This document shows, one piece after another, positions 1 to 64,000 of a DNA stretch of 64,000 nt. This DNA is from Desulfuromonas sp. AOP6. GTDB lineage: Bacteria; Desulfobacterota; Desulfuromonadia; Desulfuromonadales; SZUA-540. Made by a program: the position numbers and the translations under genes. Under the pieces are notes generated by a model. It was not told the origin of the DNA. It did no database searches and was given only the letters and a program-made list of their open reading frames with translations. Each line of letters begins with the position of its first letter. The stretch's first letter is position 1. The stretch spans positions 620,001-684,000 of the forward strand of contig NZ_AP022810.1 of NCBI RefSeq assembly GCF_009731355.2, written 5' to 3'.

Positions 1-708
1 CGAATCCTCGACCGGCTGTCCCAGGGCGGTGGCGATGGGCTGCCGCACCTCATCCATAAGGTGGTCCCGGTCGGCCGTATGCCGTCCCGCCGTAACAATT
101 GCGGGAAAGAAGCGGATGTGGATATCGCCGGGTTTAAATGTCAGCCGACCTTTACGCATGACGTCGCGGCTACCGTCGATGGCGACGGGAACGATAGGCG
201 TCTGGGCGGAGAGGGCGAGCAGAAAGCCGCCCTTTTTGAAAGGGAGTAGACGACCGTCTTCCGATCGTGTCCCCTCGGGGAAGATAACCACCGAGGTGCC
301 GGCGGCGATGCGCTGCGCCGCCACGGCCATGCTTTTGGCGGCCTGGCGCCGGTCGGAGCGATTGATGGGGATATAGCCGGTACGAGCCATGGCGTAGCCA
401 AAAAGAGGGATGCGGAAGAGTTCCTCCTTGGCCATCCAGCGGAATTGCCCGGGAATGCCGGCGAAAAGGGCCAGAATATCGACGTTGCTCTGGTGGTTGG
501 GCATGTAAACGACGGGTCGGGAGGCGTCGAGGTTTTCGGTGCCCTCCACGATGAGCCGGCCCCCGATGAGAACGAGACCGAAGCGGGCCCATATTTTGGC
601 GTAGGCGTGGAGCCAGTCCGGATTGATGAAGGAAAGAGGGACTCCGGTTACGATGACGAAAAGGGTCCAGGGGATGAAAACGATCCAGAAGATCAAGGTG
701 CGAAACAT
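1..708 (-). CDS. plsC: 1-acyl-sn-glycerol-3-phosphate acyltransferase (PlsC/LPLAT family), 3' end cut by the window
   Basis: This gene acylates lysophosphatidic acid to phosphatidic acid at the inner membrane in phospholipid synthesis. The reading frame runs from an ATG at 708 off the window edge, giving 236 codons. A hydrophobic N-terminal anchor (about residues 4-28) is followed by NHQSNVDI, an HX4D-type acyltransferase motif with Q in the second position (NHxSxxD). FPEGTRS, the acceptor-binding block, and a later VPVAIDGS block are also present. A Shine-Dalgarno-like GGAGTC lies upstream of the ATG. The C-terminus is missing. Family assignment is firm; acyl-chain preference cannot be read. 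Confidence 0.88.
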   Translation of the reverse strand, partial: MFRTLIFWIVFIPWTLFVIVTGVPLSFINPDWLHAYAKIWARFGLVLIGGRLIVEGTENLDASRPVVYMPNHQSNVDILALFAGIPGQFRWMAKEELFRIPLFGYAMARTGYIPINRSDRRQAAKSMAVAAQRIAAGTSVVIFPEGTRSEDGRLLPFKKGGFLLALSAQTPIVPVAIDGSRDVMRKGRLTFKPGDIHIRFFPAIVTAGRHTADRDHLMDEVRQPIATALGQPVEDS

Positions 709-848
709 GCTGCCAGACTCCTAACTTATTGAATAGGTGAGTGTACGAGAGATGGCGGCAGGGAGTCAAACCTTTTTCGGTAAAGGCCTTTACACCCCTG
801 GGTATTTTGGGTAAACTCGCCCCATTCCCCTTTTTGGAGGCCTTTTTT

Positions 849-1322
849 ATGTCCGTGAACAAAGTCATTCTTGTCGGCAACCTGGGCAAAGATCCTGAGT
901 TGCGTTACACCCCCTCCGGGGCGGCCGTGGCCAATTTCACCATCGCCACTACCGAACGCTACAAAGACCGCGACGGTCAGTCGCAGGAAAAGACCGAGTG
1001 GCACAACATCGTCGCCTGGCGTCAGCTCGCCGAGATCTGCGGCAAATATCTGCACAAAGGCAAACAGGTCTACATCGAAGGAAAGATTCAGACGCGCTCC
1101 TACGACGATCGCGACGGCAACAAGCGTTACATCACCGAGATTGTCGCCGACCAGATGCAGATGCTCGGCCGGGCCGGCGATGACAACAACGCCAATCAGG
1201 GACAGCAGCGCAATGCCGCGCCCCGCTCCAGTCGCCCCGCCCCTGCTGCCTCCTCGGGCCCTCCGGCCTACGAGGATTACGCCGATCCCCCCTTCAATCC
1301 GGATGACGATATTCCGTTCTAA
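849..1322 (+). CDS. ssb: Single-stranded DNA-binding protein
   Basis: The 157-residue protein binds single-stranded DNA during replication, recombination and repair. It opens [20 protein letters not shown], the classic OB-fold start, continues with [17 protein letters not shown], and after a low-complexity Ser/Pro/Ala/Asn linker ends in DDDIPF, the acidic tip that recruits partner proteins. A TTGGAGG ribosome-binding site sits just before the ATG at 849. An in-frame start at 741 would add 36 unrelated residues, so 849 is chosen. It is divergent from plsC. Confidence 0.97.
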
Positions 1323-1365
1323 TTTCCGGTCATATCCCTTCACATTCTGACTAAGGGGCTCCAGG

Positions 1366-1761
1366 ATGCCACAGACCAAGGGACAGCTAGAGGCCGAAAT
1401 TAGTGATGCGATTATTCGTTTCGAGAAAGAATATATGGGGCGAGGCCCGTTGGAAACGAAGACCTACATCATCGACGATCTGGTCATTGTCAGGTTAAAG
1501 GGTGTGCTGACAAGGGCGGAGTGTCAGTTGGCCGAATCGAACGAAGCGAGTGTCGGTCGCGAGTTGATCAAGAGAATGCGTCACGCGCTGCTGGAAAAGG
1601 GGCGTCCCATGCTTGATGCGATCGTCAAGGATGTTGTCGGTATTCCGGTCAAAAGCCTGCACACCGACCTGAGCACCGTGACAGGAGAACGGCTCATCGT
1701 TTTTTCCCTGGAAGCCGTACCTGAGCTCCCCTCCAACACCAGGGATGATAAATGTTCTTGA
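1366..1761 (+). CDS. MpsC-family protein (former DUF2294)
   Basis: A soluble 131-residue protein matching the DUF2294/MpsC family by its layout. It has an N-terminal helix (LEAEISDAIIRFEKEYMGRGP), a strand segment (DDLVIVRLKGVLTRAE), a basic helix (GRELIKRMRHALLEKGRP) and a C-terminal block (SLHTDLSTVTGERLIVFSLE, around residues 97-116). Family members are small, and one has been linked to a sodium-dependent membrane-potential system in Gram-positive bacteria; whether that applies here is unknown. It follows ssb by 43 bases and could share its transcript. No membrane segment or signal peptide is visible. Confidence 0.75.
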   Translation: MPQTKGQLEAEISDAIIRFEKEYMGRGPLETKTYIIDDLVIVRLKGVLTRAECQLAESNEASVGRELIKRMRHALLEKGRPMLDAIVKDVVGIPVKSLHTDLSTVTGERLIVFSLEAVPELPSNTRDDKCS

Positions 1762-1941
1762 CTTTTATCCTCGGGGCGATTAATTTTTTCCGACCAAAAG
1801 GCATAGGTCGCAGATGGTCGCACAGACAAGCTGTGAACAGGTTACTTCATTCTCTTTAGATGGAATAATCCGCTCGTGCCGTAATTAAATATCACAAGTC
1901 TGAGTCTGGTTAAGGACCGCTTTCGGGCGGATTTTAAACTC

Positions 1942-1987
1942 AAAGGGGCTGTTGATGCATGTATGCATTAACAGCCCCTTTTTTTTT
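1942..1987 (+). terminator. Rho-independent terminator or attenuator upstream of purC
   Basis: Arms AAAGGGGCTGTT (1942-1953) and AACAGCCCCTTT (1970-1981) pair perfectly, with a further inner ATGCAT/ATGCAT pairing, and a T run follows to 1987. It could end the MpsC-gene transcript or act as a leader attenuator for purC, whose start lies under 30 bases downstream. No known purine aptamer was recognised in 1762-1941; only a small CCGC/GCGG hairpin near 1918-1931 was seen. Confidence 0.8.
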
Positions 1988-2015
1988 ATTTCGCCACCAC
2001 AAGAGGAGCTCTAAC

Positions 2016-2906
2016 GTGAACATGTCCAGTCTCTATTCATCGTCCGGTAAAGGCTTAAACCTGCATCGTCGCGGTAAAGTTCGGGATGTTTACGCTCCCG
2101 ACGACCGGCACCTGCTGATTGTCGCTTGCGATCGCATCTCCGCCTTCGACCACGTGATGCCCGACCCGGTTCCCGGCAAGGGGCGTATTCTGACCCAAAT
2201 GTCGAACTTCTGGTTTGAGAAAACGGCCCATATTGTTCCAAATCACCTCATTGATGGTCACCCGGACGGCAATTATTACCCCGAACTGGACTGGTACGAC
2301 CGGGAACTGGACGGACGCACTGTGCTGGTCAGAAAGACCGAGCCGTTACGCATTGAAGCGATCGTGCGTGGTTACATTACCGGTTCCGGCTGGAAGGAAT
2401 ATTGCCGCACCGGAAGGGTCTGTGACATCCATCTGCCAGAAGGTCTCAGCGAATCGGAAAAGCTTCCCCAGCCGATCTTTACTCCTTCGACCAAAGCTGA
2501 GTCAGGCCACGACGAAAACATCTCCTTCTCTGAAGCATCGGCAATCGTTGGAGAAAATATCGCCATGCTCGTTCAGGAGATTAGTCTGAAGCTGTACCGT
2601 TTCGCTGCCGACTACGCTCTGGAGCGGGGCATCATTATTGCTGACACCAAGTTCGAGTTCGGACTGACGGATGACGGGCAGTTGCTGCTGATTGATGAAG
2701 CTCTCACCCCCGATTCTTCCCGCTTCTGGCCGGCCGAAGATTACGCCGCCGGACGACCACAAGCCAGCTTCGACAAACAGTACGTTCGCGATTATCTGGA
2801 GTCGATCGCCTGGGACAAGGAACCGCCTGCACCCGGTTTGCCGTCTGACATTATCAGCAAGACCCAGGAAAAATACATGGAAGCTCTGCGCCGACTGACG
2901 GGCTGA
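2016..2906 (+). CDS. purC: Phosphoribosylaminoimidazole-succinocarboxamide synthase (SAICAR synthase)
   Basis: Joins CAIR and aspartate with ATP to form SAICAR in purine synthesis. The 296-residue product contains GKVRDVY near the N-terminus, SAFDHVMPDPVPGKG, the VRGYITGSGWKEY block, and DTKFEFGL with LLIDEALTPDSSRFWP near the C-terminus, all typical of the longer SAICAR synthase class. The GTG at 2016 is chosen because AGGAG at 2004-2008 is 7 bases away; an ATG at 2022 is an alternative. The upstream in-frame ATG at 1959 lies inside the terminator hairpin and is unlikely. The next gene starts 1 base after the stop. Confidence 0.95.
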   Translation: MNMSSLYSSSGKGLNLHRRGKVRDVYAPDDRHLLIVACDRISAFDHVMPDPVPGKGRILTQMSNFWFEKTAHIVPNHLIDGHPDGNYYPELDWYDRELDGRTVLVRKTEPLRIEAIVRGYITGSGWKEYCRTGRVCDIHLPEGLSESEKLPQPIFTPSTKAESGHDENISFSEASAIVGENIAMLVQEISLKLYRFAADYALERGIIIADTKFEFGLTDDGQLLLIDEALTPDSSRFWPAEDYAAGRPQASFDKQYVRDYLESIAWDKEPPAPGLPSDIISKTQEKYMEALRRLTG

Positions 2907-2907
2907 T

Positions 2908-4005
2908 ATGCGAATTTCTGTCAACGGCAAAGACTTTCGGCAATCAGCCGCCGGGACTAAAACAGGTGCCGTAGCCGATCCCAACGGTCAGATCAGTGCT
3001 GCCGTCAGCCTGCTTCGCCAGGGGCGGCTGGTTTCCTTTCCGACGGAAACCGTCTACGGCCTCGGGGCCGACGCCGCCAACGTGGAAGCTGTGCAGCGTA
3101 TCTTTGCACTCAAAAGGCGTCCTGCAGACCACCCGCTGATCGTCCACCTGGCCGCACCCGAACAGCTGAACGAATGGGCACAGGAGATTCCGGCGATCGC
3201 ATGGAAGCTCGCGGAGAGCTTTTGGCCTGGCCCCCTGACGCTGATCCTGAAAAAGGCAGCGTGGGTGCCTCTAGAGGTCACCGGCGGGCAGGACACAATT
3301 GGCCTGCGGATACCGGCTCATCCCCTCGCCCTCGACCTGCTGCAAGCCTTCGGCGGCGGCCTGGCGGCACCGTCCGCCAATCGGTTCGGTCGCATCAGTC
3401 CAACCCGGGCCGTCCATGTCCGGGATGAATTCGGTGACAGTCTCGATCTGGTGCTCGATGGTGGCAGCTGCCAGGTCGGTGTCGAGTCGACCATCTTGAG
3501 CCTGGCAAAGAAGGAACCGGCCCTGCTGCGTCCCGGGGGCATTTCTGGCGGTCAGCTCGCCAAGGTCCTCGGTTGCCGACCGGCGAACAGAACCATGGGC
3601 GCGTCGGACATCCGAGCGTCGGGCCTGTTGCCATCGCACTATGCACCCCGAACGCCTTTGGCGATTGAGCCCCATAATCGCCTTTGGCCACGAGCAAGGC
3701 AGCTCGGGGAGCAGGGCTTGCAGGTCGCCCTGATGACCCTGGAAGAATCGCCCGCCGATTTTTGTCCGACACACCAAACACGGGTTGTCAAAATGCCGGG
3801 CCGCCCGCAGGCCTATGCCCATAGGCTCTATCACACCCTGCGCAGTTTGGATGACGGCAGCAACGACCTGTTGCTGGTGGAGTCACCTCCGCAAACCGAA
3901 GCCTGGATGGCTATCAACAACCGGCTGCTGAGGGCAGCCGCTAGAGAACACGAAACAGGAGAAACAACAGATGACACAGAACAGTACAAACGCAGCACTG
4001 GATGA
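2908..4005 (+). CDS. L-threonylcarbamoyladenylate synthase (Sua5/YrdC/TsaC family)
   Basis: Makes threonylcarbamoyl-AMP from threonine, bicarbonate and ATP for the t6A37 tRNA modification. The 365-residue length and two-domain layout are those of Sua5, not short TsaC: a YrdC domain at about residues 28-215 (SFPTETVYGLGADA, KRRPADHPLIVH, WPGPLTLILKK, GLRIPAHPLA, APSANRFGRISPT, STILSL, LLRPGGI) and a C-terminal Sua5 domain beginning near SGLLPSHYAPRTPL. The first 25 residues are not obviously conserved, so a later start is possible. Its 3' end overlaps purE by 35 bases, implying co-translation within the purine cluster. Confidence 0.92.
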   Translation: MRISVNGKDFRQSAAGTKTGAVADPNGQISAAVSLLRQGRLVSFPTETVYGLGADAANVEAVQRIFALKRRPADHPLIVHLAAPEQLNEWAQEIPAIAWKLAESFWPGPLTLILKKAAWVPLEVTGGQDTIGLRIPAHPLALDLLQAFGGGLAAPSANRFGRISPTRAVHVRDEFGDSLDLVLDGGSCQVGVESTILSLAKKEPALLRPGGISGGQLAKVLGCRPANRTMGASDIRASGLLPSHYAPRTPLAIEPHNRLWPRARQLGEQGLQVALMTLEESPADFCPTHQTRVVKMPGRPQAYAHRLYHTLRSLDDGSNDLLLVESPPQTEAWMAINNRLLRAAAREHETGETTDDTEQYKRSTG

Positions 4006-4507
4006 CAAAGTCCTGGTCGGTATTCTCACCGGCAGCCCCAACGACTTGCCCAAAGTGATCAAGGTTCGCGACACCTTGGACGAACTGGGCATCCGCAGTG
4101 AGATCGTGGTGGCCTCGGCGCACCGGACCCCTGACAAGGTCTTCGCCTATCTCGACCGCGCCCATGCCGAAGGGGTGCAGGTGCTGATCGGGTGTGCGGG
4201 CGTTGCTGCCCATCTGGCCGGGGTGATTGCCGGACACACCCGCCTGCCGGTGATCGGGCTGCCCCTTGGCAACGGCCCTCTCTCCGGCTGGGACAGTCTG
4301 CTCTCTACCGTGCAGATGCCGCCCGGCGTTCCCGTCGCCACGGTTGCCGTGGACGGCTCGCGTAATGCGGCGATCCTGGCGGCGCGCATCCTGGCGCTCA
4401 AATATCCGGCGATCGACGCGGCGCTGGCGCGGCTGGCTGAACAGGAGCGGCAGCGTTATGACCAGACCGCAGACGAAGCCCTGGCCAATCTGCAGAAGAC
4501 CTCCTGA
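3971..4507 (+). CDS. purE: 5-(carboxyamino)imidazole ribonucleotide mutase
   Basis: Rearranges N5-CAIR to CAIR in purine synthesis. The 178-residue protein carries the substrate-binding loop GSPNDLP (usual form GSxSD, so Asn replaces the common Ser), the SAHRTP motif, GCAGVAAHLAG and STVQMPPGVPVATVAVDG, followed by the NAAILAARILAL helix. SAHRTP and AAHL match the class I (PurK-dependent) type rather than the class II AIR carboxylase. No purK is in the window. It overlaps the Sua5-like gene and is followed 20 bases later by iorA. Confidence 0.93.
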   Translation: MTQNSTNAALDDKVLVGILTGSPNDLPKVIKVRDTLDELGIRSEIVVASAHRTPDKVFAYLDRAHAEGVQVLIGCAGVAAHLAGVIAGHTRLPVIGLPLGNGPLSGWDSLLSTVQMPPGVPVATVAVDGSRNAAILAARILALKYPAIDAALARLAEQERQRYDQTADEALANLQKTS

Positions 4508-4527
4508 GTGGAAGGGTGGATGAAATC

Positions 4528-6291
4528 ATGCCGAATTTTCTGATGTCGGGCAATGAAGCCATTGCCCGGGGAGCCTACGAAGCAGGGGTCAGGGTCGCCT
4601 CTGCCTACCCGGGGACCCCCAGCACTGAGATCTTGGAAAACCTTGTCGCCTATCCCGGTGTTGACGCCTCCTGGGCTCCCAACGAAAAGGTCGCCCTGGA
4701 AGTCGGGATTGGCGCATCCTTCGGCGGCGCGCGTGCCCTGGTGGCCATGAAGCACGTCGGCGTGAACGTGGCCGCCGACCCCTTGTTCACGCTCTCCTAT
4801 ATCGGGGTGCGCGGCGGGCTGGTGCTGGCCTGTGCGGACGATCCCGAGATGCATTCCTCGCAGAACGAACAGGATAGCCGCAACTATGCCAAGTTCGCCA
4901 AGGTGCCGATGTTTGAGCCGGCCGACAGTGAAGAAGCCCGAGCCTTTACCCGTCTGGCCTTCGAGGTCAGCGAGCAGTTCGACACCCCGGTGATGCTGCG
5001 CTCCAATACGCGGATTTCGCACGGCAAGTCGGTCGTTAGCCCACAGGAGCCGGTGGCGGATCTGCCAGCCCCCGGTCTTCGGCGGGATCCAGCCAAGATG
5101 GTGATGCTGCCGGCCAATGCCCGCAAGCGCCATCCTCTGGTGGAAGAGCGCATAGATACTCTGGAGGTCTGGTCCTGCGAACAGTCGTTCAACCGCGTCG
5201 AGGAGGGCAGCAGCGATATCGGCATTATCACCTCGGGGATCGCTTACCAGTACGTGCGGCAACTGCTCCCCGATGCCCATATCCTTAAACTGGGCATGGT
5301 CTATCCGTTGCCGAAGCAACTGATCCGCGACTTCGCGGCACGTTGCCAAACACTCTACGTCATTGAAGAACTCGATCCCTTCATCGAGGAACAGGTCAAG
5401 GCGATGGGCATCGAGGTGCGCGGCAAAGAGCTGATCCCCCGCTGCGGTGAGCTGACTCCGGAACGTCTTGAGAGCGCCCTGCACGGCAGCCGGCCTGCCA
5501 CAGCCTACCAGCATACGGAGGAATTGCCCGGCAGACCGCCGAACATGTGCGCCGGCTGCTCGCATCGGGGCGTTTTCTACACCCTGAAGCGTTTGGGCGC
5601 GTTCGTCACCGGCGATATTGGCTGTTACACCCTGGGCTTTCTGCCGCCGCTCTCGGCGATGGATACCTGCGTCTGTATGGGGGCGGGGATCAGCAACGCC
5701 GCCGGTCTCATCAAAGCACTGCCGCAACAGGAACGATCCAAGGTGGTCGGCGTGATGGGTGACTCGACTTTCCTGCACACGGGCATCAACAGTCTGATTG
5801 ATATGATCTACAACGGCGGCCTTGGCACCGTGGTGTTGCTCGACAACCGGGTTACCGCCATGACCGGTCGCCAGGAGAACCCGGGCTCGGGCTACACCTT
5901 GGCCGGCGTGGAGAGCCCGCCGATCGACCTGCAGGCGCTATGCCGGGTGCTCGGCGTCAAGCATGTCGAGGTGGTTGACCCCTATGATCTGGCGCAGACG
6001 GAACAGGTGCTGCGGCAGGAAATGGCCCGGGAAGAGCTGTCTGTCGTCATTGCCAAACGTCCCTGCATGCTTGATCGGCGACATGGTCCGGCGCCGACAC
6101 CTGCCTTGAAGGTGGTAGAAGACCATTGCCGTAGTTGCAAGGCCTGCCTGAAGCTCGGTTGCCCCGCCATTTCCTGGCAACAGGACAGCCCGAGTCCAAA
6201 AGCCCATATCAACGGTTCGCTGTGCAGCGGTTGCGGGCTCTGTCGTCACCTGTGCCAATTCGAAGCGATCGAGGTTAACGATGAAAGATGA
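4528..6291 (+). CDS. iorA: Indolepyruvate:ferredoxin oxidoreductase, alpha subunit
   Basis: Large subunit of the enzyme that oxidatively decarboxylates aryl 2-oxoacids (indolepyruvate, phenylpyruvate) to acyl-CoA, reducing ferredoxin, or runs in reverse. The 587-residue protein has the pyrimidine-type TPP domain first (GNEAIARGAYEAGV, SAYPGTPSTEI), a central CAGCSHRGVFYTLK, the TPP-binding GDIGCYTLG and GDSTFLHTG segments, and two C-terminal 4Fe-4S motifs (CRSCKACLKLGCP and CSGCGLCRHLC). ATG 4528 is preferred over GTG 4516 because the GGAAGGG and GGTGG purine stretch lies just upstream of it. The gene overlaps iorB by 11 bases. Confidence 0.95.
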   Translation: MPNFLMSGNEAIARGAYEAGVRVASAYPGTPSTEILENLVAYPGVDASWAPNEKVALEVGIGASFGGARALVAMKHVGVNVAADPLFTLSYIGVRGGLVLACADDPEMHSSQNEQDSRNYAKFAKVPMFEPADSEEARAFTRLAFEVSEQFDTPVMLRSNTRISHGKSVVSPQEPVADLPAPGLRRDPAKMVMLPANARKRHPLVEERIDTLEVWSCEQSFNRVEEGSSDIGIITSGIAYQYVRQLLPDAHILKLGMVYPLPKQLIRDFAARCQTLYVIEELDPFIEEQVKAMGIEVRGKELIPRCGELTPERLESALHGSRPATAYQHTEELPGRPPNMCAGCSHRGVFYTLKRLGAFVTGDIGCYTLGFLPPLSAMDTCVCMGAGISNAAGLIKALPQQERSKVVGVMGDSTFLHTGINSLIDMIYNGGLGTVVLLDNRVTAMTGRQENPGSGYTLAGVESPPIDLQALCRVLGVKHVEVVDPYDLAQTEQVLRQEMAREELSVVIAKRPCMLDRRHGPAPTPALKVVEDHCRSCKACLKLGCPAISWQQDSPSPKAHINGSLCSGCGLCRHLCQFEAIEVNDER

Positions 6292-6883
6292 CGTACGGAA
6301 TATTCTGCTCGCCGGTGTTGGCGGTCAGGGCACCCTGCTGGCCAGTGAACTGCTTTCCGAAGCCTTGCTGCTGGCCGGCTACGATGTCAAAAAGAGCGAA
6401 ATCCACGGCATGTCGCAACGCGGCGGCAGTGTGACCTCGCATGTCCGGTATGGGAGCAAAGTTCTGTCGCCGCTGATCCATGAGGGGCAGGCGGATATCC
6501 TGTTCGGCTTCGAGTTGCTGGAGACATACCGCTATCTGCCGATGCTGGGCGAAGACGGCACCATTTTCGTTAACAGGCAGCGTATTCTGCCGGCACCGGT
6601 AGCGGTCGGTACTGCCAGCTATCCCCCAGATCTTGAGGACAAGCTGCTCAGGGTCTATCCCAACACCCATTTGGTCGACGGCTTGGCCTTAGCGCATCAG
6701 GCCGGCCATCCCCGGACCGTCAATACGGTGCTGCTCGGCGCTCTGTCGACAGCGCTGGAAATGCCACCCGCCCTCTGGCACGACGTCATCGCCCAAAAGG
6801 TTCCGCCGCAGTTTCAGCAGGAGAACCTGCTCGCTTTCCAGCTTGGTCGTGACGGGCAAAGGTCAAAGTCACCAACCTTATAA
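6281..6883 (+). CDS. iorB: Indolepyruvate:ferredoxin oxidoreductase, beta subunit
   Basis: The gamma-type (CoA-binding/POR gamma) partner of IorA. The 200-residue protein starts with ILLAGVGGQGTLLASELL, the family signature, and continues SEIHGMSQRGGSVTSHVR, the second hallmark. It begins inside the last codons of iorA, so the two subunits are translationally coupled. A beta-class carbonic anhydrase follows within 15 bases on the same strand. Confidence 0.95.
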   Translation: MKDDVRNILLAGVGGQGTLLASELLSEALLLAGYDVKKSEIHGMSQRGGSVTSHVRYGSKVLSPLIHEGQADILFGFELLETYRYLPMLGEDGTIFVNRQRILPAPVAVGTASYPPDLEDKLLRVYPNTHLVDGLALAHQAGHPRTVNTVLLGALSTALEMPPALWHDVIAQKVPPQFQQENLLAFQLGRDGQRSKSPTL

Positions 6884-6895
6884 GGGAGAATGAAA

Positions 6896-7528
6896 ATGCA
6901 AGAAATTGAAGGCTTTATTGCCGGATTCAAACGTTTTCAGGAAAACTGGCTCGGTTCGGACAAGACGTTGTTTGACAGCCTGCGCCAGGGACAAAACCCC
7001 AAGGCGATACTGATCGGTTGCAGCGATTCGCGCGTTGACCCGGCTATCCTCGCCGATTGCGCGCCCGGCGACCTGTTTGTCGTGCGCAACGTCGCCAACC
7101 TGGTGCCGCCCTGCGAACCGGATGCTGGTCACCACGGCGTCAGCGCTGCTCTCGAATATGCGGTTTGCCACCTTCAGGTTGAACATATCATCGTCATGGG
7201 TCACTCCCAGTGCGGCGGAATCAGGGGGCTTATGGACGGTGTCTGTGAATGCGGAGAACATTCATTTATTGCCAACTGGGTTGGCATCGCCCAAAAGGCC
7301 AAGGAGAGGGTGCTGCAGGAGTTTGCTGACAAACCTGTCGAAATGCAGGTTCATGCCTGTGAGAGGGCGGCGATTCTGCTCTCTCTTGAAAATCTGATGA
7401 CCTTCCCCTGGATCAGGGAGCGTGTCGAAGATGGCCGGCTGGCTCTTCACGGGTGGTATTTCGATCTTCAGGCCGGCACGCTTTCCGGGGTTTGTCCGGT
7501 TAACGGGACATTCGAAACCTTGGCCTGA
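6896..7528 (+). CDS. Beta-class carbonic anhydrase
   Basis: Interconverts CO2 and bicarbonate. Counting from the ATG at 6896 (210 residues), the zinc ligands and catalytic dyad are visible: C42, D44 and R46 in GCSDSR, then H103 and C106 in MGHSQCGG. VVRNVANLVPP and HHGVSAALEYAV are also typical. The ATG at 6896 is preferred over 6890 because GGGAG at 6884-6888 is 7 bases from it. Its place between two CO2-exchanging 2-oxoacid oxidoreductases suggests a role in CO2/bicarbonate supply; this is inference from position. Confidence 0.93.
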   Translation: MQEIEGFIAGFKRFQENWLGSDKTLFDSLRQGQNPKAILIGCSDSRVDPAILADCAPGDLFVVRNVANLVPPCEPDAGHHGVSAALEYAVCHLQVEHIIVMGHSQCGGIRGLMDGVCECGEHSFIANWVGIAQKAKERVLQEFADKPVEMQVHACERAAILLSLENLMTFPWIRERVEDGRLALHGWYFDLQAGTLSGVCPVNGTFETLA

Positions 7529-7611
7529 TGTAGCGGCTGAGTCGAAATCCCGGTACGCAAGAGTCGTCGCTTGGCTATTTATTTAATTTTTTGCTTTTCA
7601 GGAGAATGACC

Positions 7612-10600
7612 ATGAACAGGAAAACTGCATGCTTTGATGGCTGTTCAGCTGCCGCCCATGTTGCTCACGCGACCAACGAAGTGATCGCCATTTACCCCAT
7701 CACCCCCTCGTCCGGTATGGGAGAGATCTCGGATGCCAAGAGCGCTGCCGGAGAAAAGAACATCTGGGGTACCGTTCCCAAGGTGGTCGAGATGCAGTCC
7801 GAGGGTGGGGCCGCCGGCGCTGTACACGGCGCTCTTCAGGCTGGAGCCCTGACCACCACCTTTACGGCCTCTCAGGGGCTGTTGCTGATGATTCCCAACA
7901 TGTACAAGATTGCCGGGGAACTCACCCCCACGGTCTTCCATGTGTCGGCCCGAGCCCTGGCGGCCCAGGGACTTTCCATCTTCGGGGATCACTCGGACGT
8001 CATGGCCTGTCGCCAGACCGGCTGGGCCATGTTCTGTTCCAACAATGTCCAGGAGGTCATGGACTTCGCGCTGATTGCCCAGGCCGCGACCCTGCGTGCG
8101 CGCATCCCCTTCCTGCATTACTTCGACGGATTCCGCACCTCGCACGAGGTACAGAAGGTCGAGGAACTCAGCCCCGACGACATGCGCTTCATGATCGATG
8201 ACGAGCTGGTTTTCGAGCACCGTCGTCGCGCCCTTTCGCCGGACGCGCCAAAGCTTCGCGGAACGGCCCAGAACCCCGATGTCTATTTTCAGGGTCGTGA
8301 GACCGTGAACACATTCTACGATGCGGTTCCAGCCATCCTGCAGGCGGAGATGGACAAGTTCGCAGGGCGCACCGGCCGTCAGTACAAGCTGGTCGAGTAT
8401 GTCGGCGTGCCTGATGCTGAGCGTGTTCTGGTGGTTATGGGTTCCGGTGCCGACACGGTGGAAGAGCTCGTCAACCATCTGGTGGCACGGGGTGAGAAGG
8501 TCGGTCTGCTCAAGATTCGCCTTTATCTGCCGTTTCCGACCGAAGCCTTCGCCAGAGCGCTTCCCTCCGCGGTGAGCAAGATCGCCGTCCTGGATCGCAC
8601 CAAGGAGCCCGGATCTATCGGTGAGCCTCTCTATCAGGCCATCCGTACAGCCGTGGGCGAAGCTATGGAGCAGAAGATGGTCCATCTCTCCCGTTATCCC
8701 ACCATTGTGGGCGGCCGTTTCGGTCTGGGTTCCAAGGAGTTCACGCCGGCCATGGCCAAGGCCGTTTTCGACAACCTGAGCCTGGATGAGCCCCGCAACA
8801 AGTTCGTTGTGGGGATCGAGGATGACGTGACCGGCAACAGCCTCAAGTACGATCCTGCTTTCAAGGTACCCCGCAATGTCTACAGCGCCATGTTCTTCGG
8901 ACTCGGCAGTGACGGCACCGTCGGTGCCAATAAGAACTCCATAAAAATCATCGGCGAGACCACCGATAACAACGTTCAGGCCTATTTCGTCTACGATTCC
9001 AAGAAGGCCGGCACCGTCACCACCTCCCATCTGCGCTTCGGCAAGGAGAAGATCGCCTCACCCTACCTGATTAACAGTGCCGATTTTGTGGCCTGCCACA
9101 TGTTCAGTTTTCTTGAGAAATACGACATGCTCAAGAACGCCAAGGAAGGGGCTATTTTCCTGCTCAACAGCCCCTATGGCAAAGAGGAGGTCTGGGCGCA
9201 GCTGCCTGTCGAGGTGCAGCAGCAGATTATCGCCAAAAAGCTCAAGTTTTTCGTTATTGACGGTGTGCATCTGGGAGAGAAAATCGGGCTGGGACCCCGC
9301 ATCAATGTCATCATGCAGACTGCTTTTTTTAAGATATCCAACATCATCCCCCTGGATCAGGCGGTCCGTGAGATCAAGGATGCCATCGACAAGTCCTATG
9401 CCAAAGCAGGACAGAAGGTTCTGGACATGAACAAGCAGGCCGTCGACCAGGCCCTTGAGCATGTCTACGAAGTCGCGGTACCCGACGGCGCTGACAGCGT
9501 CCTGACCATGAAGATCGGCCTCAGCGGAGACCTGCCCGAGTTCGTCCGCAAGACGGTGGGGACCATCACTGCCGGTTTGGGGGATACTCTGCCTGTATCC
9601 GCCATGCCGTGCGACGGCACCTTTCCCACGGGAACGGCCAGATACGAAAAGCGCAATATCGCGACCAGCATCCCTGTGTGGGATAAAGAACTCTGCATCC
9701 AGTGCGGTATCTGCTCCTTTGTCTGTCCTCACGCCACCATCCGGATGAAGATTGTAGAAGAAGGAGTTCTCAAGGGCGCTCCGGCGACCTTCAAGAGCGT
9801 CGACGCCAAGGGCAAGGACATGGCCGGCAAGAAGTTCGTGCTGCAGGTCGCACCTGAAGACTGCACCGGCTGCGGCGCCTGCGTCTATAATTGCCCTGCA
9901 AAAAACAGGGAAGACGCCAATCTCAGGGCCATCAACATGGCCGAACAGTTGCCGCTGCGTGAGACGGAAGCCAAGAACTGGGATTTTTTCCTCAGCCTGC
10001 CCGAGACAGATAGCTCATTGGTCAATCGCACGAGCCTCAAAGGCAGCCAGCTGCTCTATCCCATGTTCGAATTCTCCGGGGCCTGTGCCGGCTGCGGCGA
10101 AACGCCTTTTCTCAAGCTGATTTCCCAGCTCTTCGGAGATCGCATGTACATCGCCAATGCGACCGGATGTTCCTCCATCTACGGTGGCAATCTGCCGACT
10201 ACCCCCTGGAGTCCCCGCGCAGACGGCCGCGGTCCTACCTGGAGCAACAGCCTCTTTGAGGATAACGCCGAGTTCGGTTTTGGCATGCGCCTGACGGTGG
10301 ATAAGTTCGCCGAATATGCCCGAGAACTGCTGCAGCGGGTAACCGCCTGTGACTGCAGCGCCTGCGGGGGGAGCCTTGAACTTTTCAATTCCATCCTGAG
10401 CGCTGATCAGGGCACGCAGGAAGGGATCGAGGCGCAGCGGGAGCGCGTGCTCCAGCTCAAGAAAATCATGGCCGACTGTACCAGTGCGGAGGCCGGACAA
10501 CTGGTTTCCTTGGCCGATTTTCTGGTCAAAAAGTCCGTGTGGTCCATTGGTGGCGACGGCTGGGCGTATGACATCGGCTACGGAGGACTCGATCACGTTC

Positions 10601-11190
10601 TCGCCTCCGGAGAGAATGTGAATCTCCTCGTCATGGACACCGAGGTCTACTCCAATACGGGCGGTCAGGCCTCCAAGGCGACGCCGCTCGGAGCCGTCGC
10701 CCAGTTTGCTGCCGGTGGGAAACCGATGTCCAAGAAGGACCTGGGTATGATGGCCATGACCTATGGCAACATCTATGTCGCCCAGATATCCCTGGCGAAT
10801 CCCGCACAGGCGGTCAAGGCCATTATTGAGGCCGAAGCCTACGATGGACCTTCGCTGATCATTGCCTATAGCCATTGTATTGCGCACGGTATCCGAATGG
10901 ACAGCGCTATCGACGGTTGCAAGGATGCGGTTAATTCAGGTCACTGGCCACTTTATCGCTTCAATCCTGACCTGGCCCGCGAAGGAAAAAATCCCCTTCA
11001 GCTGGATAGTAAGGAGCCGACCATCCGCTTTGAGGATTTTGCTACGAAGCAGAATCGTTTCACTGTGCTGAAGAGCATCAACCCGGAGGCCTCCGAGGTG
11101 TTGATGGCAAAAGCAAACATGGAAACAGCCAAGCGATTCAAAATGTACAGAGCCATGGCCGACCTGCAGTTTGAAGAGGAGGGGAGGTAA
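7612..11190 (+). CDS. nifJ: Pyruvate:ferredoxin (flavodoxin) oxidoreductase, single-chain
   Basis: Converts pyruvate and CoA to acetyl-CoA, CO2 and reduced ferredoxin, or fixes CO2 in reverse. At 1192 residues it is the full-length homodimeric type with all domains fused: N-terminal domain I (YPITPSSGMGE, VVEMQSEGGAAGAVHGAL), the central gamma-like domain (FFGLGSDGTVGANKNSIKII), two 4Fe-4S motifs starting near C695 (CIQCGICSFVCP) and C751 (CTGCGACVYNCP), and the C-terminal TPP domain (ACAGCGETPF, ATGCSSIYGG, GDGWAYDIGYGG near residue 982, TEVYSNTGGQ). AGGAG at 7600-7604 fixes ATG 7612 over the in-frame start at 7591. A strong terminator lies 155 bases downstream. Confidence 0.97.
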   Translation: MNRKTACFDGCSAAAHVAHATNEVIAIYPITPSSGMGEISDAKSAAGEKNIWGTVPKVVEMQSEGGAAGAVHGALQAGALTTTFTASQGLLLMIPNMYKIAGELTPTVFHVSARALAAQGLSIFGDHSDVMACRQTGWAMFCSNNVQEVMDFALIAQAATLRARIPFLHYFDGFRTSHEVQKVEELSPDDMRFMIDDELVFEHRRRALSPDAPKLRGTAQNPDVYFQGRETVNTFYDAVPAILQAEMDKFAGRTGRQYKLVEYVGVPDAERVLVVMGSGADTVEELVNHLVARGEKVGLLKIRLYLPFPTEAFARALPSAVSKIAVLDRTKEPGSIGEPLYQAIRTAVGEAMEQKMVHLSRYPTIVGGRFGLGSKEFTPAMAKAVFDNLSLDEPRNKFVVGIEDDVTGNSLKYDPAFKVPRNVYSAMFFGLGSDGTVGANKNSIKIIGETTDNNVQAYFVYDSKKAGTVTTSHLRFGKEKIASPYLINSADFVACHMFSFLEKYDMLKNAKEGAIFLLNSPYGKEEVWAQLPVEVQQQIIAKKLKFFVIDGVHLGEKIGLGPRINVIMQTAFFKISNIIPLDQAVREIKDAIDKSYAKAGQKVLDMNKQAVDQALEHVYEVAVPDGADSVLTMKIGLSGDLPEFVRKTVGTITAGLGDTLPVSAMPCDGTFPTGTARYEKRNIATSIPVWDKELCIQCGICSFVCPHATIRMKIVEEGVLKGAPATFKSVDAKGKDMAGKKFVLQVAPEDCTGCGACVYNCPAKNREDANLRAINMAEQLPLRETEAKNWDFFLSLPETDSSLVNRTSLKGSQLLYPMFEFSGACAGCGETPFLKLISQLFGDRMYIANATGCSSIYGGNLPTTPWSPRADGRGPTWSNSLFEDNAEFGFGMRLTVDKFAEYARELLQRVTACDCSACGGSLELFNSILSADQGTQEGIEAQRERVLQLKKIMADCTSAEAGQLVSLADFLVKKSVWSIGGDGWAYDIGYGGLDHVLASGENVNLLVMDTEVYSNTGGQASKATPLGAVAQFAAGGKPMSKKDLGMMAMTYGNIYVAQISLANPAQAVKAIIEAEAYDGPSLIIAYSHCIAHGIRMDSAIDGCKDAVNSGHWPLYRFNPDLAREGKNPLQLDSKEPTIRFEDFATKQNRFTVLKSINPEASEVLMAKANMETAKRFKMYRAMADLQFEEEGR

Positions 11191-11344
11191 GTGCGCGTGC
11201 TGTACCGTGCTGGCGGATCACAGCTGTGGGCTGGATCACCGGTCAAGGGCTGTTCAGGGTCGACAGCTTTACGGTGACGGGGATAGCTGTCTGATAGCCA
11301 TTTCCAGGCGACAGCACTGTTCTGTTCGTAGGTCAGCAAAACAG

Positions 11345-11380
11345 GCGGCCGATTTCCTGAGCGAAATCGGCCGCTTTTTT
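11345..11380 (+). terminator. Rho-independent terminator downstream of PFOR
   Basis: Perfect 12-base arms GCGGCCGATTTC (11345-11356) and GAAATCGGCCGC (11363-11374) are separated by 6 bases and followed by six T. It probably ends the PFOR transcript. Confidence 0.88.
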
Positions 11381-11765
11381 ACACAAGCTAGTTTTTCAAG
11401 GATTTATGCCAGCCATCCCCAGTCCCGGCCCCGCTCACATTCGGTAATGGCGACAAAAATAGAGAGCCGCAGCAAGGCGCTGCAAGACTAAATTTTTTCA
11501 TCACAACGATCCAGAACACAAAAAGGGATATTGCTTTACCCGGTGGCCGACCCTATTGACTATTTAGAGCCTATGTCCTAATGTTAATTGCCATTTTTTG
11601 AAACATCGCTATTTTTTCTGCCGTACATAAGGAATGCCGCGGTGGAATGTCGAAATCCGCGGGACCTAGGTTTTTTCACAGCCCGATGAGCTGTCCAGGG
11701 ACAAGGTACCCTGCAACCCCAAGCCTGTTGCCTGGGAATGAAATCCTTGATTTGGGAGCCCGACT
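11381..11765. other. Intergenic region between the PFOR terminator and the HEAT-repeat gene
   Basis: No convincing gene is seen here or in 11191-11344. A small GCAGC/GCTGC hairpin followed by a T run lies near 11467-11500, a CCGCGG direct/inverted pair brackets 11639-11663, and a weak sigma70-like TTGACT (about 11558) with 17-base spacing to TAATGT could start the HEAT gene. None of these is strong. Confidence 0.4.
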
Positions 11766-12341
11766 GTGGAAGCAGGAGAGTTGAGAAAGAAAGTGCTGCT
11801 GAAGGCTCTGCAAGACCCTGAGGAGGTCGTGCGTCAAGCCGCGTCGCAGGCCCTGGAAAAGGTCGAGACTTCCTGGTCTCTCTCCCGCATTACCGCTATG
11901 CTCAAGGAAGGGAACCGGGGGCAGCAGGTTCAGGCCATCATCGCTCTTGAGCGTGTCGACAGCCCGCAGATCTTTCCCCTGCTCCTGGCTGCCCTCAAAA
12001 ATCCTGACGCCGATATCCGCGCTGCTGCTGTGCAGGTACTGGGCAACAAGGCTCACCCCAAAACCTTGGGCGCCCTGGTCAAACACCTCAAAGACCCTCA
12101 TCCGGCGGTACGGGTCCACTCCGCTGTCGCCTTGGGGAACTTCGCCGATGCGCGTCTGGTCCCTTACCTGGTGGCCTGTCTTCAGGATGCCGATGAAGAA
12201 CTGGTGGTCAACGCGGCACGCTCCCTTGGAAAAATCGGATTCCCGCAGGCGGAAGAACCTCTGGCTTCCTCCGTTGCCGACAGCCGTGCCGTGGTGCGGG
12301 CGGCTGCACTCCTGGCACTCGCCGATCTGAAGACCGTGTAA
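11766..12341 (+). CDS. HEAT-repeat protein
   Basis: The 191-residue soluble protein is built almost wholly of HEAT/PBS-lyase-type helical repeats of about 31 residues, for example DPEEVVRQAASQALEKV, NPDADIRAAAVQVLGN, DPHPAVRVHSAVALGNFAD and DADEELVVNAARSLGKIG. Such repeats form a curved scaffold for protein binding; no catalytic motif is present. The start is a GTG with GGGAG 7 bases upstream. It faces, tail to tail across a shared terminator, an operon holding another HEAT protein and an HD-GYP protein, so a joint signalling role is possible but unproven. Confidence 0.8.
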   Translation: MEAGELRKKVLLKALQDPEEVVRQAASQALEKVETSWSLSRITAMLKEGNRGQQVQAIIALERVDSPQIFPLLLAALKNPDADIRAAAVQVLGNKAHPKTLGALVKHLKDPHPAVRVHSAVALGNFADARLVPYLVACLQDADEELVVNAARSLGKIGFPQAEEPLASSVADSRAVVRAAALLALADLKTV

Positions 12342-12380
12342 AGCCTTTTCCGACACCTTTTGATTTCACCAGACTATAAG

Positions 12381-12413
12381 AGAGGCCGACACGGAAATGT
12401 GTCGGCCTCTTTG
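12381..12413. terminator. Bidirectional terminator between convergent HEAT and HD-GYP genes
   Basis: Arms AGAGGCCGACAC (12381-12392) and GTGTCGGCCTCT (12399-12410) pair perfectly around a 6-base loop, with T on the plus side. The position between convergent genes suits termination on both strands. Confidence 0.85.
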
Positions 12414-12415
12414 CT

Positions 12416-13750
12416 TCAATCCAGATAGTCGGCGATTTCGATGCCCTTGCTGAAAGGGTCCACCTCGCCGACGATACTCAGTTCGTCAGCGGAATCCGGA
12501 CAGAAGAGCCGAGGTGGGTCGAGCTTGCTGCCTTCGGAGGCAAAGAGAATTTTCAGCCGGGTGGCGGAGCGGGAGGCGCCGCCGACGGCAGTGACCAGGC
12601 CGATCTCATTGTTCTGCAGACGAACGAGACTGCCGACGGGATAGGGTCCCAGGGCCTGGATGAAACGTTCGACAAACTGGGGGTGCAGCCTGGTGCCGGC
12701 ATTATCCCGCAGCAGCTTGATGGCCTGGCGCGGCGTCACCGGTCGCTGGTAGGAGCGCAGGGTGGTGATGGCGTCGTAGGCATCGGCGATGGCCGCCATG
12801 TCCACCATGGGGGACAAGAGCTTGCCGCGGTTGTCAGCGGGGTAACCCTTGCGGTCATACTGGAGATGGTGGCACAGGGCGATATCGACGACCTCCGGGG
12901 GGATATCCTTCATCTGCTGCAGGATGTCGGCGCCATCGCGGGGATGCTTTTTGATCTGTTCGAATTCCCCCTGGGTCAGTCGGCCGGGCTTGGTGATGAT
13001 GCCGACGTCCACCTTGAGTTTGCCCAAATCGTGCAGCATGCCGCCCAGGCCGATAACGCGCAGTTCTTCTGCCGAAAGGCCGCAGGCGCGGCCGACCGCT
13101 AAACTGATGACCGAGACATTGACTGAATGGGTGAAGGTGTAGTTGTCGTAGTCCTTGATGAGGGAGAGGGCGAAAAGGGCGTGGGGATCGGACAGGGTGA
13201 CTTCGACCATGCCTTTAACCGCCTGCATCGCCTCTTCCGAAGACGGGATTTTGCCCAGGCGCACATCATGAAAGATATCTTCCATGACGCGCAGGGCCCG
13301 GTCGTAGACCTTGCGGGGTTTGCGGGCAAATTCGTCATCGTCCGTCTTTTCAACGGAGGTGGGGCGGATGTGATGAACCCCTTTTTTGAGCAGGGCCGAT
13401 TCCAGTTCTTCTCCTTTGGTCTCTCCCTGGCGGATGACATCGAGAAAGGAAAGAAATTCATCGGCCCCAAGTCCGGAGATGAATTCCAGACCTTCCACCT
13501 CCAGGGTGCGCAGCAGATTGGCCACATCTTCTTCGGCAGGAGAAGGGTAGGCAAAGAGTTCGTCGTCAAAGAAGAGGGTGTCGTCCAGAAGTCCCAGTTT
13601 CAGGCGGGGCTTGTGGAGAAAGAGTCCTGCCAGCGCGGCCAGGAGGTCCTGGGCCTGTTTGCGGATGGTCGGATGCGCCGGCGAGTAAAGGCGCATCCCC
13701 TGGAACGTTCGCGAAATTCGCTGAAGGATTTCTTTGTGACTCGTCTGCAT
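12416..13750 (-). CDS. HD-GYP domain protein (likely cyclic-di-GMP phosphodiesterase)
   Basis: HD-GYP proteins hydrolyse cyclic-di-GMP. The 444-residue product has an N-terminal alpha-helical region (1-150) without a recognised sensor domain, then the HD-GYP domain at about 200-390: FTHSVNVSV, LHDLGK with H240-D241, HHLQYDRKGYP with the GYP at 302-304, and MAAIADAYDAITT. The usual HHExxDGxGYP is altered to HHLQYDRKGYP, so activity should be tested. A C-terminal stretch (VGSLVRLQNNEIGLVTAV) resembles the tail seen in many HD-GYP proteins. ATG 13750 is chosen because the earlier in-frame start lies well inside the upstream HEAT gene, which ends 4 bases before it. Confidence 0.88.
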   Translation of the reverse strand: MQTSHKEILQRISRTFQGMRLYSPAHPTIRKQAQDLLAALAGLFLHKPRLKLGLLDDTLFFDDELFAYPSPAEEDVANLLRTLEVEGLEFISGLGADEFLSFLDVIRQGETKGEELESALLKKGVHHIRPTSVEKTDDDEFARKPRKVYDRALRVMEDIFHDVRLGKIPSSEEAMQAVKGMVEVTLSDPHALFALSLIKDYDNYTFTHSVNVSVISLAVGRACGLSAEELRVIGLGGMLHDLGKLKVDVGIITKPGRLTQGEFEQIKKHPRDGADILQQMKDIPPEVVDIALCHHLQYDRKGYPADNRGKLLSPMVDMAAIADAYDAITTLRSYQRPVTPRQAIKLLRDNAGTRLHPQFVERFIQALGPYPVGSLVRLQNNEIGLVTAVGGASRSATRLKILFASEGSKLDPPRLFCPDSADELSIVGEVDPFSKGIEIADYLD

Positions 13751-13754
13751 GGGT

Positions 13755-15338
13755 TCAGCCTTTTCTGATTTGCTTGAGCGACTGGACTGCCGCCCGGGCG
13801 ACCTGCTGCGCCGGATCTTCGGTGGTCTCCTCAAGGGCGCCGATGACTTCCGGAACGGGAAAGCTGGCTAGAGCAGCCGCCGCGGCGGCACGCAACTCAT
13901 TGTAGCGGGCCCGTTTCCAGAACTTTCTGCGATGCAGCAATTCCAGAAGATGAGGCCAGGACTCAGGGGCGGCAATCTCTCCCAGAGCGCGGATGGCCTC
14001 TTTCTTTTCGTCCAGTTTTTTGACCAGAAAATCTTGCGACTGGACCACTCGCAGAAGAAAAGGCACGGCCGCTGGTTCTTTCATGGCCCCGAGAGAGAGA
14101 AAGGCCAGACGGCGCAGATCCGGGTCCTCGTCCTCGGCCACCTGCAGCAGGATGTCCAGTGCCTCGGGACCGCCGATACGGGAAAGGGAACGGATCGCTT
14201 CACGGCCAACGCGCACATCCTCGTGATTGAGTAGAGGGGTAAGGGCGGGGACGGCGGAGGGGTGGCGGATCTCGCCCAGAATAAAGACGACATTGCGCTT
14301 GACATACCAGCGCTCATCGCTGAGATAGGAATTCAGGATGGGGATGGCCTCCGCTCCCTGCCGGGATAGGAGTTCGGTTAGACAACGCCTGGCCTGGCCC
14401 CCCTTTTCGGAGCAGAGCCGGTCCATGATGCGGGTGACAACCCGGGTGCCGTAAAACAGCAGAATGGTGATGATGGCGTCCTGTTCCTGGCGCGTGGTCA
14501 AAGGCAGGCAGAGCAGATCGACGAGATAATTCAACACGTCTTCCATCCCCAGCGCGTCCAGGGCCTGGTGAGCCGCTTGCCTGCGTGCGACGGAAAGCCG
14601 TTCCGACTGTGCGTGGGTCAGGAGCAGGGCGAGAGCCTCGATGACCAGGTAGCGCCCTTCGTCAGTGAGAATCCGGCGGAGTTTGGGCGGAAGCTCCTGC
14701 AGCAGAAGACGGTAGCGATCATCAGGGATACCCTGCTGCTGAAGATTGCGCAGCAGTTCCTCCATTTCGCGCAGTTCCTTGGGCTTTTCTTCGGCCTGCT
14801 CGGTGGCTTCCTCGAGCAGAGGTTCGTCCCATGCGGCTGTGTCGCCGCTTTTCCCCGGATCGGTGGCAAAGACCTTTTCCGCCTCCTGTTTGCGTTTGAC
14901 GATGCGGTCGAGCTGCAGTTCGTTGAACCAGAGAGTCATCACCCGCGCCTGCAGGAGCAATTCCTCGATGCCGCCTTTCTGCGCGATCAGCTCGGGGCGA
15001 ATCGCCAGAGCGCGGGCCAGTCCCAGCAGGTCGCGGTCTGAGAAGTCCGGCAGCACGAGTACTCGCTGGACGCGACGGGCGAAAAACGCCGTGGCTAACT
15101 GCGGAAGAAAAGCCGCCTCTTTGCCGACCCGTGCTTCATCGACGACGAAATGGTCTTTGCGCACGGAAAAGGTCAGGTTGCCCTCTGTCAGCAGGGGGCG
15201 CCAGGCTTTCAATCCTTCCAGGATCTGAGCCTTGAGCGCCGGGTGCCCGGGAGGATAGAAGCCGGCCGCTTTGATGATCCGGGCCAGGGCTCGGAGGGCG
15301 TTTTCCAGGAGAATGGGTTTGGGCTGGGGGATGTCCAT
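13755..15338 (-). CDS. HEAT-repeat protein paired with the HD-GYP protein
   Basis: The 527-residue protein has a helical N-terminal part (1-150; LENALRALARIIKAAGFYPPGHPALKAQ) resembling the N-terminus of the neighbouring HD-GYP protein (QRISRTFQGMRLYSPAHPTIR), a charged linker (about 150-200), and C-terminal HEAT repeats (YVKRNVVFILGEIRHPSAVP, DVRVGREAIRSLSRIGG, DPDLRRLAFLSLGAMKEPAA). The shared N-terminal pattern and the 4-base gap to the HD-GYP gene suggest the two proteins interact or diverged from a common module. No enzyme motif is visible. Confidence 0.78.
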   Translation of the reverse strand: MDIPQPKPILLENALRALARIIKAAGFYPPGHPALKAQILEGLKAWRPLLTEGNLTFSVRKDHFVVDEARVGKEAAFLPQLATAFFARRVQRVLVLPDFSDRDLLGLARALAIRPELIAQKGGIEELLLQARVMTLWFNELQLDRIVKRKQEAEKVFATDPGKSGDTAAWDEPLLEEATEQAEEKPKELREMEELLRNLQQQGIPDDRYRLLLQELPPKLRRILTDEGRYLVIEALALLLTHAQSERLSVARRQAAHQALDALGMEDVLNYLVDLLCLPLTTRQEQDAIITILLFYGTRVVTRIMDRLCSEKGGQARRCLTELLSRQGAEAIPILNSYLSDERWYVKRNVVFILGEIRHPSAVPALTPLLNHEDVRVGREAIRSLSRIGGPEALDILLQVAEDEDPDLRRLAFLSLGAMKEPAAVPFLLRVVQSQDFLVKKLDEKKEAIRALGEIAAPESWPHLLELLHRRKFWKRARYNELRAAAAAALASFPVPEVIGALEETTEDPAQQVARAAVQSLKQIRKG

Positions 15339-15406
15339 TCAGGGGTTATCCTTCACTTTGTTCATTTGAGGTGTCCGCTGCGATGATTTGCGGGAGACCT
15401 GTCGCA

Positions 15407-15976
15407 TCAACGATTTTTGATCAACGCCGATACCGCCTTGAATTCCGCTGTTCCCGCCTTGAGCAGGAGTTGAAAAAGGGCCATTTCGGTAGTCGTTACA
15501 GTCGAACCGGCCAGCCGGGCACTCTCGAGAGCAGTGAGGAAATCCGTTTTATGTCGGGAGCAGATGGCGTCCCGTACCAGGTGCACCTGATAGCCTCGGC
15601 CCTGCAGGTCGAGCAGGGTCTGAAAGACGCAGACGTGGGCTTCCATGCCCACCAGCAGAATCTGCCGCGCTTTTTTTCTTTCCAGGGCGTTAAGAAAGTT
15701 CTCTTCTCCACAGCAGCTGAAACTGCTTTTCTCGATGATCGGCGTTTCGGCATAGGAGGCCAGCTCAGACACGGTAGCGCCCAGCCCTTTCGGGTACTGT
15801 TCCGTGGCCAGCACGGGCAGGTCAATAATGCGGGCGGCTTCAGCCAGGGTGCGGATGTTGTTGATCACCTGCTGACGGATATGTTCCTCCATGGCCGGCA
15901 CCAGCCGCTCCTGCACGTCGACAATGACCAGAACCGTGCCGTCTTTTTTAAGCCAGAGTTTTTTGATTATGTCCAT
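15407..15976 (-). CDS. Isochorismatase-like cysteine hydrolase
   Basis: A 189-residue member of the isochorismatase-like superfamily, which hydrolyses C-N or ester bonds using an Asp-Lys-Cys triad. D20 in LVIVDVQERLVP, a lysine in IIEKSSFSC, and the cysteine in GMEAHVCVFQT are the expected triad positions. Its general shape is closest to YcaC/nicotinamidase-like hydrolases; the substrate cannot be read. ATG 15976 is preferred because GGAGAAGG lies 9 bases upstream, while ATG 15985 abuts it. The gene begins 1 base after the acyl-CoA synthetase stop, so it is in the same operon. Confidence 0.85.
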   Translation of the reverse strand: MDIIKKLWLKKDGTVLVIVDVQERLVPAMEEHIRQQVINNIRTLAEAARIIDLPVLATEQYPKGLGATVSELASYAETPIIEKSSFSCCGEENFLNALERKKARQILLVGMEAHVCVFQTLLDLQGRGYQVHLVRDAICSRHKTDFLTALESARLAGSTVTTTEMALFQLLLKAGTAEFKAVSALIKNR

Positions 15977-15977
15977 G

Positions 15978-17822
15978 TCAGTCATCCTTCTCCGCGTCGG
16001 TGAGGTTTTCGACAATACAGAAACCGGCATCATGGATGCCTTTATCCTTGGCAATATACATGCCTTCCAGGATTTTGTTAAAGTTTTTCGCCACCACTTT
16101 TCGCTTTATCTTGAGGGTGGGGGTGATTTCATCCTCTTCTTTGCTGAAATCCCTGGAGAGGAGGGTGAAGCGTTTGACCCGCTGGAAGGAGGCCAGATTT
16201 TCCTGCAGCCCATCGAGGCGCCGACGGATGAGGTTGAGAATCTTCGGGTGGTTGACGAGATCGCAGGGGGTCAGAAAGTCGATATTCTTGTAGCGGGCGT
16301 ATTTCTCCAGGTTTTCGAAGTTGGGCACCAGCAGGGCGGTAAGATAAGGCTTGCGGTCTCCGTAAACCATGGCATTGGAGAGATATTTGTCCGTTTTGAA
16401 GAGGCCTTCGAGCATCTGGGGGGCGACATTCTCACCGCCTGCCGTCACCAGCAGGTCCTTTTTGCGGTCGGTAATGGAGAGGAAACCATCGGCATCGAGC
16501 TTGCCGATGTCGCCGGTTTTGAACCAGCCGTCGCTAAAGGCTTCGCGGGTCTCATCCGGCAGATTCCAGTAGCCCGAGAACACGTTGGGGCCGCGTACCA
16601 GGATCTCGTCGTCTTCGCCCAGACGGACCTCGACGTCGCTGAGGGGACGTCCCACGGTGCCAAGACGCAGGGCATCGGGGTAGTTGCAGGCGATGACGGG
16701 CGAGGTCTCGGTCAGGCCGTAGCCTTCGTAGATGGGGATGCCGGCTGCGAGAAAGAATTCGGCCACGTTTTCCGTCAGGGGAGCGCCGCCGGAAACGAAA
16801 AATCGCAGGCGGCCACCCAGGTGTTTTTTTATGGGCGCAAACACCACTTTGCGCGCCAGGGCAACGGCGCCTTGCAGCAGGGCGGATGGGCTCTGTCCGG
16901 CCTGCTCCTGGCGTACCAGTTTGCGGCCGGAATTCAGGGCGCTGAAAAACATCTGCTTTTTGAGCCAGGGGCCGGAGACGACCCGATCCATGACCCGGGC
17001 AAACATTTTCTCATACAGGCGGGGAACACTGATGGCCACAGTGGGCGCCACCTCTACCAGGTTGGCCGGTACGGAATCGATCCCTTCGGCGTAGGCGATG
17101 ACGGCTCCCTGGTAGAGCATGAAATAATAACCCGCCATGCGTTCGAAGACATGGGAGAGAGGCAGAAAGGAGAGGCACATATCCTTTTCGCTGATGTCGA
17201 AACGTTTGCAGCACTCCTCGATATTGGACAAAAAGTTGTTGTGAGTCAGCAGCACCCCTTTGGGCGGGCCGGTGGTCCCCGATGTGTAGACGATGGTGGC
17301 CGCCTCGTCGGGTTTGCCTTTTTCCAGGCGCTCATCCAAGAGGCTCTCTGCCGTTTTCTCCGATTCTTTGAGGAAGGATGCCAGCGAGGTGAAGCGGGGG
17401 TGGTCCAGTTCGTCACCGATGACGATGATTTTCTCCAGATGAGGCACCTCGTCGAGTCTTTCAGCCAGTTCCTCGGCGATATAGAGGGAATAGAGAAAAA
17501 GGACGCGGCTGGAAGAATTCTGCAGGATGTAGAGGACGGTATCGATCCCTTCCGTATGATAGACGGGAACGGAGAGGGCTCCGCACGCCATGGCCCCCAG
17601 GTCGGCGTAGACCCATTCGGGGCAGTTGGGGGCCATGATGGCCACCCGGTCTCCAGGTTGCAGGCCCAGGCCGATGAGGCCGCGGCCGCAGAGACGGACC
17701 TGCCGGGCAAGGGTTTTCCACGAAATACCCACGTACTGACCGTCTTCTTTGCGGCGCAGAGCTTCCTGGTCGCCGCGGCGGGCCGCTTTATCCAGCAGGA
17801 TTTGAGGTAGGGTTTTGGTCAT
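15978..17822 (-). CDS. Long-chain fatty acid-CoA ligase (AMP-forming)
   Basis: Activates fatty acids to acyl-CoA through an acyl-adenylate. The 614-residue protein has the AMP-binding P-loop YTSGTTGPPKGVLLTH, FLPLSHVFER, the adenylate motif YEGYGLTETSPVI, GWFKTGDIG, and the hinge/C-terminal ITDRKKDLLVTAGGENVAP with KIKRK near the C-terminus. Its length and FFVSGGAPL motif match the FadD15/FAA1-like long-chain class. GGAGGT lies before the ATG at 17822. It heads the minus-strand operon that continues with the isochorismatase, HEAT and HD-GYP genes. Confidence 0.93.
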   Translation of the reverse strand: MTKTLPQILLDKAARRGDQEALRRKEDGQYVGISWKTLARQVRLCGRGLIGLGLQPGDRVAIMAPNCPEWVYADLGAMACGALSVPVYHTEGIDTVLYILQNSSSRVLFLYSLYIAEELAERLDEVPHLEKIIVIGDELDHPRFTSLASFLKESEKTAESLLDERLEKGKPDEAATIVYTSGTTGPPKGVLLTHNNFLSNIEECCKRFDISEKDMCLSFLPLSHVFERMAGYYFMLYQGAVIAYAEGIDSVPANLVEVAPTVAISVPRLYEKMFARVMDRVVSGPWLKKQMFFSALNSGRKLVRQEQAGQSPSALLQGAVALARKVVFAPIKKHLGGRLRFFVSGGAPLTENVAEFFLAAGIPIYEGYGLTETSPVIACNYPDALRLGTVGRPLSDVEVRLGEDDEILVRGPNVFSGYWNLPDETREAFSDGWFKTGDIGKLDADGFLSITDRKKDLLVTAGGENVAPQMLEGLFKTDKYLSNAMVYGDRKPYLTALLVPNFENLEKYARYKNIDFLTPCDLVNHPKILNLIRRRLDGLQENLASFQRVKRFTLLSRDFSKEEDEITPTLKIKRKVVAKNFNKILEGMYIAKDKGIHDAGFCIVENLTDAEKDD

Positions 17823-17938
17823 GGGACACCTCCGTTTGCCTTGGGGGGTGAGGGCGCTGCCCTGCCGCTAAATGGCGGAATTGACAACGCCCCCGGATTA
17901 TGAAAGTTTATATCGCCAGAAGCGGAAAGGACAAGAGG

Positions 17939-18571
17939 ATGGTCGTCGGAGTTACGGGCGGAATCGCCACAGGAAAAAGTGCTGTTGTCGAGCAGTTTCG
18001 CCAACTGGGGGCGGCGGTTATCAGCGCGGACGAACTGGCGCGGGAGGTCGTGCGGCCAGGGGAGAAGACCCTGGCCCGTCTGGTGGAACGTTTCGGAAAG
18101 GACATTCTGCAGGCGGATGGCACCCTGGATCGGAAGGAACTGGGACGGTTGATCTTTGCCGACCCGGAGGCTCGCCAGGACCTGAACCGCATCACTCACC
18201 CGGCGATTGCATGTCTGGCGGCCGCCCGCATCGCCTCCCTGCAGCGGCAGGGGGCTTTGCTCATTATTTACGAGGCTCCACTCCTTTTCGAGGCGGGAGC
18301 GGACAGCCGCGTGGATCGCATCGTTGTGGTAACGGCGCCTGCCGAGGTGCAGCGCCAGCGCCTGATGGCCAGAGATGGCCTGGACGAGCAGGCGGCGCAG
18401 ACCAGGATCGAGGCGCAGATGCCCCTGGCGGACAAGGTGAAGCGGGCCGATTTCGTCGTGGACAACGCCGGGTCCGTCGATGCTCTTGCCGCAAAAGTCA
18501 GGGCTCTCTATGGCCGTCTGCTGGAGCTGGCGCGGAATCGTTCTGCCGGCCCTCCAGAAACTGCAGGCTGA
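17939..18571 (+). CDS. coaE: Dephospho-CoA kinase
   Basis: Performs the last step of CoA synthesis, phosphorylating dephospho-CoA. The 210-residue protein begins MVVGVTGGIATGKS with a Walker A loop, continues with SADELAREVV, RITHPAIA, LIIYEAPLLFEAG and VVTAPAEVQRQRLMARDG, and ends DFVVDNAGS, all diagnostic for CoaE. ATG 17939 has GGAAAGGA 8 bases upstream and gives the usual N-terminus; ATG 17900 would add 13 non-conserved residues without a clear ribosome-binding site. Its 3' end overlaps the convergent hydrolase gene by 74 bases. It is divergent from the acyl-CoA synthetase, another CoA-related gene. Confidence 0.94.
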   Translation: MVVGVTGGIATGKSAVVEQFRQLGAAVISADELAREVVRPGEKTLARLVERFGKDILQADGTLDRKELGRLIFADPEARQDLNRITHPAIACLAAARIASLQRQGALLIIYEAPLLFEAGADSRVDRIVVVTAPAEVQRQRLMARDGLDEQAAQTRIEAQMPLADKVKRADFVVDNAGSVDALAAKVRALYGRLLELARNRSAGPPETAG

Positions 18572-19310
18572 GGGCGAGAACCGAGCGCCATCTCGGGTTC
18601 TCTTCCGTACACAGTACATGGGGAACCTCCGGTCCGTACAGGTGATATTCTTTGTGGCGACTGCCCAGGCTCATCAAGAGAGACTGTCCGCTCTCAACCC
18701 GTATTGTCTGATCCCCGCTACCGTTGATCGCCAGGGTCGGGGTAGTTATCTTCATGAGCAGGGGACGAAGGTGGCCTATCAGGCGATGGATCTGGTGGAC
18801 GCCATTGAGAGGCCGCCTTTCGTAATAGCGCAGAGCCGCTTCGGGGGCAAGAGGCCGGTGATGGTAAGGCTTGAAATGCCGGAGCAGCCAGGCACTGCTG
18901 GCGAAGCGGTGTCGGAGCTTGAGGTAGGGCGAGAGCAGAACGAGACCCGCCACTTCCACCCGGGCAGCCAGTGCCAGCAGCAACAGGGCTCCCGTGCTCA
19001 GGCCCAACCCGAAAATCTGGGACTCCTCCTGTTTTAATTCCCGGTATCCCGCCTCAGTGGCCTCCAGCCAGTCCTCGTAGCGTTTGGTCGCCAGATCCTG
19101 CGGTGAGGTGCCATGGCCCGGCAGCAGTATTGCCAATACCGTATAGCCCTGGTCGCAGAGAGCTTCGCCGAAAAGCCGCATTTCCTGTGGTGTGGCGGAA
19201 AAGCCGTGCACCAGGAGTATGCCGGCCCCTCGCGGCGTGGACGGCCGCAGTAAAAATGGGGCCGCGTCCTCGTGATGCTTTGGACTCTGCGGTTTTGGTT
19301 CGGCCGGCAT
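18498..19310 (-). CDS. Alpha/beta hydrolase (carboxylesterase/monoacylglycerol lipase-like)
   Basis: A 270-residue alpha/beta-fold hydrolase. The oxyanion block is LLVHGFSATPQEM, the nucleophile elbow is GLGLSTGALL (Ser within GLS), an Asp candidate is in INGSGDQTI, and a C-terminal His candidate is in GPEVPHVLCTEE. The layout is that of Est30-type carboxylesterases. ATG 19310 is chosen; the longer frame up to 19439 runs into the iclR terminator. The last 74 bases overlap coaE on the other strand, and the C-terminal tail there (about 20 residues) is probably not conserved. Confidence 0.86.
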   Translation of the reverse strand: MPAEPKPQSPKHHEDAAPFLLRPSTPRGAGILLVHGFSATPQEMRLFGEALCDQGYTVLAILLPGHGTSPQDLATKRYEDWLEATEAGYRELKQEESQIFGLGLSTGALLLLALAARVEVAGLVLLSPYLKLRHRFASSAWLLRHFKPYHHRPLAPEAALRYYERRPLNGVHQIHRLIGHLRPLLMKITTPTLAINGSGDQTIRVESGQSLLMSLGSRHKEYHLYGPEVPHVLCTEENPRWRSVLALSLQFLEGRQNDSAPAPADGHREP

Positions 19311-19390
19311 GAAATAGGCCTTTCTTGCTGAAATCAATAGGGAATAGCTTTTAATGAAGTGTAGCAGCCGTCTGTTCGCTGTCAATGAAG

Positions 19391-19443
19391 CCGCTTGAAA
19401 CACAAAATCCCCCTGAAGAAGGGGGATTTTGTGTTTCAAGCGG
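19391..19443. terminator. Long perfect inverted repeat, bidirectional terminator after iclR-type gene
   Basis: An inverted repeat of at least 23 bases per arm with the core CCCCCTGAAGAAGGGGG flanked on both strands by ATTTTGTGTTTC. It lies 11 bases beyond the stop of the IclR-type gene and before the hydrolase gene, so it should end the regulator transcript. Confidence 0.82.
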
Positions 19444-19453
19444 GAGAAAGCGT

Positions 19454-20236
19454 CTACTTGTGAAAGCCGAGACGGGTGGAGAGGTCTTCGCCGGCCCTGA
19501 GAACAAGGGGGACCAGTTCCTTCTCAATCCGTTCGTCGGAAAAACGCATGGAAGGACCTGAGATGCTGACGGCCCCGACGATCCGGCGAGTATAGTCACG
19601 GATGGGAGCGGCCAGGCAGCGCACGCCGGGATCAAGTTCCTCGTTGTCGATGGAATAGCCCTGCTCGGCAATCTGCTTCAGATCTTTTTTGAGGACCTCG
19701 CGATCCGTATAGGTCGTCGGGGTATAGGCCTTGAGTTCGCGGTTGGGAAGAACGCTGTCGATCTCCTCGTCTGACATGTAGGCCAGATGAACTTTGCCGG
19801 AAGCCGTGCAGTGCGCCGGCAGACGACTGCCGACCCGGGACACCACTCTGACGGTGAGGTTCGTTTCAACGACGTCCAGGTAGACAATGTAGCCTTCCTT
19901 GAAGATGGCGACATAGGCTGTTTCGTTGCACTCGTTGACGATATCTTCCAGAATGGGTTTGGCCTGGCGCAGCAGACCCATCTGTTTGATGAAGGTCTGT
20001 CCGAGTTCCAGAGCGTTGAGCCCGAGGCGGTAGTTTTCCGTCGCCTTGTTCTGCTCGATATATCCACGGGATTCAAGCGTGGCCAGCAGGCGGAACACGT
20101 TGTTCTTGTGAAGCTTCAGCCTCTTGCTGAGTTCGGTGACACCGAGCTCGTCCACATCCCCATGGAACTGCTCCAGCAGATCAAGGGCGTGGGAGACGGC
20201 CTGGATTATATATTCTGACTTCTCTTTCTTGGCCAT
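19454..20236 (-). CDS. IclR-family transcriptional regulator
   Basis: A 260-residue DNA-binding regulator. The N-terminal winged helix (residues about 10-75: AVSHALDLLEQF, LGVTELSKRLKLHKNNVFRLLATLESRGYIEQN) is followed by the IclR effector domain (DEFVNECNETAYVA-like block, PAHCTASGKVHLAYM, GYSIDNEELDPGVRCLAAPIRD, GAVSISGPSMRF). Effectors are typically small aromatic or organic acids, but none is indicated. ATG 20236 has AGAGGA 9 bases upstream. A good promoter precedes it at 20285-20314. The neighbours give no clear target operon. Confidence 0.93.
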   Translation of the reverse strand: MAKKEKSEYIIQAVSHALDLLEQFHGDVDELGVTELSKRLKLHKNNVFRLLATLESRGYIEQNKATENYRLGLNALELGQTFIKQMGLLRQAKPILEDIVNECNETAYVAIFKEGYIVYLDVVETNLTVRVVSRVGSRLPAHCTASGKVHLAYMSDEEIDSVLPNRELKAYTPTTYTDREVLKKDLKQIAEQGYSIDNEELDPGVRCLAAPIRDYTRRIVGAVSISGPSMRFSDERIEKELVPLVLRAGEDLSTRLGFHK

Positions 20237-20284
20237 GGCGGTTGTGTCCTCTTTTAATGAAAACTCAAAAAGCAAATTGCGAGG

Positions 20285-20314
20285 ATTCTATCGACCCCGG
20301 TAAAAAGATGTCAA
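20285..20314 (-). promoter_or_regulatory. Sigma70-type promoter of the IclR-type gene, with a palindrome over the -35
   Basis: On the minus strand TTGACA (20314-20309) is followed after 18 bases by TAGAAT (20290-20285). CCGGT/ACCGG arms at 20297-20301 and 20320-20324 bracket the -35, a plausible autoregulatory operator. Confidence 0.6.
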
Positions 20315-20483
20315 GATAAACCGGTATGATTTTTCCTTTGGAATCAGTTTTTTGGGTCTCTTAAGGAATAAAGGTCTCTCTGCCTGTCTAAGCATCGTGT
20401 AAAATAATAGAATGTTGTTTTAGGTAAGTCAATGTTCCCGTACTCATTGCTTGTCACCAGATCGGAAGCATGCGGCCTTTCTG

Positions 20484-20512
20484 TTGACAGTCTCTGGCCA
20501 TTCGGCTAGATT
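20484..20512 (+). promoter_or_regulatory. Sigma70-type promoter of the Usp gene
   Basis: TTGACA (20484-20489) with 17-base spacing to TAGATT (20507-20512), 27 bases before the start codon at 20540. The rest of the 20237-20539 gap holds the divergent IclR-gene promoter and nothing else recognisable. Confidence 0.6.
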
Positions 20513-20539
20513 TGACAGGCCCTTGACGTGGAGGTGGTC

Positions 20540-20992
20540 ATGTTGAATCTCAGCAAAAAAATACTTGTCGCTATTGATGGTTCGCCTCAGTCGGACAAGG
20601 CGGCCGAAGAGGCCGTGCGTCTGGCCATGGCTTCAGGTTCCCGCTTTAAAAGCAAAGTATATGCCATCCTGGCGCTCCCCGGCATGCGAAACCCTTCTTT
20701 TACGGATTTTTTCCCCTCTCTGCCCGCGACAGAGCGCCCTGACTGGGAGGAGAAACGCCAGCGTATTTTCTATGTGGTGGAAAAAGCGGCGGCCGAGGCG
20801 GATATTCCTTTGACCAGTGAAGTGGTTTATGGTGATGCCGCCGAGGAGATTCTGTCATATGCCGACCAGCAGGAGGTCGATGTCATCGTCATCGGTTCGT
20901 CCGGTTCGGGGCGGGTCAAGCGTACGCTGATGGGCAGCGTCTCCACCAAGGTCGCCATGCACGCCCGCTGCTCCGTCTATATTGTGAGATAG
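20540..20992 (+). CDS. Universal stress protein (UspA family)
   Basis: The 150-residue protein has the Usp fold: KKILVAIDGSPQSDKAAEEAVRLA at the start and the ATP-binding-type end VDVIVIGSSGSGRVKRTLMGSVSTKVAMHARCSVYIVR, where GSxGxGxxxxxxxGSVS is the nucleotide-binding signature. It is probably an ATP-binding stress protein. GGAGG at 20530-20534 fixes ATG 20540; the GTG at 20528 overlaps that site. It is preceded by its own promoter and ends facing the TIM-barrel gene 22 bases away. Confidence 0.92.
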   Translation: MLNLSKKILVAIDGSPQSDKAAEEAVRLAMASGSRFKSKVYAILALPGMRNPSFTDFFPSLPATERPDWEEKRQRIFYVVEKAAAEADIPLTSEVVYGDAAEEILSYADQQEVDVIVIGSSGSGRVKRTLMGSVSTKVAMHARCSVYIVR

Positions 20993-21014
20993 GCTCGCTC
21001 CCCGAAACTTTTTC

Positions 21015-21944
21015 CTACTCCCCATCTCCCTGTCTCATCGGCTGTCCGTCTGCACGTCTGTCCCCTCCTGCCCAATCATTTTTCTCCTTTTCCGCGCCGA
21101 GCGCCATGTCGTTTTGGCGCCTACGCTCCGCCAGCGGGCAATAGGATCCGTCTGGCGGGTTGAAGCGGGTCTCCTTGCAGAGGTATTCGTAGATTTGGGC
21201 CATGCTTTCGCGGATAAGGACTTCTTCCTCGGGGAATTCGTGGGGAGAGAGTTCCAGGGTGAGGGCATCGTTATAGGCGGTCTGCCGCAGGTGATTCAGG
21301 AAGCGGGTCAGCGGGAGGACGCCATGACCGGGGAGAAGATGCTCGCGGCCATAACCATAGTCGGAGAAGTGGATGTTGCGCATTTTGCCGGAATCGTAAA
21401 AGAGGTGGAAGTCGTGCAGGAAGTTGGCCTTTGACGATCCCATGTGGGCGGTATCGAAGGTCAAATAGAGGTTTTTCTCCTGCATGAAGCGGATCATTTT
21501 TTCCGTCTGCCCGAGAATGTAGGGGTTGGTTTTGAAGGCGCCGGTACAGGGCATGTTTTCCATGGTGATAATCACCTGATGCTGGCCGATCTCTTCCTGG
21601 AAATCCTTGACCTTGTTGAGCCAGCGCCAGAATTTGAATTCCAGCCCCATCCAGGAAGGAGGGTGGAAATTGATCAGAGGAATGCCCGCCTCCATGGCGA
21701 GGGTGGTGGTGCGGAAAAGCTGATCAATTTTGTTCCCCCAGCCGTCCAGGTCGAAAAAGGGCGCATGGAGCGAGGCCACCGGAAGGATCTGCTGCAGATC
21801 CCGGATGAGAGCGAGGCTGTCCTGGTACTGGAAGTCATAGCTGATGATCACTTCCATGCCATCAAAGCCTGTATCCCGGGCGATTTCAAAAACCTTTGGA
21901 AGGGGCAGGGTATAGAGGCTGCCCGCTGAAAGTATGAGCTTCAT
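21015..21944 (-). CDS. Sugar phosphate isomerase/epimerase-like TIM-barrel protein
   Basis: A 309-residue member of the AP-endonuclease-2-like TIM-barrel superfamily (xylose isomerase-like). Conserved-looking metal-site segments are visible: SLHAPFF, TMENMPCTG, YLTFDTAHMGSS, NIHFSDYG and LTLELSPHEFPEE. These place His, Glu and Asp residues at the C-terminal ends of successive strands. The last 40 residues are hydrophilic and probably disordered. The substrate is unknown. It is last in a minus-strand run after the sodium symporter pair, 63 bases downstream. Confidence 0.78.
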   Translation of the reverse strand: MKLILSAGSLYTLPLPKVFEIARDTGFDGMEVIISYDFQYQDSLALIRDLQQILPVASLHAPFFDLDGWGNKIDQLFRTTTLAMEAGIPLINFHPPSWMGLEFKFWRWLNKVKDFQEEIGQHQVIITMENMPCTGAFKTNPYILGQTEKMIRFMQEKNLYLTFDTAHMGSSKANFLHDFHLFYDSGKMRNIHFSDYGYGREHLLPGHGVLPLTRFLNHLRQTAYNDALTLELSPHEFPEEEVLIRESMAQIYEYLCKETRFNPPDGSYCPLAERRRQNDMALGAEKEKNDWAGGDRRADGQPMRQGDGE

Positions 21945-22007
21945 GGCTGACTCGCAGGATAATTAAAGTGCCACATTTCTGGAGGCCTCTTTGCAGGCGT
22001 CCATGCC

Positions 22008-23531
22008 TCAGGGGGTATGCACCTTTTCCAGAAGGAAACGGCGGATGCGGTCAGGTGGCGGCGGTGTGAGCAGCGAGACGCCAATCGTGACGAGAATGAC
22101 CAGCGGCGCTCCGATCAGGGCCGAACCGGTCGGTGGCAGAATGGCGGTCAGCCAGGGCAACCAGGGGCCGAGAAGCAGAGGGATGAAAGTAACAACCAGC
22201 CCCAAAAGCATGCCGGCAATGGCTCCCTGTTTGTTGGTGCGGTCCCACCAGATGCCCAGCAGAAAGATGGGGAAGAGGGTATTGCCGGCCAGGGCGAAGG
22301 CCACCGCGGTGATTTCGGCGATGAGCCCGGGAGGGTTGGCGGCGACGATCAGGACCAGCATGGCTAAAACCAGGGTGGTGATTTTGGCGACTATCATGCG
22401 CTGGCGCTCGGTAGCCCTGGGGTTGATGAGCTGGTAGTAGATGTCGTAAGAAAAGGCGCCGGCGCCGGTGATCAGCAGGCCGGTAATGGTGGAGAAAGCG
22501 GCGAGAATGGCCGCCAGAGCCACAATACCGGTGATCCAGACCGGCAGGCCGGCCCACTCGGCCGCCTTGATGACGATGATGTCAGCGATGGCCTTGGCGG
22601 TGGCCGGATCGGTGACCAGTCCATGACGCAGTTCCCAGAGTTTGGCGAAGGTGGCGTAGGCGGGGGCGCTCCAGTAGAGCAGCCCGATAAAGACCAGCCC
22701 CCACATGACGCTCCAGCGTGCATCCCGGATATTGGGAACGGTATAGAAGCGGGACAGCACGTGGGGGAGGCCGGCGGTACCGACCATGAGAGTGAAGCAG
22801 AGGGCGATCCACTGGTAGGGGGTGCCATGCAGCCAGGGCGCCGTACCGGCGTTGTCGGCATGAAAGGCGATTTCCTGCAGGGCTTCACCATAGCCGACCT
22901 GGGGAACCAGCCAGAAAAAACCCATTTTGCGGGCTACCAGCACCAGTGGGAGGATGAAGCAGAGAATAAGCACGGTGTAGTGAAAACGTTGGTTGCGCAG
23001 GGCGCCGAGGGTGCCGGACAGAACCAGGTAGGAGATCACCACCGCGGTGCCAAAGAGGAGGCTGGGGATGTAATCCAGTCCGAAAATCCAGGAAAAGACC
23101 AGTCCCACCCCCTTGTACTGAGCCACGCAATAGACCAGGGAGATGAGGATGGCGATACTGGCCGACAGTACACGCGCAATGGGTGATTCGTAGCGGGCTT
23201 CCACGAATTCCGGCGCGGTATATTTGCCGAAGCGCCGAATCTGGCCGCCCATGAGGATGAGCAGAAGGACGTAGCCGCCGGTCCAGCCGATAACGTAAGC
23301 AAAGGCGAAATAGCCCTGCAGGTAGAAGATGCCGGCGATGCCGAGTATGGAGGCGGCGCTCATCCAGTTGGAGGCAATGGCGGCTCCGATGCCGACGCTA
23401 CCGACGGAACGACCGGAGACCAGATAGTATTCGCCCTTGGCGGTCCGGCTGGCCAGCCCGACGATAATGAAGAGAGCCAGAACGGCGAAAAGAAGCAGCG
23501 CCGGCGCCAGTTTCAGGTGTTCAGCGAGCAT
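22008..23531 (-). CDS. Sodium:solute symporter, large subunit (VC_2705-type)
   Basis: A 507-residue integral membrane SSS-family symporter with about 13 hydrophobic segments. GRSVGSVGIGAAIASNWMSAASILGIAG and LPHVLSRFYTVPNIRDAR are typical of the VC_2705/acetate-permease-like branch. It is preceded by its DUF4212 small subunit 10 bases upstream, a pairing characteristic of this branch. The substrate is probably a small organic acid, which is inference from the family. GGAGGCACC precedes ATG 23531. Confidence 0.9.
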   Translation of the reverse strand: MLAEHLKLAPALLLFAVLALFIIVGLASRTAKGEYYLVSGRSVGSVGIGAAIASNWMSAASILGIAGIFYLQGYFAFAYVIGWTGGYVLLLILMGGQIRRFGKYTAPEFVEARYESPIARVLSASIAILISLVYCVAQYKGVGLVFSWIFGLDYIPSLLFGTAVVISYLVLSGTLGALRNQRFHYTVLILCFILPLVLVARKMGFFWLVPQVGYGEALQEIAFHADNAGTAPWLHGTPYQWIALCFTLMVGTAGLPHVLSRFYTVPNIRDARWSVMWGLVFIGLLYWSAPAYATFAKLWELRHGLVTDPATAKAIADIIVIKAAEWAGLPVWITGIVALAAILAAFSTITGLLITGAGAFSYDIYYQLINPRATERQRMIVAKITTLVLAMLVLIVAANPPGLIAEITAVAFALAGNTLFPIFLLGIWWDRTNKQGAIAGMLLGLVVTFIPLLLGPWLPWLTAILPPTGSALIGAPLVILVTIGVSLLTPPPPDRIRRFLLEKVHTP

Positions 23532-23541
23532 GGTGCCTCCT

Positions 23542-23874
23542 TTATTTGCGCTTCCGGTACTCGTTGGTCAGTTTGTCAACGAAGAGGTTGTAGAGCAGGC
23601 AGAGCAGAATGAACCAGAGGATGAGAAACTGACCGGAAAACCAGTAATGAAAGGGGAATCCGAGAAAGCGTGTCGTCGTCAGCTGGCTGCAGCCGGCCGG
23701 ACCTTCCTGCAGGAGTACAAGAATGAATTGAAAGCCGAAGGTAAATACAGCCCAGCTGGCCAAAAGTATCCAGATATAATGCACCTTCTTGCGCATGAAG
23801 CCGGGGAGGGGACGGAAAAAGTTGACCCTGCCCTGGCTGCTGGACTGTCCTTGTGAACTCGGATCCTGTGTCAC
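23542..23874 (-). CDS. DUF4212 sodium:substrate symporter small subunit
   Basis: A 110-residue membrane protein with two hydrophobic helices (YIWILLASWAVFTFGFQFIL and FLILWFILLCLLYNLFVDKL) and an RKRK end, matching the small partner of VC_2705-type symporters. The GTG at 23874 is chosen because AAAGGAGG lies 5 bases upstream; the longer frame from 23916 would contain that ribosome-binding site inside the coding sequence. It is translated just before the large subunit. Confidence 0.88.
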   Translation of the reverse strand: MTQDPSSQGQSSSQGRVNFFRPLPGFMRKKVHYIWILLASWAVFTFGFQFILVLLQEGPAGCSQLTTTRFLGFPFHYWFSGQFLILWFILLCLLYNLFVDKLTNEYRKRK

Positions 23875-23923
23875 CGTTTCCTCCTTTATCGATTGTGGCC
23901 CGGAGGCCAACGACAAGCCTGCT

Positions 23924-25159
23924 TCAATATTCCGTTGGGCGTGCTGAGATCGGCCCTGTTTGCTCTTCCGCGGATTTCATGACTTCGGCTAAAACGCTGG
24001 TCGCATAACTGCCGCGGGGAAGGCTGAAGGACAGCCGCAGATCCTGGTCTTCCACGCCGACCTGGTATTCCCCGAGGGGGACACGCAGGGGGCGCCTTTC
24101 CCCTTCCATGCCCAGACCTTCCGACAGACGGAAGTCCTGCAGGGAAAGCTTCTCCTTGACCAACAGGCCTTCCTCCAGGATGCCGGCCTGTCCCCGGGCC
24201 AGGGAGACCTTGTAGCCGTAGAGGGGGGCGGAGGGGCTGATCTCCAGGTTGTCTGCGCGTGGCTGTTCTTTAGCGGGGTCCTCCACAATAAAACAGGCCC
24301 CGTTTTCGTGTTTGCAGGCGTAATCCCCGGCCCAGAGCGTGTCGAGGGTGTCGAGGCGCATATCGACCAGGCGATCGAAGAGGCTGGACTGGTAAGCCGA
24401 CAGATAGAGGCGCAGGCGGTTGCGGGGCATCGTGAACACCGCTTCTCTGGCGGCGCCTCCCTTCAGCAATGTGGTCACCAGGTTGCGCTCATCACGGAAG
24501 CGGGCCGGCAACGCGGTCAGGGTACCGTCGAGGTCGCCCCGCCCAAAGCGTTCCGCCGCCTCGCGCCAGCGTTCCTGGGTGATGCTCTGCGGATCACCGA
24601 TGATCAATCGGCAGGCCAGTTCGTAGTCCTTGCGCAGCAGCGCGCGGCCGATAAGGTGCGAATTGCCCAGCACGCCGTAGCGTTGTTGGCCGAAGCGGTT
24701 GGGGACGCCGACCGTCTTGAGCACGTGCAGGATGTCTTCGGCCTTCTCCAGCGCTCCCGGCTTGACCGCGCGGACACGAATGGTGAAGCGGTTCCCCGCC
24801 AGATGTCCCAGGCGCAGTTTGTTGCGGTGCCAGGCGCAGGACAGGATCCGTATGCCCGGCAATTGCAGGCTTTCGACCTGGGCCGGCGTCACTCCTTGCA
24901 GAGACAACCGCTGCCGTGTGGTGGCCCGGGCGTCTTTGAGGCCGGCGTAACCGACATCACGACTGCGTATCTTCAGGGCACCGGCGATCTTCTGGATCAG
25001 ATCAAAGGTGGTCAAACCGGTCTTTTCCACTTCAACGTACAGGTGCTCGCCCTCGCCGCAGGGAAGATAGAGGGGGATCTCCTCCACCAGGAAGTCCTCG
25101 GGGCTCTCCTTGATCTGCCCTCCCGTCCCTTCCAGGGAGGCGCTGAGATATCTAGCCAT
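23924..25159 (-). CDS. truD: tRNA pseudouridine(13) synthase
   Basis: Isomerises U13 of tRNA-Glu. The 411-residue protein has FLVEEIPLY near the N-terminus, the catalytic motif GYAGLKDARATTRQ (Asp in KDA), NRFTIRVRA, and NRFGQQRYGVLGNSHLIGRALL, with the TRUD insertion domain after it. Its start overlaps the trmB 3' end by 8 bases, making a two-gene tRNA-modification unit. Confidence 0.95.
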   Translation of the reverse strand: MARYLSASLEGTGGQIKESPEDFLVEEIPLYLPCGEGEHLYVEVEKTGLTTFDLIQKIAGALKIRSRDVGYAGLKDARATTRQRLSLQGVTPAQVESLQLPGIRILSCAWHRNKLRLGHLAGNRFTIRVRAVKPGALEKAEDILHVLKTVGVPNRFGQQRYGVLGNSHLIGRALLRKDYELACRLIIGDPQSITQERWREAAERFGRGDLDGTLTALPARFRDERNLVTTLLKGGAAREAVFTMPRNRLRLYLSAYQSSLFDRLVDMRLDTLDTLWAGDYACKHENGACFIVEDPAKEQPRADNLEISPSAPLYGYKVSLARGQAGILEEGLLVKEKLSLQDFRLSEGLGMEGERRPLRVPLGEYQVGVEDQDLRLSFSLPRGSYATSVLAEVMKSAEEQTGPISARPTEY

Positions 25160-25850
25160 TCTCCACCTGCTCCCAGCTCAGGCGAAATCCCTGCGCCAGG
25201 CGCACATCCTGGTCGGTGATGGTGCAATCGTGCCGTTTGAAGTAATGCACAAAGTAGATGGGAAGTCCCTGTTCAAGAAAGCGGCGCATGTATTTGGAGA
25301 CGGGATAGTCGGGTCGCGCCGTGCTCAGAGGTTCGTCCTGGCCGTTGGCGTAGCCGTCCATCGCGGCGATGGTCGTGGCGACATCCTCGGCATAATCCTG
25401 AAAGTCGGTGGCAAAGTTCAGTTCCCCGCCGGGGCGGAGATAGAGTAGAGCCATCTGCAGAAAGGCTTCGCTTAGCAGTCGCCGCGAACGATGGCGCTTT
25501 TTGGGCCAGGGATCGGGGCAGTTGATGTAGATGGCCTCCAGACTCTCTTTGCGCATGAAGTTGGCCAACAGGTAGCGGGCCTCGGCCCGCATGACGCGCA
25601 CGTTCTTAAGGCCGGCCTGGTCAACTTTTTTACAGGTTTTGTAGCAGCCCTTGTTGTAGATATCGATAGCCAGGTAGTTGCGCTCAGGGTGGCGGGCGGC
25701 CAGCTGGGTGATGAAATCGCCGATGCCACAGCCGATTTCCAGGCAAAGGGGGTGGTCGTTGTGGAAAAAAGAAGAGATGTCCTCCGCTGCCGCGAGCATC
25801 GGCTCAGTGAGAAAGGACGGGGAGGTGATCTCGATTACGCGCTGCGTCAT
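25152..25850 (-). CDS. trmB: tRNA (guanine-N7-)-methyltransferase
   Basis: Methylates G46 of tRNA with S-adenosylmethionine. The 232-residue protein has the SAM-binding CLEIGCGIGDFI, AIDIYNKGC, RAEARYLL and the family motif INCPDPWPKKRHRSRRL, where most homologues read NFPDPWxKxRH. GELNFATDFQDYAED follows. It is coupled to truD by overlap. No promoter was clearly identified upstream. Confidence 0.94.
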   Translation of the reverse strand: MTQRVIEITSPSFLTEPMLAAAEDISSFFHNDHPLCLEIGCGIGDFITQLAARHPERNYLAIDIYNKGCYKTCKKVDQAGLKNVRVMRAEARYLLANFMRKESLEAIYINCPDPWPKKRHRSRRLLSEAFLQMALLYLRPGGELNFATDFQDYAEDVATTIAAMDGYANGQDEPLSTARPDYPVSKYMRRFLEQGLPIYFVHYFKRHDCTITDQDVRLAQGFRLSWEQVENG

Positions 25851-25896
25851 ATGTTGCCTTTCTGACTACCTTGTTTTGACGCAGAAAACTAACACA

Positions 25897-25925
25897 GGCC
25901 GCCACATTTTTCAATGATGGCGGCC
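25897..25925 (-). terminator. Possible weak terminator downstream of the cytochrome c gene
   Basis: GGCCGCCA (25897-25904) and TGGCGGCC (25918-25925) form an 8-bp hairpin 30 bases past the stop of the minus-strand cytochrome gene. The T run after it is poor, so confidence is low. Confidence 0.35.
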
Positions 25926-25954
25926 ATCCAAATCTTCCTGGCCGGGTCTGACCA

Positions 25955-26278
25955 TTATTTCCGGCTGGACAGGAAGGCGACCAGGGCTCTGAGATCGTCC
26001 GCCGAGAGATGCGTCATGCTCGGCATGATGGAGTCGGGGTTGTTTGCTTTGGGGTTGAGGAGTTGTCTCTCGATCTGGCTGGCGTCAAGGCGTCTGCCTA
26101 CCGCATCGAGGGCGGGTCCCCTGTTGCCGCCGCTCCCTTCCAGACTATGACAGCCCTTGCAGCCCTGGGCATTGATAAGTCGGCGGGCGATGCCCTCGTC
26201 AGCCCCCGCCTGGCAGGGTAGCAGGAGCAGTCCCGCCAAAAGGGCGAACCCGGGCATTATGGGGGTGATGTTTTTCAT
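25955..26278 (-). CDS. Small monoheme c-type cytochrome
   Basis: The 107-residue precursor has a signal peptide (MKNITPIMPGFALLAGLLLLPCQAGA, cleavage likely after about residue 26) and one CKGCH heme-attachment motif. A downstream SIMPSMTHLS segment offers a Met axial ligand, and the chain ends with the usual helix (DDLRALVAFLSSRK). It should be a periplasmic class I cytochrome for electron transfer. GGAGAGG precedes ATG 26278. It is divergent from the DAHP synthase gene. Confidence 0.92.
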   Translation of the reverse strand: MKNITPIMPGFALLAGLLLLPCQAGADEGIARRLINAQGCKGCHSLEGSGGNRGPALDAVGRRLDASQIERQLLNPKANNPDSIMPSMTHLSADDLRALVAFLSSRK

Positions 26279-26501
26279 TGTGATTCCTCTCCGGGGAATG
26301 GAGCCCTGTAAAAACGGCGGTGATCTGGTCAGGATACTCGACGACGTACGATTTGCAACAAAGCTTTAGCTGACGCACTGACAAAAAAGTTGAATTCTTC
26401 CTGGGAGGTAGCTAATCTAGGCCCATCGCCGCCCCGGTTTCCGCCTTCCTGACGGAAAGCCGTCCCAGGGAAACAAGGCGTTTTGCCAAGGAGGTTGGAT
26501 T

Positions 26502-27508
<1,007 letters not shown>

Positions 27509-27512
<4 letters not shown>

Positions 27513-28372
27513 CCCCTGGCCTTGCCGACCAGGTCAAAAAGGGTGATTTCCGGTCGACAGAGAAAGCGGACGGGAAGCAGGCTGGTGCCGATGCCCCGAT
27601 TGACATAGAGGGGGGTGCTGGCGGGGCCGACGCGGTAGAGGCCGCTGACGAAGCCACCTGTGTAGCGGGGGAGGTAGAGGGGGGAGAGGAACGGCAGACG
27701 GACCTGGCCGCCGTGGGTATGCCCGCAGCAGATCAGGTCGATGCTGCCATCCAGCCCTTCGTGATTGAAAGCCGGCACATGGGAGAGGAGCAGGTTTACC
27801 CGTCGGGAGTCGACCTGTTTCTGCAAGGTCATCAAATCACTCTCTCGCGAAGGATAGTCGAGGCCAAAAAACGACAGGTCCATGCCGCCGGCTTCCACAT
27901 CCTGGCGCTGGTTGATGAGCAGGGTGATGCCGATCTTTTCGAAGTGGCGGCGCAGGGGCTCTCCTTCAATGCGGGCCCAGTACTCCCAGTTTCCCTGCAC
28001 GGCAAAGATCCCGGCAGGAGCCTGAAGGAGTCGGAGAAAGGCCAGGGCCCCTGGCAGATTGCGACTTTCTTCGATGTAGTCGCCAGTGAGCAGGATGATA
28101 TCCGGCTGCAGGGCGTTGGCCGCCTCGGCCACCCGGCGGGAGTAAGGACGGAACTCTTGGATGTGCGTATCGGAGAGCTGGACGATACGTACCTGCCTGC
28201 CAGCGGGTGCCTTGGGCAGGGGGATTTCCACCCGTTCGACCTGCAGGGCCGTTGGCTCGCGCAGAAAAGCGTTGCCCAGGGCCACTCCTCCCAGGCCCAG
28301 CGCCGCCCATTGAAAAAACCTTCGGCGGGACAGCCCTTTTGACGAACTTTGGGGTGTTCTTTTTCTCTTCAC
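27509..28372 (-). CDS. Tat-exported metallophosphoesterase
   Basis: The 287-residue protein carries a twin-arginine signal (SRRRFFQWAALGLGG, residues 15-29) and the calcineurin-like metal motifs QLSDTHI, LLTGDYI, AVQGNWEYW, LLSHVP and CGHTHGGQ. It should act outside the cytoplasm, folded with its metals before export. Substrates in this YkuE/YaeI-like branch include lipid-linked pyrophosphates such as UDP-diacylglucosamine relatives, but this is not determined here. Confidence 0.9.
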
Positions 28373-28475
28373 GCGCTCTCCGCAGCGGTTTAGATTCCAC
28401 GGGAATGACGGCAGCAGCCGTTGATGACGTCACAGTATAGTCCACTTGCCGGCTGATGACCAGCGGCACCCTGCC

Positions 28476-28504
28476 TTGCCCCTGCCGCCGGCCTGATATA
28501 TAGT
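28476..28504 (+). promoter_or_regulatory. Candidate sigma70 promoter of the flavodiiron gene
   Basis: TTGCCC (28476-28481), 17-base spacing, TATAGT (28499-28504), 59 bases before the ATG at 28563. The -10 is good and the -35 moderate. Confidence 0.4.
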
Positions 28505-28562
28505 TTAAGCCTGCGAGGATTAATTTTGACAGGCAACAGATTTCAGCAAGGAAGGAGAGGCC

Positions 28563-29765
28563 ATGAGTCAAGGACGAGAGATCTGCCCGGGCGTCTACTG
28601 GACCGGGGTGAAAAATCCTGACCTGCAGGTGTTCGACGAACTTTTTCCTACCCGCCAGGGGACGACCTACAACGCCTACCTGGTCAAGGGCAAGGACAAA
28701 ACCGCCTTGATCGATACGGTAAAGGAAGAATTTTCGGACGAATATTTCGATATTCTCACCAGCATCATTGCCACCGAAAAGATCGACCTGGTGGTGGTCA
28801 ACCATACCGAGCCCGATCACACCGGGGCACTGGAAGAGCTGGTGCGGCGCCATCCCGAGATTGAGATCTACTGCACCCGGGCCGCCGACAATTTTCTCAA
28901 GCAGCTCATCGATATTCCTCTCAAGACCCATGTGGTGGCCGAGGGGGACGAGATTGATCTGGGCGGGCGCACGCTGCGCTTCATTCTCGCTCCGAATCTG
29001 CACTGGCCCGACACCATGTTCACCTATCTGCCCGAAGAGGAAATTCTCTTCAGTTGCGATGCCTTTGGCGCTCACTTCTGTGGCGACGGCCTTTACGACG
29101 ACGAGGTTGGGGATTTCTCCGGCGAATACCGCTTCTATTTCGACACCATCATGCGTCCCTTCAAGGAGAAGATCCGCGAGGCGGTCAGCAAGGTGGCCTC
29201 CCTGCCCATCCGTCTGGTCTGTCCGTCCCACGGCCCCTTACGCCGCCAGGGCGCTCGGGAGGCCATCGACGGCTATGCCCGCATGGCGGCACCCCCGGCA
29301 GATGAGGGTCTGCGGGCGCTGACCCTGACCCTTTCACCCCACGGCAACACCCGCACCATGGCTGCCGCGGTACGTCGCGGCCTGGAAGAGTTCGGGGTCA
29401 AGGTGGTGGAACTGGCTCTCTATGAGGCGGAGGAGGGCGAAATTCGCGATGAACTGGAGCAGGCCGACGCCCTGCTCGTGGCCACGCCGACCATCAACCG
29501 TGATGCGCCGCCGCCGGTGTGGAAGGCTCTCTCTCTGCTCTCGACGGTGACGCCGAAGGGCAAGGTTGGCGGTGTGTTTGGTTCCTACGGCTGGAGCGGC
29601 GAGGCGGTGAAGCAGGTGGAGGATCGCCTGACCGGCCTCAAATACACGCTGCCTGAAGAGGGTATTCATTTCCGTTTCAAGCCGACGGAGTCGGACGTAC
29701 AGGCCTGTCAGGAGTTCGGCCGCAAAATCGGGCGCTATCTGGTCGATCAAAGCAAGGCCGGTTAA
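28563..29765 (+). CDS. Flavodiiron protein (A-type; O2/NO reductase)
   Basis: Reduces O2 to water or NO to N2O in the cytoplasm, protecting anaerobes. The 400-residue protein has a metallo-beta-lactamase-like domain with all six diiron ligands visible (H81, E83, D85, H146, D165, H222; NHTEPDHTG, NLHWPDTMF, SCDAFGAH, PSHGP) and a C-terminal flavodoxin domain (SPHGNTRTMA FMN loop, ATPTINRDAPP, GSYGWSGEAV). There is no extra rubredoxin domain. AAGGAGAGG precedes the ATG. It is followed by its own terminator. Confidence 0.95.
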   Translation: MSQGREICPGVYWTGVKNPDLQVFDELFPTRQGTTYNAYLVKGKDKTALIDTVKEEFSDEYFDILTSIIATEKIDLVVVNHTEPDHTGALEELVRRHPEIEIYCTRAADNFLKQLIDIPLKTHVVAEGDEIDLGGRTLRFILAPNLHWPDTMFTYLPEEEILFSCDAFGAHFCGDGLYDDEVGDFSGEYRFYFDTIMRPFKEKIREAVSKVASLPIRLVCPSHGPLRRQGAREAIDGYARMAAPPADEGLRALTLTLSPHGNTRTMAAAVRRGLEEFGVKVVELALYEAEEGEIRDELEQADALLVATPTINRDAPPPVWKALSLLSTVTPKGKVGGVFGSYGWSGEAVKQVEDRLTGLKYTLPEEGIHFRFKPTESDVQACQEFGRKIGRYLVDQSKAG

Positions 29766-29792
29766 GGCTGACGTCATGTTGCCCATGCCCTG

Positions 29793-29823
29793 CCCCGACG
29801 GGGGTTCCCCTCCGTCGGGGTTT
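29793..29823 (+). terminator. Terminator after the flavodiiron gene
   Basis: CCCCGACGG (29793-29801) pairs with CCGTCGGGG (29812-29820), followed by TTT. Confidence 0.75.
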
Positions 29824-29862
29824 CTGTGTCCATTCCTCTAAACAAATGAAAGGTGACCCGTT

Positions 29863-31203
29863 TTGCTCTCTCACATCATGTCCACCGTCAATGGATTTGT
29901 CTGGGGACCGGTGATGCTGGCCTTTCTGGTCGGCACCGGCGTCTATCTGAGTTTTCGTCTCGGGTTTCTGCAGTTTCGCCAGCTGCCCCGGGCTTTGCGG
30001 CTGGTTTTCAAAAAGCCTGATAGCGAAGCTCTCGAAGGGGATATTTCCCCTTTTCAGGCGCTGACCACCGCTCTGTCCGCGACCATCGGCACCGGTAACA
30101 TCGCCGGAGTGGCCACCGCCATCGTTCTCGGTGGTCCCGGCGCCATCTTCTGGATGTGGGTCTGCGCCATCTTCGGCATGGCCACCAAGTATGCCGAAGC
30201 CGTGCTGGCCGTCAAATACCGCGAGCATCTGCCCGACGGCACCATGCAGGGTGGTCCCATGCGCTACATCGCCGAAGGCTTGGGTCTTAAATGGCTCGGC
30301 TGGATTTTTGCTCTATTCGGCAGTATCGCCGCCTTTGGTATCGGCAGCATGGTGCAGTCGAATTCGGTGGCCCTGGCTCTTGAAGACGCCTGGGGGGTCT
30401 CGCCCCTGGCCAGCGGCCTTGTTCTGGCCGTGCTGACCGGTATCGTCATTATCGGCGGTATCCGCCGCATCGGCAAGGTGACGGAAAAGCTGGTGCCGAT
30501 CATGGGGATTTTCTACGTGGCCGGTGCCCTGCTCATCCTCATCCTCAACGCCGACAAGGTTCCCGGCGCCTTCGCCCTCATTTTCAGTCATGCCTTTGCC
30601 CCCGCCTCGGCGGCGGGAGGTTTTGCCGGGGCCGCTGTCTCCGCCGCCATCCGCTTCGGTGTGGCCCGGGGTGTCTTCTCCAACGAGGCGGGTCTGGGCA
30701 GCGCCCCCATCGCCCATGCCGCCGCCAGGACCAAAAGCCCGGTGCGTCAGGGGCTCATCGCCATGACGGGAGTCTTTTTCGACACCATCATCGTCTGTTC
30801 CATGACCGCCCTGGTCATTCTGTCCACGGGCGTGTGGACCAGCGGTGCTACCTCCAGTGCCCTGACTCAGGCGGCCTTCAACGCCGGCATGCCCGGCCCC
30901 GGCGGGCTCATCGTCACTATCGGCATCGCCGTCTTCGCCTATTCAACCATGATCGGCTGGGCCTATTACGGTGAAGAGTGCATCGAATATATCTTCGGCA
31001 TGAAGGCCCGCACCCCCTACCGTTACATCTTCTGCCTGGTCATCGCTATCGGCGCCGTCCAGAAGGTCGGTTTTGTCTGGGATTTCAGCGACACCATGAA
31101 CGGCGCCATGGCCATCCCCAACCTTATCGGTCTCATCGGTCTCTCCGGGGTGGTGGTGAAGGTGACCCGTGAGGCCTTTAGCGATCCGGAGAAATACCTC
31201 TGA
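29863..31203 (+). CDS. Sodium:alanine/glycine symporter (AGCS family)
   Basis: A 446-residue inner-membrane symporter. ALTTALSATIGTGNIAGVATAI contains the AGCS signature; GGPGAIFWMWVCAIFGMATKYAEAVLAVKYRE, GVFSNEAGLGSAPIAHAAA and STMIGWAYYGEECIEYIFG are also typical, with about 10 hydrophobic helices. The TTG at 29863 has AGGTGA 6 bases upstream; ATG 29878 is the alternative. The priA frame begins at or immediately after the stop codon. Confidence 0.93.
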   Translation: MLSHIMSTVNGFVWGPVMLAFLVGTGVYLSFRLGFLQFRQLPRALRLVFKKPDSEALEGDISPFQALTTALSATIGTGNIAGVATAIVLGGPGAIFWMWVCAIFGMATKYAEAVLAVKYREHLPDGTMQGGPMRYIAEGLGLKWLGWIFALFGSIAAFGIGSMVQSNSVALALEDAWGVSPLASGLVLAVLTGIVIIGGIRRIGKVTEKLVPIMGIFYVAGALLILILNADKVPGAFALIFSHAFAPASAAGGFAGAAVSAAIRFGVARGVFSNEAGLGSAPIAHAAARTKSPVRQGLIAMTGVFFDTIIVCSMTALVILSTGVWTSGATSSALTQAAFNAGMPGPGGLIVTIGIAVFAYSTMIGWAYYGEECIEYIFGMKARTPYRYIFCLVIAIGAVQKVGFVWDFSDTMNGAMAIPNLIGLIGLSGVVVKVTREAFSDPEKYL

Positions 31204-31250
31204 TAACCAAGGATGACAAAGGGGCGGCTTGCCTGATTGCCACCGTTGCC

Positions 31251-33416
31251 GTGGCCGCCCCTCTCGATAAGACTCTCGCCTATCGGGTGCCGGAGGCGCT
31301 GGTCTCCGCAGCCCGGGTCGGCTTGCGGGTGCGGGTGCCGCTGGGGCGGCGGCAGGCCACCGGCTATCTGCTCGAACTGAAGGAAGGGGAGAGCGAGGGG
31401 CTGAAGGATGTGGCCGAAATCCTCGACCGCGAGCCCCTGTTCAGCCAGGAACTGGCCGCCTTTTATCTGCGGGCGGCAGAATACTATCTCTATCCCCCGG
31501 GTGAGGCCGTGCGCACGGCGCTGCCGGCCGGGTTGTCCGGACGTGGGACCGATGTGGCCGTGCTGCGCGAGCGCGTCTATTTTCCCCTGGAACAGGAAGG
31601 GCAGCCCGCCGGCGGGCGCCAGCGTGAGGTTCTCGATTACGTTCGCCGGCAGGGCCGGGTCACCCTGACGGACATCCGGGGCCTTTTTCCTGCCCCCTAT
31701 GCGCCCCTGGCCCGCCTGGTCGAGTTGGGCTTTGTCCGGGAAGACGAGGTGGAGAAGGTTCGCGACCCTTTCTTCGCCGCCCCTGTTCCCGCTGACGTGC
31801 CGGTAGAGCCCTCGCCTGATCAGGCCGAAGCTTTGCGTGCAATCGAAGGCGCCTTGGAAGCCGGCGGATTTGCCCCCTTTCTGCTGCACGGCGTCACCGG
31901 CAGCGGCAAGACGGAAGTCTATCTGCGGGCCATCGCCCGGGCCGTGGCCCTAGGCCGCACGGCCCTGGTGCTGGTGCCGGAAATCGCTCTGACCCCCCAG
32001 TTGGTCGGCCGCTTTCGGGCCCGTTTTCGCGATGGCGGTCCGGCGATTGCCGTGCTGCACAGCGGCCTGTCCGACGGTGAGCGCTACGATGCCTGGCGCG
32101 CCATTGCTCGCGGTGAAGTGTCTATCGTCATCGGCGCGCGCTCGGCCCTCTTCGCCCCTCTGGCCGACCTCGGCATCATCGTGGTGGACGAGGAACATGA
32201 GGCCAGCTATAAGCAGGGGGAGGGGTTCCGCTACAATGCCCGCGATCTCGCTCTCATGCGGACCCAGATGAGCAAGGCGACCATTGTGCTGGGGAGTGCC
32301 ACCCCGGCCGTCACCACCTGCCACCGTGCTCTGGACGGTCAGATGGGGTATCTGCGTTTGACGGGACGGGTTTCGGAGCGCTCGCTGCCGGCCGTCGAAC
32401 TGGTGGACATGCGCGGCGAAGCGCTGACCGGCGCCCTCTCTCCGTCTCTGACGGGTGCCCTCGAAGTCAATCTGGAGAAGGGGGAGCAGTCTCTGCTGCT
32501 GCTGAACCGCCGCGGGTTTTCCCCCTACCTGCTCTGCGCCGATTGCGGTGCCACCTTCCGCTGCCCCAACTGTGAAATCACCCTCACCTATCACCAGGGC
32601 GCCCGCCAGCTGCGCTGCCACTATTGCGATTATCACCTGACGCCCCCCGATCTCTGTCCCTCTTGTCAGGGTGGTTCCATCCTGCCCGAGGGGACGGGTA
32701 CCGAGCGGCTGGAAGAGGAGTTGCGCGGCCTCTTTCCCCAGGCCCGCATTGCCCGCATGGACCGGGATACCATGGGCCGCAAGGGGGCCCATGGACAGCT
32801 GGTGTCCCGTATGGAGGCGGGCGAAGTCGATATTCTGGTCGGCACCCAGATGGTTGCCAAGGGCCTCGACTTCCCTGGTGTGACCCTGGTGGGGGTCATC
32901 AATGCCGATTCCACCCTCAATTTCCCCGATTTTCGCTGCGCCGAACGCACCTTCTCCCTGCTCACCCAGGTGGCAGGGCGGGCGGGGCGGGGGGAGAAAG
33001 CGGGTCACGTTCTCATTCAGACTTATTCCCCCGAGCACTATGCCCTGACCTGTGCCGCCAGTCACGATTATACCGAATTTTACGGGCAGGAGATCGGCTT
33101 TCGCCAGGAGCTGGGCTATCCTCCCTTCGGCCATCTGGCCAACCTGGTTCTCGCCGGCAACGAGGCGGACAAGGTCCAGGCCGCAGCTGATGCCCTGGCT
33201 CTGGCGCTGGACGAAACGGCCGGCCCGGTGGAGGTCCTCGGCCCCGCTCCCTGTCCCCTCTCCCGTCTGCGCGGCAAGACCCGCGTTCAGATTCTGCTCA
33301 AATCACCCCAGCGTCCGCCTCTGCGCCGTCTTTTGCACCGACTGTCCTATCTGAGGAAAAAGGTCGGGGCAGGCGTGCTCCTCTCCATTGATGTCGATCC
33401 TCTCGATATGCTGTGA
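31251..33416 (+). CDS. priA: Primosomal protein N' (replication-restart helicase)
   Basis: A 3'-5' DNA helicase that reloads the replisome at stalled forks. Walker A is HGVTGSGKTEVYL, the DEAH-like box is VVDEEHEASYKQ, and eight zinc cysteines lie in CADCGATFRCPNCE and RCHYCDY/LCPSC. LVGTQMVAKGLDFPGVTLVGV and QVAGRAGRGEKAGHVLIQTY mark the helicase C-terminal part. GTG 31251 is the first canonical start, but it cuts into the conserved first strand and lacks a ribosome-binding site; the open frame continues upstream (IATVAVAAPLDKT) to ATT 31236 and CTG 31200, the latter overlapping the preceding stop as CTGA with GGAG 8 bases before it. Confidence 0.94.
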   Translation: MAAPLDKTLAYRVPEALVSAARVGLRVRVPLGRRQATGYLLELKEGESEGLKDVAEILDREPLFSQELAAFYLRAAEYYLYPPGEAVRTALPAGLSGRGTDVAVLRERVYFPLEQEGQPAGGRQREVLDYVRRQGRVTLTDIRGLFPAPYAPLARLVELGFVREDEVEKVRDPFFAAPVPADVPVEPSPDQAEALRAIEGALEAGGFAPFLLHGVTGSGKTEVYLRAIARAVALGRTALVLVPEIALTPQLVGRFRARFRDGGPAIAVLHSGLSDGERYDAWRAIARGEVSIVIGARSALFAPLADLGIIVVDEEHEASYKQGEGFRYNARDLALMRTQMSKATIVLGSATPAVTTCHRALDGQMGYLRLTGRVSERSLPAVELVDMRGEALTGALSPSLTGALEVNLEKGEQSLLLLNRRGFSPYLLCADCGATFRCPNCEITLTYHQGARQLRCHYCDYHLTPPDLCPSCQGGSILPEGTGTERLEEELRGLFPQARIARMDRDTMGRKGAHGQLVSRMEAGEVDILVGTQMVAKGLDFPGVTLVGVINADSTLNFPDFRCAERTFSLLTQVAGRAGRGEKAGHVLIQTYSPEHYALTCAASHDYTEFYGQEIGFRQELGYPPFGHLANLVLAGNEADKVQAAADALALALDETAGPVEVLGPAPCPLSRLRGKTRVQILLKSPQRPPLRRLLHRLSYLRKKVGAGVLLSIDVDPLDML

Positions 33417-35071
<1,655 letters not shown>

Positions 35072-35100
35072 GAGGTACACCTGTTTTAACGCACCATCGA

Positions 35101-35126
35101 GGGCCCGGCTTGCCGGGCCCTTTTTT
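35101..35126 (+). terminator. Terminator after gdhA
   Basis: GGGCCCGGC (35101-35109) pairs with CCGGGCCC (35113-35120) and six T follow. Confidence 0.88.
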
Positions 35127-35131
35127 ATTGG

Positions 35132-35173
35132 TGCGCCGCGTTCGTTTGTGCGCCATGGCACACAAACGGCGCC
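35132..35173. repeat. Imperfect inverted repeat downstream of gdhA
   Basis: Arms with GTTTGTG and CACAAAC flank CGCCATGG, and GCGCCG/CGGCGC extend the pairing outward. It lies between the gdhA terminator and the pel promoter region. Function unknown; it may be a mobile repeat or a second transcription barrier. Confidence 0.45.
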
Positions 35174-35298
35174 TAAGTTCCCAGGCGAGACGGTGTCAAG
35201 TATCCGCTCCGGTCTCGGATTCGACCGCGCTTCCCGTGCCTTGCCGCCGTTTTTGACTAGACCTTGGAGGTATTCTGCTGGAATTCATTTAATTTGCC

Positions 35299-35326
35299 TG
35301 GACTGAGGCCCAAAAGAACCTATAAT
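35299..35326 (+). promoter_or_regulatory. Candidate sigma70 promoter of the pel operon
   Basis: A perfect TATAAT at 35321-35326 with TGGACT about 16 bases upstream. It lies 119 bases before the pelA ATG, leaving a leader of roughly 110 bases. Confidence 0.5.
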
Positions 35327-35386
35327 CGGTGACGAATACTAAAGCGGCACGACTTTTGAATAATACTGAGAAAAATGCCGTTTCCT

Positions 35387-35430
35387 AAAAACAGACCCGT
35401 GCCTGTGTCACGTGAGACCGGACTGTTTTT
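35387..35430 (+). promoter_or_regulatory. Inverted repeat in the pelA leader
   Basis: AAAAACAG (35387-35394) and CTGTTTTT (35423-35430) are perfect 8-base arms around a 28-base interior that itself contains CGTG/CACG. It sits just before the pelA ribosome-binding region. It could be a regulator site or an RNA hairpin ending in T, i.e. an attenuator. Confidence 0.4.
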
Positions 35431-35445
35431 CTTCCAGGGCTGCCT

Positions 35446-38184
35446 ATGTTGCGGATACTGTTTTTTCTGATCTTGTGGTCTGGTGTCGCCGTGGCCTCTA
35501 CGGATTCGTTCACCGTGGCCTTTTACTATGCCGACAGGCCGCCGGCTGCAGAGCTGCAGGCTTTCGATATCGCCGTGATCGATCCCGAGGCCGGTTTGTC
35601 CCCGCCAGACTATCGGTCGGATCACAGTGAGCTTTTTGCCTACGTCAGTGTGGGTGAGGCGGAGCCCTTCCGTTCCTATTTTGCCGAGATGGCGCCTTCC
35701 TGGTTTCTCGCCGAAAACCCTGCCTGGAAAACCAAGATTCTTGATGTTGCCGATCCCGCTTTTCAGGCCTTTTTCTTCAAGCGAATTATCGACCCACTGT
35801 GGGCGGCGGGTTTTCGCGGCTTTTTTCTGGATACCCTCGATTCCTACCAGCTTTTGGGTGACGACAAGGGCCAAAAGACCATGCAGTCTGGTCTTGTCAC
35901 CTTGATTCGCGGTATCAAAGAGCGCTACCCGGATGCGCGGCTCATTCTGAACCGGGGCTTTGAAATTCTGGACGAAGTCGAGGATGTGACCTTTGCCGTG
36001 GCCGCCGAATCCCTCTTCCGCCGTTTCGATCCCCTGACGGGTATTTACGGTGAAGTGGCGGAGACGGACCGAGTCTGGCTGCTGCAACGCTTACATGAGG
36101 TGAGCCGGGCCGGGCTGCCGGTCATCGCCATCGATTACGTGCCCCCAGACCAGAGGGATCTGGCCCGCGCTACGGCCGCCAAAATTCAGGAGCTTGGCTT
36201 CATTCCCTGGGTGACGGATAAAGATCTGGGCTCTCTGGGGGTTGGCGCGGTGGAGGTAGTACCGCGTCGTATCCTGGGGCTTTACGACGGTAGCGAGGGG
36301 CCTGATCCGGTCTACAGCAATCTGCAGCGTTACGCGGTGATGCCCTTGAACCATCTGGGCTATCAGGTAGAACTCCACGACCTGCGCGATCCTCTGCCGT
36401 CCGGGATTCTGGCGGGCAGTTATGCCGGGGTCGTAGTCTGGCCCAATTCGGACAGTTCCGGTAGCAAGCACGGCCTGGCTTCCTGGCTGGAGCGGATTAT
36501 GGCGGAAGGGATCAAGGTGGTTTTTCTCGACCGCTTTGGCATGCCGGTTCCTGCCATGGCCCGCTTCGGTCTCGATGTCCTGACGCCGACCGGCCCTGTT
36601 GGAGACGTGCGGATAGAGTACCGTGATCCGCTGGTCGGCTATGAGATAGCGCCCCGCCCCCGCTCTTCAAGCCTCATGCCGATTCGCGTCGGTTCACAGG
36701 ATCGTTCTCTCCTGGCCCTGGCATCCGACATGGGAACCCTGTCGGATGCCGTGGCGATCACGTCCTGGGGGGGCTATGCCCTCGAACCCTTCGTCATTAC
36801 GGAGACGGTGGGAGACCGTACTCACTGGGTCATTGATCCCTTTGCCTTTTTTCAGCAGGCCCTTCGTCTGCCCCTGGTGGCGGCTCCCGATGTCACGACG
36901 GAAAACGGTTTGCGGCTGCTGCTGACCCATATCGACGCCGACGGCTTTGAGAGTCGGGTGGAACGACCGGGAACCCCGCTGGCGGCCACAGAGCTGCGTG
37001 AGCGTATCCTGCAGCGCTACCGTCTGCCGACCACCTTTTCCGTCATTACCAGTACTTTAGGGGACCGTGGTGTCGCCACCGAAGAGGTGGCTCTCTGGCA
37101 GGAAGAGGCCCGCCGGACCCTGGCTCTCCCCTGGGTCGAGGCAGGCAGTCATACCTTTTCCCACCCCTTTTACTGGCAGGACACACCTGTCGCCAGAGAA
37201 GACTATTCGGAAAAATACCTGCCCGTTCCCGGCTATTCCTTCAGTCTGGATGCGGAAATTGCCGGTTCCATCCGCTTTATGGAAGAAAATCTGCTGCCGC
37301 CCGGAAAACACGTCCAGCTCCTGCAGTGGTCCGGCGACTGCATGCCGGGCGCCGATGCCCTGGCCGCGGCCTATGCGGCTGGTGTCGACAATATCAATGG
37401 CGGCAACACCCTCATCACCGAATCCGACCGCAGTCTGACCTCCGTCGCGCCCCTGGGCGTGGCCCGGGGCGGTTATTACCAGATCTTTGCCCCCAACCAG
37501 AACGAGAACGTCTATACCAATCTGTGGACCGGACCCTTCTACGGCTACCGACGGGTGATCGAAACCTTCCGGCTCACCGATATCCCCCGGCGGCTCAAGC
37601 CCATCAATATCTACTACCATATCTACTCCGTCACCAAGGAGGCCTCCCGCCAGGCGCTGGAGGATGTCTATGGCTGGGCGCTGGACCAGCGTCCCCACGC
37701 CATCTATACCTCTTCCTACGTGGACAAAGTGCAGGACTTCAACCGCACGGTCATGGCTCGTCAGGGAGATGGCTGGCTCATTCGCAATAGCGGTGAGCTG
37801 AGGCAGTTGCGCATTCCCCGGGCTGCCGGTTATCCGGATCTGGCCCAGAGCCGCAATGTCCTGGGGTGGTCCGACCATGGTGACAGTCGCTACGTCCATC
37901 TCGGTCCCGGGGGGGAAGCGGTTCTGGTGCTGTCGGCCGTTGCGCCGCGCCTTCCGTATCTGCAATCGATGGGGGCCGAAATTCTGACCTGGGAACGTCA
38001 CGACAGGGGCATCCGTCTTGAGGTTGAGGCCCACCTGCCGACTGCCGCGACGTTTGTCGCGCCCAAGCAATGCCGCTTGACGGGAGTGCCAGGCCAGCCA
38101 ATTTTTTCGACCACAAACAAGGGCTCTTTACATACCGCTGCACTGCCGGAGGGTAGACATGTTCTTGAACTTCTCTGCCCTTGA
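35446..38184 (+). CDS. pelA: PelA: Pel polysaccharide hydrolase/deacetylase
   Basis: Periplasmic enzyme that trims and N-deacetylates the GalNAc-rich Pel polymer. The 912-residue precursor has a signal peptide (1-18), a GH114/GH166-type hydrolase domain (about 22-270; E188 in AAESLF is the candidate catalytic acid), a middle domain (about 280-480), a polysaccharide-deacetylase domain with D497 and D499 in THIDADGF and H569 and H573 in SHTFSHPF, and a beta-rich C-terminal module. The 72-residue spacing D497-H569 equals that of the known deacetylase residues D528 and H600 in Pseudomonas PelA. It opens the pel operon and overlaps the next gene by 26 bases. Confidence 0.94.
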   Translation: MLRILFFLILWSGVAVASTDSFTVAFYYADRPPAAELQAFDIAVIDPEAGLSPPDYRSDHSELFAYVSVGEAEPFRSYFAEMAPSWFLAENPAWKTKILDVADPAFQAFFFKRIIDPLWAAGFRGFFLDTLDSYQLLGDDKGQKTMQSGLVTLIRGIKERYPDARLILNRGFEILDEVEDVTFAVAAESLFRRFDPLTGIYGEVAETDRVWLLQRLHEVSRAGLPVIAIDYVPPDQRDLARATAAKIQELGFIPWVTDKDLGSLGVGAVEVVPRRILGLYDGSEGPDPVYSNLQRYAVMPLNHLGYQVELHDLRDPLPSGILAGSYAGVVVWPNSDSSGSKHGLASWLERIMAEGIKVVFLDRFGMPVPAMARFGLDVLTPTGPVGDVRIEYRDPLVGYEIAPRPRSSSLMPIRVGSQDRSLLALASDMGTLSDAVAITSWGGYALEPFVITETVGDRTHWVIDPFAFFQQALRLPLVAAPDVTTENGLRLLLTHIDADGFESRVERPGTPLAATELRERILQRYRLPTTFSVITSTLGDRGVATEEVALWQEEARRTLALPWVEAGSHTFSHPFYWQDTPVAREDYSEKYLPVPGYSFSLDAEIAGSIRFMEENLLPPGKHVQLLQWSGDCMPGADALAAAYAAGVDNINGGNTLITESDRSLTSVAPLGVARGGYYQIFAPNQNENVYTNLWTGPFYGYRRVIETFRLTDIPRRLKPINIYYHIYSVTKEASRQALEDVYGWALDQRPHAIYTSSYVDKVQDFNRTVMARQGDGWLIRNSGELRQLRIPRAAGYPDLAQSRNVLGWSDHGDSRYVHLGPGGEAVLVLSAVAPRLPYLQSMGAEILTWERHDRGIRLEVEAHLPTAATFVAPKQCRLTGVPGQPIFSTTNKGSLHTAALPEGRHVLELLCP

Positions 38185-38890
38185 AAATCCTTCGCAGCGG
38201 GAGCGGTTTTCCCGTCTTCTCGCCGTTATTGGCATTGCTGTCGCTTTCATGGGGGTGCTGGCGCTGTTCTATCCCGAACAGGAGCTGTTGCATCTGGTGC
38301 GGCAGGACAACACCAAAGGTCCGGCCACCCGGGTTTATCTGCAGGCTCTGCTGCGAACGCGGCCGCAGGATCATGACCTTCGTCTGCGGCTGGCGACCCA
38401 ATATATGGATATGGAACAGTATCGCCAAGCGCTGCGAGTGCTGGATGCTGCCATCGGGGAAGTCTCTGTCGCTGAGCGCGAACGCTATGCCGAGCTGATC
38501 GTGGCCAGCCTGGAACGTCTCTTTGCCCTGGACCAGGCCGACGCCTGGCGGCAGCGGTTGCAGACGCTGGGACGAAACATCGAGACCACCGACCCGACAG
38601 GGCCGGATACTTATCGTCGTCGAGCCCAAAGCGCTTTTGAGCAGATGCGCACCGCCGCCAGCCTGGAGCAGCGGCGCAGCCTGTTTTTCAAGGCGATAAG
38701 GGTTTTACAGGAGGGAAATCTTCTGATGGAAGCTCTGGCGGCCGCCGATGCGCATATCGGCCCACTCGCCGGCGACCGCGAGACGCTTATTTTCCTCTCC
38801 CGGCTTGCCCTGGCCGCCAATCGGCCAGACCTGGCGCAAGTCTATATCCGCCGGGCTCTTGGCATCCCGGCCCAGGGAGGAAATCCATGA
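38159..38890 (+). CDS. N-terminal PelB-like protein: membrane anchor plus TPR
   Basis: A 243-residue protein with one transmembrane helix (LLAVIGIAVAFMGVLALFY, about residues 20-38) and TPR-like helices after it (RVYLQALLRTRPQDHDLRLRLATQYMDMEQYRQALRVLDAA, about 58-98). In Pseudomonas a single large PelB carries an inner-membrane helix, many TPRs and an outer-membrane barrel; here the first part is a separate gene and the rest is the next one. GGAGGG precedes the ATG. Its stop overlaps the next start as ATGA, so the two halves are translationally coupled. It is assigned by position and architecture. Confidence 0.8.
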   Translation: MFLNFSALENPSQRERFSRLLAVIGIAVAFMGVLALFYPEQELLHLVRQDNTKGPATRVYLQALLRTRPQDHDLRLRLATQYMDMEQYRQALRVLDAAIGEVSVAERERYAELIVASLERLFALDQADAWRQRLQTLGRNIETTDPTGPDTYRRRAQSAFEQMRTAASLEQRRSLFFKAIRVLQEGNLLMEALAAADAHIGPLAGDRETLIFLSRLALAANRPDLAQVYIRRALGIPAQGGNP

Positions 38891-41679
38891 GGTGGCTCGT
38901 CGCGCTGAGCCTGGGCGGCCTGTTGGTCATCTCCACCCTTTTCCCCGGGGAAGGGCGGGCCGAGGACCGGATCAGCGCCCCCTACAACCAGGAACTTTAT
39001 GACCTGAGCTACGAGGTTTTTCTGGCCAACGGCAATCCGGCCGATGCCCTCGAGGTGGCGGAAAAAGCCCTGGCCTTGCGGCCGGGCCACCGGATTTGGC
39101 TGCGGCGGGCGGCTCAGGCCGCTGACTGGTCCAATGAGCCGGAAAAGGCCCTTCGCTACTGGTCTGCCCTGGCTCCCCGCAGCGAGGCCGCGACAACCCG
39201 TGCCATCCAGCTTGCCCGCAGCCTGAACGATCTGCCCCGTCTCAAGGTGCTGGTCGGGTATCAGCTTGCCCTCAATGACGATCCTGCCCTCCTGCTGGAG
39301 TACATTCGTCTGGCCGAGGAAACCGGCCGGCCGGAAGAAGCCCTTCGCCGTCTGCAGAAACCGGCCGCCCGCTGGCCCGAGACTCTCGTTCTGGAGCAGC
39401 AATTCCGTCTGCTGGATCATAGCGGCTATCCCCTGGAGGCTCTGGCAGTCCTGGACAAACTGGCAGCCTTGCGCCCCTTGACTGCCGCTGAAGCCTTACG
39501 GGGGGCCGGTCTTTGGGCAGGGGTAGGTCAGCCGGAGCAGGCCTGGAAACTGCTGCAACGGACCGCACCCCATGTGGATTTTCGGGAAAACGTCTTCTGG
39601 GAAGGTGTCAGTGACCTTGGCTGGGGATTGGGCCATGGGGAGATGGCTGGCAAAGCTTCGAGAAAACTGATAGAGAACGGGGCCGGGCGGTTTCAGGATT
39701 ATCAGCGTCTCGCGGAGCTGTTGCGGGATGAGAATCCTGAAGCCTGCTACGAGACGGCCCTGGCCGGATGGCAGAGGCACCGTCATCCCTACCTCCTGCT
39801 GGTGGCTCTGGATACCGGCATCTCCCTGGGTCGATGGGAGCAGCTTGACCGTCTGATCAAGGATCTTCATCCGGAAGAGCGCGCTTCGGTCGAAGAACTG
39901 GCCATCTATTGGCAATACCGAGCCCAGATTGCCCGCCAGCAAGGCGAAATGGAGCGCGCTCGGCGCTACAGTCTGGAAGCCCTGCGCCGAGAGCCCGCCA
40001 ATGAAGGCCTCATGGCTGCTCATCTCTGGCTCCTGCTCGAGTTAGGAGCCATCGGCGAAGCGGCGCGCCTGGCTGATGCGTGGGAGGTGTATGCCGAAGC
40101 CTCTCCGCTTTTGCAGGAGACCCTGGGCGCCGTTTATCTGGCGGCGGGCGAACCCCTGCGAGCCCTCGATTTTTATGGCGCGGTGCTGGCGAGCCAGCGC
40201 GACAACCCCTTCTGGCTGGCTTCCTATGCCGATCTGCTGGAACAGGCCGGATACCATAGGGAAGCCTATTATGCCCAGTTGACGGCCCTGCGTATCTTGC
40301 GCAGCGCAGGAGAACGTCCCTGGAATGCTGGCGAGAAAAAAGAGCATGACCGTTTGATTGCCCAGCTGGGTTTGCAGATGAAGCCGGGGGATGCCCATGA
40401 CGAGTTTGTGCGTCGCCTTGCCGAGGGCCACGATGCGGCCTCCCGTGACCTGGTGACGGGATGGCTTCTGTCCCGAGGCTGGCCTGATCAGGCGCGGCTC
40501 TGGTTCCTGCGGGCCTATGTCCGTTCGACGGAGAAACCCGCCTGGGCTGAAATGGAACTTGCCCTGCAGGACAACGATCGCCCGGCCATGGCCAGACTGC
40601 TGTCGCAGGCGCCAGCGCGGCTCCCTGTTTCGGCTGCCGTGGAGGCCGCCCGTCGCCTCGGCCAGACACCACAAGCGGAGACGCTGGCCTTCGAACATTT
40701 CCAGCGGCATGAGCAGGATTCTCTCTTTGATGCCCAGGTGCGTGATCTGTTCGACGCCCGTCGCTCTGAGGTCTCCTACGGGCTGAGTGTTCTTGAGCAG
40801 GATGGCGCCGTTTTTGTGGAAAACCGCCTGGCGGCCGCAGCGCGCGTCAATGAACGCTGGACCGCCCTGGTGGAGGCCTCCCATGTTGACCAGCCCGCGG
40901 CGGAGGCAGGGAAACTGGCCTCTACACCCGACGTCGCCACAGGCCTTCGACTGGGGGCTTCGCGGCGCCATCCCGGGGGGAAGCTGACTCTTCTCGGCGG
41001 CCAGAACGACGCGCTCTATGCTTTCTGGACTCTGGCTTTTTCCGTCGAACAGACCCTCTCTTCGCGCCTGGCCCTGAATGCGGGCCTGGCCCTCGGGACG
41101 CGGGCAGAAGAAAATGTTCCCTTGCGGGTCGGCGGCCTGAAGGATGAGGCGGTCCTGGAAGCCATCTGGACGCTGACGCCGAGCACCGGCCTGGGAGGTC
41201 GCTTTACCCTGCTCGCTCTTCGTGACCAGGCCCGGCGATCCCTGGCGGAAGGGGCGGGCGCGGACCTGGAGCTGACCCATCGCCTGGCTGTGGCCTGGCC
41301 GGACTTCGGCCTGCGCCTGTTCGGCGGCTACCACGACTACGGCCGCGCCGGTCTGCCGCAGGGGCGCACCCTCGCTCTGGTCCCGGCGGGGGCAGACCCC
41401 GGGAGCTTTTTCGTACCTGAAAGTTACGCCCAGTTCGGCGCCGGCCTCTTTTTCGGCCAGGACTGGAAGTCGACCTATACGAGAGACTGGAAAGCCTTTG
41501 GTGCGGCGGATAGCCGCTGGAACAGCGTGTCAGGAATGGGCTATCGCTATGAACTGGGCGCGGTAGGCCCCCTGTTCGGTCTTGACGCCCTGCAGATTTC
41601 TTTCTCGCAGGATAGCGGCTCCTTTGGGCGCAGCGATGTGACAACGCAGTACATGGTGAATTATCGGTTGTATTTTTAA
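38887..41679 (+). CDS. pelB: PelB: TPR and outer-membrane beta-barrel export protein
   Basis: Outer-membrane exporter of Pel. The 930-residue precursor has its own signal peptide (MRWLVALSLGGLLVISTLFPGEGRA), a long superhelix of TPR repeats (about 30-620; for example NPADALEVAEKALALRPGH and RPEEALRRLQKPAARWP), and a C-terminal region of about 280 residues with alternating hydrophobic beta strands ending in NYRLYF, the aromatic terminus expected of a BAM-inserted barrel. Together with the upstream 243-residue gene it has about the size of one Pseudomonas PelB. The separate signal peptide shows that the split is functional, not a frameshift. Confidence 0.88.
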   Translation: MRWLVALSLGGLLVISTLFPGEGRAEDRISAPYNQELYDLSYEVFLANGNPADALEVAEKALALRPGHRIWLRRAAQAADWSNEPEKALRYWSALAPRSEAATTRAIQLARSLNDLPRLKVLVGYQLALNDDPALLLEYIRLAEETGRPEEALRRLQKPAARWPETLVLEQQFRLLDHSGYPLEALAVLDKLAALRPLTAAEALRGAGLWAGVGQPEQAWKLLQRTAPHVDFRENVFWEGVSDLGWGLGHGEMAGKASRKLIENGAGRFQDYQRLAELLRDENPEACYETALAGWQRHRHPYLLLVALDTGISLGRWEQLDRLIKDLHPEERASVEELAIYWQYRAQIARQQGEMERARRYSLEALRREPANEGLMAAHLWLLLELGAIGEAARLADAWEVYAEASPLLQETLGAVYLAAGEPLRALDFYGAVLASQRDNPFWLASYADLLEQAGYHREAYYAQLTALRILRSAGERPWNAGEKKEHDRLIAQLGLQMKPGDAHDEFVRRLAEGHDAASRDLVTGWLLSRGWPDQARLWFLRAYVRSTEKPAWAEMELALQDNDRPAMARLLSQAPARLPVSAAVEAARRLGQTPQAETLAFEHFQRHEQDSLFDAQVRDLFDARRSEVSYGLSVLEQDGAVFVENRLAAAARVNERWTALVEASHVDQPAAEAGKLASTPDVATGLRLGASRRHPGGKLTLLGGQNDALYAFWTLAFSVEQTLSSRLALNAGLALGTRAEENVPLRVGGLKDEAVLEAIWTLTPSTGLGGRFTLLALRDQARRSLAEGAGADLELTHRLAVAWPDFGLRLFGGYHDYGRAGLPQGRTLALVPAGADPGSFFVPESYAQFGAGLFFGQDWKSTYTRDWKAFGAADSRWNSVSGMGYRYELGAVGPLFGLDALQISFSQDSGSFGRSDVTTQYMVNYRLYF

Positions 41680-41706
41680 CGGTATGCAAGGATAGGGAGG
41701 AAATTT

Positions 41707-42231
41707 ATGAAGAGACTCGTGTTTCTGGTCATCATGATGGCGATGCTGGCCGCCGGCTGCACCACGATCCACCAGTCAGGCCGGGGGACAGTTCCTCTGG
41801 AAGCTGAATGGGTGGTTCTGCCCTTTGTCAACAACACCGAGACCCCCTACGCGGCCGAACGCGCCGAAGCCATCACCACGGCACTGCTCTACGCCAAGGG
41901 GGTGCAGCGCTTGACGCCTGTACCGGCGGATGTTCTCGAGAACGACCTGCTTCTGCCTGCCCGTGGCGAAAAGAATCTGCAGTCGGCCCTGCAGTGGGCC
42001 CAGAGTCGGGGCATTGCTTATGCTGTTTCCGGCACAGTCACCGAATGGCGCTACAAGGTCGGCCTCGATGGCGAGCCGGTTGCCGGTGTAACTCTGCAGG
42101 TCCTGGCCCTTCCCGGCGGGGATGTCGTCTGGTCGGGGAGTGCCAGCAAGAGCGGTTGGAGCCGGTCTTCGGTCAGCGCCGTGGGACAGCAGGTGCTGGA
42201 GAAACTCATTTCCTCCATCGAGGTTCGCTGA
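41707..42231 (+). CDS. pelC: PelC: outer-membrane lipoprotein of Pel export
   Basis: A 174-residue lipoprotein precursor with lipobox LAAGC (lipidated Cys18). In Pseudomonas PelC forms a dodecameric ring at the inner face of the outer membrane that funnels polymer to PelB. The body has the expected mixed alpha/beta pattern (WVVLPFVNNTETPYAAERAEAITTALL, YAVSGTVTEWRYK, GVTLQVLALPGGDVVWSGS). GGGAGG precedes the ATG. PelD starts 3 bases after the stop. Confidence 0.9.
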   Translation: MKRLVFLVIMMAMLAAGCTTIHQSGRGTVPLEAEWVVLPFVNNTETPYAAERAEAITTALLYAKGVQRLTPVPADVLENDLLLPARGEKNLQSALQWAQSRGIAYAVSGTVTEWRYKVGLDGEPVAGVTLQVLALPGGDVVWSGSASKSGWSRSSVSAVGQQVLEKLISSIEVR

Positions 42232-42234
42232 CCT

Positions 42235-43548
42235 ATGCGCTGGTTTCCTGAACGGGGTTCGCAGTTGACGGCCACGGCCTGGGTGGAGAGCCTGGTCATC
42301 GTGCTCGTCGTTCTGGGGCTGGGATTTCTCTTCCGGCCGCAGGACCCCTTCTTCTTTGAGGCGGCCTTCCCCTGGCTCTGGTTCGCACCCCTTCTGGTCG
42401 CCCTGCGCTACGGCATGGCGCCGGCCATGACTTCGGTGGCGCTGCTGACAGTCGCCTGGCTGCTTGCCCGCCGGGCTGGGATTGTCGCGGGGGATTTTCC
42501 GACCCTGCCGATGGCCGGCGGTGCTCTGCTGACCCTGGTGAGTGCCCAGTTCAGTACCGTCTGGAACCATCGGTTGCGGCGAACCAAGCAGGTGGCCAGC
42601 CATGCCGAGGAGCGTTTTGAACAGCTTTCCCGTGCCTATTTCATGGTGCGTCAGAGCCATGACCGGTTGGAACAGAACCTGATCAGCCGGCCGGTGACCC
42701 TGCGCCAGGCCATGATGGATCTGCGCCAACTGCTGAGTCGAAAGGGAGGGGGACTGCCGCGCGAGGTGGCCGTTGAACTGCTGGGCATTCTGTCCAACTA
42801 CTGTTCCCTGGAAAGTGCCGCCATTCATGCGGTCACCAATGGTAAAATCATGGACGAACCCCTGGCTGTTTGTGGTCGAGGGGGGATCTTCGTGGAAGAC
42901 GATCAGTTGCTCAAAGCCGCCATGGAGTCAGGAAATACGGCCTACCAGGCCGTTAACAGGCTACGAAGTGAAGAACGCAGCCATTATCTGGTGGCCGCCC
43001 CTGTACGCAGCAGTTCCGGAACCGTATCAGGCATGCTGCTGGTCACCGAAATGCCTTTTTTGGCCCTGCACCGGGAGACGCTTCAGGTCCTCGCCGTTCT
43101 GCTCGCCTACGTGGCTGATTACGGCGAAGCGGTAACCGCCGCCAAACCCATTCTTGCAAGCTATCCTGACTGTTCAGGGACCTTTGCAGCCGAGCTGATC
43201 AAAATGGTGCGACTGCACCGCGAGCTTGATGTGCCCAGCACTCTGGTCAGGGTCTCTGTGCGGGCGACGCCACAGCTGCGAAATATCTGCACCCTTCTAA
43301 AGGATCAGCAGCGGGGACTGGATCACACCTGGCAGCGTCATACGCCGGATGGAGTGCAGTTTGTCACCTTGATGCCCTTTTCGGGGGTCGGCGCCGCCGA
43401 GGGGTATCGGACCCGGGTCAGTGAAATTCTGCTGCGACAGTTCCGGTTTTCACTGCAGGACGACCCGACAGCCTTTCATTCGGTTATCCTCACTGCAGCC
43501 GACCCCCTGACCCAGTTGGCCGAACTTGTTGATGAGGCCAAGGTATGA
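42235..43548 (+). CDS. pelD: PelD: cyclic-di-GMP receptor of Pel synthesis
   Basis: Inner-membrane protein whose cytosolic part binds cyclic-di-GMP to switch on Pel synthesis. The 437-residue protein has about four transmembrane helices (17-110), a coiled segment, a GAF domain (about 170-300) and a degenerate GGDEF domain (about 315-430). The GGDEF motif is lost (TPDGVQF at 370-376), so no cyclase activity is expected, but the upstream I-site RxxD is kept as RGLD (360-363), closely matching R367/D370 of Pseudomonas PelD. The stop overlaps pelE by ATGA. Confidence 0.93.
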   Translation: MRWFPERGSQLTATAWVESLVIVLVVLGLGFLFRPQDPFFFEAAFPWLWFAPLLVALRYGMAPAMTSVALLTVAWLLARRAGIVAGDFPTLPMAGGALLTLVSAQFSTVWNHRLRRTKQVASHAEERFEQLSRAYFMVRQSHDRLEQNLISRPVTLRQAMMDLRQLLSRKGGGLPREVAVELLGILSNYCSLESAAIHAVTNGKIMDEPLAVCGRGGIFVEDDQLLKAAMESGNTAYQAVNRLRSEERSHYLVAAPVRSSSGTVSGMLLVTEMPFLALHRETLQVLAVLLAYVADYGEAVTAAKPILASYPDCSGTFAAELIKMVRLHRELDVPSTLVRVSVRATPQLRNICTLLKDQQRGLDHTWQRHTPDGVQFVTLMPFSGVGAAEGYRTRVSEILLRQFRFSLQDDPTAFHSVILTAADPLTQLAELVDEAKV

Positions 43549-44552
43549 GTTGGGGCCTTCTGCTTGTCTTTGCTTTGCTGAGCCAGACAGCGGCGGTCTG
43601 GGCTCTTTTCAGTCCTTATCCGCAGGCGATGCAGCTTGGCCTTTTTGTTGTCGCTCACCTGGTGGCCTCCCTGCTGCTGTCCGCACTGCTGCTCATGGTT
43701 ATGCCCCATCGCTTTGCCAGGCGGCGCACCTGGGTGTTGCTGCTCTTTGTCAGTGTCGCTTTTTTTATTCCCGTTTTGGGTGGTCTTGGTCTGATTGTGG
43801 ATATGGTCTATTTCAGAATGACGCGCAAAGCCATCAAAAGGCCAGAATTTCACAGCCTGAAAATCCCGCCCTTTCTGGAAGAAGGTTCCCATATCGCCCA
43901 GGGAATGGGCGAGGGCGGCGCCTGGTCCCGACTGCGCACGGTCGATCTGCCTCGTCCCCAGCGTTTAAAGGCGCTGCTGGCGGTGAGTACGACCGGTGGG
44001 CGAAAAGTCAACCGATTGCTTCGTCTCGCCACCGGTGATACGGATGACGAAATCCGGCTGCTGGCCTTCAACCTTTTTGACCGACAGGAAAAAGTCGTTA
44101 CTCAGGCTATCAGTCAGAATCTTGGCGAACTGAAGAAGGTAAGGGGATCCGCACAGCGGGCCGAGCTCTGTCGTTCGCTGGCACTCTCCTATTGGGAAAT
44201 GGTCTATAACGATCTGGCCCAGGCCGAACTGCAGAATTTCTTCGTTGAGCAGTCTTTGAATTATGCCAGCCAGGCCTGTGAACTGGGGGGGGACGATCCG
44301 GCCATGGCCCTGTTGATAGGCCGCATCCACCTGCTGCGGGGCCAGACCGACCAGGCGGAAGCGATGATCCTAAAGGCCCAGAGCCTTGGCGCCCTTCCGG
44401 CCCGTGTGCTCCCCTATCTGGCAGAAATAGCCTATACCCGCCGTGATTTTAAGGCATTGACGGATTATCTGCAGCAGGAGACTTCCTTGAAACACAAGCC
44501 GGGAATCGGACCCGTTGCCCAGTTCTGGGGGGTGGCGTCATGGCAAAAGTGA
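43545..44552 (+). CDS. pelE: PelE: membrane TPR protein of the Pel synthase complex
   Basis: A 335-residue protein with N-terminal membrane helices (LLLVFALLSQTAAVWALF, LGLFVVAHLVASLLLSALLL and VLLLFVSVAFFIPVLGGLGL) followed by a cytosolic helical region with TPR-like repeats (about 205-320; AMALLIGRIHLLRGQTDQAEAMILKAQ). PelE bridges PelD and the glycosyltransferase PelF. It overlaps pelD by 4 and pelF by 13 bases, consistent with stoichiometric production of the inner-membrane complex. Confidence 0.88.
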   Translation: MSWGLLLVFALLSQTAAVWALFSPYPQAMQLGLFVVAHLVASLLLSALLLMVMPHRFARRRTWVLLLFVSVAFFIPVLGGLGLIVDMVYFRMTRKAIKRPEFHSLKIPPFLEEGSHIAQGMGEGGAWSRLRTVDLPRPQRLKALLAVSTTGGRKVNRLLRLATGDTDDEIRLLAFNLFDRQEKVVTQAISQNLGELKKVRGSAQRAELCRSLALSYWEMVYNDLAQAELQNFFVEQSLNYASQACELGGDDPAMALLIGRIHLLRGQTDQAEAMILKAQSLGALPARVLPYLAEIAYTRRDFKALTDYLQQETSLKHKPGIGPVAQFWGVASWQK

Positions 44553-46069
44553 AATTTCCCAAGGCCTCCCAGGTCGATATCATGCTGCTGCTGGAAGGAA
44601 CCTTTCCGTACGTCAGCGGCGGCGTTTCCAGCTGGGTCAACCAGATAGTCAGGGGCTTCCCGCAATGGCGTTTCGGCGCGGTCTTTCTGGGGAGTCAGCG
44701 AGAGGATTACGAGGAGTTCAAATACGACCTGCCGGATAACCTGGTTCACCTGGAAGAGCATTATCTCCACGGCGGGCAGCCTAAGCCCGTGGTCACGCCA
44801 TGCCAGGGAAATCCTGAGGGCTTTGACGCCATCAGGCGGTTACACGAGTGGTTTCTTAACCATCAACAGGGGATTCTGCCGGAGGAGATGAAAAGCCTGG
44901 CGTTTTATCGCGATTCTCCGCATGGGGTCGATTTTATCCAGTTTCTCCACGGGGAAAGATCCTGGGATTTCATTGCTGAAAAATATCGGTCGCGCTGCAC
45001 CGATCCCTCCTTCGTTGACTACTTCTGGACCGTCCGCAACATGCACACGCCCGTGTGGCAACTGGCGGAGATTGCCGCCAATCTGATTCCGGCCCGTCTA
45101 TACCACACTGTCTCTACGGGCTATGCCGGTTTTCTTGGCGCTCTTCTTCATCATGCGACCGGCCGCACCCTGCTGCTGTCCGAGCATGGCATCTATACGA
45201 AAGAGCGGCGCATCGATATTCTGCATAACGAGTGGATTCTGGACCGGCGTAACCCCTTGCAGAAAGACCTGACCGAGGTCAGTTACTATCGGGAGCTGTG
45301 GATTCGCTTTTTCGAGACTCTGGGCAGATTCTGCTACGATGCGGCGGGTACCACGATTTCTCTCTTTGAAGGGGCACGACAGCGGGAGATTGCCGACGGC
45401 GCGCCGCCAGAGCGCACCCGGGTGATTCCCAACGGTATTGACCTGTCTCGCTTTTCTCCTTTGCGTCGCCAGCGGCCCGCGGTCCCGCCGCCCATTATCG
45501 CATTGCTCGGCCGGGTGGTGCCCATCAAAGACGTCAAGACCTTCATCCGCAGCCTGCGCATTTTGTCCAGCCACATTCCCGATGTGCAGGGGTGGATTGT
45601 CGGACCGACGGATGAGGCGCCCCACTACGCCGAGGAGTGTCGCCGGCTGGCCGAGAGCCTTGCGGTGGCCGACCGGATTTTTTTCAAGGGGTTCATGGAT
45701 CCGCGGGAGCTTTTTCCCCAGATCGGCCTGCTGGCTTTGACCTCCATCAGCGAAGGACTGCCTCTGGTAGCCTTGGAAGGCTATGCCGCCGGTATTCCGC
45801 TGGTGGCCACCGATGTCGGCTCCTGTCGCCAGCTGGTGGAAGGGGTGGGCGAGGAAGACGAAGCCCTGGGACATGCCGGGGCGGTGGTCCCCATCAACAA
45901 TCCACAAGCCGTGGCTGAGGCCTGTCTGACGCTGCTGAGCGATCAGGACGTCTGGCAAAAGGCGCAGGCGGCGGCGGTAGCCAGGGTGGAGCGTTTTTAC
46001 ACTCAGAAGAGAATGTTTGCTGAATATCGGCAACTTTACGAGGAAGGACTGGCACCGTGGCAGGCATAG
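44540..46069 (+). CDS. pelF: PelF: GT4 glycosyltransferase polymerising Pel
   Basis: Cytosolic glycosyltransferase that builds the Pel chain from UDP-sugars. The 509-residue protein starts with DIMLLLEGTFPYVSGGVSSWV, the PelF signature; SEHGIYTKERRIDIL, TRVIPNGIDLSRFSPL and LLGRVVPIKDVKTFIRSL follow. The GT4 EX7E motif is visible in SEGLPLVALEGYAAGIP. It has no membrane helix. It overlaps pelE and pelG by 13 bases each. Confidence 0.95.
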   Translation: MAKVKFPKASQVDIMLLLEGTFPYVSGGVSSWVNQIVRGFPQWRFGAVFLGSQREDYEEFKYDLPDNLVHLEEHYLHGGQPKPVVTPCQGNPEGFDAIRRLHEWFLNHQQGILPEEMKSLAFYRDSPHGVDFIQFLHGERSWDFIAEKYRSRCTDPSFVDYFWTVRNMHTPVWQLAEIAANLIPARLYHTVSTGYAGFLGALLHHATGRTLLLSEHGIYTKERRIDILHNEWILDRRNPLQKDLTEVSYYRELWIRFFETLGRFCYDAAGTTISLFEGARQREIADGAPPERTRVIPNGIDLSRFSPLRRQRPAVPPPIIALLGRVVPIKDVKTFIRSLRILSSHIPDVQGWIVGPTDEAPHYAEECRRLAESLAVADRIFFKGFMDPRELFPQIGLLALTSISEGLPLVALEGYAAGIPLVATDVGSCRQLVEGVGEEDEALGHAGAVVPINNPQAVAEACLTLLSDQDVWQKAQAAAVARVERFYTQKRMFAEYRQLYEEGLAPWQA

Positions 46070-47427
46070 GTTTTGAACTTCGCAAACTTCTGCGAAGGGA
46101 TACTTTTTCCGGGCTGATGATGGCCTATGCCTACGCCGGCGTCATCAGTTCCGGCCCCTGGGTTCTGTCCATCGTGGCAGTTTTGATCATTGGCATCTTT
46201 TCCGTGCCGGTGGTCATTCCCCCTGACCTGGTGCGTCAGTTTCAGACCATCTTGACGACGATCATCGCGGCCAGCCTCATCCTCAGTGGTCTGGTGCAGC
46301 TGTCCTTTACCCGCTATTGCGCCGACCGCATTTTCAAAAAAGAACACGGCCTGCTGCTGCCCAACCTCAATGGCCTGCTGTTGCTGGTAACTGTCGTTGC
46401 CGCGGCGCTGGCCATTCCCCTGGTCATCGTTGTCTTTCCGGGCTCGAGCCTGATCCTGCGCCTGCTCATCGTGGCCTGTTTCGTGACGGTCTGCAACGTG
46501 TGGATCGGTACAATCCTGCTCTCGGGACTCAAAGCCTACAAAGCCATCCTGGTCAATTTCCTGCTGGGGTACGGAATCGCCCTGGTCCTGGCCTGGGGAT
46601 TGCGTCATTGGGATCTGGAAGGGTTGCTGCTGGCGTTTCTTGTTGGACAGTTTGTGCTCTTCAAGGGGATGCTCTACGTCGTCTTCAAGGGGTACCCTTC
46701 CCGGCACTTCATCCAGTTCGATTTTCTCCGCGCCGGCCGCATGTATCTTTCCCTGGTCTTTACCGGCTTTTTTTACAACATCGGCATCTGGATCGACAAA
46801 ATCGTCTTCTGGTATCACCCCTGGACCAGCGAGCCGGTGATTGGCCTGCTGCGCGGTTCGCCCATCTATGATCTGCCCGTCTTCATCGCCTATCTCGCCA
46901 TCATCCCCGGGATGGCTGTCTTTCTCATGCGCATCGAGACCGACTTCGTCGAATACTACGACCGTTTTTACGATGCCGTCCGGGAGGGTGGCTCCCTGGG
47001 CTACATCCACGAAATGAAGGATGAAATGGTCCGTATCACCCGCGAAGGCATCTATGACATCATGAAAATCCAGGGAGTCGTCATTCTGCTGGTGGTGGTG
47101 GCTGGCGGCACCCTGCTGCAATGGGCCGGCATCTCCCGGATTCACCTGCCCCTGCTGCAGATCCAGGTGGTGGCCACCGGTTTTCAGGTGGTGTTTTTGG
47201 GCCTGCTCAATGTCTTTTTCTATCTTGACCGCCGTAACCGGGTGCTGCTGCTCACCGGTCTGTTCATGACGCTCAACGGTCTGCTGTCCTGGCTCTCCAT
47301 TCAACTGGGGCCCTTCTTTTACGGCTACGGCTTCGCCGTCTCCCTCGTCATTGCCGTCAGCGTCGGCATGGTGCTACTCGACCGGGATCTTGACCGGCTG
47401 GAGTACGAGACCTTCATGCTGCAATAG
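46057..47427 (+). CDS. pelG: PelG: polytopic inner-membrane Pel transporter
   Basis: A 456-residue membrane protein with about 12 hydrophobic helices, of the flippase-like (MOP) type. It begins MAGIGFELRKLLRRDTFSGL, the family start, and has FFYNIGIWIDKIVFWY and SPIYDLPVFIAYLAIIPGM in the middle. With PelD, PelE and PelF it forms the synthase complex and is thought to pass polymer across the inner membrane. The start is a GTG inside the 3' end of pelF. It is the last gene of the operon. Confidence 0.93.
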   Translation: MAGIGFELRKLLRRDTFSGLMMAYAYAGVISSGPWVLSIVAVLIIGIFSVPVVIPPDLVRQFQTILTTIIAASLILSGLVQLSFTRYCADRIFKKEHGLLLPNLNGLLLLVTVVAAALAIPLVIVVFPGSSLILRLLIVACFVTVCNVWIGTILLSGLKAYKAILVNFLLGYGIALVLAWGLRHWDLEGLLLAFLVGQFVLFKGMLYVVFKGYPSRHFIQFDFLRAGRMYLSLVFTGFFYNIGIWIDKIVFWYHPWTSEPVIGLLRGSPIYDLPVFIAYLAIIPGMAVFLMRIETDFVEYYDRFYDAVREGGSLGYIHEMKDEMVRITREGIYDIMKIQGVVILLVVVAGGTLLQWAGISRIHLPLLQIQVVATGFQVVFLGLLNVFFYLDRRNRVLLLTGLFMTLNGLLSWLSIQLGPFFYGYGFAVSLVIAVSVGMVLLDRDLDRLEYETFMLQ

Positions 47428-47453
47428 TGTAAGTCCTTATTTGCGCGGGACAT

Positions 47454-47481
47454 TTGCACTTTTATCCGACGGTGCTAGTAT
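47454..47481 (+). promoter_or_regulatory. Possible promoter of the small secreted-protein gene
   Basis: TTGCAC (47454-47459), 16-base spacing, TAGTAT (47476-47481), 57 bases before the ATG at 47538. This suggests the gene is not only read through from pelG. Confidence 0.4.
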
Positions 47482-47537
47482 GAAACTAACCACGGATTTC
47501 CCGTGGGGTACAACAAATGAACAAGAGGGAGGAGAAG

Positions 47538-47897
47538 ATGAAGCGTCGGTCTATTGTAGGAGCAATGCTGGCGGCGGCTGTCCTGATTCCAGGTTCTGCC
47601 GTCCTGGGGCAGGAAGGCAAACCGCTGCAGGCGCAGGAGCAGATGCAGACGCAGGAGCAGGCTCGTGAGCAGGTTTATGGTTGGGAGCTCATGACAGAAG
47701 AAGAGCGTCTGCAGCATCGGGAAAAAATGCGCACCATGACTACGGAAGAGGAACGCAACCGTTACCGGCAGGAACACCACGAGAAAATGCAGGAGAGAGC
47801 AAAGCAACAGGGGGTAGAGCTGCCCGCCGGGCCGATGCCCCACGGCAAGGGGATGGGGCCGATGGGTCCCGGCCCGAAAGGTGGCGGTAAATATTGA
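47538..47897 (+). CDS. Small secreted charged-helix protein
   Basis: A 119-residue precursor with a signal peptide (MKRRSIVGAMLAAAVLIPGSAVLG), a Gln/Glu-rich stretch (LQAQEQMQTQEQAREQ), two related helical segments (MTEEERLQHREKM and MTTEEERNRYRQEHHEKM) and a Gly/Pro/Met-rich tail ending GPKGGGKY. The TEEER..H/Y..M helix pattern occurs in many proteobacterial periplasmic proteins of unknown role. ATG 47538 has GGGAGGAG upstream; the ATG at 47517 precedes that site. It lies 110 bases after pelG, with a possible promoter of its own. A role linked to Pel is only suggested by position. Confidence 0.75.
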   Translation: MKRRSIVGAMLAAAVLIPGSAVLGQEGKPLQAQEQMQTQEQAREQVYGWELMTEEERLQHREKMRTMTTEEERNRYRQEHHEKMQERAKQQGVELPAGPMPHGKGMGPMGPGPKGGGKY

Positions 47898-47906
47898 TGC
47901 ATAAGA

Positions 47907-47933
47907 AAAGGCCCGCATGAGCGGGCCTTTTCT
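47907..47933. terminator. Bidirectional terminator between convergent genes
   Basis: AAAGGCCCGC (47907-47916) and GCGGGCCTTT (47921-47930) form a perfect hairpin with ATGA loop, flanked by T on the plus strand and A-rich sequence on the other side. Confidence 0.85.
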
Positions 47934-47948
47934 CGTTGGGGGGGAGGC

Positions 47949-50531
47949 TCAGCGGTAGCAGAGGAGTTTCTGCGAAACCACGTCGGCCAGCAGGTGCAGG
48001 CCGTCGCCGGGAAGCTGGCAGACGCGGACGACCCGGCGGTATTTGCTGCTGGCCGGCATGAGGGCTTCCAGGCTGTTGGGCTGGGCGTCAAGCCAGGCCC
48101 GGTCGAAGGTGCAGGTTTTGTTCTCGGGGAAAATGGCCAGGTAAAAGATATCCGTTTCCACCAGATCCTGGAAGAAGTGGGAACCAAAGGACAGTTCGGG
48201 CATGAGGCCGCCGCTACTGAAAGCGACTTCGCCCAACACCGCAAAGTTATTGATTTCGGAAAATTTCACCGGCACCCCCAGGGCCGGCGTGGAGGTGCCC
48301 CAGCGACCCGGACCCAGCAGCAGGGTGGGGCTCTCGTAACGGTCGCTGATCCGTTTGTTGAGGCGGCCGATCAGGCGGGCGATGTCGTATTTATCCGTCA
48401 GGGCGAGACGGGAATATTCCTCCGCATCGACGGAAATGACGCGGGTGATCTTCTGGGAGAGATTGCCCCCCATGAAGTTCCCCTCACTCTGGATGAAAAT
48501 CCGCTCGGCCGGAACGCTCTCGGGGATCTCCACCTTAAGTTCCTGTCCCTTGGTCTGCAGCGGGCGGCACTGCACCACATTGATTTTCGGTGTCCCTTCG
48601 GGGGTGAAATTCACGGTGAATTCGGCGTCAACGGGGTAGTCGTAGGCTTTCTCCAGGGTTTTCAGCAGGCGCTGCATCATGGGAGTGAAGTCGCCGTCCG
48701 CGAGGAGCCGGTCGAAGGTCAGCAGCCAGTATTCCTCTCCTTTGCGCCCCCGTTCGGCCAGCCTTTTCATCGTCTCCTCGTCGCGCACGCCGTAGCGCTG
48801 GATGGGCAGATCGGGGTTCTCCCGCAGTAGGGCAGCCAGATTGACCGTTTGCAGACTGTTGTCGTTGACGTTGAGCAGGTCGACATCCCGTTGGGCGAAT
48901 TTGCGGGTATCCTCGAAGCCGGCGTGGGGACGCTTGAGGGGGGAGTCAAGGGCGACGATGCGGGGATAGTCGCCCTCCACCCGATCCACGGCCCGGGTAC
49001 CCAGACCGAGCACGAGACGCAGCATGCCGGCCTGCGGGTCCATCCCCTTATCCCACACGAAGGTGTTGTAGGAGACGCCGACCCCGGCCAGTTCGGGGTA
49101 ATAGAAGTGCTGGTGGTAAGAACCGGAGACGCGCTGGATCAGCAGGGCCATCTGCTCGTCGAGATGGTCGAGGCCCCGCTGTTTGCGGTAACTCAGGGCA
49201 TCCTCGCTCATGGCGCTGGCGAAAATCTGGCGGATGGCTTCCTCGAGTTTTTCGTAGCGCTGTTCCGGGGTGCCCTGATTGACGCAGAAAAAACTGTCGT
49301 ACTTGCCGGCGAAGGCGTTGCCGAAGCCGTCTTCGAGCAGGGAGCTGGAGCGAACGATAATGGGATACTGGCCGTAGTATTCCAGCATTTTACGCAGGCT
49401 TTCGCGCACATACTCGGGCAGTTTGCCGTGCAGCATCTTCTGGCGCAGTTCCTCGGCGGCGCTGAAGTAGCCTGCCTCCGTCTTCTGCTCCATGTAGAGC
49501 TTCCACCAGCCGTTGTGGACGATGTAGGAGTAGTAGACGTTGGAGCCGACGAAAAAGGAATCGTGGGATTCGAGATAGTCGGACCAGTCGAACTCCGTGT
49601 CCCGCCGGAGAATGTCGCGGGCCAGCAGCATGCCGACGGTTTTGCCGCCGATGAAACCGGTGCCGATCAGGCGCTTTTTGATGTGGAGCAGGTCCTGCAG
49701 GGAAAAAGTGCGCCGGGCCAGGGACAGCATGCGGTCGTCGCGGCCGATGAGGTGGTGGCAGAGATGGTCGACCATTTTCGCCTGTTCCTGGTGAGCGTCC
49801 GGCTGACGGGCACACTCCTCGGCCTGGAGAAAGAGGCGATGCCAATGATCCAGCTGGCGGGTGGCGCTGCTGCCGTCGGGGTCGGCCAGGCGTGCCAGCA
49901 GATTGGTGGCCTCATAGCTGTTGGCCAGGGGGATGAAATGCGCTTCGTCCAGCCGGTGTGGCAGAAACATGGTGGGGGAGTGTCGCTCCCAGACTTTGAG
50001 AGGATGAATGTGAATGCAGCCGTCGAAGTTGTAGACGTCGAGCAATACCTGGGTCGTCTCACGGATGCGGGCGATGGTCTGCAGGGAATGGCGGTCGCGG
50101 ATGAGGGCGAAGTAGGCGACGGTGTCGAGTTCGAAGAGGTAGGGGCAGGTCACCTGGAAGAAGTTGCCGATCATGTGGTCCGTGGCCCAGGCCGACAGCA
50201 GATCCGAGAGGCAGTCGAAGACATAGAACGTCCCGATACCTTCCTCGGTGATGATGCCATGAATGCGGCTGGCAAAGGGTTCAAAACCCCGGCGGGCATC
50301 GAGTTCGTGAATCACGACGTTGTCCCCGGGGGCCACCAGGGGAGGGTGCTGACCGAAGCGCATATAGACAATGCGCCGTCCCTTTTCCATGGCCGCATCC
50401 ACATAGGGGGTGACGAACTGGCGGTAGTCTTCGATATCGTCGACCTTCCACACCACGTTGTCGCCGATGCGCAGATCATCAAGGATTTCATCCAGCCCCT
50501 TAAATCCGGTGGTCACCCGTTGTGTTTTCAT
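47949..50531 (-). CDS. PEP/pyruvate-binding (PPDK N-domain) protein with a KaiC-like N-terminus
   Basis: An 860-residue protein of unusual build. Residues 1-180 look like a KaiC/RecA-type fold (TTGFKGLDEILDDLRIGDNVVW opens as KaiC does, and IGTFYVFDCLSDLLSAW resembles the Walker B strand) but the Walker A loop is absent. After a linker, residues from about 290 contain the ATP-grasp PEP-synthase/PPDK N-terminal domain (GFIGGKTVGMLLARDIL, YPIIVRSSSLLEDGFGNAFAGKYDSFF, GVSYNTF, LVLGLGTRAVDRVEGDYPRIVAL, NVVQCRPLQTKGQ). The phosphohistidine and PEP-binding domains of PEP synthase are missing, so it is not a full PEP synthase. The C-terminal 180 residues are unassigned. Its role is probably phosphotransfer or nucleotide-dependent regulation. 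Confidence 0.82.
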   Translation of the reverse strand: MKTQRVTTGFKGLDEILDDLRIGDNVVWKVDDIEDYRQFVTPYVDAAMEKGRRIVYMRFGQHPPLVAPGDNVVIHELDARRGFEPFASRIHGIITEEGIGTFYVFDCLSDLLSAWATDHMIGNFFQVTCPYLFELDTVAYFALIRDRHSLQTIARIRETTQVLLDVYNFDGCIHIHPLKVWERHSPTMFLPHRLDEAHFIPLANSYEATNLLARLADPDGSSATRQLDHWHRLFLQAEECARQPDAHQEQAKMVDHLCHHLIGRDDRMLSLARRTFSLQDLLHIKKRLIGTGFIGGKTVGMLLARDILRRDTEFDWSDYLESHDSFFVGSNVYYSYIVHNGWWKLYMEQKTEAGYFSAAEELRQKMLHGKLPEYVRESLRKMLEYYGQYPIIVRSSSLLEDGFGNAFAGKYDSFFCVNQGTPEQRYEKLEEAIRQIFASAMSEDALSYRKQRGLDHLDEQMALLIQRVSGSYHQHFYYPELAGVGVSYNTFVWDKGMDPQAGMLRLVLGLGTRAVDRVEGDYPRIVALDSPLKRPHAGFEDTRKFAQRDVDLLNVNDNSLQTVNLAALLRENPDLPIQRYGVRDEETMKRLAERGRKGEEYWLLTFDRLLADGDFTPMMQRLLKTLEKAYDYPVDAEFTVNFTPEGTPKINVVQCRPLQTKGQELKVEIPESVPAERIFIQSEGNFMGGNLSQKITRVISVDAEEYSRLALTDKYDIARLIGRLNKRISDRYESPTLLLGPGRWGTSTPALGVPVKFSEINNFAVLGEVAFSSGGLMPELSFGSHFFQDLVETDIFYLAIFPENKTCTFDRAWLDAQPNSLEALMPASSKYRRVVRVCQLPGDGLHLLADVVSQKLLCYR

Positions 50532-50740
50532 GCCGACTCCTTTTTATGAAGGTCAGATGCGATTGAAAAATCCTGCATAAGAGTGCCTGTTTTTATAGCA
50601 TGACAGACCCCTTCCGGTCACGGTTTTCCTGATGTCGTGGGTGTTTGACCATGACAGGAAAAAAGCTTATGGTACATTTCTGCCAAGAAAAGGTTGTCGA
50701 AATGAATAAGAAGGATCAGAACAGATCAGGAAGGGAACAC

Positions 50741-51922
50741 ATGATGAGGAGCTGCTGTTGCCGCCTTGCAAGGCTTGCGGTCTGTCTTTTGATGGGGACC
50801 TTGTTTGCCTGTGCGCCGCCCCCCAGGGTGGGACCTCCGATAGAGGAGGTGCCGGTGAAGGTCCCGCTTCCTGTCCCCCCTCTGACCCCCGTCGGCTGGA
50901 GCGAGGTCGACGGCTGGGAACAGGATGCCTTGTCGCCCGCCCTGGAAGTGTTTATGAAAAGTTGCCGGAGCCTGCGCTGGCGGGATGGCTGGCAGGAGGT
51001 CTGCCGCGAGGCGGCAGACCTTAACCCCTATGACCAGCCGGCCGCTCGCCTCTTTTTTGAGACGCGCTTTCAGGCTTACCAGATACGCAATGCCGACGGC
51101 ACTGACACGGGGATGATCACGGGCTACTACGCGCCCGATCTGCGGGGCAGCCGCCAGCAGACCGCCCGTTTCCGCTATCCCCTCTATGCCGTGCCCGATG
51201 ACCTGCTGGTCGTCGATCTGAGTTCCGTCTACCCCGAACTGGGCAATTACCGCCTGCGGGGCCGGGTGGAAGGGCGCCGGGTGGTCCCCTACTGGACGCG
51301 GGAGGAGATCGATGGCGGCGCCCAGCCCCTGGCCGGTCAGGAAATCTTCTGGGTGGAAGATCCTGTCGAGCTCTTTTTTCTGCACATCCAGGGTTCCGGC
51401 CGTATCGTGCTCGAAGGCGAGGAGCCGGTCATGGTGAATTACGGCGACCAGAACGGCCATCCCTACCGTTCCATCGGCAAGCTCCTGCTCGAGCGGGGAG
51501 CGATGACCCGTGACCAGATGTCCATGCAGAACATCGCCGCCTGGGCCCGCCAGAATCCCGATCAGGTCAACAGCCTGCTCGGCGAAAATCCCAGCTACAT
51601 CTTTTTTCGTGAGCTGGCCGATGTGCAGAGCCCGCCGGGGGCCATGGGGATACCCCTGACGGCGGGGCTCAGCCTGGCCGTCGATCCGCGCACCATTCCG
51701 CTCGGTGCGCCGGTCTTTCTGCAGACCACCTGGCCCAGCAGCGATTTGCCCCTGCAGCGCCTCATGGTGGCCCAGGATACGGGCGGGGCCATCAAGGGAG
51801 CGGTGCGGGCTGATTTTTTCTGGGGGATGGGGGATGACGCCGGCGCCTACGCCGGACGCATGAAGCAGCAGGGCCGCCTCTGGGTGCTCTTGCCGAAAGA
51901 GATGACGCCCCCCGGTCTATGA
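50741..51922 (+). CDS. mltA: Membrane-bound lytic murein transglycosylase A
   Basis: Cleaves peptidoglycan glycan strands to 1,6-anhydro products at the outer membrane. The 393-residue precursor has a lipoprotein signal ending LFAC (Cys24). The MltA domain shows ITGYYAPDLRGS, YPLYAVP, YWTREEIDGG, LFFLHIQGSGRI and YGDQNGHPYRSIGKLL, and the C-terminal 3D domain has LSLAVDPRTIPLGAPVFL and AQDTGGAIKGAVRADFFWG, which holds the catalytic Asp region. ATG 50741 has AGGAAGGG upstream and gives a clean signal; the longer frame starting at 50645 does not. It overlaps aroK tail to tail by 6 bases. Confidence 0.93.
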   Translation: MMRSCCCRLARLAVCLLMGTLFACAPPPRVGPPIEEVPVKVPLPVPPLTPVGWSEVDGWEQDALSPALEVFMKSCRSLRWRDGWQEVCREAADLNPYDQPAARLFFETRFQAYQIRNADGTDTGMITGYYAPDLRGSRQQTARFRYPLYAVPDDLLVVDLSSVYPELGNYRLRGRVEGRRVVPYWTREEIDGGAQPLAGQEIFWVEDPVELFFLHIQGSGRIVLEGEEPVMVNYGDQNGHPYRSIGKLLLERGAMTRDQMSMQNIAAWARQNPDQVNSLLGENPSYIFFRELADVQSPPGAMGIPLTAGLSLAVDPRTIPLGAPVFLQTTWPSSDLPLQRLMVAQDTGGAIKGAVRADFFWGMGDDAGAYAGRMKQQGRLWVLLPKEMTPPGL

Positions 51923-52447
51923 GACTGATGGCGCCAGCAGCGGCCGGACCGCCGCCACCGTCTCCAGGGCGACCTGGCCGGCGCTCTTGCCGCCGCAGTC
52001 GAGGCGCAGGTCGGCATGGCGCTGGTAGAGGGGGAGTCTTTTGCGGTAAAGGTCGGTCAGGGATTCTCCCGGCTCCATGACGACGCCGCGGGCGTCCAGG
52101 TCGTTGAGGCGCTCGACCAGTTCGGGGAGGGGGACATCGAGGAACACGGCGATTCCCCGGCGCTTCAGGGCCGCCATGGCCGCGTCGCTGTAGACCGCCG
52201 AGCCGCCGGTGGCGATGACGGTCTGTTCGACCGCCAGATCGAGCAGGGTCTCTTCTTCCACCTGTTTCAGAACGCTCAAGCCTTCCGTTCGGATGATGGC
52301 CTGCAGCGTCCTCTTTTCACGCGCCTGAATCAGCACGTCCGTATCGACAAAGTCCATGGCCAGCAGCTTGGCCACCACCACGCCGACGGTGCTCTTGCCC
52401 GCTCCGGGCATGCCGATGAGCACGATATTGCTTCGCGGCCCTTGCAT
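51917..52447 (-). CDS. aroK: Shikimate kinase
   Basis: Phosphorylates shikimate in the chorismate pathway. The 176-residue protein has the P-loop GMPGAGKSTVG, FVDTDVLIQ with the shikimate-binding Asp, ETLLDLAVEQTVIATGGSAVY with the GG(S/G) motif, and a lid segment (DLYRKRLPLYQRHADL). Its size is normal. It is separate from the DAHP synthase of the same pathway at 26.5 kb. Confidence 0.93.
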   Translation of the reverse strand: MQGPRSNIVLIGMPGAGKSTVGVVVAKLLAMDFVDTDVLIQAREKRTLQAIIRTEGLSVLKQVEEETLLDLAVEQTVIATGGSAVYSDAAMAALKRRGIAVFLDVPLPELVERLNDLDARGVVMEPGESLTDLYRKRLPLYQRHADLRLDCGGKSAGQVALETVAAVRPLLAPSVS

Positions 52448-52522
52448 CCTCTGCCTCTTCTCTAGATTTTTGACGGAGTAAGACTCGGGCGCCCCCAGCT
52501 GGCGACGCCCGAGCAGGACCTC

Positions 52523-53515
52523 TTAATCAGCGGCGATCTGCAGCACGATTTTGCCGAAGTGGCGGTCTTCATCCATCATGCGGTGGGCTTCCACCACGTC
52601 ATCGATGGAGAAGGTCTTTTCGATGATGGGAACGATGCTGCGGTCGGCGAATTTGGGCAGCGCCCGGCGGGTGAATTCGGCCACGATTTCGCCTTTTTCC
52701 GAAACGGGGCGCGAACGCAGCACGCTGCCGATGATCTGCTGACGCTTGACCATCATGAGGGCGAGATTGAGTTCCGCCTTGATGCCGCTGATGACGCCGA
52801 TAATGACCAGGCGGCCCTTGTAGCCGAGGGAGTTCATGTTGGGGGCGAGGTACTTCGCGCCCACGTGATCGAGGATGACATCGACCCCCTTCTTGTTGGT
52901 GAACTCTTTGACCACTTCGGTGAAGTCGGGGGTCTGAGTGTAGTCGATGACCAGGTCGGCACCAAGGTCTTTCACCCGCTCCATCTTGCTGGGGTGGGCG
53001 GTGACGATGAGCTTGGCGTTGGGGGTCAGCGCCTTGGCCAGCTGCAGCGCCGCCGTGTTGACGCCACCGCCGCCGCCGTGCAGGATAGCGGTTTGGCCGT
53101 CCTGTAGATCGCCGATCATGAAGACGTTGAGAAAGGCGGTGATGTACGACTCGCACACGCAGGCCGCCTCGGCAAAACTCATGCTCTCGGGGATGGGCAT
53201 CAGGTGGTCGGCGTAGGCTACGGCGTATTCGGCGTAGCCACCGCCGCCCACCAGGCTCATGACCCGGTCGCCCGCTTTCCACTGGCTGACCTTGGGCCCC
53301 ACTTCAGCCACCACGCCGGCCACTTCCAGACCGAGAATCTCCGAATCACCGGGAGGGGGCGGATACTTGCCTTCACGCTGCACCAGATCGGGACGGTTGA
53401 TGGAGGTGGCCATCACCTTGATCAGAACCTGGTTTTCACCGGGCACCGGCCGCTCCGCCTCGCCCACGCGCAAAACTTCCACACCACCGAAACCGTCGAG
53501 CTGAACTGCTTTCAT
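52523..53515 (-). CDS. NAD(P)H:quinone oxidoreductase, zinc-independent MDR family (PIG3-like)
   Basis: A 330-residue medium-chain reductase. The GroES-like N-terminal domain has INRPDLVQREGKYPPPPG, typical of the PIG3/QOR branch, LGLEVAGVVAEVG and the Rossmann region DGQTAILHGGGGGVNTAALQLAKAL with LVIDY. Zinc-binding residues of alcohol dehydrogenases are absent. It probably reduces quinones or enones with NADPH. AAAGGAGG precedes ATG 53515. Confidence 0.9.
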   Translation of the reverse strand: MKAVQLDGFGGVEVLRVGEAERPVPGENQVLIKVMATSINRPDLVQREGKYPPPPGDSEILGLEVAGVVAEVGPKVSQWKAGDRVMSLVGGGGYAEYAVAYADHLMPIPESMSFAEAACVCESYITAFLNVFMIGDLQDGQTAILHGGGGGVNTAALQLAKALTPNAKLIVTAHPSKMERVKDLGADLVIDYTQTPDFTEVVKEFTNKKGVDVILDHVGAKYLAPNMNSLGYKGRLVIIGVISGIKAELNLALMMVKRQQIIGSVLRSRPVSEKGEIVAEFTRRALPKFADRSIVPIIEKTFSIDDVVEAHRMMDEDRHFGKIVLQIAAD

Positions 53516-53789
53516 AATCCCTGCCTCCTTTGGGAAAGATGTCTGTCGAAAAAAGAATAAAACAGCGTGTTGATTATAAGGAATCCCTGTGAGGTTGCAA
53601 CCCCAAATCCGGCGGGGAGATTTCTGAACGGCTTGCTGCCCCCTTTCCCCCGGTCCCGGCCCGTGGGCAATATCCCACCCCCAGCGGGATGGTCAAGTCT
53701 TCGCATTAAATCTATTGACTACAGACAATCCCTGGGAATAATAGGTCTATTCTTTTATTGTATTTTACTTATTGAGTCACATGATAAAT

Positions 53790-53885
53790 CCACCGAAAAG
53801 GTAAACCTCGGGTGACCGGGGGGCACAAAGCCATCGGTCCGACGCAGATGTTTAAAAGAGTCGGATGGCCGGGCTGTCGAAGTGG
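53790..53885 (+). ncRNA. GEMM-I (cyclic-di-GMP class I) riboswitch aptamer
   Basis: All hallmark parts of a GEMM-I aptamer are present in order. P1: CCACCGA (53790-53796) pairs with TCG (53877-53879) and GTGG (53882-53885). GGTAAACC (53800-53807) follows. P2: CCTCGG (53806-53811) and CCGGGG (53816-53821) cap a GTGA loop, a GNRA tetraloop. The conserved GCACAAAGCC spans 53823-53832. P3: GCCAT/ATGGC (53830-53834, 53865-53869) and CCGAC/GTCGG (53839-53843, 53860-53864) enclose an internal loop suited to a tetraloop receptor. The base matching Vc2 G20 is G (53800), the cyclic-di-GMP-type identity rather than the A seen in cGAMP-selective variants. Alignment was by eye. Confidence 0.85.
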
Positions 53886-53915
53886 CTGAAGATAAATTTC
53901 CTAACGGATTTATCA

Positions 53916-53947
53916 AGCCCGCCCTTTTTCGGATGCGGGCTTTTTTT
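53916..53947 (+). terminator. Riboswitch expression-platform terminator
   Basis: AGCCCGC (53916-53922) pairs with GCGGGCT (53935-53941), followed by seven T. A second hairpin, GATAAAT/ATTTATC (53891-53897, 53908-53914), precedes it. The aptamer 3' strand CCGGGCT (53869-53875) can instead pair with AGCCCG (53916-53921), which would prevent the terminator. This predicts that ligand binding frees the terminator (OFF switch), an inference from pairing only. Confidence 0.8.
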
Positions 53948-53988
53948 GTTCACATGACACCCTGGCCAAGATTCTCGCGAGGTGAAGG

Positions 53989-55674
53989 ATGACTAAGGCA
54001 CCACCGTCAATGCAAAACGAAGAAACAATCAAGATACAGTGCCCCGAATGTGGTCACAGCAAACGGCTCCCCGCCAAAGCCGTACCGGCCAAAGGGGCCG
54101 TGGCCACCTGCCCCAAATGTGCGGGCAGATTTCAGGTGCCGCCTCCCGGCGCCGGGAAGGAAGTGCCTGCTGTCGCCAGTCGTGTCGCTAGTGCCGCCAC
54201 GCAGGGGAGCGCTCGCCCTGACCCGGTTGACCCGCCGCCCGTGACCGCCAAGGTCAAGTTCCAAACCTTTGTCACCTACGATAATCGCTTCAAGGGCAAA
54301 GGAGAGGTGCGCATCGCGGACGGCTTCATTCAGATACAGGCGCGGCGAAGATGGATGGGGTTATTCTCAGGCAGAAAAACCGAACGCTACCCCCTTGCCG
54401 CCGTGCGTAATCTTTTCTGCAAAGGCAAGACCGTCCAGTTTGTCATCCCCCAAGGTAAGAGGGTGTGGCAGGCTTATCTGGTCTGCGCTGATCAAAAGAC
54501 GGCTCAGGCCCTTGCCGCCCGATTGCCCAAGACCGTAGACGGCAAATTCACCACCACACAACAGGCCAACAACGAATTGAAAGAGAGGATGTCGCAACTG
54601 CCGGCTGCAACGCCCGTTACCTGGGCCCTGCTGGCCCTCAATATTATGGCTTATCTGGCCATGGCCTGGACCACCAAGCAATGGCTGCAATTTGATGCCG
54701 CTTACCTGACGTCTGTCGGCGGCAACTACTCACCCCTTACCACCGATGGCCAGTGGTGGCGGATGCTGACCGCCACCTTCTTGCATGCCGGCCTGCTTCA
54801 CCTGGTCTTCAACATGCTTGCCCTCTACCACATTGGCCGCCTTGTCGAACGTCTGCACGGCCCCTGGGCTTATCTCTCTATTTACCTGCTGGCCGGCATA
54901 GCCGGATCGTGCGGCACCCTGCTTTTTTCTCCCCTGAATGTCGGTATCGGTGCCTCGGGCGCGGTCTTTGGCGTCATGGGGGCCATGGTGATCTTCTTTC
55001 AGATCGACCGCGACTTTCTCACATCCGGCGCCCGCAATAAAATTGCCACCACCTTTGCCATCTACGGCTTTTATGCCCTGATGAACGGCATCGGCAAAGC
55101 CGGAATCGACAACGCCGCCCATGTCGGCGGCGCCCTGACCGGCATAGCCCTGGCCTGGTTTATCGGCAAACCCTTGCGACTCAAGAAAGAAGACGGCGGC
55201 TGGTTGAGCCGACGAGCCCTGGCCGGTGTGGGGCTCGTCCTTCTCGGAGTTGGCGTCGCCTTAGCCGCGGCGCCGAAACGGGGCAGCGACTATAGGGTGG
55301 CCGCAAGCATCGTCGAACTGCAGCAAGAGCTGAGTGCCAAAGAAAAGATATTGGCGGACGAGGTTGTGAAAATGTCCGAAATGGCGGAGGACGTGGACTC
55401 TGCCAAAGTCACCGAAGTGGTAACGCTATGGCAAAACACCTACCAGGGACTGCCGGAACGGTTGGCCCAGCTTCAGCCTGAAAATGAAAGCCTCCAAAAG
55501 CGGCAAGAAGTGTTGCTTGCCTACATTCGTCTCAAGCAGGAAGGGGGCGAGCTGATGGCCGAAGCTTTTGCCAAAGAGGATAATACCCTTGCGAAGCAGT
55601 CGGTCGAGAAGCTGAAGGAAGCGAATGAATTGGCTTCTGGTTTGGCAAAGCCGATTCAGTGGAATGAGCGTTAA
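53989..55674 (+). CDS. Rhomboid-family intramembrane serine protease with N-terminal zinc ribbon
   Basis: A 561-residue protein with four parts. Residues 16-52 form a zinc ribbon (CPECGH and CPKCAG). Residues about 85-185 form a beta-rich domain (FQTFVTYDNRFKGKGEVRIADG). Residues about 205-435 are the rhomboid domain with TATFLHAGLLHLVFNMLALY, catalytic S323 in GASGAVFG and H378 in AAHVGG. The last 130 residues are a charged coiled-coil-like tail (VELQQELSAKEKILADEVVK). Ser and His are both kept, so it should be an active intramembrane protease. GAGGTGAAGG precedes the ATG. It is led by the GEMM riboswitch and terminator, so its expression should follow cyclic-di-GMP. Confidence 0.9.
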   Translation: MTKAPPSMQNEETIKIQCPECGHSKRLPAKAVPAKGAVATCPKCAGRFQVPPPGAGKEVPAVASRVASAATQGSARPDPVDPPPVTAKVKFQTFVTYDNRFKGKGEVRIADGFIQIQARRRWMGLFSGRKTERYPLAAVRNLFCKGKTVQFVIPQGKRVWQAYLVCADQKTAQALAARLPKTVDGKFTTTQQANNELKERMSQLPAATPVTWALLALNIMAYLAMAWTTKQWLQFDAAYLTSVGGNYSPLTTDGQWWRMLTATFLHAGLLHLVFNMLALYHIGRLVERLHGPWAYLSIYLLAGIAGSCGTLLFSPLNVGIGASGAVFGVMGAMVIFFQIDRDFLTSGARNKIATTFAIYGFYALMNGIGKAGIDNAAHVGGALTGIALAWFIGKPLRLKKEDGGWLSRRALAGVGLVLLGVGVALAAAPKRGSDYRVAASIVELQQELSAKEKILADEVVKMSEMAEDVDSAKVTEVVTLWQNTYQGLPERLAQLQPENESLQKRQEVLLAYIRLKQEGGELMAEAFAKEDNTLAKQSVEKLKEANELASGLAKPIQWNER

Positions 55675-55750
55675 GAGACTGAGGAATTGTCGAATTTAGA
55701 ATAAGAAAGCTCGCTTGGTGACAACTAAATTGAAGAAATGGGAGTTGGGG

Positions 55751-56326
55751 ATGTCGTCAATAAATGGGCAAAATATTGTTGATAGAAGTTCGGTTAATTT
55801 TGATGATGCAATTATTGTTATGAGGCCAAGTAAGGGTCATTATTTTTTAATACTAGTGATAACTGTAGTAGTAACAGCTTATGCCATGTTTGCAGATGTA
55901 ATCCCTGTTCTTATCACATTAGACTATTCATCTGTTTTTTCAGGATCAGAAAATAGAATTGGAAAACAAATATTCCATTTTTATCTTGGCTTGTTCTTAT
56001 GTGCTTACATACCAGCGTGGGCCCCAATTTTCAGAATAGGGAATGCCTACTTTTTTAACGATAAGTTAATTATAACACCATTTTTTTCAAAAAAAATTAA
56101 AAGTTACTATTATGAAAATATGCAAGTAACACAAGATAGGATGCTCCGTTTGAAAATAGATGAATTAAAAGTTGGTTCTGACTACAATATATTCAAAAAA
56201 ATTAAAAACCGATATTTTGATGGTGTTGTGTTTGGCTTGACAAAGAAAACAATAAATAATTACGAAATTGTCGAGGATGTATTGAGCTTACTTAAAAATA
56301 ATTCTGCAAAATACCTTGAGAAATAA
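55751..56326 (+). CDS. AT-rich orphan membrane protein
   Basis: A 191-residue protein I do not recognise. It has two clear hydrophobic helices (YFLILVITVVVTAYAMFADV and FYLGLFLCAYIPAWAPIF) followed by a basic, Lys/Tyr/Asn-rich cytosolic part (KKIKSYYYENMQVTQ, DYNIFKKIKNRYFDG) of the kind seen in small PH-like membrane proteins. The base composition is strikingly AT-rich (many AAA, ATA, TTA codons) compared with every neighbour, which suggests recent acquisition. ATG 55751 has GGGAG 6 bases upstream; a TTG at 55715 is the other start. It lies between the rhomboid gene and a RAYT element. Confidence 0.68.
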   Translation: MSSINGQNIVDRSSVNFDDAIIVMRPSKGHYFLILVITVVVTAYAMFADVIPVLITLDYSSVFSGSENRIGKQIFHFYLGLFLCAYIPAWAPIFRIGNAYFFNDKLIITPFFSKKIKSYYYENMQVTQDRMLRLKIDELKVGSDYNIFKKIKNRYFDGVVFGLTKKTINNYEIVEDVLSLLKNNSAKYLEK

Positions 56327-56499
56327 GTTTAATAAGATTTAAAAGTTAAGAATTTGTAGGTTTTTGCTTACGGAAAAACTGGAAAGAGTCAGATATTTAT
56401 GTCTGGCTCTTTATGTAGTCAGGAAAATTGGTTTTGATGAAAATCAAAATACCAGCGGCCATATTATTTTTGGCAGGAATAGTTTTTTTGTCATTTAGC

Positions 56500-56535
56500 G
56501 GGTAGTTCTGGGGACACGGGTAGTTCTGGGGACAC
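56500..56535 (+). repeat. Left-end repeats of the RAYT element (two tandem copies)
   Basis: GGGTAGTTCTGGGGACAC occurs twice in tandem (56500-56517, 56518-56535). The unit is the reverse complement of the core of the repeats right of the transposase gene (GGTGTCCCCAGAATT), so it forms a terminal inverted repeat. The preceding 56327-56499 is AT-rich and shows a CAGA/TCTG-type hairpin (AAAGAGTCAGATA...TCTGGCTCTTT, about 56384-56412), a possible terminator of the orphan gene. Confidence 0.8.
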
Positions 56536-56586
56536 CATCCTTAATTATTTCTTGACGCCCCATAATCCCTTCATTAATCTCCACAC

Positions 56587-57252
56587 ATGGCAAGAATTGC
56601 ACGGGTCATAGCATCAGGCATCCCCCATCACATTACCCAACGGGGCAACCGGAGGATGCAAACCTTCTTCGGCGACGACGACTATCGGGCCTACCTAGAC
56701 CTGTTGGCTGAATGGTGCCGTAAGTGTTCGGTCGATATCTGGGCCTATTGTCTTATGCCGAATCATGTTCACCTGATTGCTGTTCCCGAAAGCGAAGAGG
56801 CGTTGCGCCGCGGCATCGGGGAGGCCCATCGTCGCTATAGCCGCATGATCAACTTTCGGAACAACTGGCGCGGGCACCTCTGGCAAGGCCGCTTTGCCTC
56901 CTTCCCTATGGATGAGAACTATCTTCTGGCTGCTGCCCGCTATGTGGAGAGAAACCCAGTCGCTGCCGGCTTGGTTGACGATGCTGGGGCCTGGCCGTGG
57001 AGCAGTGCTCAGGCGCATTTAGCTGCAACGGATGATGGATTGGTCACAGTGGCGCCACTTTTGGAGTTGGCCGGTGACTGGCGAACGTTTCTGGAGGATT
57101 CGTCTGATGAAGAACGGGTCAACGAGATAAAGAAGCATGAGCGCACCGGAAGACCCCTCGGATCAGAGGGATTTGTCGCCAGGCTGGAGACCGTGCTGGA
57201 TCGTACGCTTAAACCGTGCAAGCCAGGGCCAAAGGGGAAGGGAATTAAGTAA
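56587..57252 (+). CDS. REP-associated tyrosine transposase (RAYT, IS200/IS605-like TnpA_REP)
   Basis: A 221-residue single-strand-acting transposase-like protein of the Y1 family. The start ARIARVIASGIPHHITQRGNRR is typical of this class; the HUH-type metal motif is H60 and H62 in MPNHVHLIAVPE, and the nucleophile is Y119 in ARYVERNPVAAGLV. The basic C-terminus ends KPGPKGKGIK. All catalytic residues are intact. It is flanked by inverted copies of a short repeat, two left and six right, as expected for a REP/RAYT pair. The last codons lie within a segment that is duplicated in the downstream repeat array. Confidence 0.92.
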   Translation: MARIARVIASGIPHHITQRGNRRMQTFFGDDDYRAYLDLLAEWCRKCSVDIWAYCLMPNHVHLIAVPESEEALRRGIGEAHRRYSRMINFRNNWRGHLWQGRFASFPMDENYLLAAARYVERNPVAAGLVDDAGAWPWSSAQAHLAATDDGLVTVAPLLELAGDWRTFLEDSSDEERVNEIKKHERTGRPLGSEGFVARLETVLDRTLKPCKPGPKGKGIK

Positions 57253-57484
57253 GGTGTCCCCAGAATTGTTCGCAAAGGGGAAGGGAATTAAGTGAGGTGT
57301 CCCCGGAATTGTGCGGCAAAGGGGAAGGGAATTAAGTAAGGTGTCCCCAGAATTGTTGCACGTGCAAGCCAGGGCCAAAGGGGAAGGGAATTAAGTAAGG
57401 TGTCCCCGGAATTGCGGAGGGGAATTAAGTAAGGTGTCCCCAGAATTGTTGCAAGGGGAATTAAGTAAGGTGTCCCCAGAATTG
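57240..57484 (+). repeat. Array of six RAYT-associated repeats
   Basis: Six copies of a 29-base unit, GGGAATTAAGTAAGGTGTCC plus CC(A/G)GAATTG, start at 57240, 57283, 57327, 57386, 57420 and 57456. Spacing between copies is uneven (7 to 30 bases). GCAAGCCAGGGCCAAAGGGG, the last coding stretch of the transposase gene, recurs before the fourth copy, so the array grew partly by duplicating the gene end. No gene is present from 57253 to 57580; minus-strand open frames across the array are repeat translation only. Confidence 0.88.
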
Positions 57485-57580
57485 TTGCAGGACCTATTGT
57501 GTGGTGTAAAAGCAGGACAGCTTGCCCCTTGCCAGGAGTCGGCTTTTGTTCTTTCGGACAACAGAGGGTCTGATCAGGGG

Positions 57581-57961
57581 TCAACTGCCGGTAGTTTGAA
57601 GGGACTTCAGATATGTGGTCAGTTCGTCGATCTGGGCAGGGGAAAACCGCTCGCCAAAAGCGGGCATCCCGTTTGGACGGCCTTCGCGGATGCTCGTGCG
57701 CAGGGAGTCGGGGTCACCGCCGTAAATGAAGTCTGGTCCTTGCAGTGACGGCCCTTTGGAGGCCCACCCGCCCTTGCCTCGTTCGCCGTGGCAGGGGGAA
57801 CACCAAGTGGCAAACTGTTGCGCGGCCGTTTTTTCGACTCTTGCTTCAGGCGTAGAGGATTCCTGACAGCCCAGAAGCAGGAACAGGAAGAGGCCATAAC
57901 TCGCGGCACGCCACAGGCAAAGGCGGTGGTGGGAGAGGGTGTTTTTTGGATTCATGATCAC
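57581..57961 (-). CDS. Monoheme cytochrome c lipoprotein
   Basis: A precursor of 126 residues from GTG 57961 (TAGGAG 5 bases upstream), or 124 from ATG 57955. A lipoprotein signal ends FLFLLLGC, so the mature protein should be membrane-anchored. One heme site is present, WCSPCHGERGKGG, with a Met ligand in NGMPAFGERF and the closing helix IDELTTYLKSLQ. It belongs to the class I/cbb3-type c family and is probably periplasmic. It sits between the RAYT array and a decayed RAYT end, an accessory setting. Confidence 0.88.
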   Translation of the reverse strand: MIMNPKNTLSHHRLCLWRAASYGLFLFLLLGCQESSTPEARVEKTAAQQFATWCSPCHGERGKGGWASKGPSLQGPDFIYGGDPDSLRTSIREGRPNGMPAFGERFSPAQIDELTTYLKSLQTTGS

Positions 57962-58099
57962 CAGGGCTCCTAGGATAAAAGTCGTCTCTCGGAAGAGTGA
58001 ACAATAAAAACAGGCGATCAAAAAACAAGTTTTTTATCGCTCTTTGTGAAGCAGGAATGATGATGGAACGCTATCACGGCCTCCACAAAAGTCAATATG

Positions 58100-58208
58100 G
58101 GGTAGTTCTGTGGACACCCTGCTTAATTATGTCTTGACGACCCATAATCTCTTCATTGGTCTTCAAATAGGGCAAGGGATGCCAACCTTCTGTGGCGACG
58201 ACCACCGG
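58100..58208 (+). pseudogene. Decayed second RAYT element end
   Basis: GGGTAGTTCTGTGGACAC (58100-58117) and the following bases (TTAATTAT.TCTTGACG.CCCATAATC.CTTCATT) repeat the left end and leader of the RAYT element at 56518-56580 with a few changes. After a gap, GATGCCAACCTTCTGTGGCG (58179-58198) and the next bases match the transposase codons at about 56654-56686. The rest is deleted. It is a remnant of a second copy in the same orientation. Apart from this, 57962-58350 holds no gene. Confidence 0.85.
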
Positions 58209-58350
58209 AGTTGTATTTCCCCATTAGAACAGAAGGGTGGATAAGGTAAAATAAGGCCTGCCGGGGTTGACAAACGCCCGATTTAACGGTAAAAAAGCGT
58301 CTTTGTGAATGAGTTTGCTATCGACTTTTCACCTGACAGGGGGAGTTTTT

Positions 58351-59025
58351 ATGAAAAAGGATATCCAGGAAAAAGGGGCCATCATTCAACGCGACAAGGA
58401 GACCTATGCGGTGGCTCCCCACATTCCCGGCGGCATCACCAATCCGGCGACCCTGCGCAAGATCGCCGATGTGGCGGAGAAATACGGGGCCCAGGCGCTG
58501 AAACTGACGAGCGCCCAGCGCATCGCCATTGTCGGGTTGCCAGAAGAGAAGCTGGATGAGATCTGGGAGGAGCTGGGGGAGAAGCCCGGCGCCGCCATTG
58601 GTCTCTGCGTGCGCAGCGTCAAGATCTGCCCCGGCACCACCTTCTGCAAACGCGGCCAGCAGGACTCCGTGACCGTGGGACTGGAGATGGACGAGAAGTA
58701 CCACGGCCTGCAGCTCCCCTGGAAGTTCAAGATGGGGGTCTCCGGCTGCATCAACGACTGCGCTGAAGGGTGCATCAAGGACGTCGCCCTTATCGGCACG
58801 CCCAAGGGCTGGAACGTGATGGTCGGCGGCAACGGGGGCGGGCAGGCGCGCCTCTCCTACAAGCTGCTCGAACATGTGCCCACCGACGAAGAGGCGCTGG
58901 CCGTGGTCGATCACATCATCCAGTGGTTCAAGGCCAAGGATCGCAAGTGCCGCCTCGGCAAGTTCATTGACGAGATGGGGTTCGAGGCGTTTCGCGACGA
59001 ATTGCTGCAGGACTTCAAACCCTGA
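58351..59025 (+). CDS. Small assimilatory-type sulfite reductase-like siroheme/4Fe-4S protein
   Basis: A 224-residue protein combining a ferredoxin-like half domain (YAVAPHIPGGITNPATLRKIADVA) and the siroheme/4Fe-4S domain: CPGTTFC gives the C-X5-C part and GCINDCAEGC the C-X3-C part. This size and order match the small low-spin sulfite reductase known from Desulfovibrio. It probably reduces sulfite or nitrite, or has an unknown siroheme role. ATG 58351 has GGGGGAG just upstream; the 58309 start lacks one. It is followed by a strong terminator and faces a response regulator gene. Confidence 0.87.
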   Translation: MKKDIQEKGAIIQRDKETYAVAPHIPGGITNPATLRKIADVAEKYGAQALKLTSAQRIAIVGLPEEKLDEIWEELGEKPGAAIGLCVRSVKICPGTTFCKRGQQDSVTVGLEMDEKYHGLQLPWKFKMGVSGCINDCAEGCIKDVALIGTPKGWNVMVGGNGGGQARLSYKLLEHVPTDEEALAVVDHIIQWFKAKDRKCRLGKFIDEMGFEAFRDELLQDFKP

Positions 59026-59032
59026 GGTATGT

Positions 59033-59067
59033 AAAAAAGGGGAGCCGATTTGGCTCCCCTTTTTTTT
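59033..59067. terminator. Bidirectional terminator after the sulfite reductase-like gene
   Basis: AAAAAAGGGGAGCC (59033-59046) pairs with GGCTCCCCTTTTTT (59052-59065) around a 5-base loop, with T runs on both strands. It separates convergent genes. Confidence 0.9.
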
Positions 59068-59068
59068 G

Positions 59069-59773
59069 TCAGGGCTGGGCGACGAAGCGGTAACCGCGGC
59101 CGCGCACGGTGAGAAAATGAACGGGGTTGGCCGGGTCCGGTTCGAAGTAGCGGCGCAGGCGGACGATGAAGTTGTCCAGCGTGCGGGTCTCCGTGTCCGG
59201 CGTCATGCCCCACACCAGCTTCAGCAGCTCGGCGCGGCTGAGGATTTCCCCCTCGCGATCGAAAAAGATACGCAGCATCTTGATTTCCAGCTCGGTGAGA
59301 CTGACCTCCCCACGGGGGGTGGTGGCCGTCTGTTCCTGCAGGTTCACCTCGTTGCCACCAAAGGCGTAGAGATCGCCCGGCGGCAACTCTTCCTTGTGCC
59401 ATCCTGAACGCCGCAGCATCCCTTTAATCCGCAACAGAAATTCGTCCAGGCTGAAAGGCTTGGTCAGGTAGTCGTCCGCCCCGGCGGCAAGGCCTTTGAC
59501 GCGGTCCCTTTCCTGGGAGCGGGCGGTGAGGATGAGGATGGGCAGGCGCGGGCTCTTTTCACGGATCTGCCGGCACACCTCAAGGCCGTCGATGCCCGGC
59601 AGGGAGAGATCGAGCACCAGCAGGGAGAAGGACTCCCGGCTGAAGGCGTCCAGGGCCTTCTCGCCGCTGCCGGCGTGGGTGACGGCGTAGCCTTCGGCTT
59701 CAAGGTTGAAAAGGAGCCCTCGGGCGAGGCTCGGCTCGTCTTCCACCAGCAGAATACGGGCTTGGGGCATCAT
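59069..59773 (-). CDS. OmpR/PhoB-type response regulator
   Basis: A 234-residue regulator. The receiver domain (1-120) has the acidic ED pair in ILLVEDEPSLARG, phospho-acceptor D55 in LLVLDLSLPG, the Thr in ILTARSQ and the Lys in DDYLTKPFS. The winged-helix domain (about 135-232) has LTELEIKMLRIFFDREGEILSRAELL and RTLDNFIVRLRRYFEPDP with VRGRGYRF. It is coupled to the histidine kinase by an ATGA overlap. Its target genes are not visible here; the adjacent convergent sulfite reductase-like gene is a candidate only by position. Confidence 0.94.
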   Translation of the reverse strand: MMPQARILLVEDEPSLARGLLFNLEAEGYAVTHAGSGEKALDAFSRESFSLLVLDLSLPGIDGLEVCRQIREKSPRLPILILTARSQERDRVKGLAAGADDYLTKPFSLDEFLLRIKGMLRRSGWHKEELPPGDLYAFGGNEVNLQEQTATTPRGEVSLTELEIKMLRIFFDREGEILSRAELLKLVWGMTPDTETRTLDNFIVRLRRYFEPDPANPVHFLTVRGRGYRFVAQP

Positions 59774-60726
59774 TCCCTCTCCTTGACCGGTGAAATCAGG
59801 GGGAGGGTGATGTGCACGGTGACTCCCTTGTTCAAGCCCTCACTCTCGATCCAGACCTTGCCGCGATGCAGCAGAATAACGGCCCGGATGATGAAGAGGC
59901 CCAGTCCGCTCCCCCGGATCGTCTCTCCGCTCGACTTGACCCGATAAAACATGCGAAAGACTTTCTTCAGCTCCTTTTTCTCCAGGCCCCGCCCCTGATC
60001 GGCAAAGGTCAGATGAGCCTGGTCCCCTTCGGCTTGAAGGGTCAGCTTGAGAGCAGGGGGGCCATTGCTGTAGAGCAGGGCATTCTCGAGAAGATTGCGG
60101 AAGACGGCCTTGAGCCAGTCGGTGTCGGCGCGCACATGGATTTCGGGCGCGATGTCGAGCGCCATGGTGCCGGCCTTGGGCAGGGCGTACTGCTGGGGAC
60201 GAAAGTAGTTCGTGATCAGTTCCGACAGGTTGCAGGGAGTCAGGTTGAGCTTGAGTCCCCGCTGTTCCAGGCGGTTGGCGGATAAAAGATTGTTCACCAG
60301 GGTGTTCAGCCGGTCGGTGTCGGCCAGCATGGTGTCGAGAAAGGTGTCCATCTGCTCCGGGTCGGGCTGGCGGCGGCGAATGGTTTCGAGGTGCAGCTGG
60401 ATGGAGGCGATGGGGGATTTGAGCTCATGGGTCACCTGAGCGATGAACTGGTGCTGGGCCCGGTAAAGGGCTGCCTGCCTGCGCCAGTAGAGAAAGATGA
60501 CGTAGACCCCGGCCAGAATGGCTCCGAGCAACAGCAGGCCCTCGATCAGGATAAGCCAGTCCCAGCCCCTTTGCAGCAGATCAGGGCTGTATTGCTCGGC
60601 CAGGGCGCGCAGGCGCCGGTGGCTGCCCATGAACCAGGAGATCCAGGAGATGACGATGATCACCCAGATCAGCTGGACGGCGACAAAGGCGAAGAGCGGA
60701 TTGATGACGCGGCGAAAGAGTTTCAT
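59770..60726 (-). CDS. Sensor histidine kinase
   Basis: A 318-residue membrane kinase with two hydrophobic helices (about 11-32 and 58-80) and a short periplasmic loop of about 25 residues, too small for a typical ligand domain. The HisKA segment has H100 in QVTHELKSPIASIQ, followed by N box (VFRNLLENALLYS), F/G boxes (FADQGRGLEKKELKKVF and GETIRGSGLGLFI). Such short-loop sensors often sense within the membrane or through partner proteins. It is first in the operon with the response regulator. Confidence 0.93.
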   Translation of the reverse strand: MKLFRRVINPLFAFVAVQLIWVIIVISWISWFMGSHRRLRALAEQYSPDLLQRGWDWLILIEGLLLLGAILAGVYVIFLYWRRQAALYRAQHQFIAQVTHELKSPIASIQLHLETIRRRQPDPEQMDTFLDTMLADTDRLNTLVNNLLSANRLEQRGLKLNLTPCNLSELITNYFRPQQYALPKAGTMALDIAPEIHVRADTDWLKAVFRNLLENALLYSNGPPALKLTLQAEGDQAHLTFADQGRGLEKKELKKVFRMFYRVKSSGETIRGSGLGLFIIRAVILLHRGKVWIESEGLNKGVTVHITLPLISPVKERE

Positions 60727-60874
60727 GGGCCATCTTTAGCATTTCGCGGGGCGGCGAACAAGACCTATGTCACAAAGCTTTTACATAACTATTACAATTG
60801 CCTTGGTCATCTTCTGCTAGGCTGTCTTCAGTTAAGAAACAGCCAGGTATGGCTTGCAGCCAAGGAGATTGACC

Positions 60875-61972
60875 ATGACAAAGCCTTTGACCATTGGTAA
60901 ACATACGGCCCGCTTTCCCGTTATTCAGGGGGGGATGGGCGTGCGCGTTTCCGCTGGCCGTCTGGCCGGAGCCGTGGCCCGCAGCGGCGGTATCGGCCTG
61001 GTTGCTGCCGCCGGCATGGCCCTGAACAGCAGCCACTACGACGGCAAGAATTACTTTACTGCCGATCCGTTGGCCCTGAAGGATGAAATCGCCAAGGCCT
61101 ACGCCATGGCCCCTAACGGCATCGTCGGCACCAACTGCATGGTCGCCGTCACCAATTTCGATGAAATGGTGCGGGCTTCCTGCGAAGGCGGCGCCAAGGT
61201 TATCGTCTGCGGTGCCGGTTTGCCCATGAATCTTCCCGGCCTCACCACCGATTATCCCGACGTGGCCCTGGTCCCCATTGTTTCGTCCGTCAAGGCGGCC
61301 GAGCTCATCGCCCGCAAGTGGAAGAAGAGCTATGATCGCCTCCCTGACGCCGTGGTTGTGGAAGATCCGGACACGGCCGGTGGCCACCTGGGCGAGAAGC
61401 TGGAAAAAATCGGTGACGGCACCTACGATCAGTATGCGACGGTGCGCGGCGTCAAAGCTTATTTCCGCGAGGAATGGAATCTGGATATCCCCATCATCGC
61501 CGCTGGCGGCATCTGGGATCGCCAGGATCTTCTCCACGCGCTGGAGCAGGGCGCCGACGGTGTGCAGATGGCCAGCCGCTTCGTCTGCACCGAAGAGTGC
61601 GACGCTTCCGACGCTTTCAAGGAAGCCTATCTGAACTGCCGTCAGGAAGACATCGGACTGATCATGAGTCCGGCGGGACTTCCCGGCCGGGCCATCAAGG
61701 CCAATATCGACAAGGTGCGTCAGCGGGACGTGGACCTGGACGTGCGCTGTCCTTCCGGCTGCCTGAAGAAATGCGCCTACAAGACCGACCAGGAGCGCTT
61801 CTGTATCGTCCACGCCCTCGACCGGGCCCAGCGTGGCGACGTCGAGACGGGACTGGTCTTCTGCGGCACCAACGCCTGGAAGGCCAACCGCATCACCACG
61901 GTGCAGGCCATCTTCGACGAGCTTTTCGAACTGGCGAAATCGGAGGCGGCACCCCAGGCGGTCAATCACTGA
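60875..61972 (+). CDS. Nitronate monooxygenase-like flavoprotein (2-nitropropane dioxygenase family)
   Basis: A 365-residue FMN-binding TIM-barrel enzyme. FPVIQGGMGVRVSAGRLAGAVARSGGIG, GTNCMVAVTNF, IVCGAGLPMNLPGL, VVEDPDTAGGHLGEK, IIAAGGIWDRQDLLHALEQGADGVQMASRFV are the family blocks; AGGH contains the usual catalytic His. A Cys-rich tail (CPSGCLKKCAYKTDQERFC) is unlike class I monooxygenases and typical of a clostridial/deltaproteobacterial subgroup, where the enzyme may act on enoyl compounds. ATG 60875 has AAGGAG 7 bases upstream. A terminator follows. Confidence 0.85.
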   Translation: MTKPLTIGKHTARFPVIQGGMGVRVSAGRLAGAVARSGGIGLVAAAGMALNSSHYDGKNYFTADPLALKDEIAKAYAMAPNGIVGTNCMVAVTNFDEMVRASCEGGAKVIVCGAGLPMNLPGLTTDYPDVALVPIVSSVKAAELIARKWKKSYDRLPDAVVVEDPDTAGGHLGEKLEKIGDGTYDQYATVRGVKAYFREEWNLDIPIIAAGGIWDRQDLLHALEQGADGVQMASRFVCTEECDASDAFKEAYLNCRQEDIGLIMSPAGLPGRAIKANIDKVRQRDVDLDVRCPSGCLKKCAYKTDQERFCIVHALDRAQRGDVETGLVFCGTNAWKANRITTVQAIFDELFELAKSEAAPQAVNH

Positions 61973-62001
61973 AAAGATCAAGTAAAAGCAAGATGATGAG
62001 A

Positions 62002-62030
62002 AGGCAGGAGCGATCCTGCCTTTTCCTTTT
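62002..62030 (+). terminator. Terminator after the nitronate monooxygenase-like gene
   Basis: AAGGCAGGA (62002-62010) pairs with TCCTGCCTT (62015-62023), followed by a T-rich run. Confidence 0.85.
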
Positions 62031-62134
62031 TTGAAAAGGGGGAACACCCTGTACCCTAAGAGCTTGTCATTGCTGAGGGATATGGTGTAAGATCTGGCGG
62101 AGTTTTTAATCCGCACAACCGATAAGGAGTCGGC

Positions 62135-63241
62135 ATGGCCAAGACGGACGAGTTCATCCCCAAGTGGATCGCTTGGGAAAGCACCCAGCGCTGCAATCTC
62201 AACTGCGTGCATTGCCGCTGCTCTTCGGACCTGCAGTCCTCGGAAGGGGATTTTACCACCGAAGAGGCCTTCAAGCTCATTGACGATATCTGCGAGGTGT
62301 CCAAACCGGTTATGGTTCTTTCCGGCGGCGAGCCTCTTATGCGCAAGGATATTTTCGAGATCGCCCGCTACGGCACCGACAAGGGACTGCGCATGTGCAT
62401 GGCCACCAACGGCACCCTCATCACCGACGAGGTCTGCCGGCAGATGAAGGAGGCGGACATCAAGATGGTCTCTCTCTCCCTCGACGGTTCCACAGCGGCC
62501 ATCCACGACGATTTCCGTAACTGTCCCGGCGCCTTCGAGGGGACGATCCGCGGTGCCGAGACCCTCAAGCGCAACGGCATCAAGTTTCTGGTCAATTCCT
62601 CCTTTACCAAGCGCAACCAAAAGGATATCGGCGCCACCTTCAAGCTGGCCAAGAGTCTGGGGGCGACGGCCTGGTACATGTTCATGATCGTTCCCACCGG
62701 CCGTGGCGAAGAGATCATGAACGAGCTTATCTCCAAGGAGGATTACGAGGAGATTCTCGCCTGGCACTACGAGCAGGAGAAGGGGGAGGACGACATCCTC
62801 ATGCGTCCCACCTGCGCCCCGCACTACTACCGTATCGTGCCGCAGATGGCCAAGGCCGAAGGGGTCGATTTCCAGCGGCGCAGCCTGACTTTTTCCACTG
62901 GTGGCGGCAAGGGCTGCATCGCGGCCCAGACCATCTGCCTCATCGACTGCTACGGCAACCTCAAGCCCTGCTCCTACTTCCACTCTTCCGTCGGCAACGT
63001 CAAGCAGATCCCCTTCAAAGAACTCTGGTTCAATTCCAAGGTGTTCAACGACCTGCGTGATTTCAAGAAATATCAGGGCAAGTGCGGCGAGTGCGAATTC
63101 ATCAACGTCTGCGGCGGCTGCCGGGCCCGGGCCGACGCTGTGTACGGCGACTACATGGCCGAGGAGCCTTTCTGCAATTACATCCCCAATCGCACGCGCA
63201 AGCGCATGGAGAAGGAAGCGGCGGAGAACGCGGCAAAATAA
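62135..63241 (+). CDS. Radical SAM/SPASM heme-biosynthesis-type protein (AhbD/AhbC/NirJ family)
   Basis: A 368-residue radical SAM enzyme. C20, C24 and C27 ([11 protein letters not shown]) bind the catalytic 4Fe-4S cluster, [12 protein letters not shown] is the SAM-binding GGE motif, and the C-terminal SPASM region has cysteines in [10 protein letters not shown] and [29 protein letters not shown] and [13 protein letters not shown] are hallmarks of the AhbC/AhbD/NirJ group that modifies siroheme- or coproheme-type tetrapyrroles. The next gene is hemE, so a role in heme synthesis is likely; which step is not resolved. AAGGAG precedes the ATG. Confidence 0.88.
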
Positions 63242-63270
63242 TGACGTCGGGACGCAATTTATGGCGCCCA

Positions 63271-63290
63271 GGGCGTGATGAATCACGCCC
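63271..63290. repeat. REP-like palindrome
   Basis: GGGCGTGATGAATCACGCCC is an almost perfect palindrome (9-base arms, 2-base centre) in the gap between the radical SAM gene and hemE. Similar GTAGGGGCGTGATTCATCACGCCC units are scattered in Geobacter-type genomes. It could form a hairpin in the transcript. Confidence 0.6.
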
Positions 63291-63330
63291 CTACGAGTTG
63301 AACCACATCCCATAGGAGGATCCAAGCGAT

Positions 63331-64000
63331 ATGACCACTGAATACAATTTCATCAAGGCCTGCTGGGGCCAGCCCGTCGACCGCACTCCCGTTTGGCTCA
63401 TGCGTCAGGCCGGTCGCTATCTTCCCCAGTACATGGAAGTCCGCAAGAAGGTCTCCTTTCTCGAACTGTGCAAGACGCCGGAGTTGGCCGCCGAGGTCAC
63501 CATCCAGCCCATCGATTACCTGGGTGCCGATGCCGCTATCCTCTTTTCCGATATCCTGACGCCGGTGGAGCCCATGGGGCTCAAGCTCGACTTCGTCCCC
63601 GGGCCGGTCTTTGAAAATCCGGTGCGCACCAAGGCCGACATCGACGCCCTGCGCATCCCCGTGATGGAAGAGGACGTCCCCTATGTGCTGGAGACCATCA
63701 AAATTCTGCGCCGCGAGTTCGAAGGCCGCGTTCCCCTCATCGGTTTCGGCGGAGCCCCCTTCACTCTGGCCTGCTACATGGTGGAAGGTAAGGGGAGCAA
63801 GGACTTCGCCCAGATCAAGCGCATGATGTACGGGGCGCCCGAACTCTACGCCGCCCTCATGGACAAGGTCACGGAGATGGACCGCCAGTATCTCAACGCC
63901 CAGATCGCCGCCGGGGCCCAGGCCATCCAGATCTTCGACACCTGGGGCGGTATTGTTTCTCCGCTCGATTACGAAAGGTACATCCTGCCCTACACCACCA
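63331..64000 (+). CDS. hemE: Uroporphyrinogen decarboxylase, 3' end cut by the window
   Basis: Decarboxylates uroporphyrinogen III to coproporphyrinogen III. The visible 223 codons contain the diagnostic start VDRTPVWLMRQAGRYLPQY with the substrate-binding Arg residues, AAILFSDILTPVEPMG with the catalytic Asp, LIGFGGAPFTLACYMVEG and QIFDTWGG near the window end. AGGAGG lies 11 bases before ATG 63331. It follows the heme-type radical SAM gene by 89 bases. Confidence 0.95.
   Translation, partial: MTTEYNFIKACWGQPVDRTPVWLMRQAGRYLPQYMEVRKKVSFLELCKTPELAAEVTIQPIDYLGADAAILFSDILTPVEPMGLKLDFVPGPVFENPVRTKADIDALRIPVMEEDVPYVLETIKILRREFEGRVPLIGFGGAPFTLACYMVEGKGSKDFAQIKRMMYGAPELYAALMDKVTEMDRQYLNAQIAAGAQAIQIFDTWGGIVSPLDYERYILPYTT

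Follow-up and report, generated by a model that had tools for sequence, protein, structure and literature searches.

A GEMM-I-fold riboswitch with U at Vc2 position 92 lies before, and probably controls, a rhomboid protease gene

The RNA described here is closest to two kinds of riboswitch that share one fold: the c-di-GMP-I riboswitches (RF01051; for example Vc2 and Cd1), in which the standard ligand pocket has G, A, and C at Vc2 positions 20, 47, and 92, and the cGAMP riboswitches (GEMM-Ib; for example Geobacter pilM and pgcA), in which the known pocket is A20/C92. Rfam also holds the variants c-di-GMP-I-GGC (RF03167) and c-di-GMP-I-UAU (RF03168), whose names, to judge from the consensus letters, spell positions 20, 47, and 92, and the c-di-GMP family list in the available part of PMC12452182 names no G/A/U family. 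In the pilM riboswitch, the equivalent of C92 (C75) forms a Watson-Crick pair with the ligand, and in Cd1 the base-pairing role falls to C87 (PMC9262584; equating both with Vc2 C92 is a mapping of our own). Nucleotide 20 is described as a selectivity factor and no hard filter (PMC9262584), and an A20-to-G change converts a sensor of cGAMP to one of c-di-GMP (PMC6456294). G20 and C92 are described as less conserved than A47 (PMC9049102), c-di-AMP is bound by G20A/C92U Vc2 (PMC7288161 and PMC9049102), and crystal structures of C92U Vc2 are listed as 3MUR, 3UD3, and 3UD4 (PMC10671752). Since the C92 equivalents pair with the ligand, these data on C92U and G20A/C92U Vc2 suggest that position 92 helps to set base identity; by analogy with nucleotide 20, it too may be no hard filter. 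The 3UD3 and 3UD4 structures reportedly have G-A linear dinucleotides bound. As for the direction of control, the accessible text describes Cd1 as an OFF arrangement with a nonoverlapping terminator, from which pilM differs (PMC9262584), and the Geobacter cGAMP switches as ON switches (PMC9262584 and PMC6456294).

Within the window, by which we mean the whole 64-kb stretch of DNA that was analyzed, RF01051 is the sole Rfam family matched at gathering cut-offs (cmscan, Rfam 15), and the match covers the full-length model with an E-value of 1.2e-6 (Table 1). The first-pass annotation, which had proposed a GEMM-I riboswitch with a GNRA-capped P2 and a G at the Vc2 G20 position, is thus borne out by the covariance model and, for the loop (GUGA) and the G, by direct reading. 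Vc2 numbering was anchored on the RF01051 model alignment together with the naming of G20, C22-G45, C44-G83, A47, C92, and the G14-C93 pair in the available text of PMC3764141. The source genome, a single 3.27-Mb contig, has seven RF01051 matches, all above the cut-off, of which the window copy scores lowest, and the family is present in 50 of 58 genomes (the source genome and its relatives). The leader that holds the aptamer sits between a divergent zinc-type oxidoreductase gene and an open reading frame (ORF) of 561 aa that encodes the rhomboid protein. The promoter candidate upstream is weak because the scanned region has 15 promoter-like sites where 3.8 are expected. With Vc2 and Cd1 the aptamer shares the P1-P2-P3 fold, the GNRA loop, G20, A47, and C44-G83, and it differs from them in having U92 instead of C92 and a rhomboid protease gene as its target. 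We consider it highly probable that a GEMM-I-fold riboswitch lies before this gene and probably controls it. Our joint explanation, a GEMM-I-fold transcriptional OFF switch on a zinc-ribbon rhomboid gene with a cGAMP-preferring G20/A47/U92 pocket, we put at a probability of roughly 0.4.

Table 1. Coordinates of the riboswitch, its parts, and the flanking genes in the window
Feature	Positions	Strand	Basis
Divergent zinc-type oxidoreductase gene	52523..53515	-	
Sigma-70-like promoter candidate, TTGACT-16-AATAAT, upstream of aptamer	53715..53742	+	consensus match only, weak
GEMM-I (c-di-GMP-I, RF01051) aptamer	53790..53881	+	49.5 bits vs gathering 35
Possible P1, with two-A bulge	53790-53793/53882-53885 and 53794-53795/53878-53879		
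5' strand of aptamer, CCGAAAAGG; potential partner of terminator loop 53923-53932	53793..53801	+	folds, shuffles
Vc2 G20 position: G	53800	+	RF01051 alignment and direct reading
P2	53801-53826		
U22-A45, compensatory version of C22-G45	53802/53825		
GNRA tetraloop GUGA of P2	53812..53815	+	direct reading
Interhelical C44 and G83, both kept	53824 and 53868		
A47-A49 (A47 = 53827)	53827-53829		
C-C mismatch in drawn P3	53835/53870		
3' strand of aptamer, CGGGCU; potential partner of terminator 5' arm 53916-53921	53870..53875	+	not better than chance
Vc2 C92 position: U (T in DNA), altered pocket base	53877	+	gapless vs GGGYUGCCGAA of other aptamers
Small hairpin GAUAAAU..AUUUAUC just before terminator	53891..53914	+	folds
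Intrinsic terminator: 8-bp stem 53915-53922/53935-53942 and U-run	53915..53947	+	sequence and folds
Gene for 561-aa protein: zinc ribbon at N terminus, then middle region (predicted strands), rhomboid domain at residues 254-393, and helical C-terminal region	53989..55674	+	Pfam, alignment; secondary structure from low-confidence model

The most interesting feature of the aptamer is its U92 pocket, and the inference drawn about the ligand has to be corrected. Immediately 5' of C93, the cytosine of P1, stands a U where the consensus has C92, as can be seen in the gapless alignment of GGGCUGUCGAA in the window with the corresponding segment of other aptamers, which gives a 20/47/92 pocket of G/A/U that differs from the standard c-di-GMP-I pocket, from the cGAMP type, and from both Rfam variants. 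The first-pass annotation had reasoned from G20 to c-di-GMP; the G20 stands, but the inference is incomplete because the base replaced by U is the one that pairs with the ligand in Watson-Crick fashion. When 53700-54000 was scanned alone at lax thresholds, the best family by E-value was c-di-GMP-I-GGC, with which the aptamer shares G20, but its 48.6 bits fall below that family's gathering cut-off of 59, and it has A47 and U92 where the consensus has G47 and C92. It shares A47, U92, and a UGUC 3' end with c-di-GMP-I-UAU, but it does not reach the gathering cut-off of 65.9 and has G20, against a consensus of U20/A47/U92. A reading of U92 as an extension of P1, pairing with an A after the P1 guanine, was judged unlikely by eye, since C92 aptamers often have that A as well. 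In what is available of the literature on C92U riboswitches or c-di-GMP-I-UAU, we found no description of natural G20/U92 aptamers.

We therefore asked how the pocket is distributed in the class. A pattern with a base other than C at position 92 matched in 59 of 277 class genomes, and 14 matches were judged by eye to be GEMM aptamers (nine U92 and five G92), the remainder looking like chance, and a reversed-pattern control also matches; the same pattern with C at 92 matched in 89 of the 277. These patterns favor a GGYUGNCGA 3' end, so U92 rates are rough. The stretches retrieved for comparison were 11 from the non-C set and 80 others (74 from the C set, one non-C, and five other RF01051 matches of the same genus). 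The aptamer table had 99 rows, from which a false A/A row (L040) was removed for the tree and to which L114 was added by hand. Six rows with an unparsed 3' end were dropped: L001, L004, L220, L222, and one in L043 are all C92 by eye, with A20 in L004 and the L043 one, and the sixth, from L044, has the look of a chance match. The stretches L039, L041, L042, L045, and L219 gave no row, and L194, L206, and L223 were collapsed as identical. In all, 11 G20/U92 aptamers were found in 10 genomes: two in the source genome (G000) and one each in G001, G005, G142, G143, G146, G187, G188, G211, and G259. They are L007, L006 (source genome), L073 (same genus), L108-L114, and L218, and each scores above a GEMM-clan Rfam cut-off; L113, although G20/U92, is classed as c-di-GMP-I-UAU with 80.1 bits against the cut-off of 65.9. 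All 11 have G20 (10 as tabulated, plus L114, which has one inserted base) and none has A20, while the 83 tabulated C92 aptamers comprise 55 G20, 24 A20, and four C20, and the five tabulated G92 aptamers are all G20. The tie of U92 to G20 has a Fisher p of 0.029, computed without relatedness correction and weak alone. A U22-A45 pair was rejected as a mark of the U92 group, since it also occurs in 10 G20/C92 aptamers and C22-G45 is kept in three U92 ones.

On a FastTree of 99 aptamers with position 92 masked, built from short aptamers and without support values, the position-92 labels need four changes; 500 shuffles gave 15.5 on average and never fewer than 11. Closest to the window aptamer is L112 (77% identical), which comes from another family and precedes a gene for an exported glycine-rich protein. 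Because U92 clusters on the masked tree, it looks inherited rather than a stray mutation, and it seems to have been retained in aptamers that have diverged and that precede different genes. For 10 of the 11, the downstream gene was read from the ORFs (the L218 stretch is too short to include one), and these genes are of several unrelated kinds; besides the rhomboid gene of the window, they encode multihaem cytochromes (L006 and L073), M6-like peptidases (L109 and L110), transglutaminase-like exported proteins (L111 and L113), a histidine kinase (L114), and exported proteins (L108 and L112). The second U92 aptamer of the source genome, L006 (G000:C1:1793953-1794036), lies directly before its cytochrome gene without an obvious terminator, an arrangement that is perhaps a translational switch and has a counterpart in the genus (L073). 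Other pocket variants were seen on the way. The five G92 aptamers (L074 and L115-L118) are mutually similar, with L115, L116, and L118 preceding, by ORF reading, fibronectin-like exported proteins; C20/C92 aptamers occur in the source genome (L005, G000:C1:1137077-1137166, minus strand, by ORF reading before a sensor-like gene) and in G001 (L186), and further C20 aptamers are L183 and L215.

By analogy with known pockets, in which guanine is the partner of C92, the partner of U92 should be adenine. If G20 reads G and U92 reads A, the ligand would have one of each, which makes cGAMP a plausible ligand. The pocket would then prefer 3',3'-cGAMP, its guanine held by G20 and its adenine by U92, so that the ligand would lie the other way round from its position in the known A20/C92 cGAMP riboswitches. 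We rate such a preference in the window aptamer just short of an even chance. More tentatively, the G20/U92 aptamers may represent a further natural GEMM-I specificity class of reversed-pocket cGAMP sensors that evolved independently of the A20/C92 type, which would place the rhomboid under cGAMP control. There is a serious rival, possible at somewhat below even odds, in which c-di-GMP could be tolerated at U92 through a U-G wobble, with lower affinity, and an ordinary c-di-GMP sensor switches the rhomboid gene. This would fit the retention of G20, A47, C44-G83, and the GNRA loop and the fact that RF01051 is the sole clan family above its cut-off, but it sits less well with the role of the C92 equivalent as a Watson-Crick reader of the ligand in the available text of PMC9262584 and with the finding that U92 is kept in clustered aptamers and is not scattered.

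The enzymes encoded in the genome also bear on the ligand. The source genome has 25 GGDEF matches, and the GHxxG[D/S] motif is readable in 18; 17 have the ordinary aspartate, in keeping with a c-di-GMP sensor, and one has serine. In Hypr enzymes, as described in the accessible part of PMC6456294, serine replaces aspartate, and the serine place in this motif is our own mapping of the Hypr signature position. The protein with serine, a REC-GGDEF protein in which the GGDEF motif is present (L139, G000:C1:2218201-2218665), is thus a Hypr-type candidate, and in all nine other U92 genomes the top match also carries serine. Proteins similar to it occur in 195 of 224 class genomes, a count made by similarity in a set where the serine was not read; since such proteins are near universal in the class, their presence does not favor cGAMP, and we set it aside as nondiscriminating. 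The source genome resembles the cGAMP systems of Geobacter, which we take to belong to the same bacterial class, in having a Hypr-type candidate and three A20 (cGAMP-type) aptamers, L002, L003, and L004, which by ORF reading precede a sensor kinase, a small exported protein, and a lipoprotein, respectively.

The terminator that had been claimed between aptamer and gene is plain in the sequence and in the folds. It does not overlap the aptamer, and it is compatible with it, as is the Cd1 terminator in the text available (PMC9262584). A consensus terminator scan with a loop limit of 8 nt does not list it; its loop is 12 nt. Two segments of the aptamer can pair with it. The pairing proposed in the first-pass annotation, between the 3' strand and AGCCCG in the terminator 5' arm, holds as a complementarity (-15.0 kcal/mol) but is not better than chance, since 322 of 2,000 shuffles of this GC-rich strand are as good. 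A second pairing, absent from that annotation, joins the 5' strand with CCUUUUUCGG in the terminator loop (-11.5 kcal/mol), and only 12 of 2,000 shuffles are as good. In nine other leaders, with pairing segments picked by eye, the shuffles as good out of 2,000 for the 5' and 3' strands were, respectively, 35 and 741 (L001), 38 and 87 (L002), 1,089 and 175 (L003), 1,630 and 802 (L004), 792 and 66 (L108), 512 and 34 (L111), 164 and 1,049 (L112), 3 and 1,684 (L113), and 380 and 569 (L114). The 5'-strand pairing thus falls below 100 in three of the nine (L001, L002, and L113); in most leaders one strand beats most shuffles, but which one varies, and neither stands out in L004 and L114.

These pairings suggest how the leader might switch. 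Without ligand, the 5' and 3' strands of the aptamer would pair cotranscriptionally with the terminator loop and 5' arm, forming an antiterminator that leaves the gene on; a bound cyclic dinucleotide would hold both segments in the aptamer and free the terminator, so that transcription is predicted to end and the gene to be off, as in Cd1. In nascent transcripts ending at 53929, 53936, and 53940, the lowest-energy fold contains the antiterminator, and in the one ending at 53947 it contains the terminator. When the full leader is folded without ligand, the terminator is present in the structure of lowest energy (-56.4), whereas the antiterminator fold comes to -55.0 and the drawn aptamer plus terminator to -49.8; since the terminator is already in the free fold, OFF regulation would have to be kinetic. 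We lean slightly toward a transcriptional OFF switch, for which folding support is weak and between whose states the energies do not decide. That same free full-length fold is what an ON switch would use: without ligand, either the lowest-energy terminator fold or a helix of GGCCGGGCU with AGCCCGCCC followed by UUUUU (53867-53875/53916-53929) would terminate, and ligand would prevent this, which is the direction described for Geobacter cGAMP switches (PMC9262584 and PMC6456294). The alternative helix does end at a run of five U, but it contains a C-C mismatch and spans a loop of 40 nt, and because the canonical terminator is clear of the aptamer, whose own strands take part in the competing fold, OFF fits better; we regard the ON direction as rather unlikely.

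The gene under this putative OFF switch encodes a protein whose closest known counterparts are GlpG-type rhomboid proteases. It matches Rhomboid (PF01694) with 123 bits in an intact ORF, in agreement with the intact rhomboid first annotated, and Ser323 in GASG and His378 in NAAH, with H271 and N275 also present, line up with the GxSG and NAAH motifs of 2nr9, a GlpG homologue, so that the protease looks catalytic by sequence. Among solved structures, those most similar in sequence are inactive rhomboids with alanine at the Ser323 equivalent. It differs from GlpG-type proteases in its added N-terminal zinc ribbon, middle region, and helical C-terminal region. The zinc ribbon had been part of the first description; its four ordered cysteines (18, 21, 41, and 44) are in place, but its Pfam score of 26.7 is below the cut-off of 30.3. 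The AlphaFold model (mean pLDDT 51.9) was too poor for a fold search. Just after the gene lies an AT-rich ORF (55715-56326) for a membrane-like protein with a subthreshold Pfam match only, and farther on an IS200-like (Y1) transposase gene (56587-57252) adjoins a block of short repeats (57288-57584; repeated ATILGTPYLIP in one frame), together resembling a REP-associated transposase and its repeats.

How widespread is the pairing of riboswitch and rhomboid? One full-length relative turned up, L008, which is 54% identical with invariant catalytic and ribbon residues and alone shares the complete domain order; L068 carries the same ORF. No GEMM aptamer is present in the available DNA around L008, and 29 other rhomboid loci of relatives, those among many more rhomboid matches for which DNA was retrieved (20 + 9), gave no Rfam match at gathering within about 1.5 kb on each side where the contig allowed. 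When the N-terminal part served as query against 136, 277, and 395 genomes (overlapping sets, the last from a larger group), no other full-length relative appeared, and the 395-genome search gave one weak match, in G390. We therefore find no support for a recurrent rhomboid-GEMM regulon: since the pairing was seen in one genome only, it looks private to that genome, a lineage-specific arrangement within the genomes searched. The first-pass annotation knew of no described link between c-di-GMP riboswitches and rhomboid proteases, a link that would tie the amount of second messenger to proteolysis within the membrane, and the open PMC full text, judged by titles and abstract openings, likewise reports none.

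The lack of an aptamer at L008 would also be expected if the window aptamer were decaying, with U92 and the P3 mismatch marking lost ligand binding and a constitutive terminator or leader remaining. Its score is the lowest among the seven copies in the genome, and the C-C mismatch in P3 points the same way. We nevertheless find decay quite improbable, as U22-A45 is compensatory, U92 is common to the 77% identical L112 of another family and before another gene, and the 5'-strand antiterminator pairing exceeds shuffles.

Should the proposed switch be real, it would offer a genetic handle on the timing of rhomboid protease production in an environmental bacterium of this class. If U92 merely proves to be tolerated, the one-base rule for assigning ligands is still corrected. 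If instead U92 redirects the pocket, GEMM-I aptamers that have been called c-di-GMP sensors by G20 would need rereading at position 92, and if it redirects it to cGAMP, one RNA fold would reach the same specificity via either of two base-reading positions.
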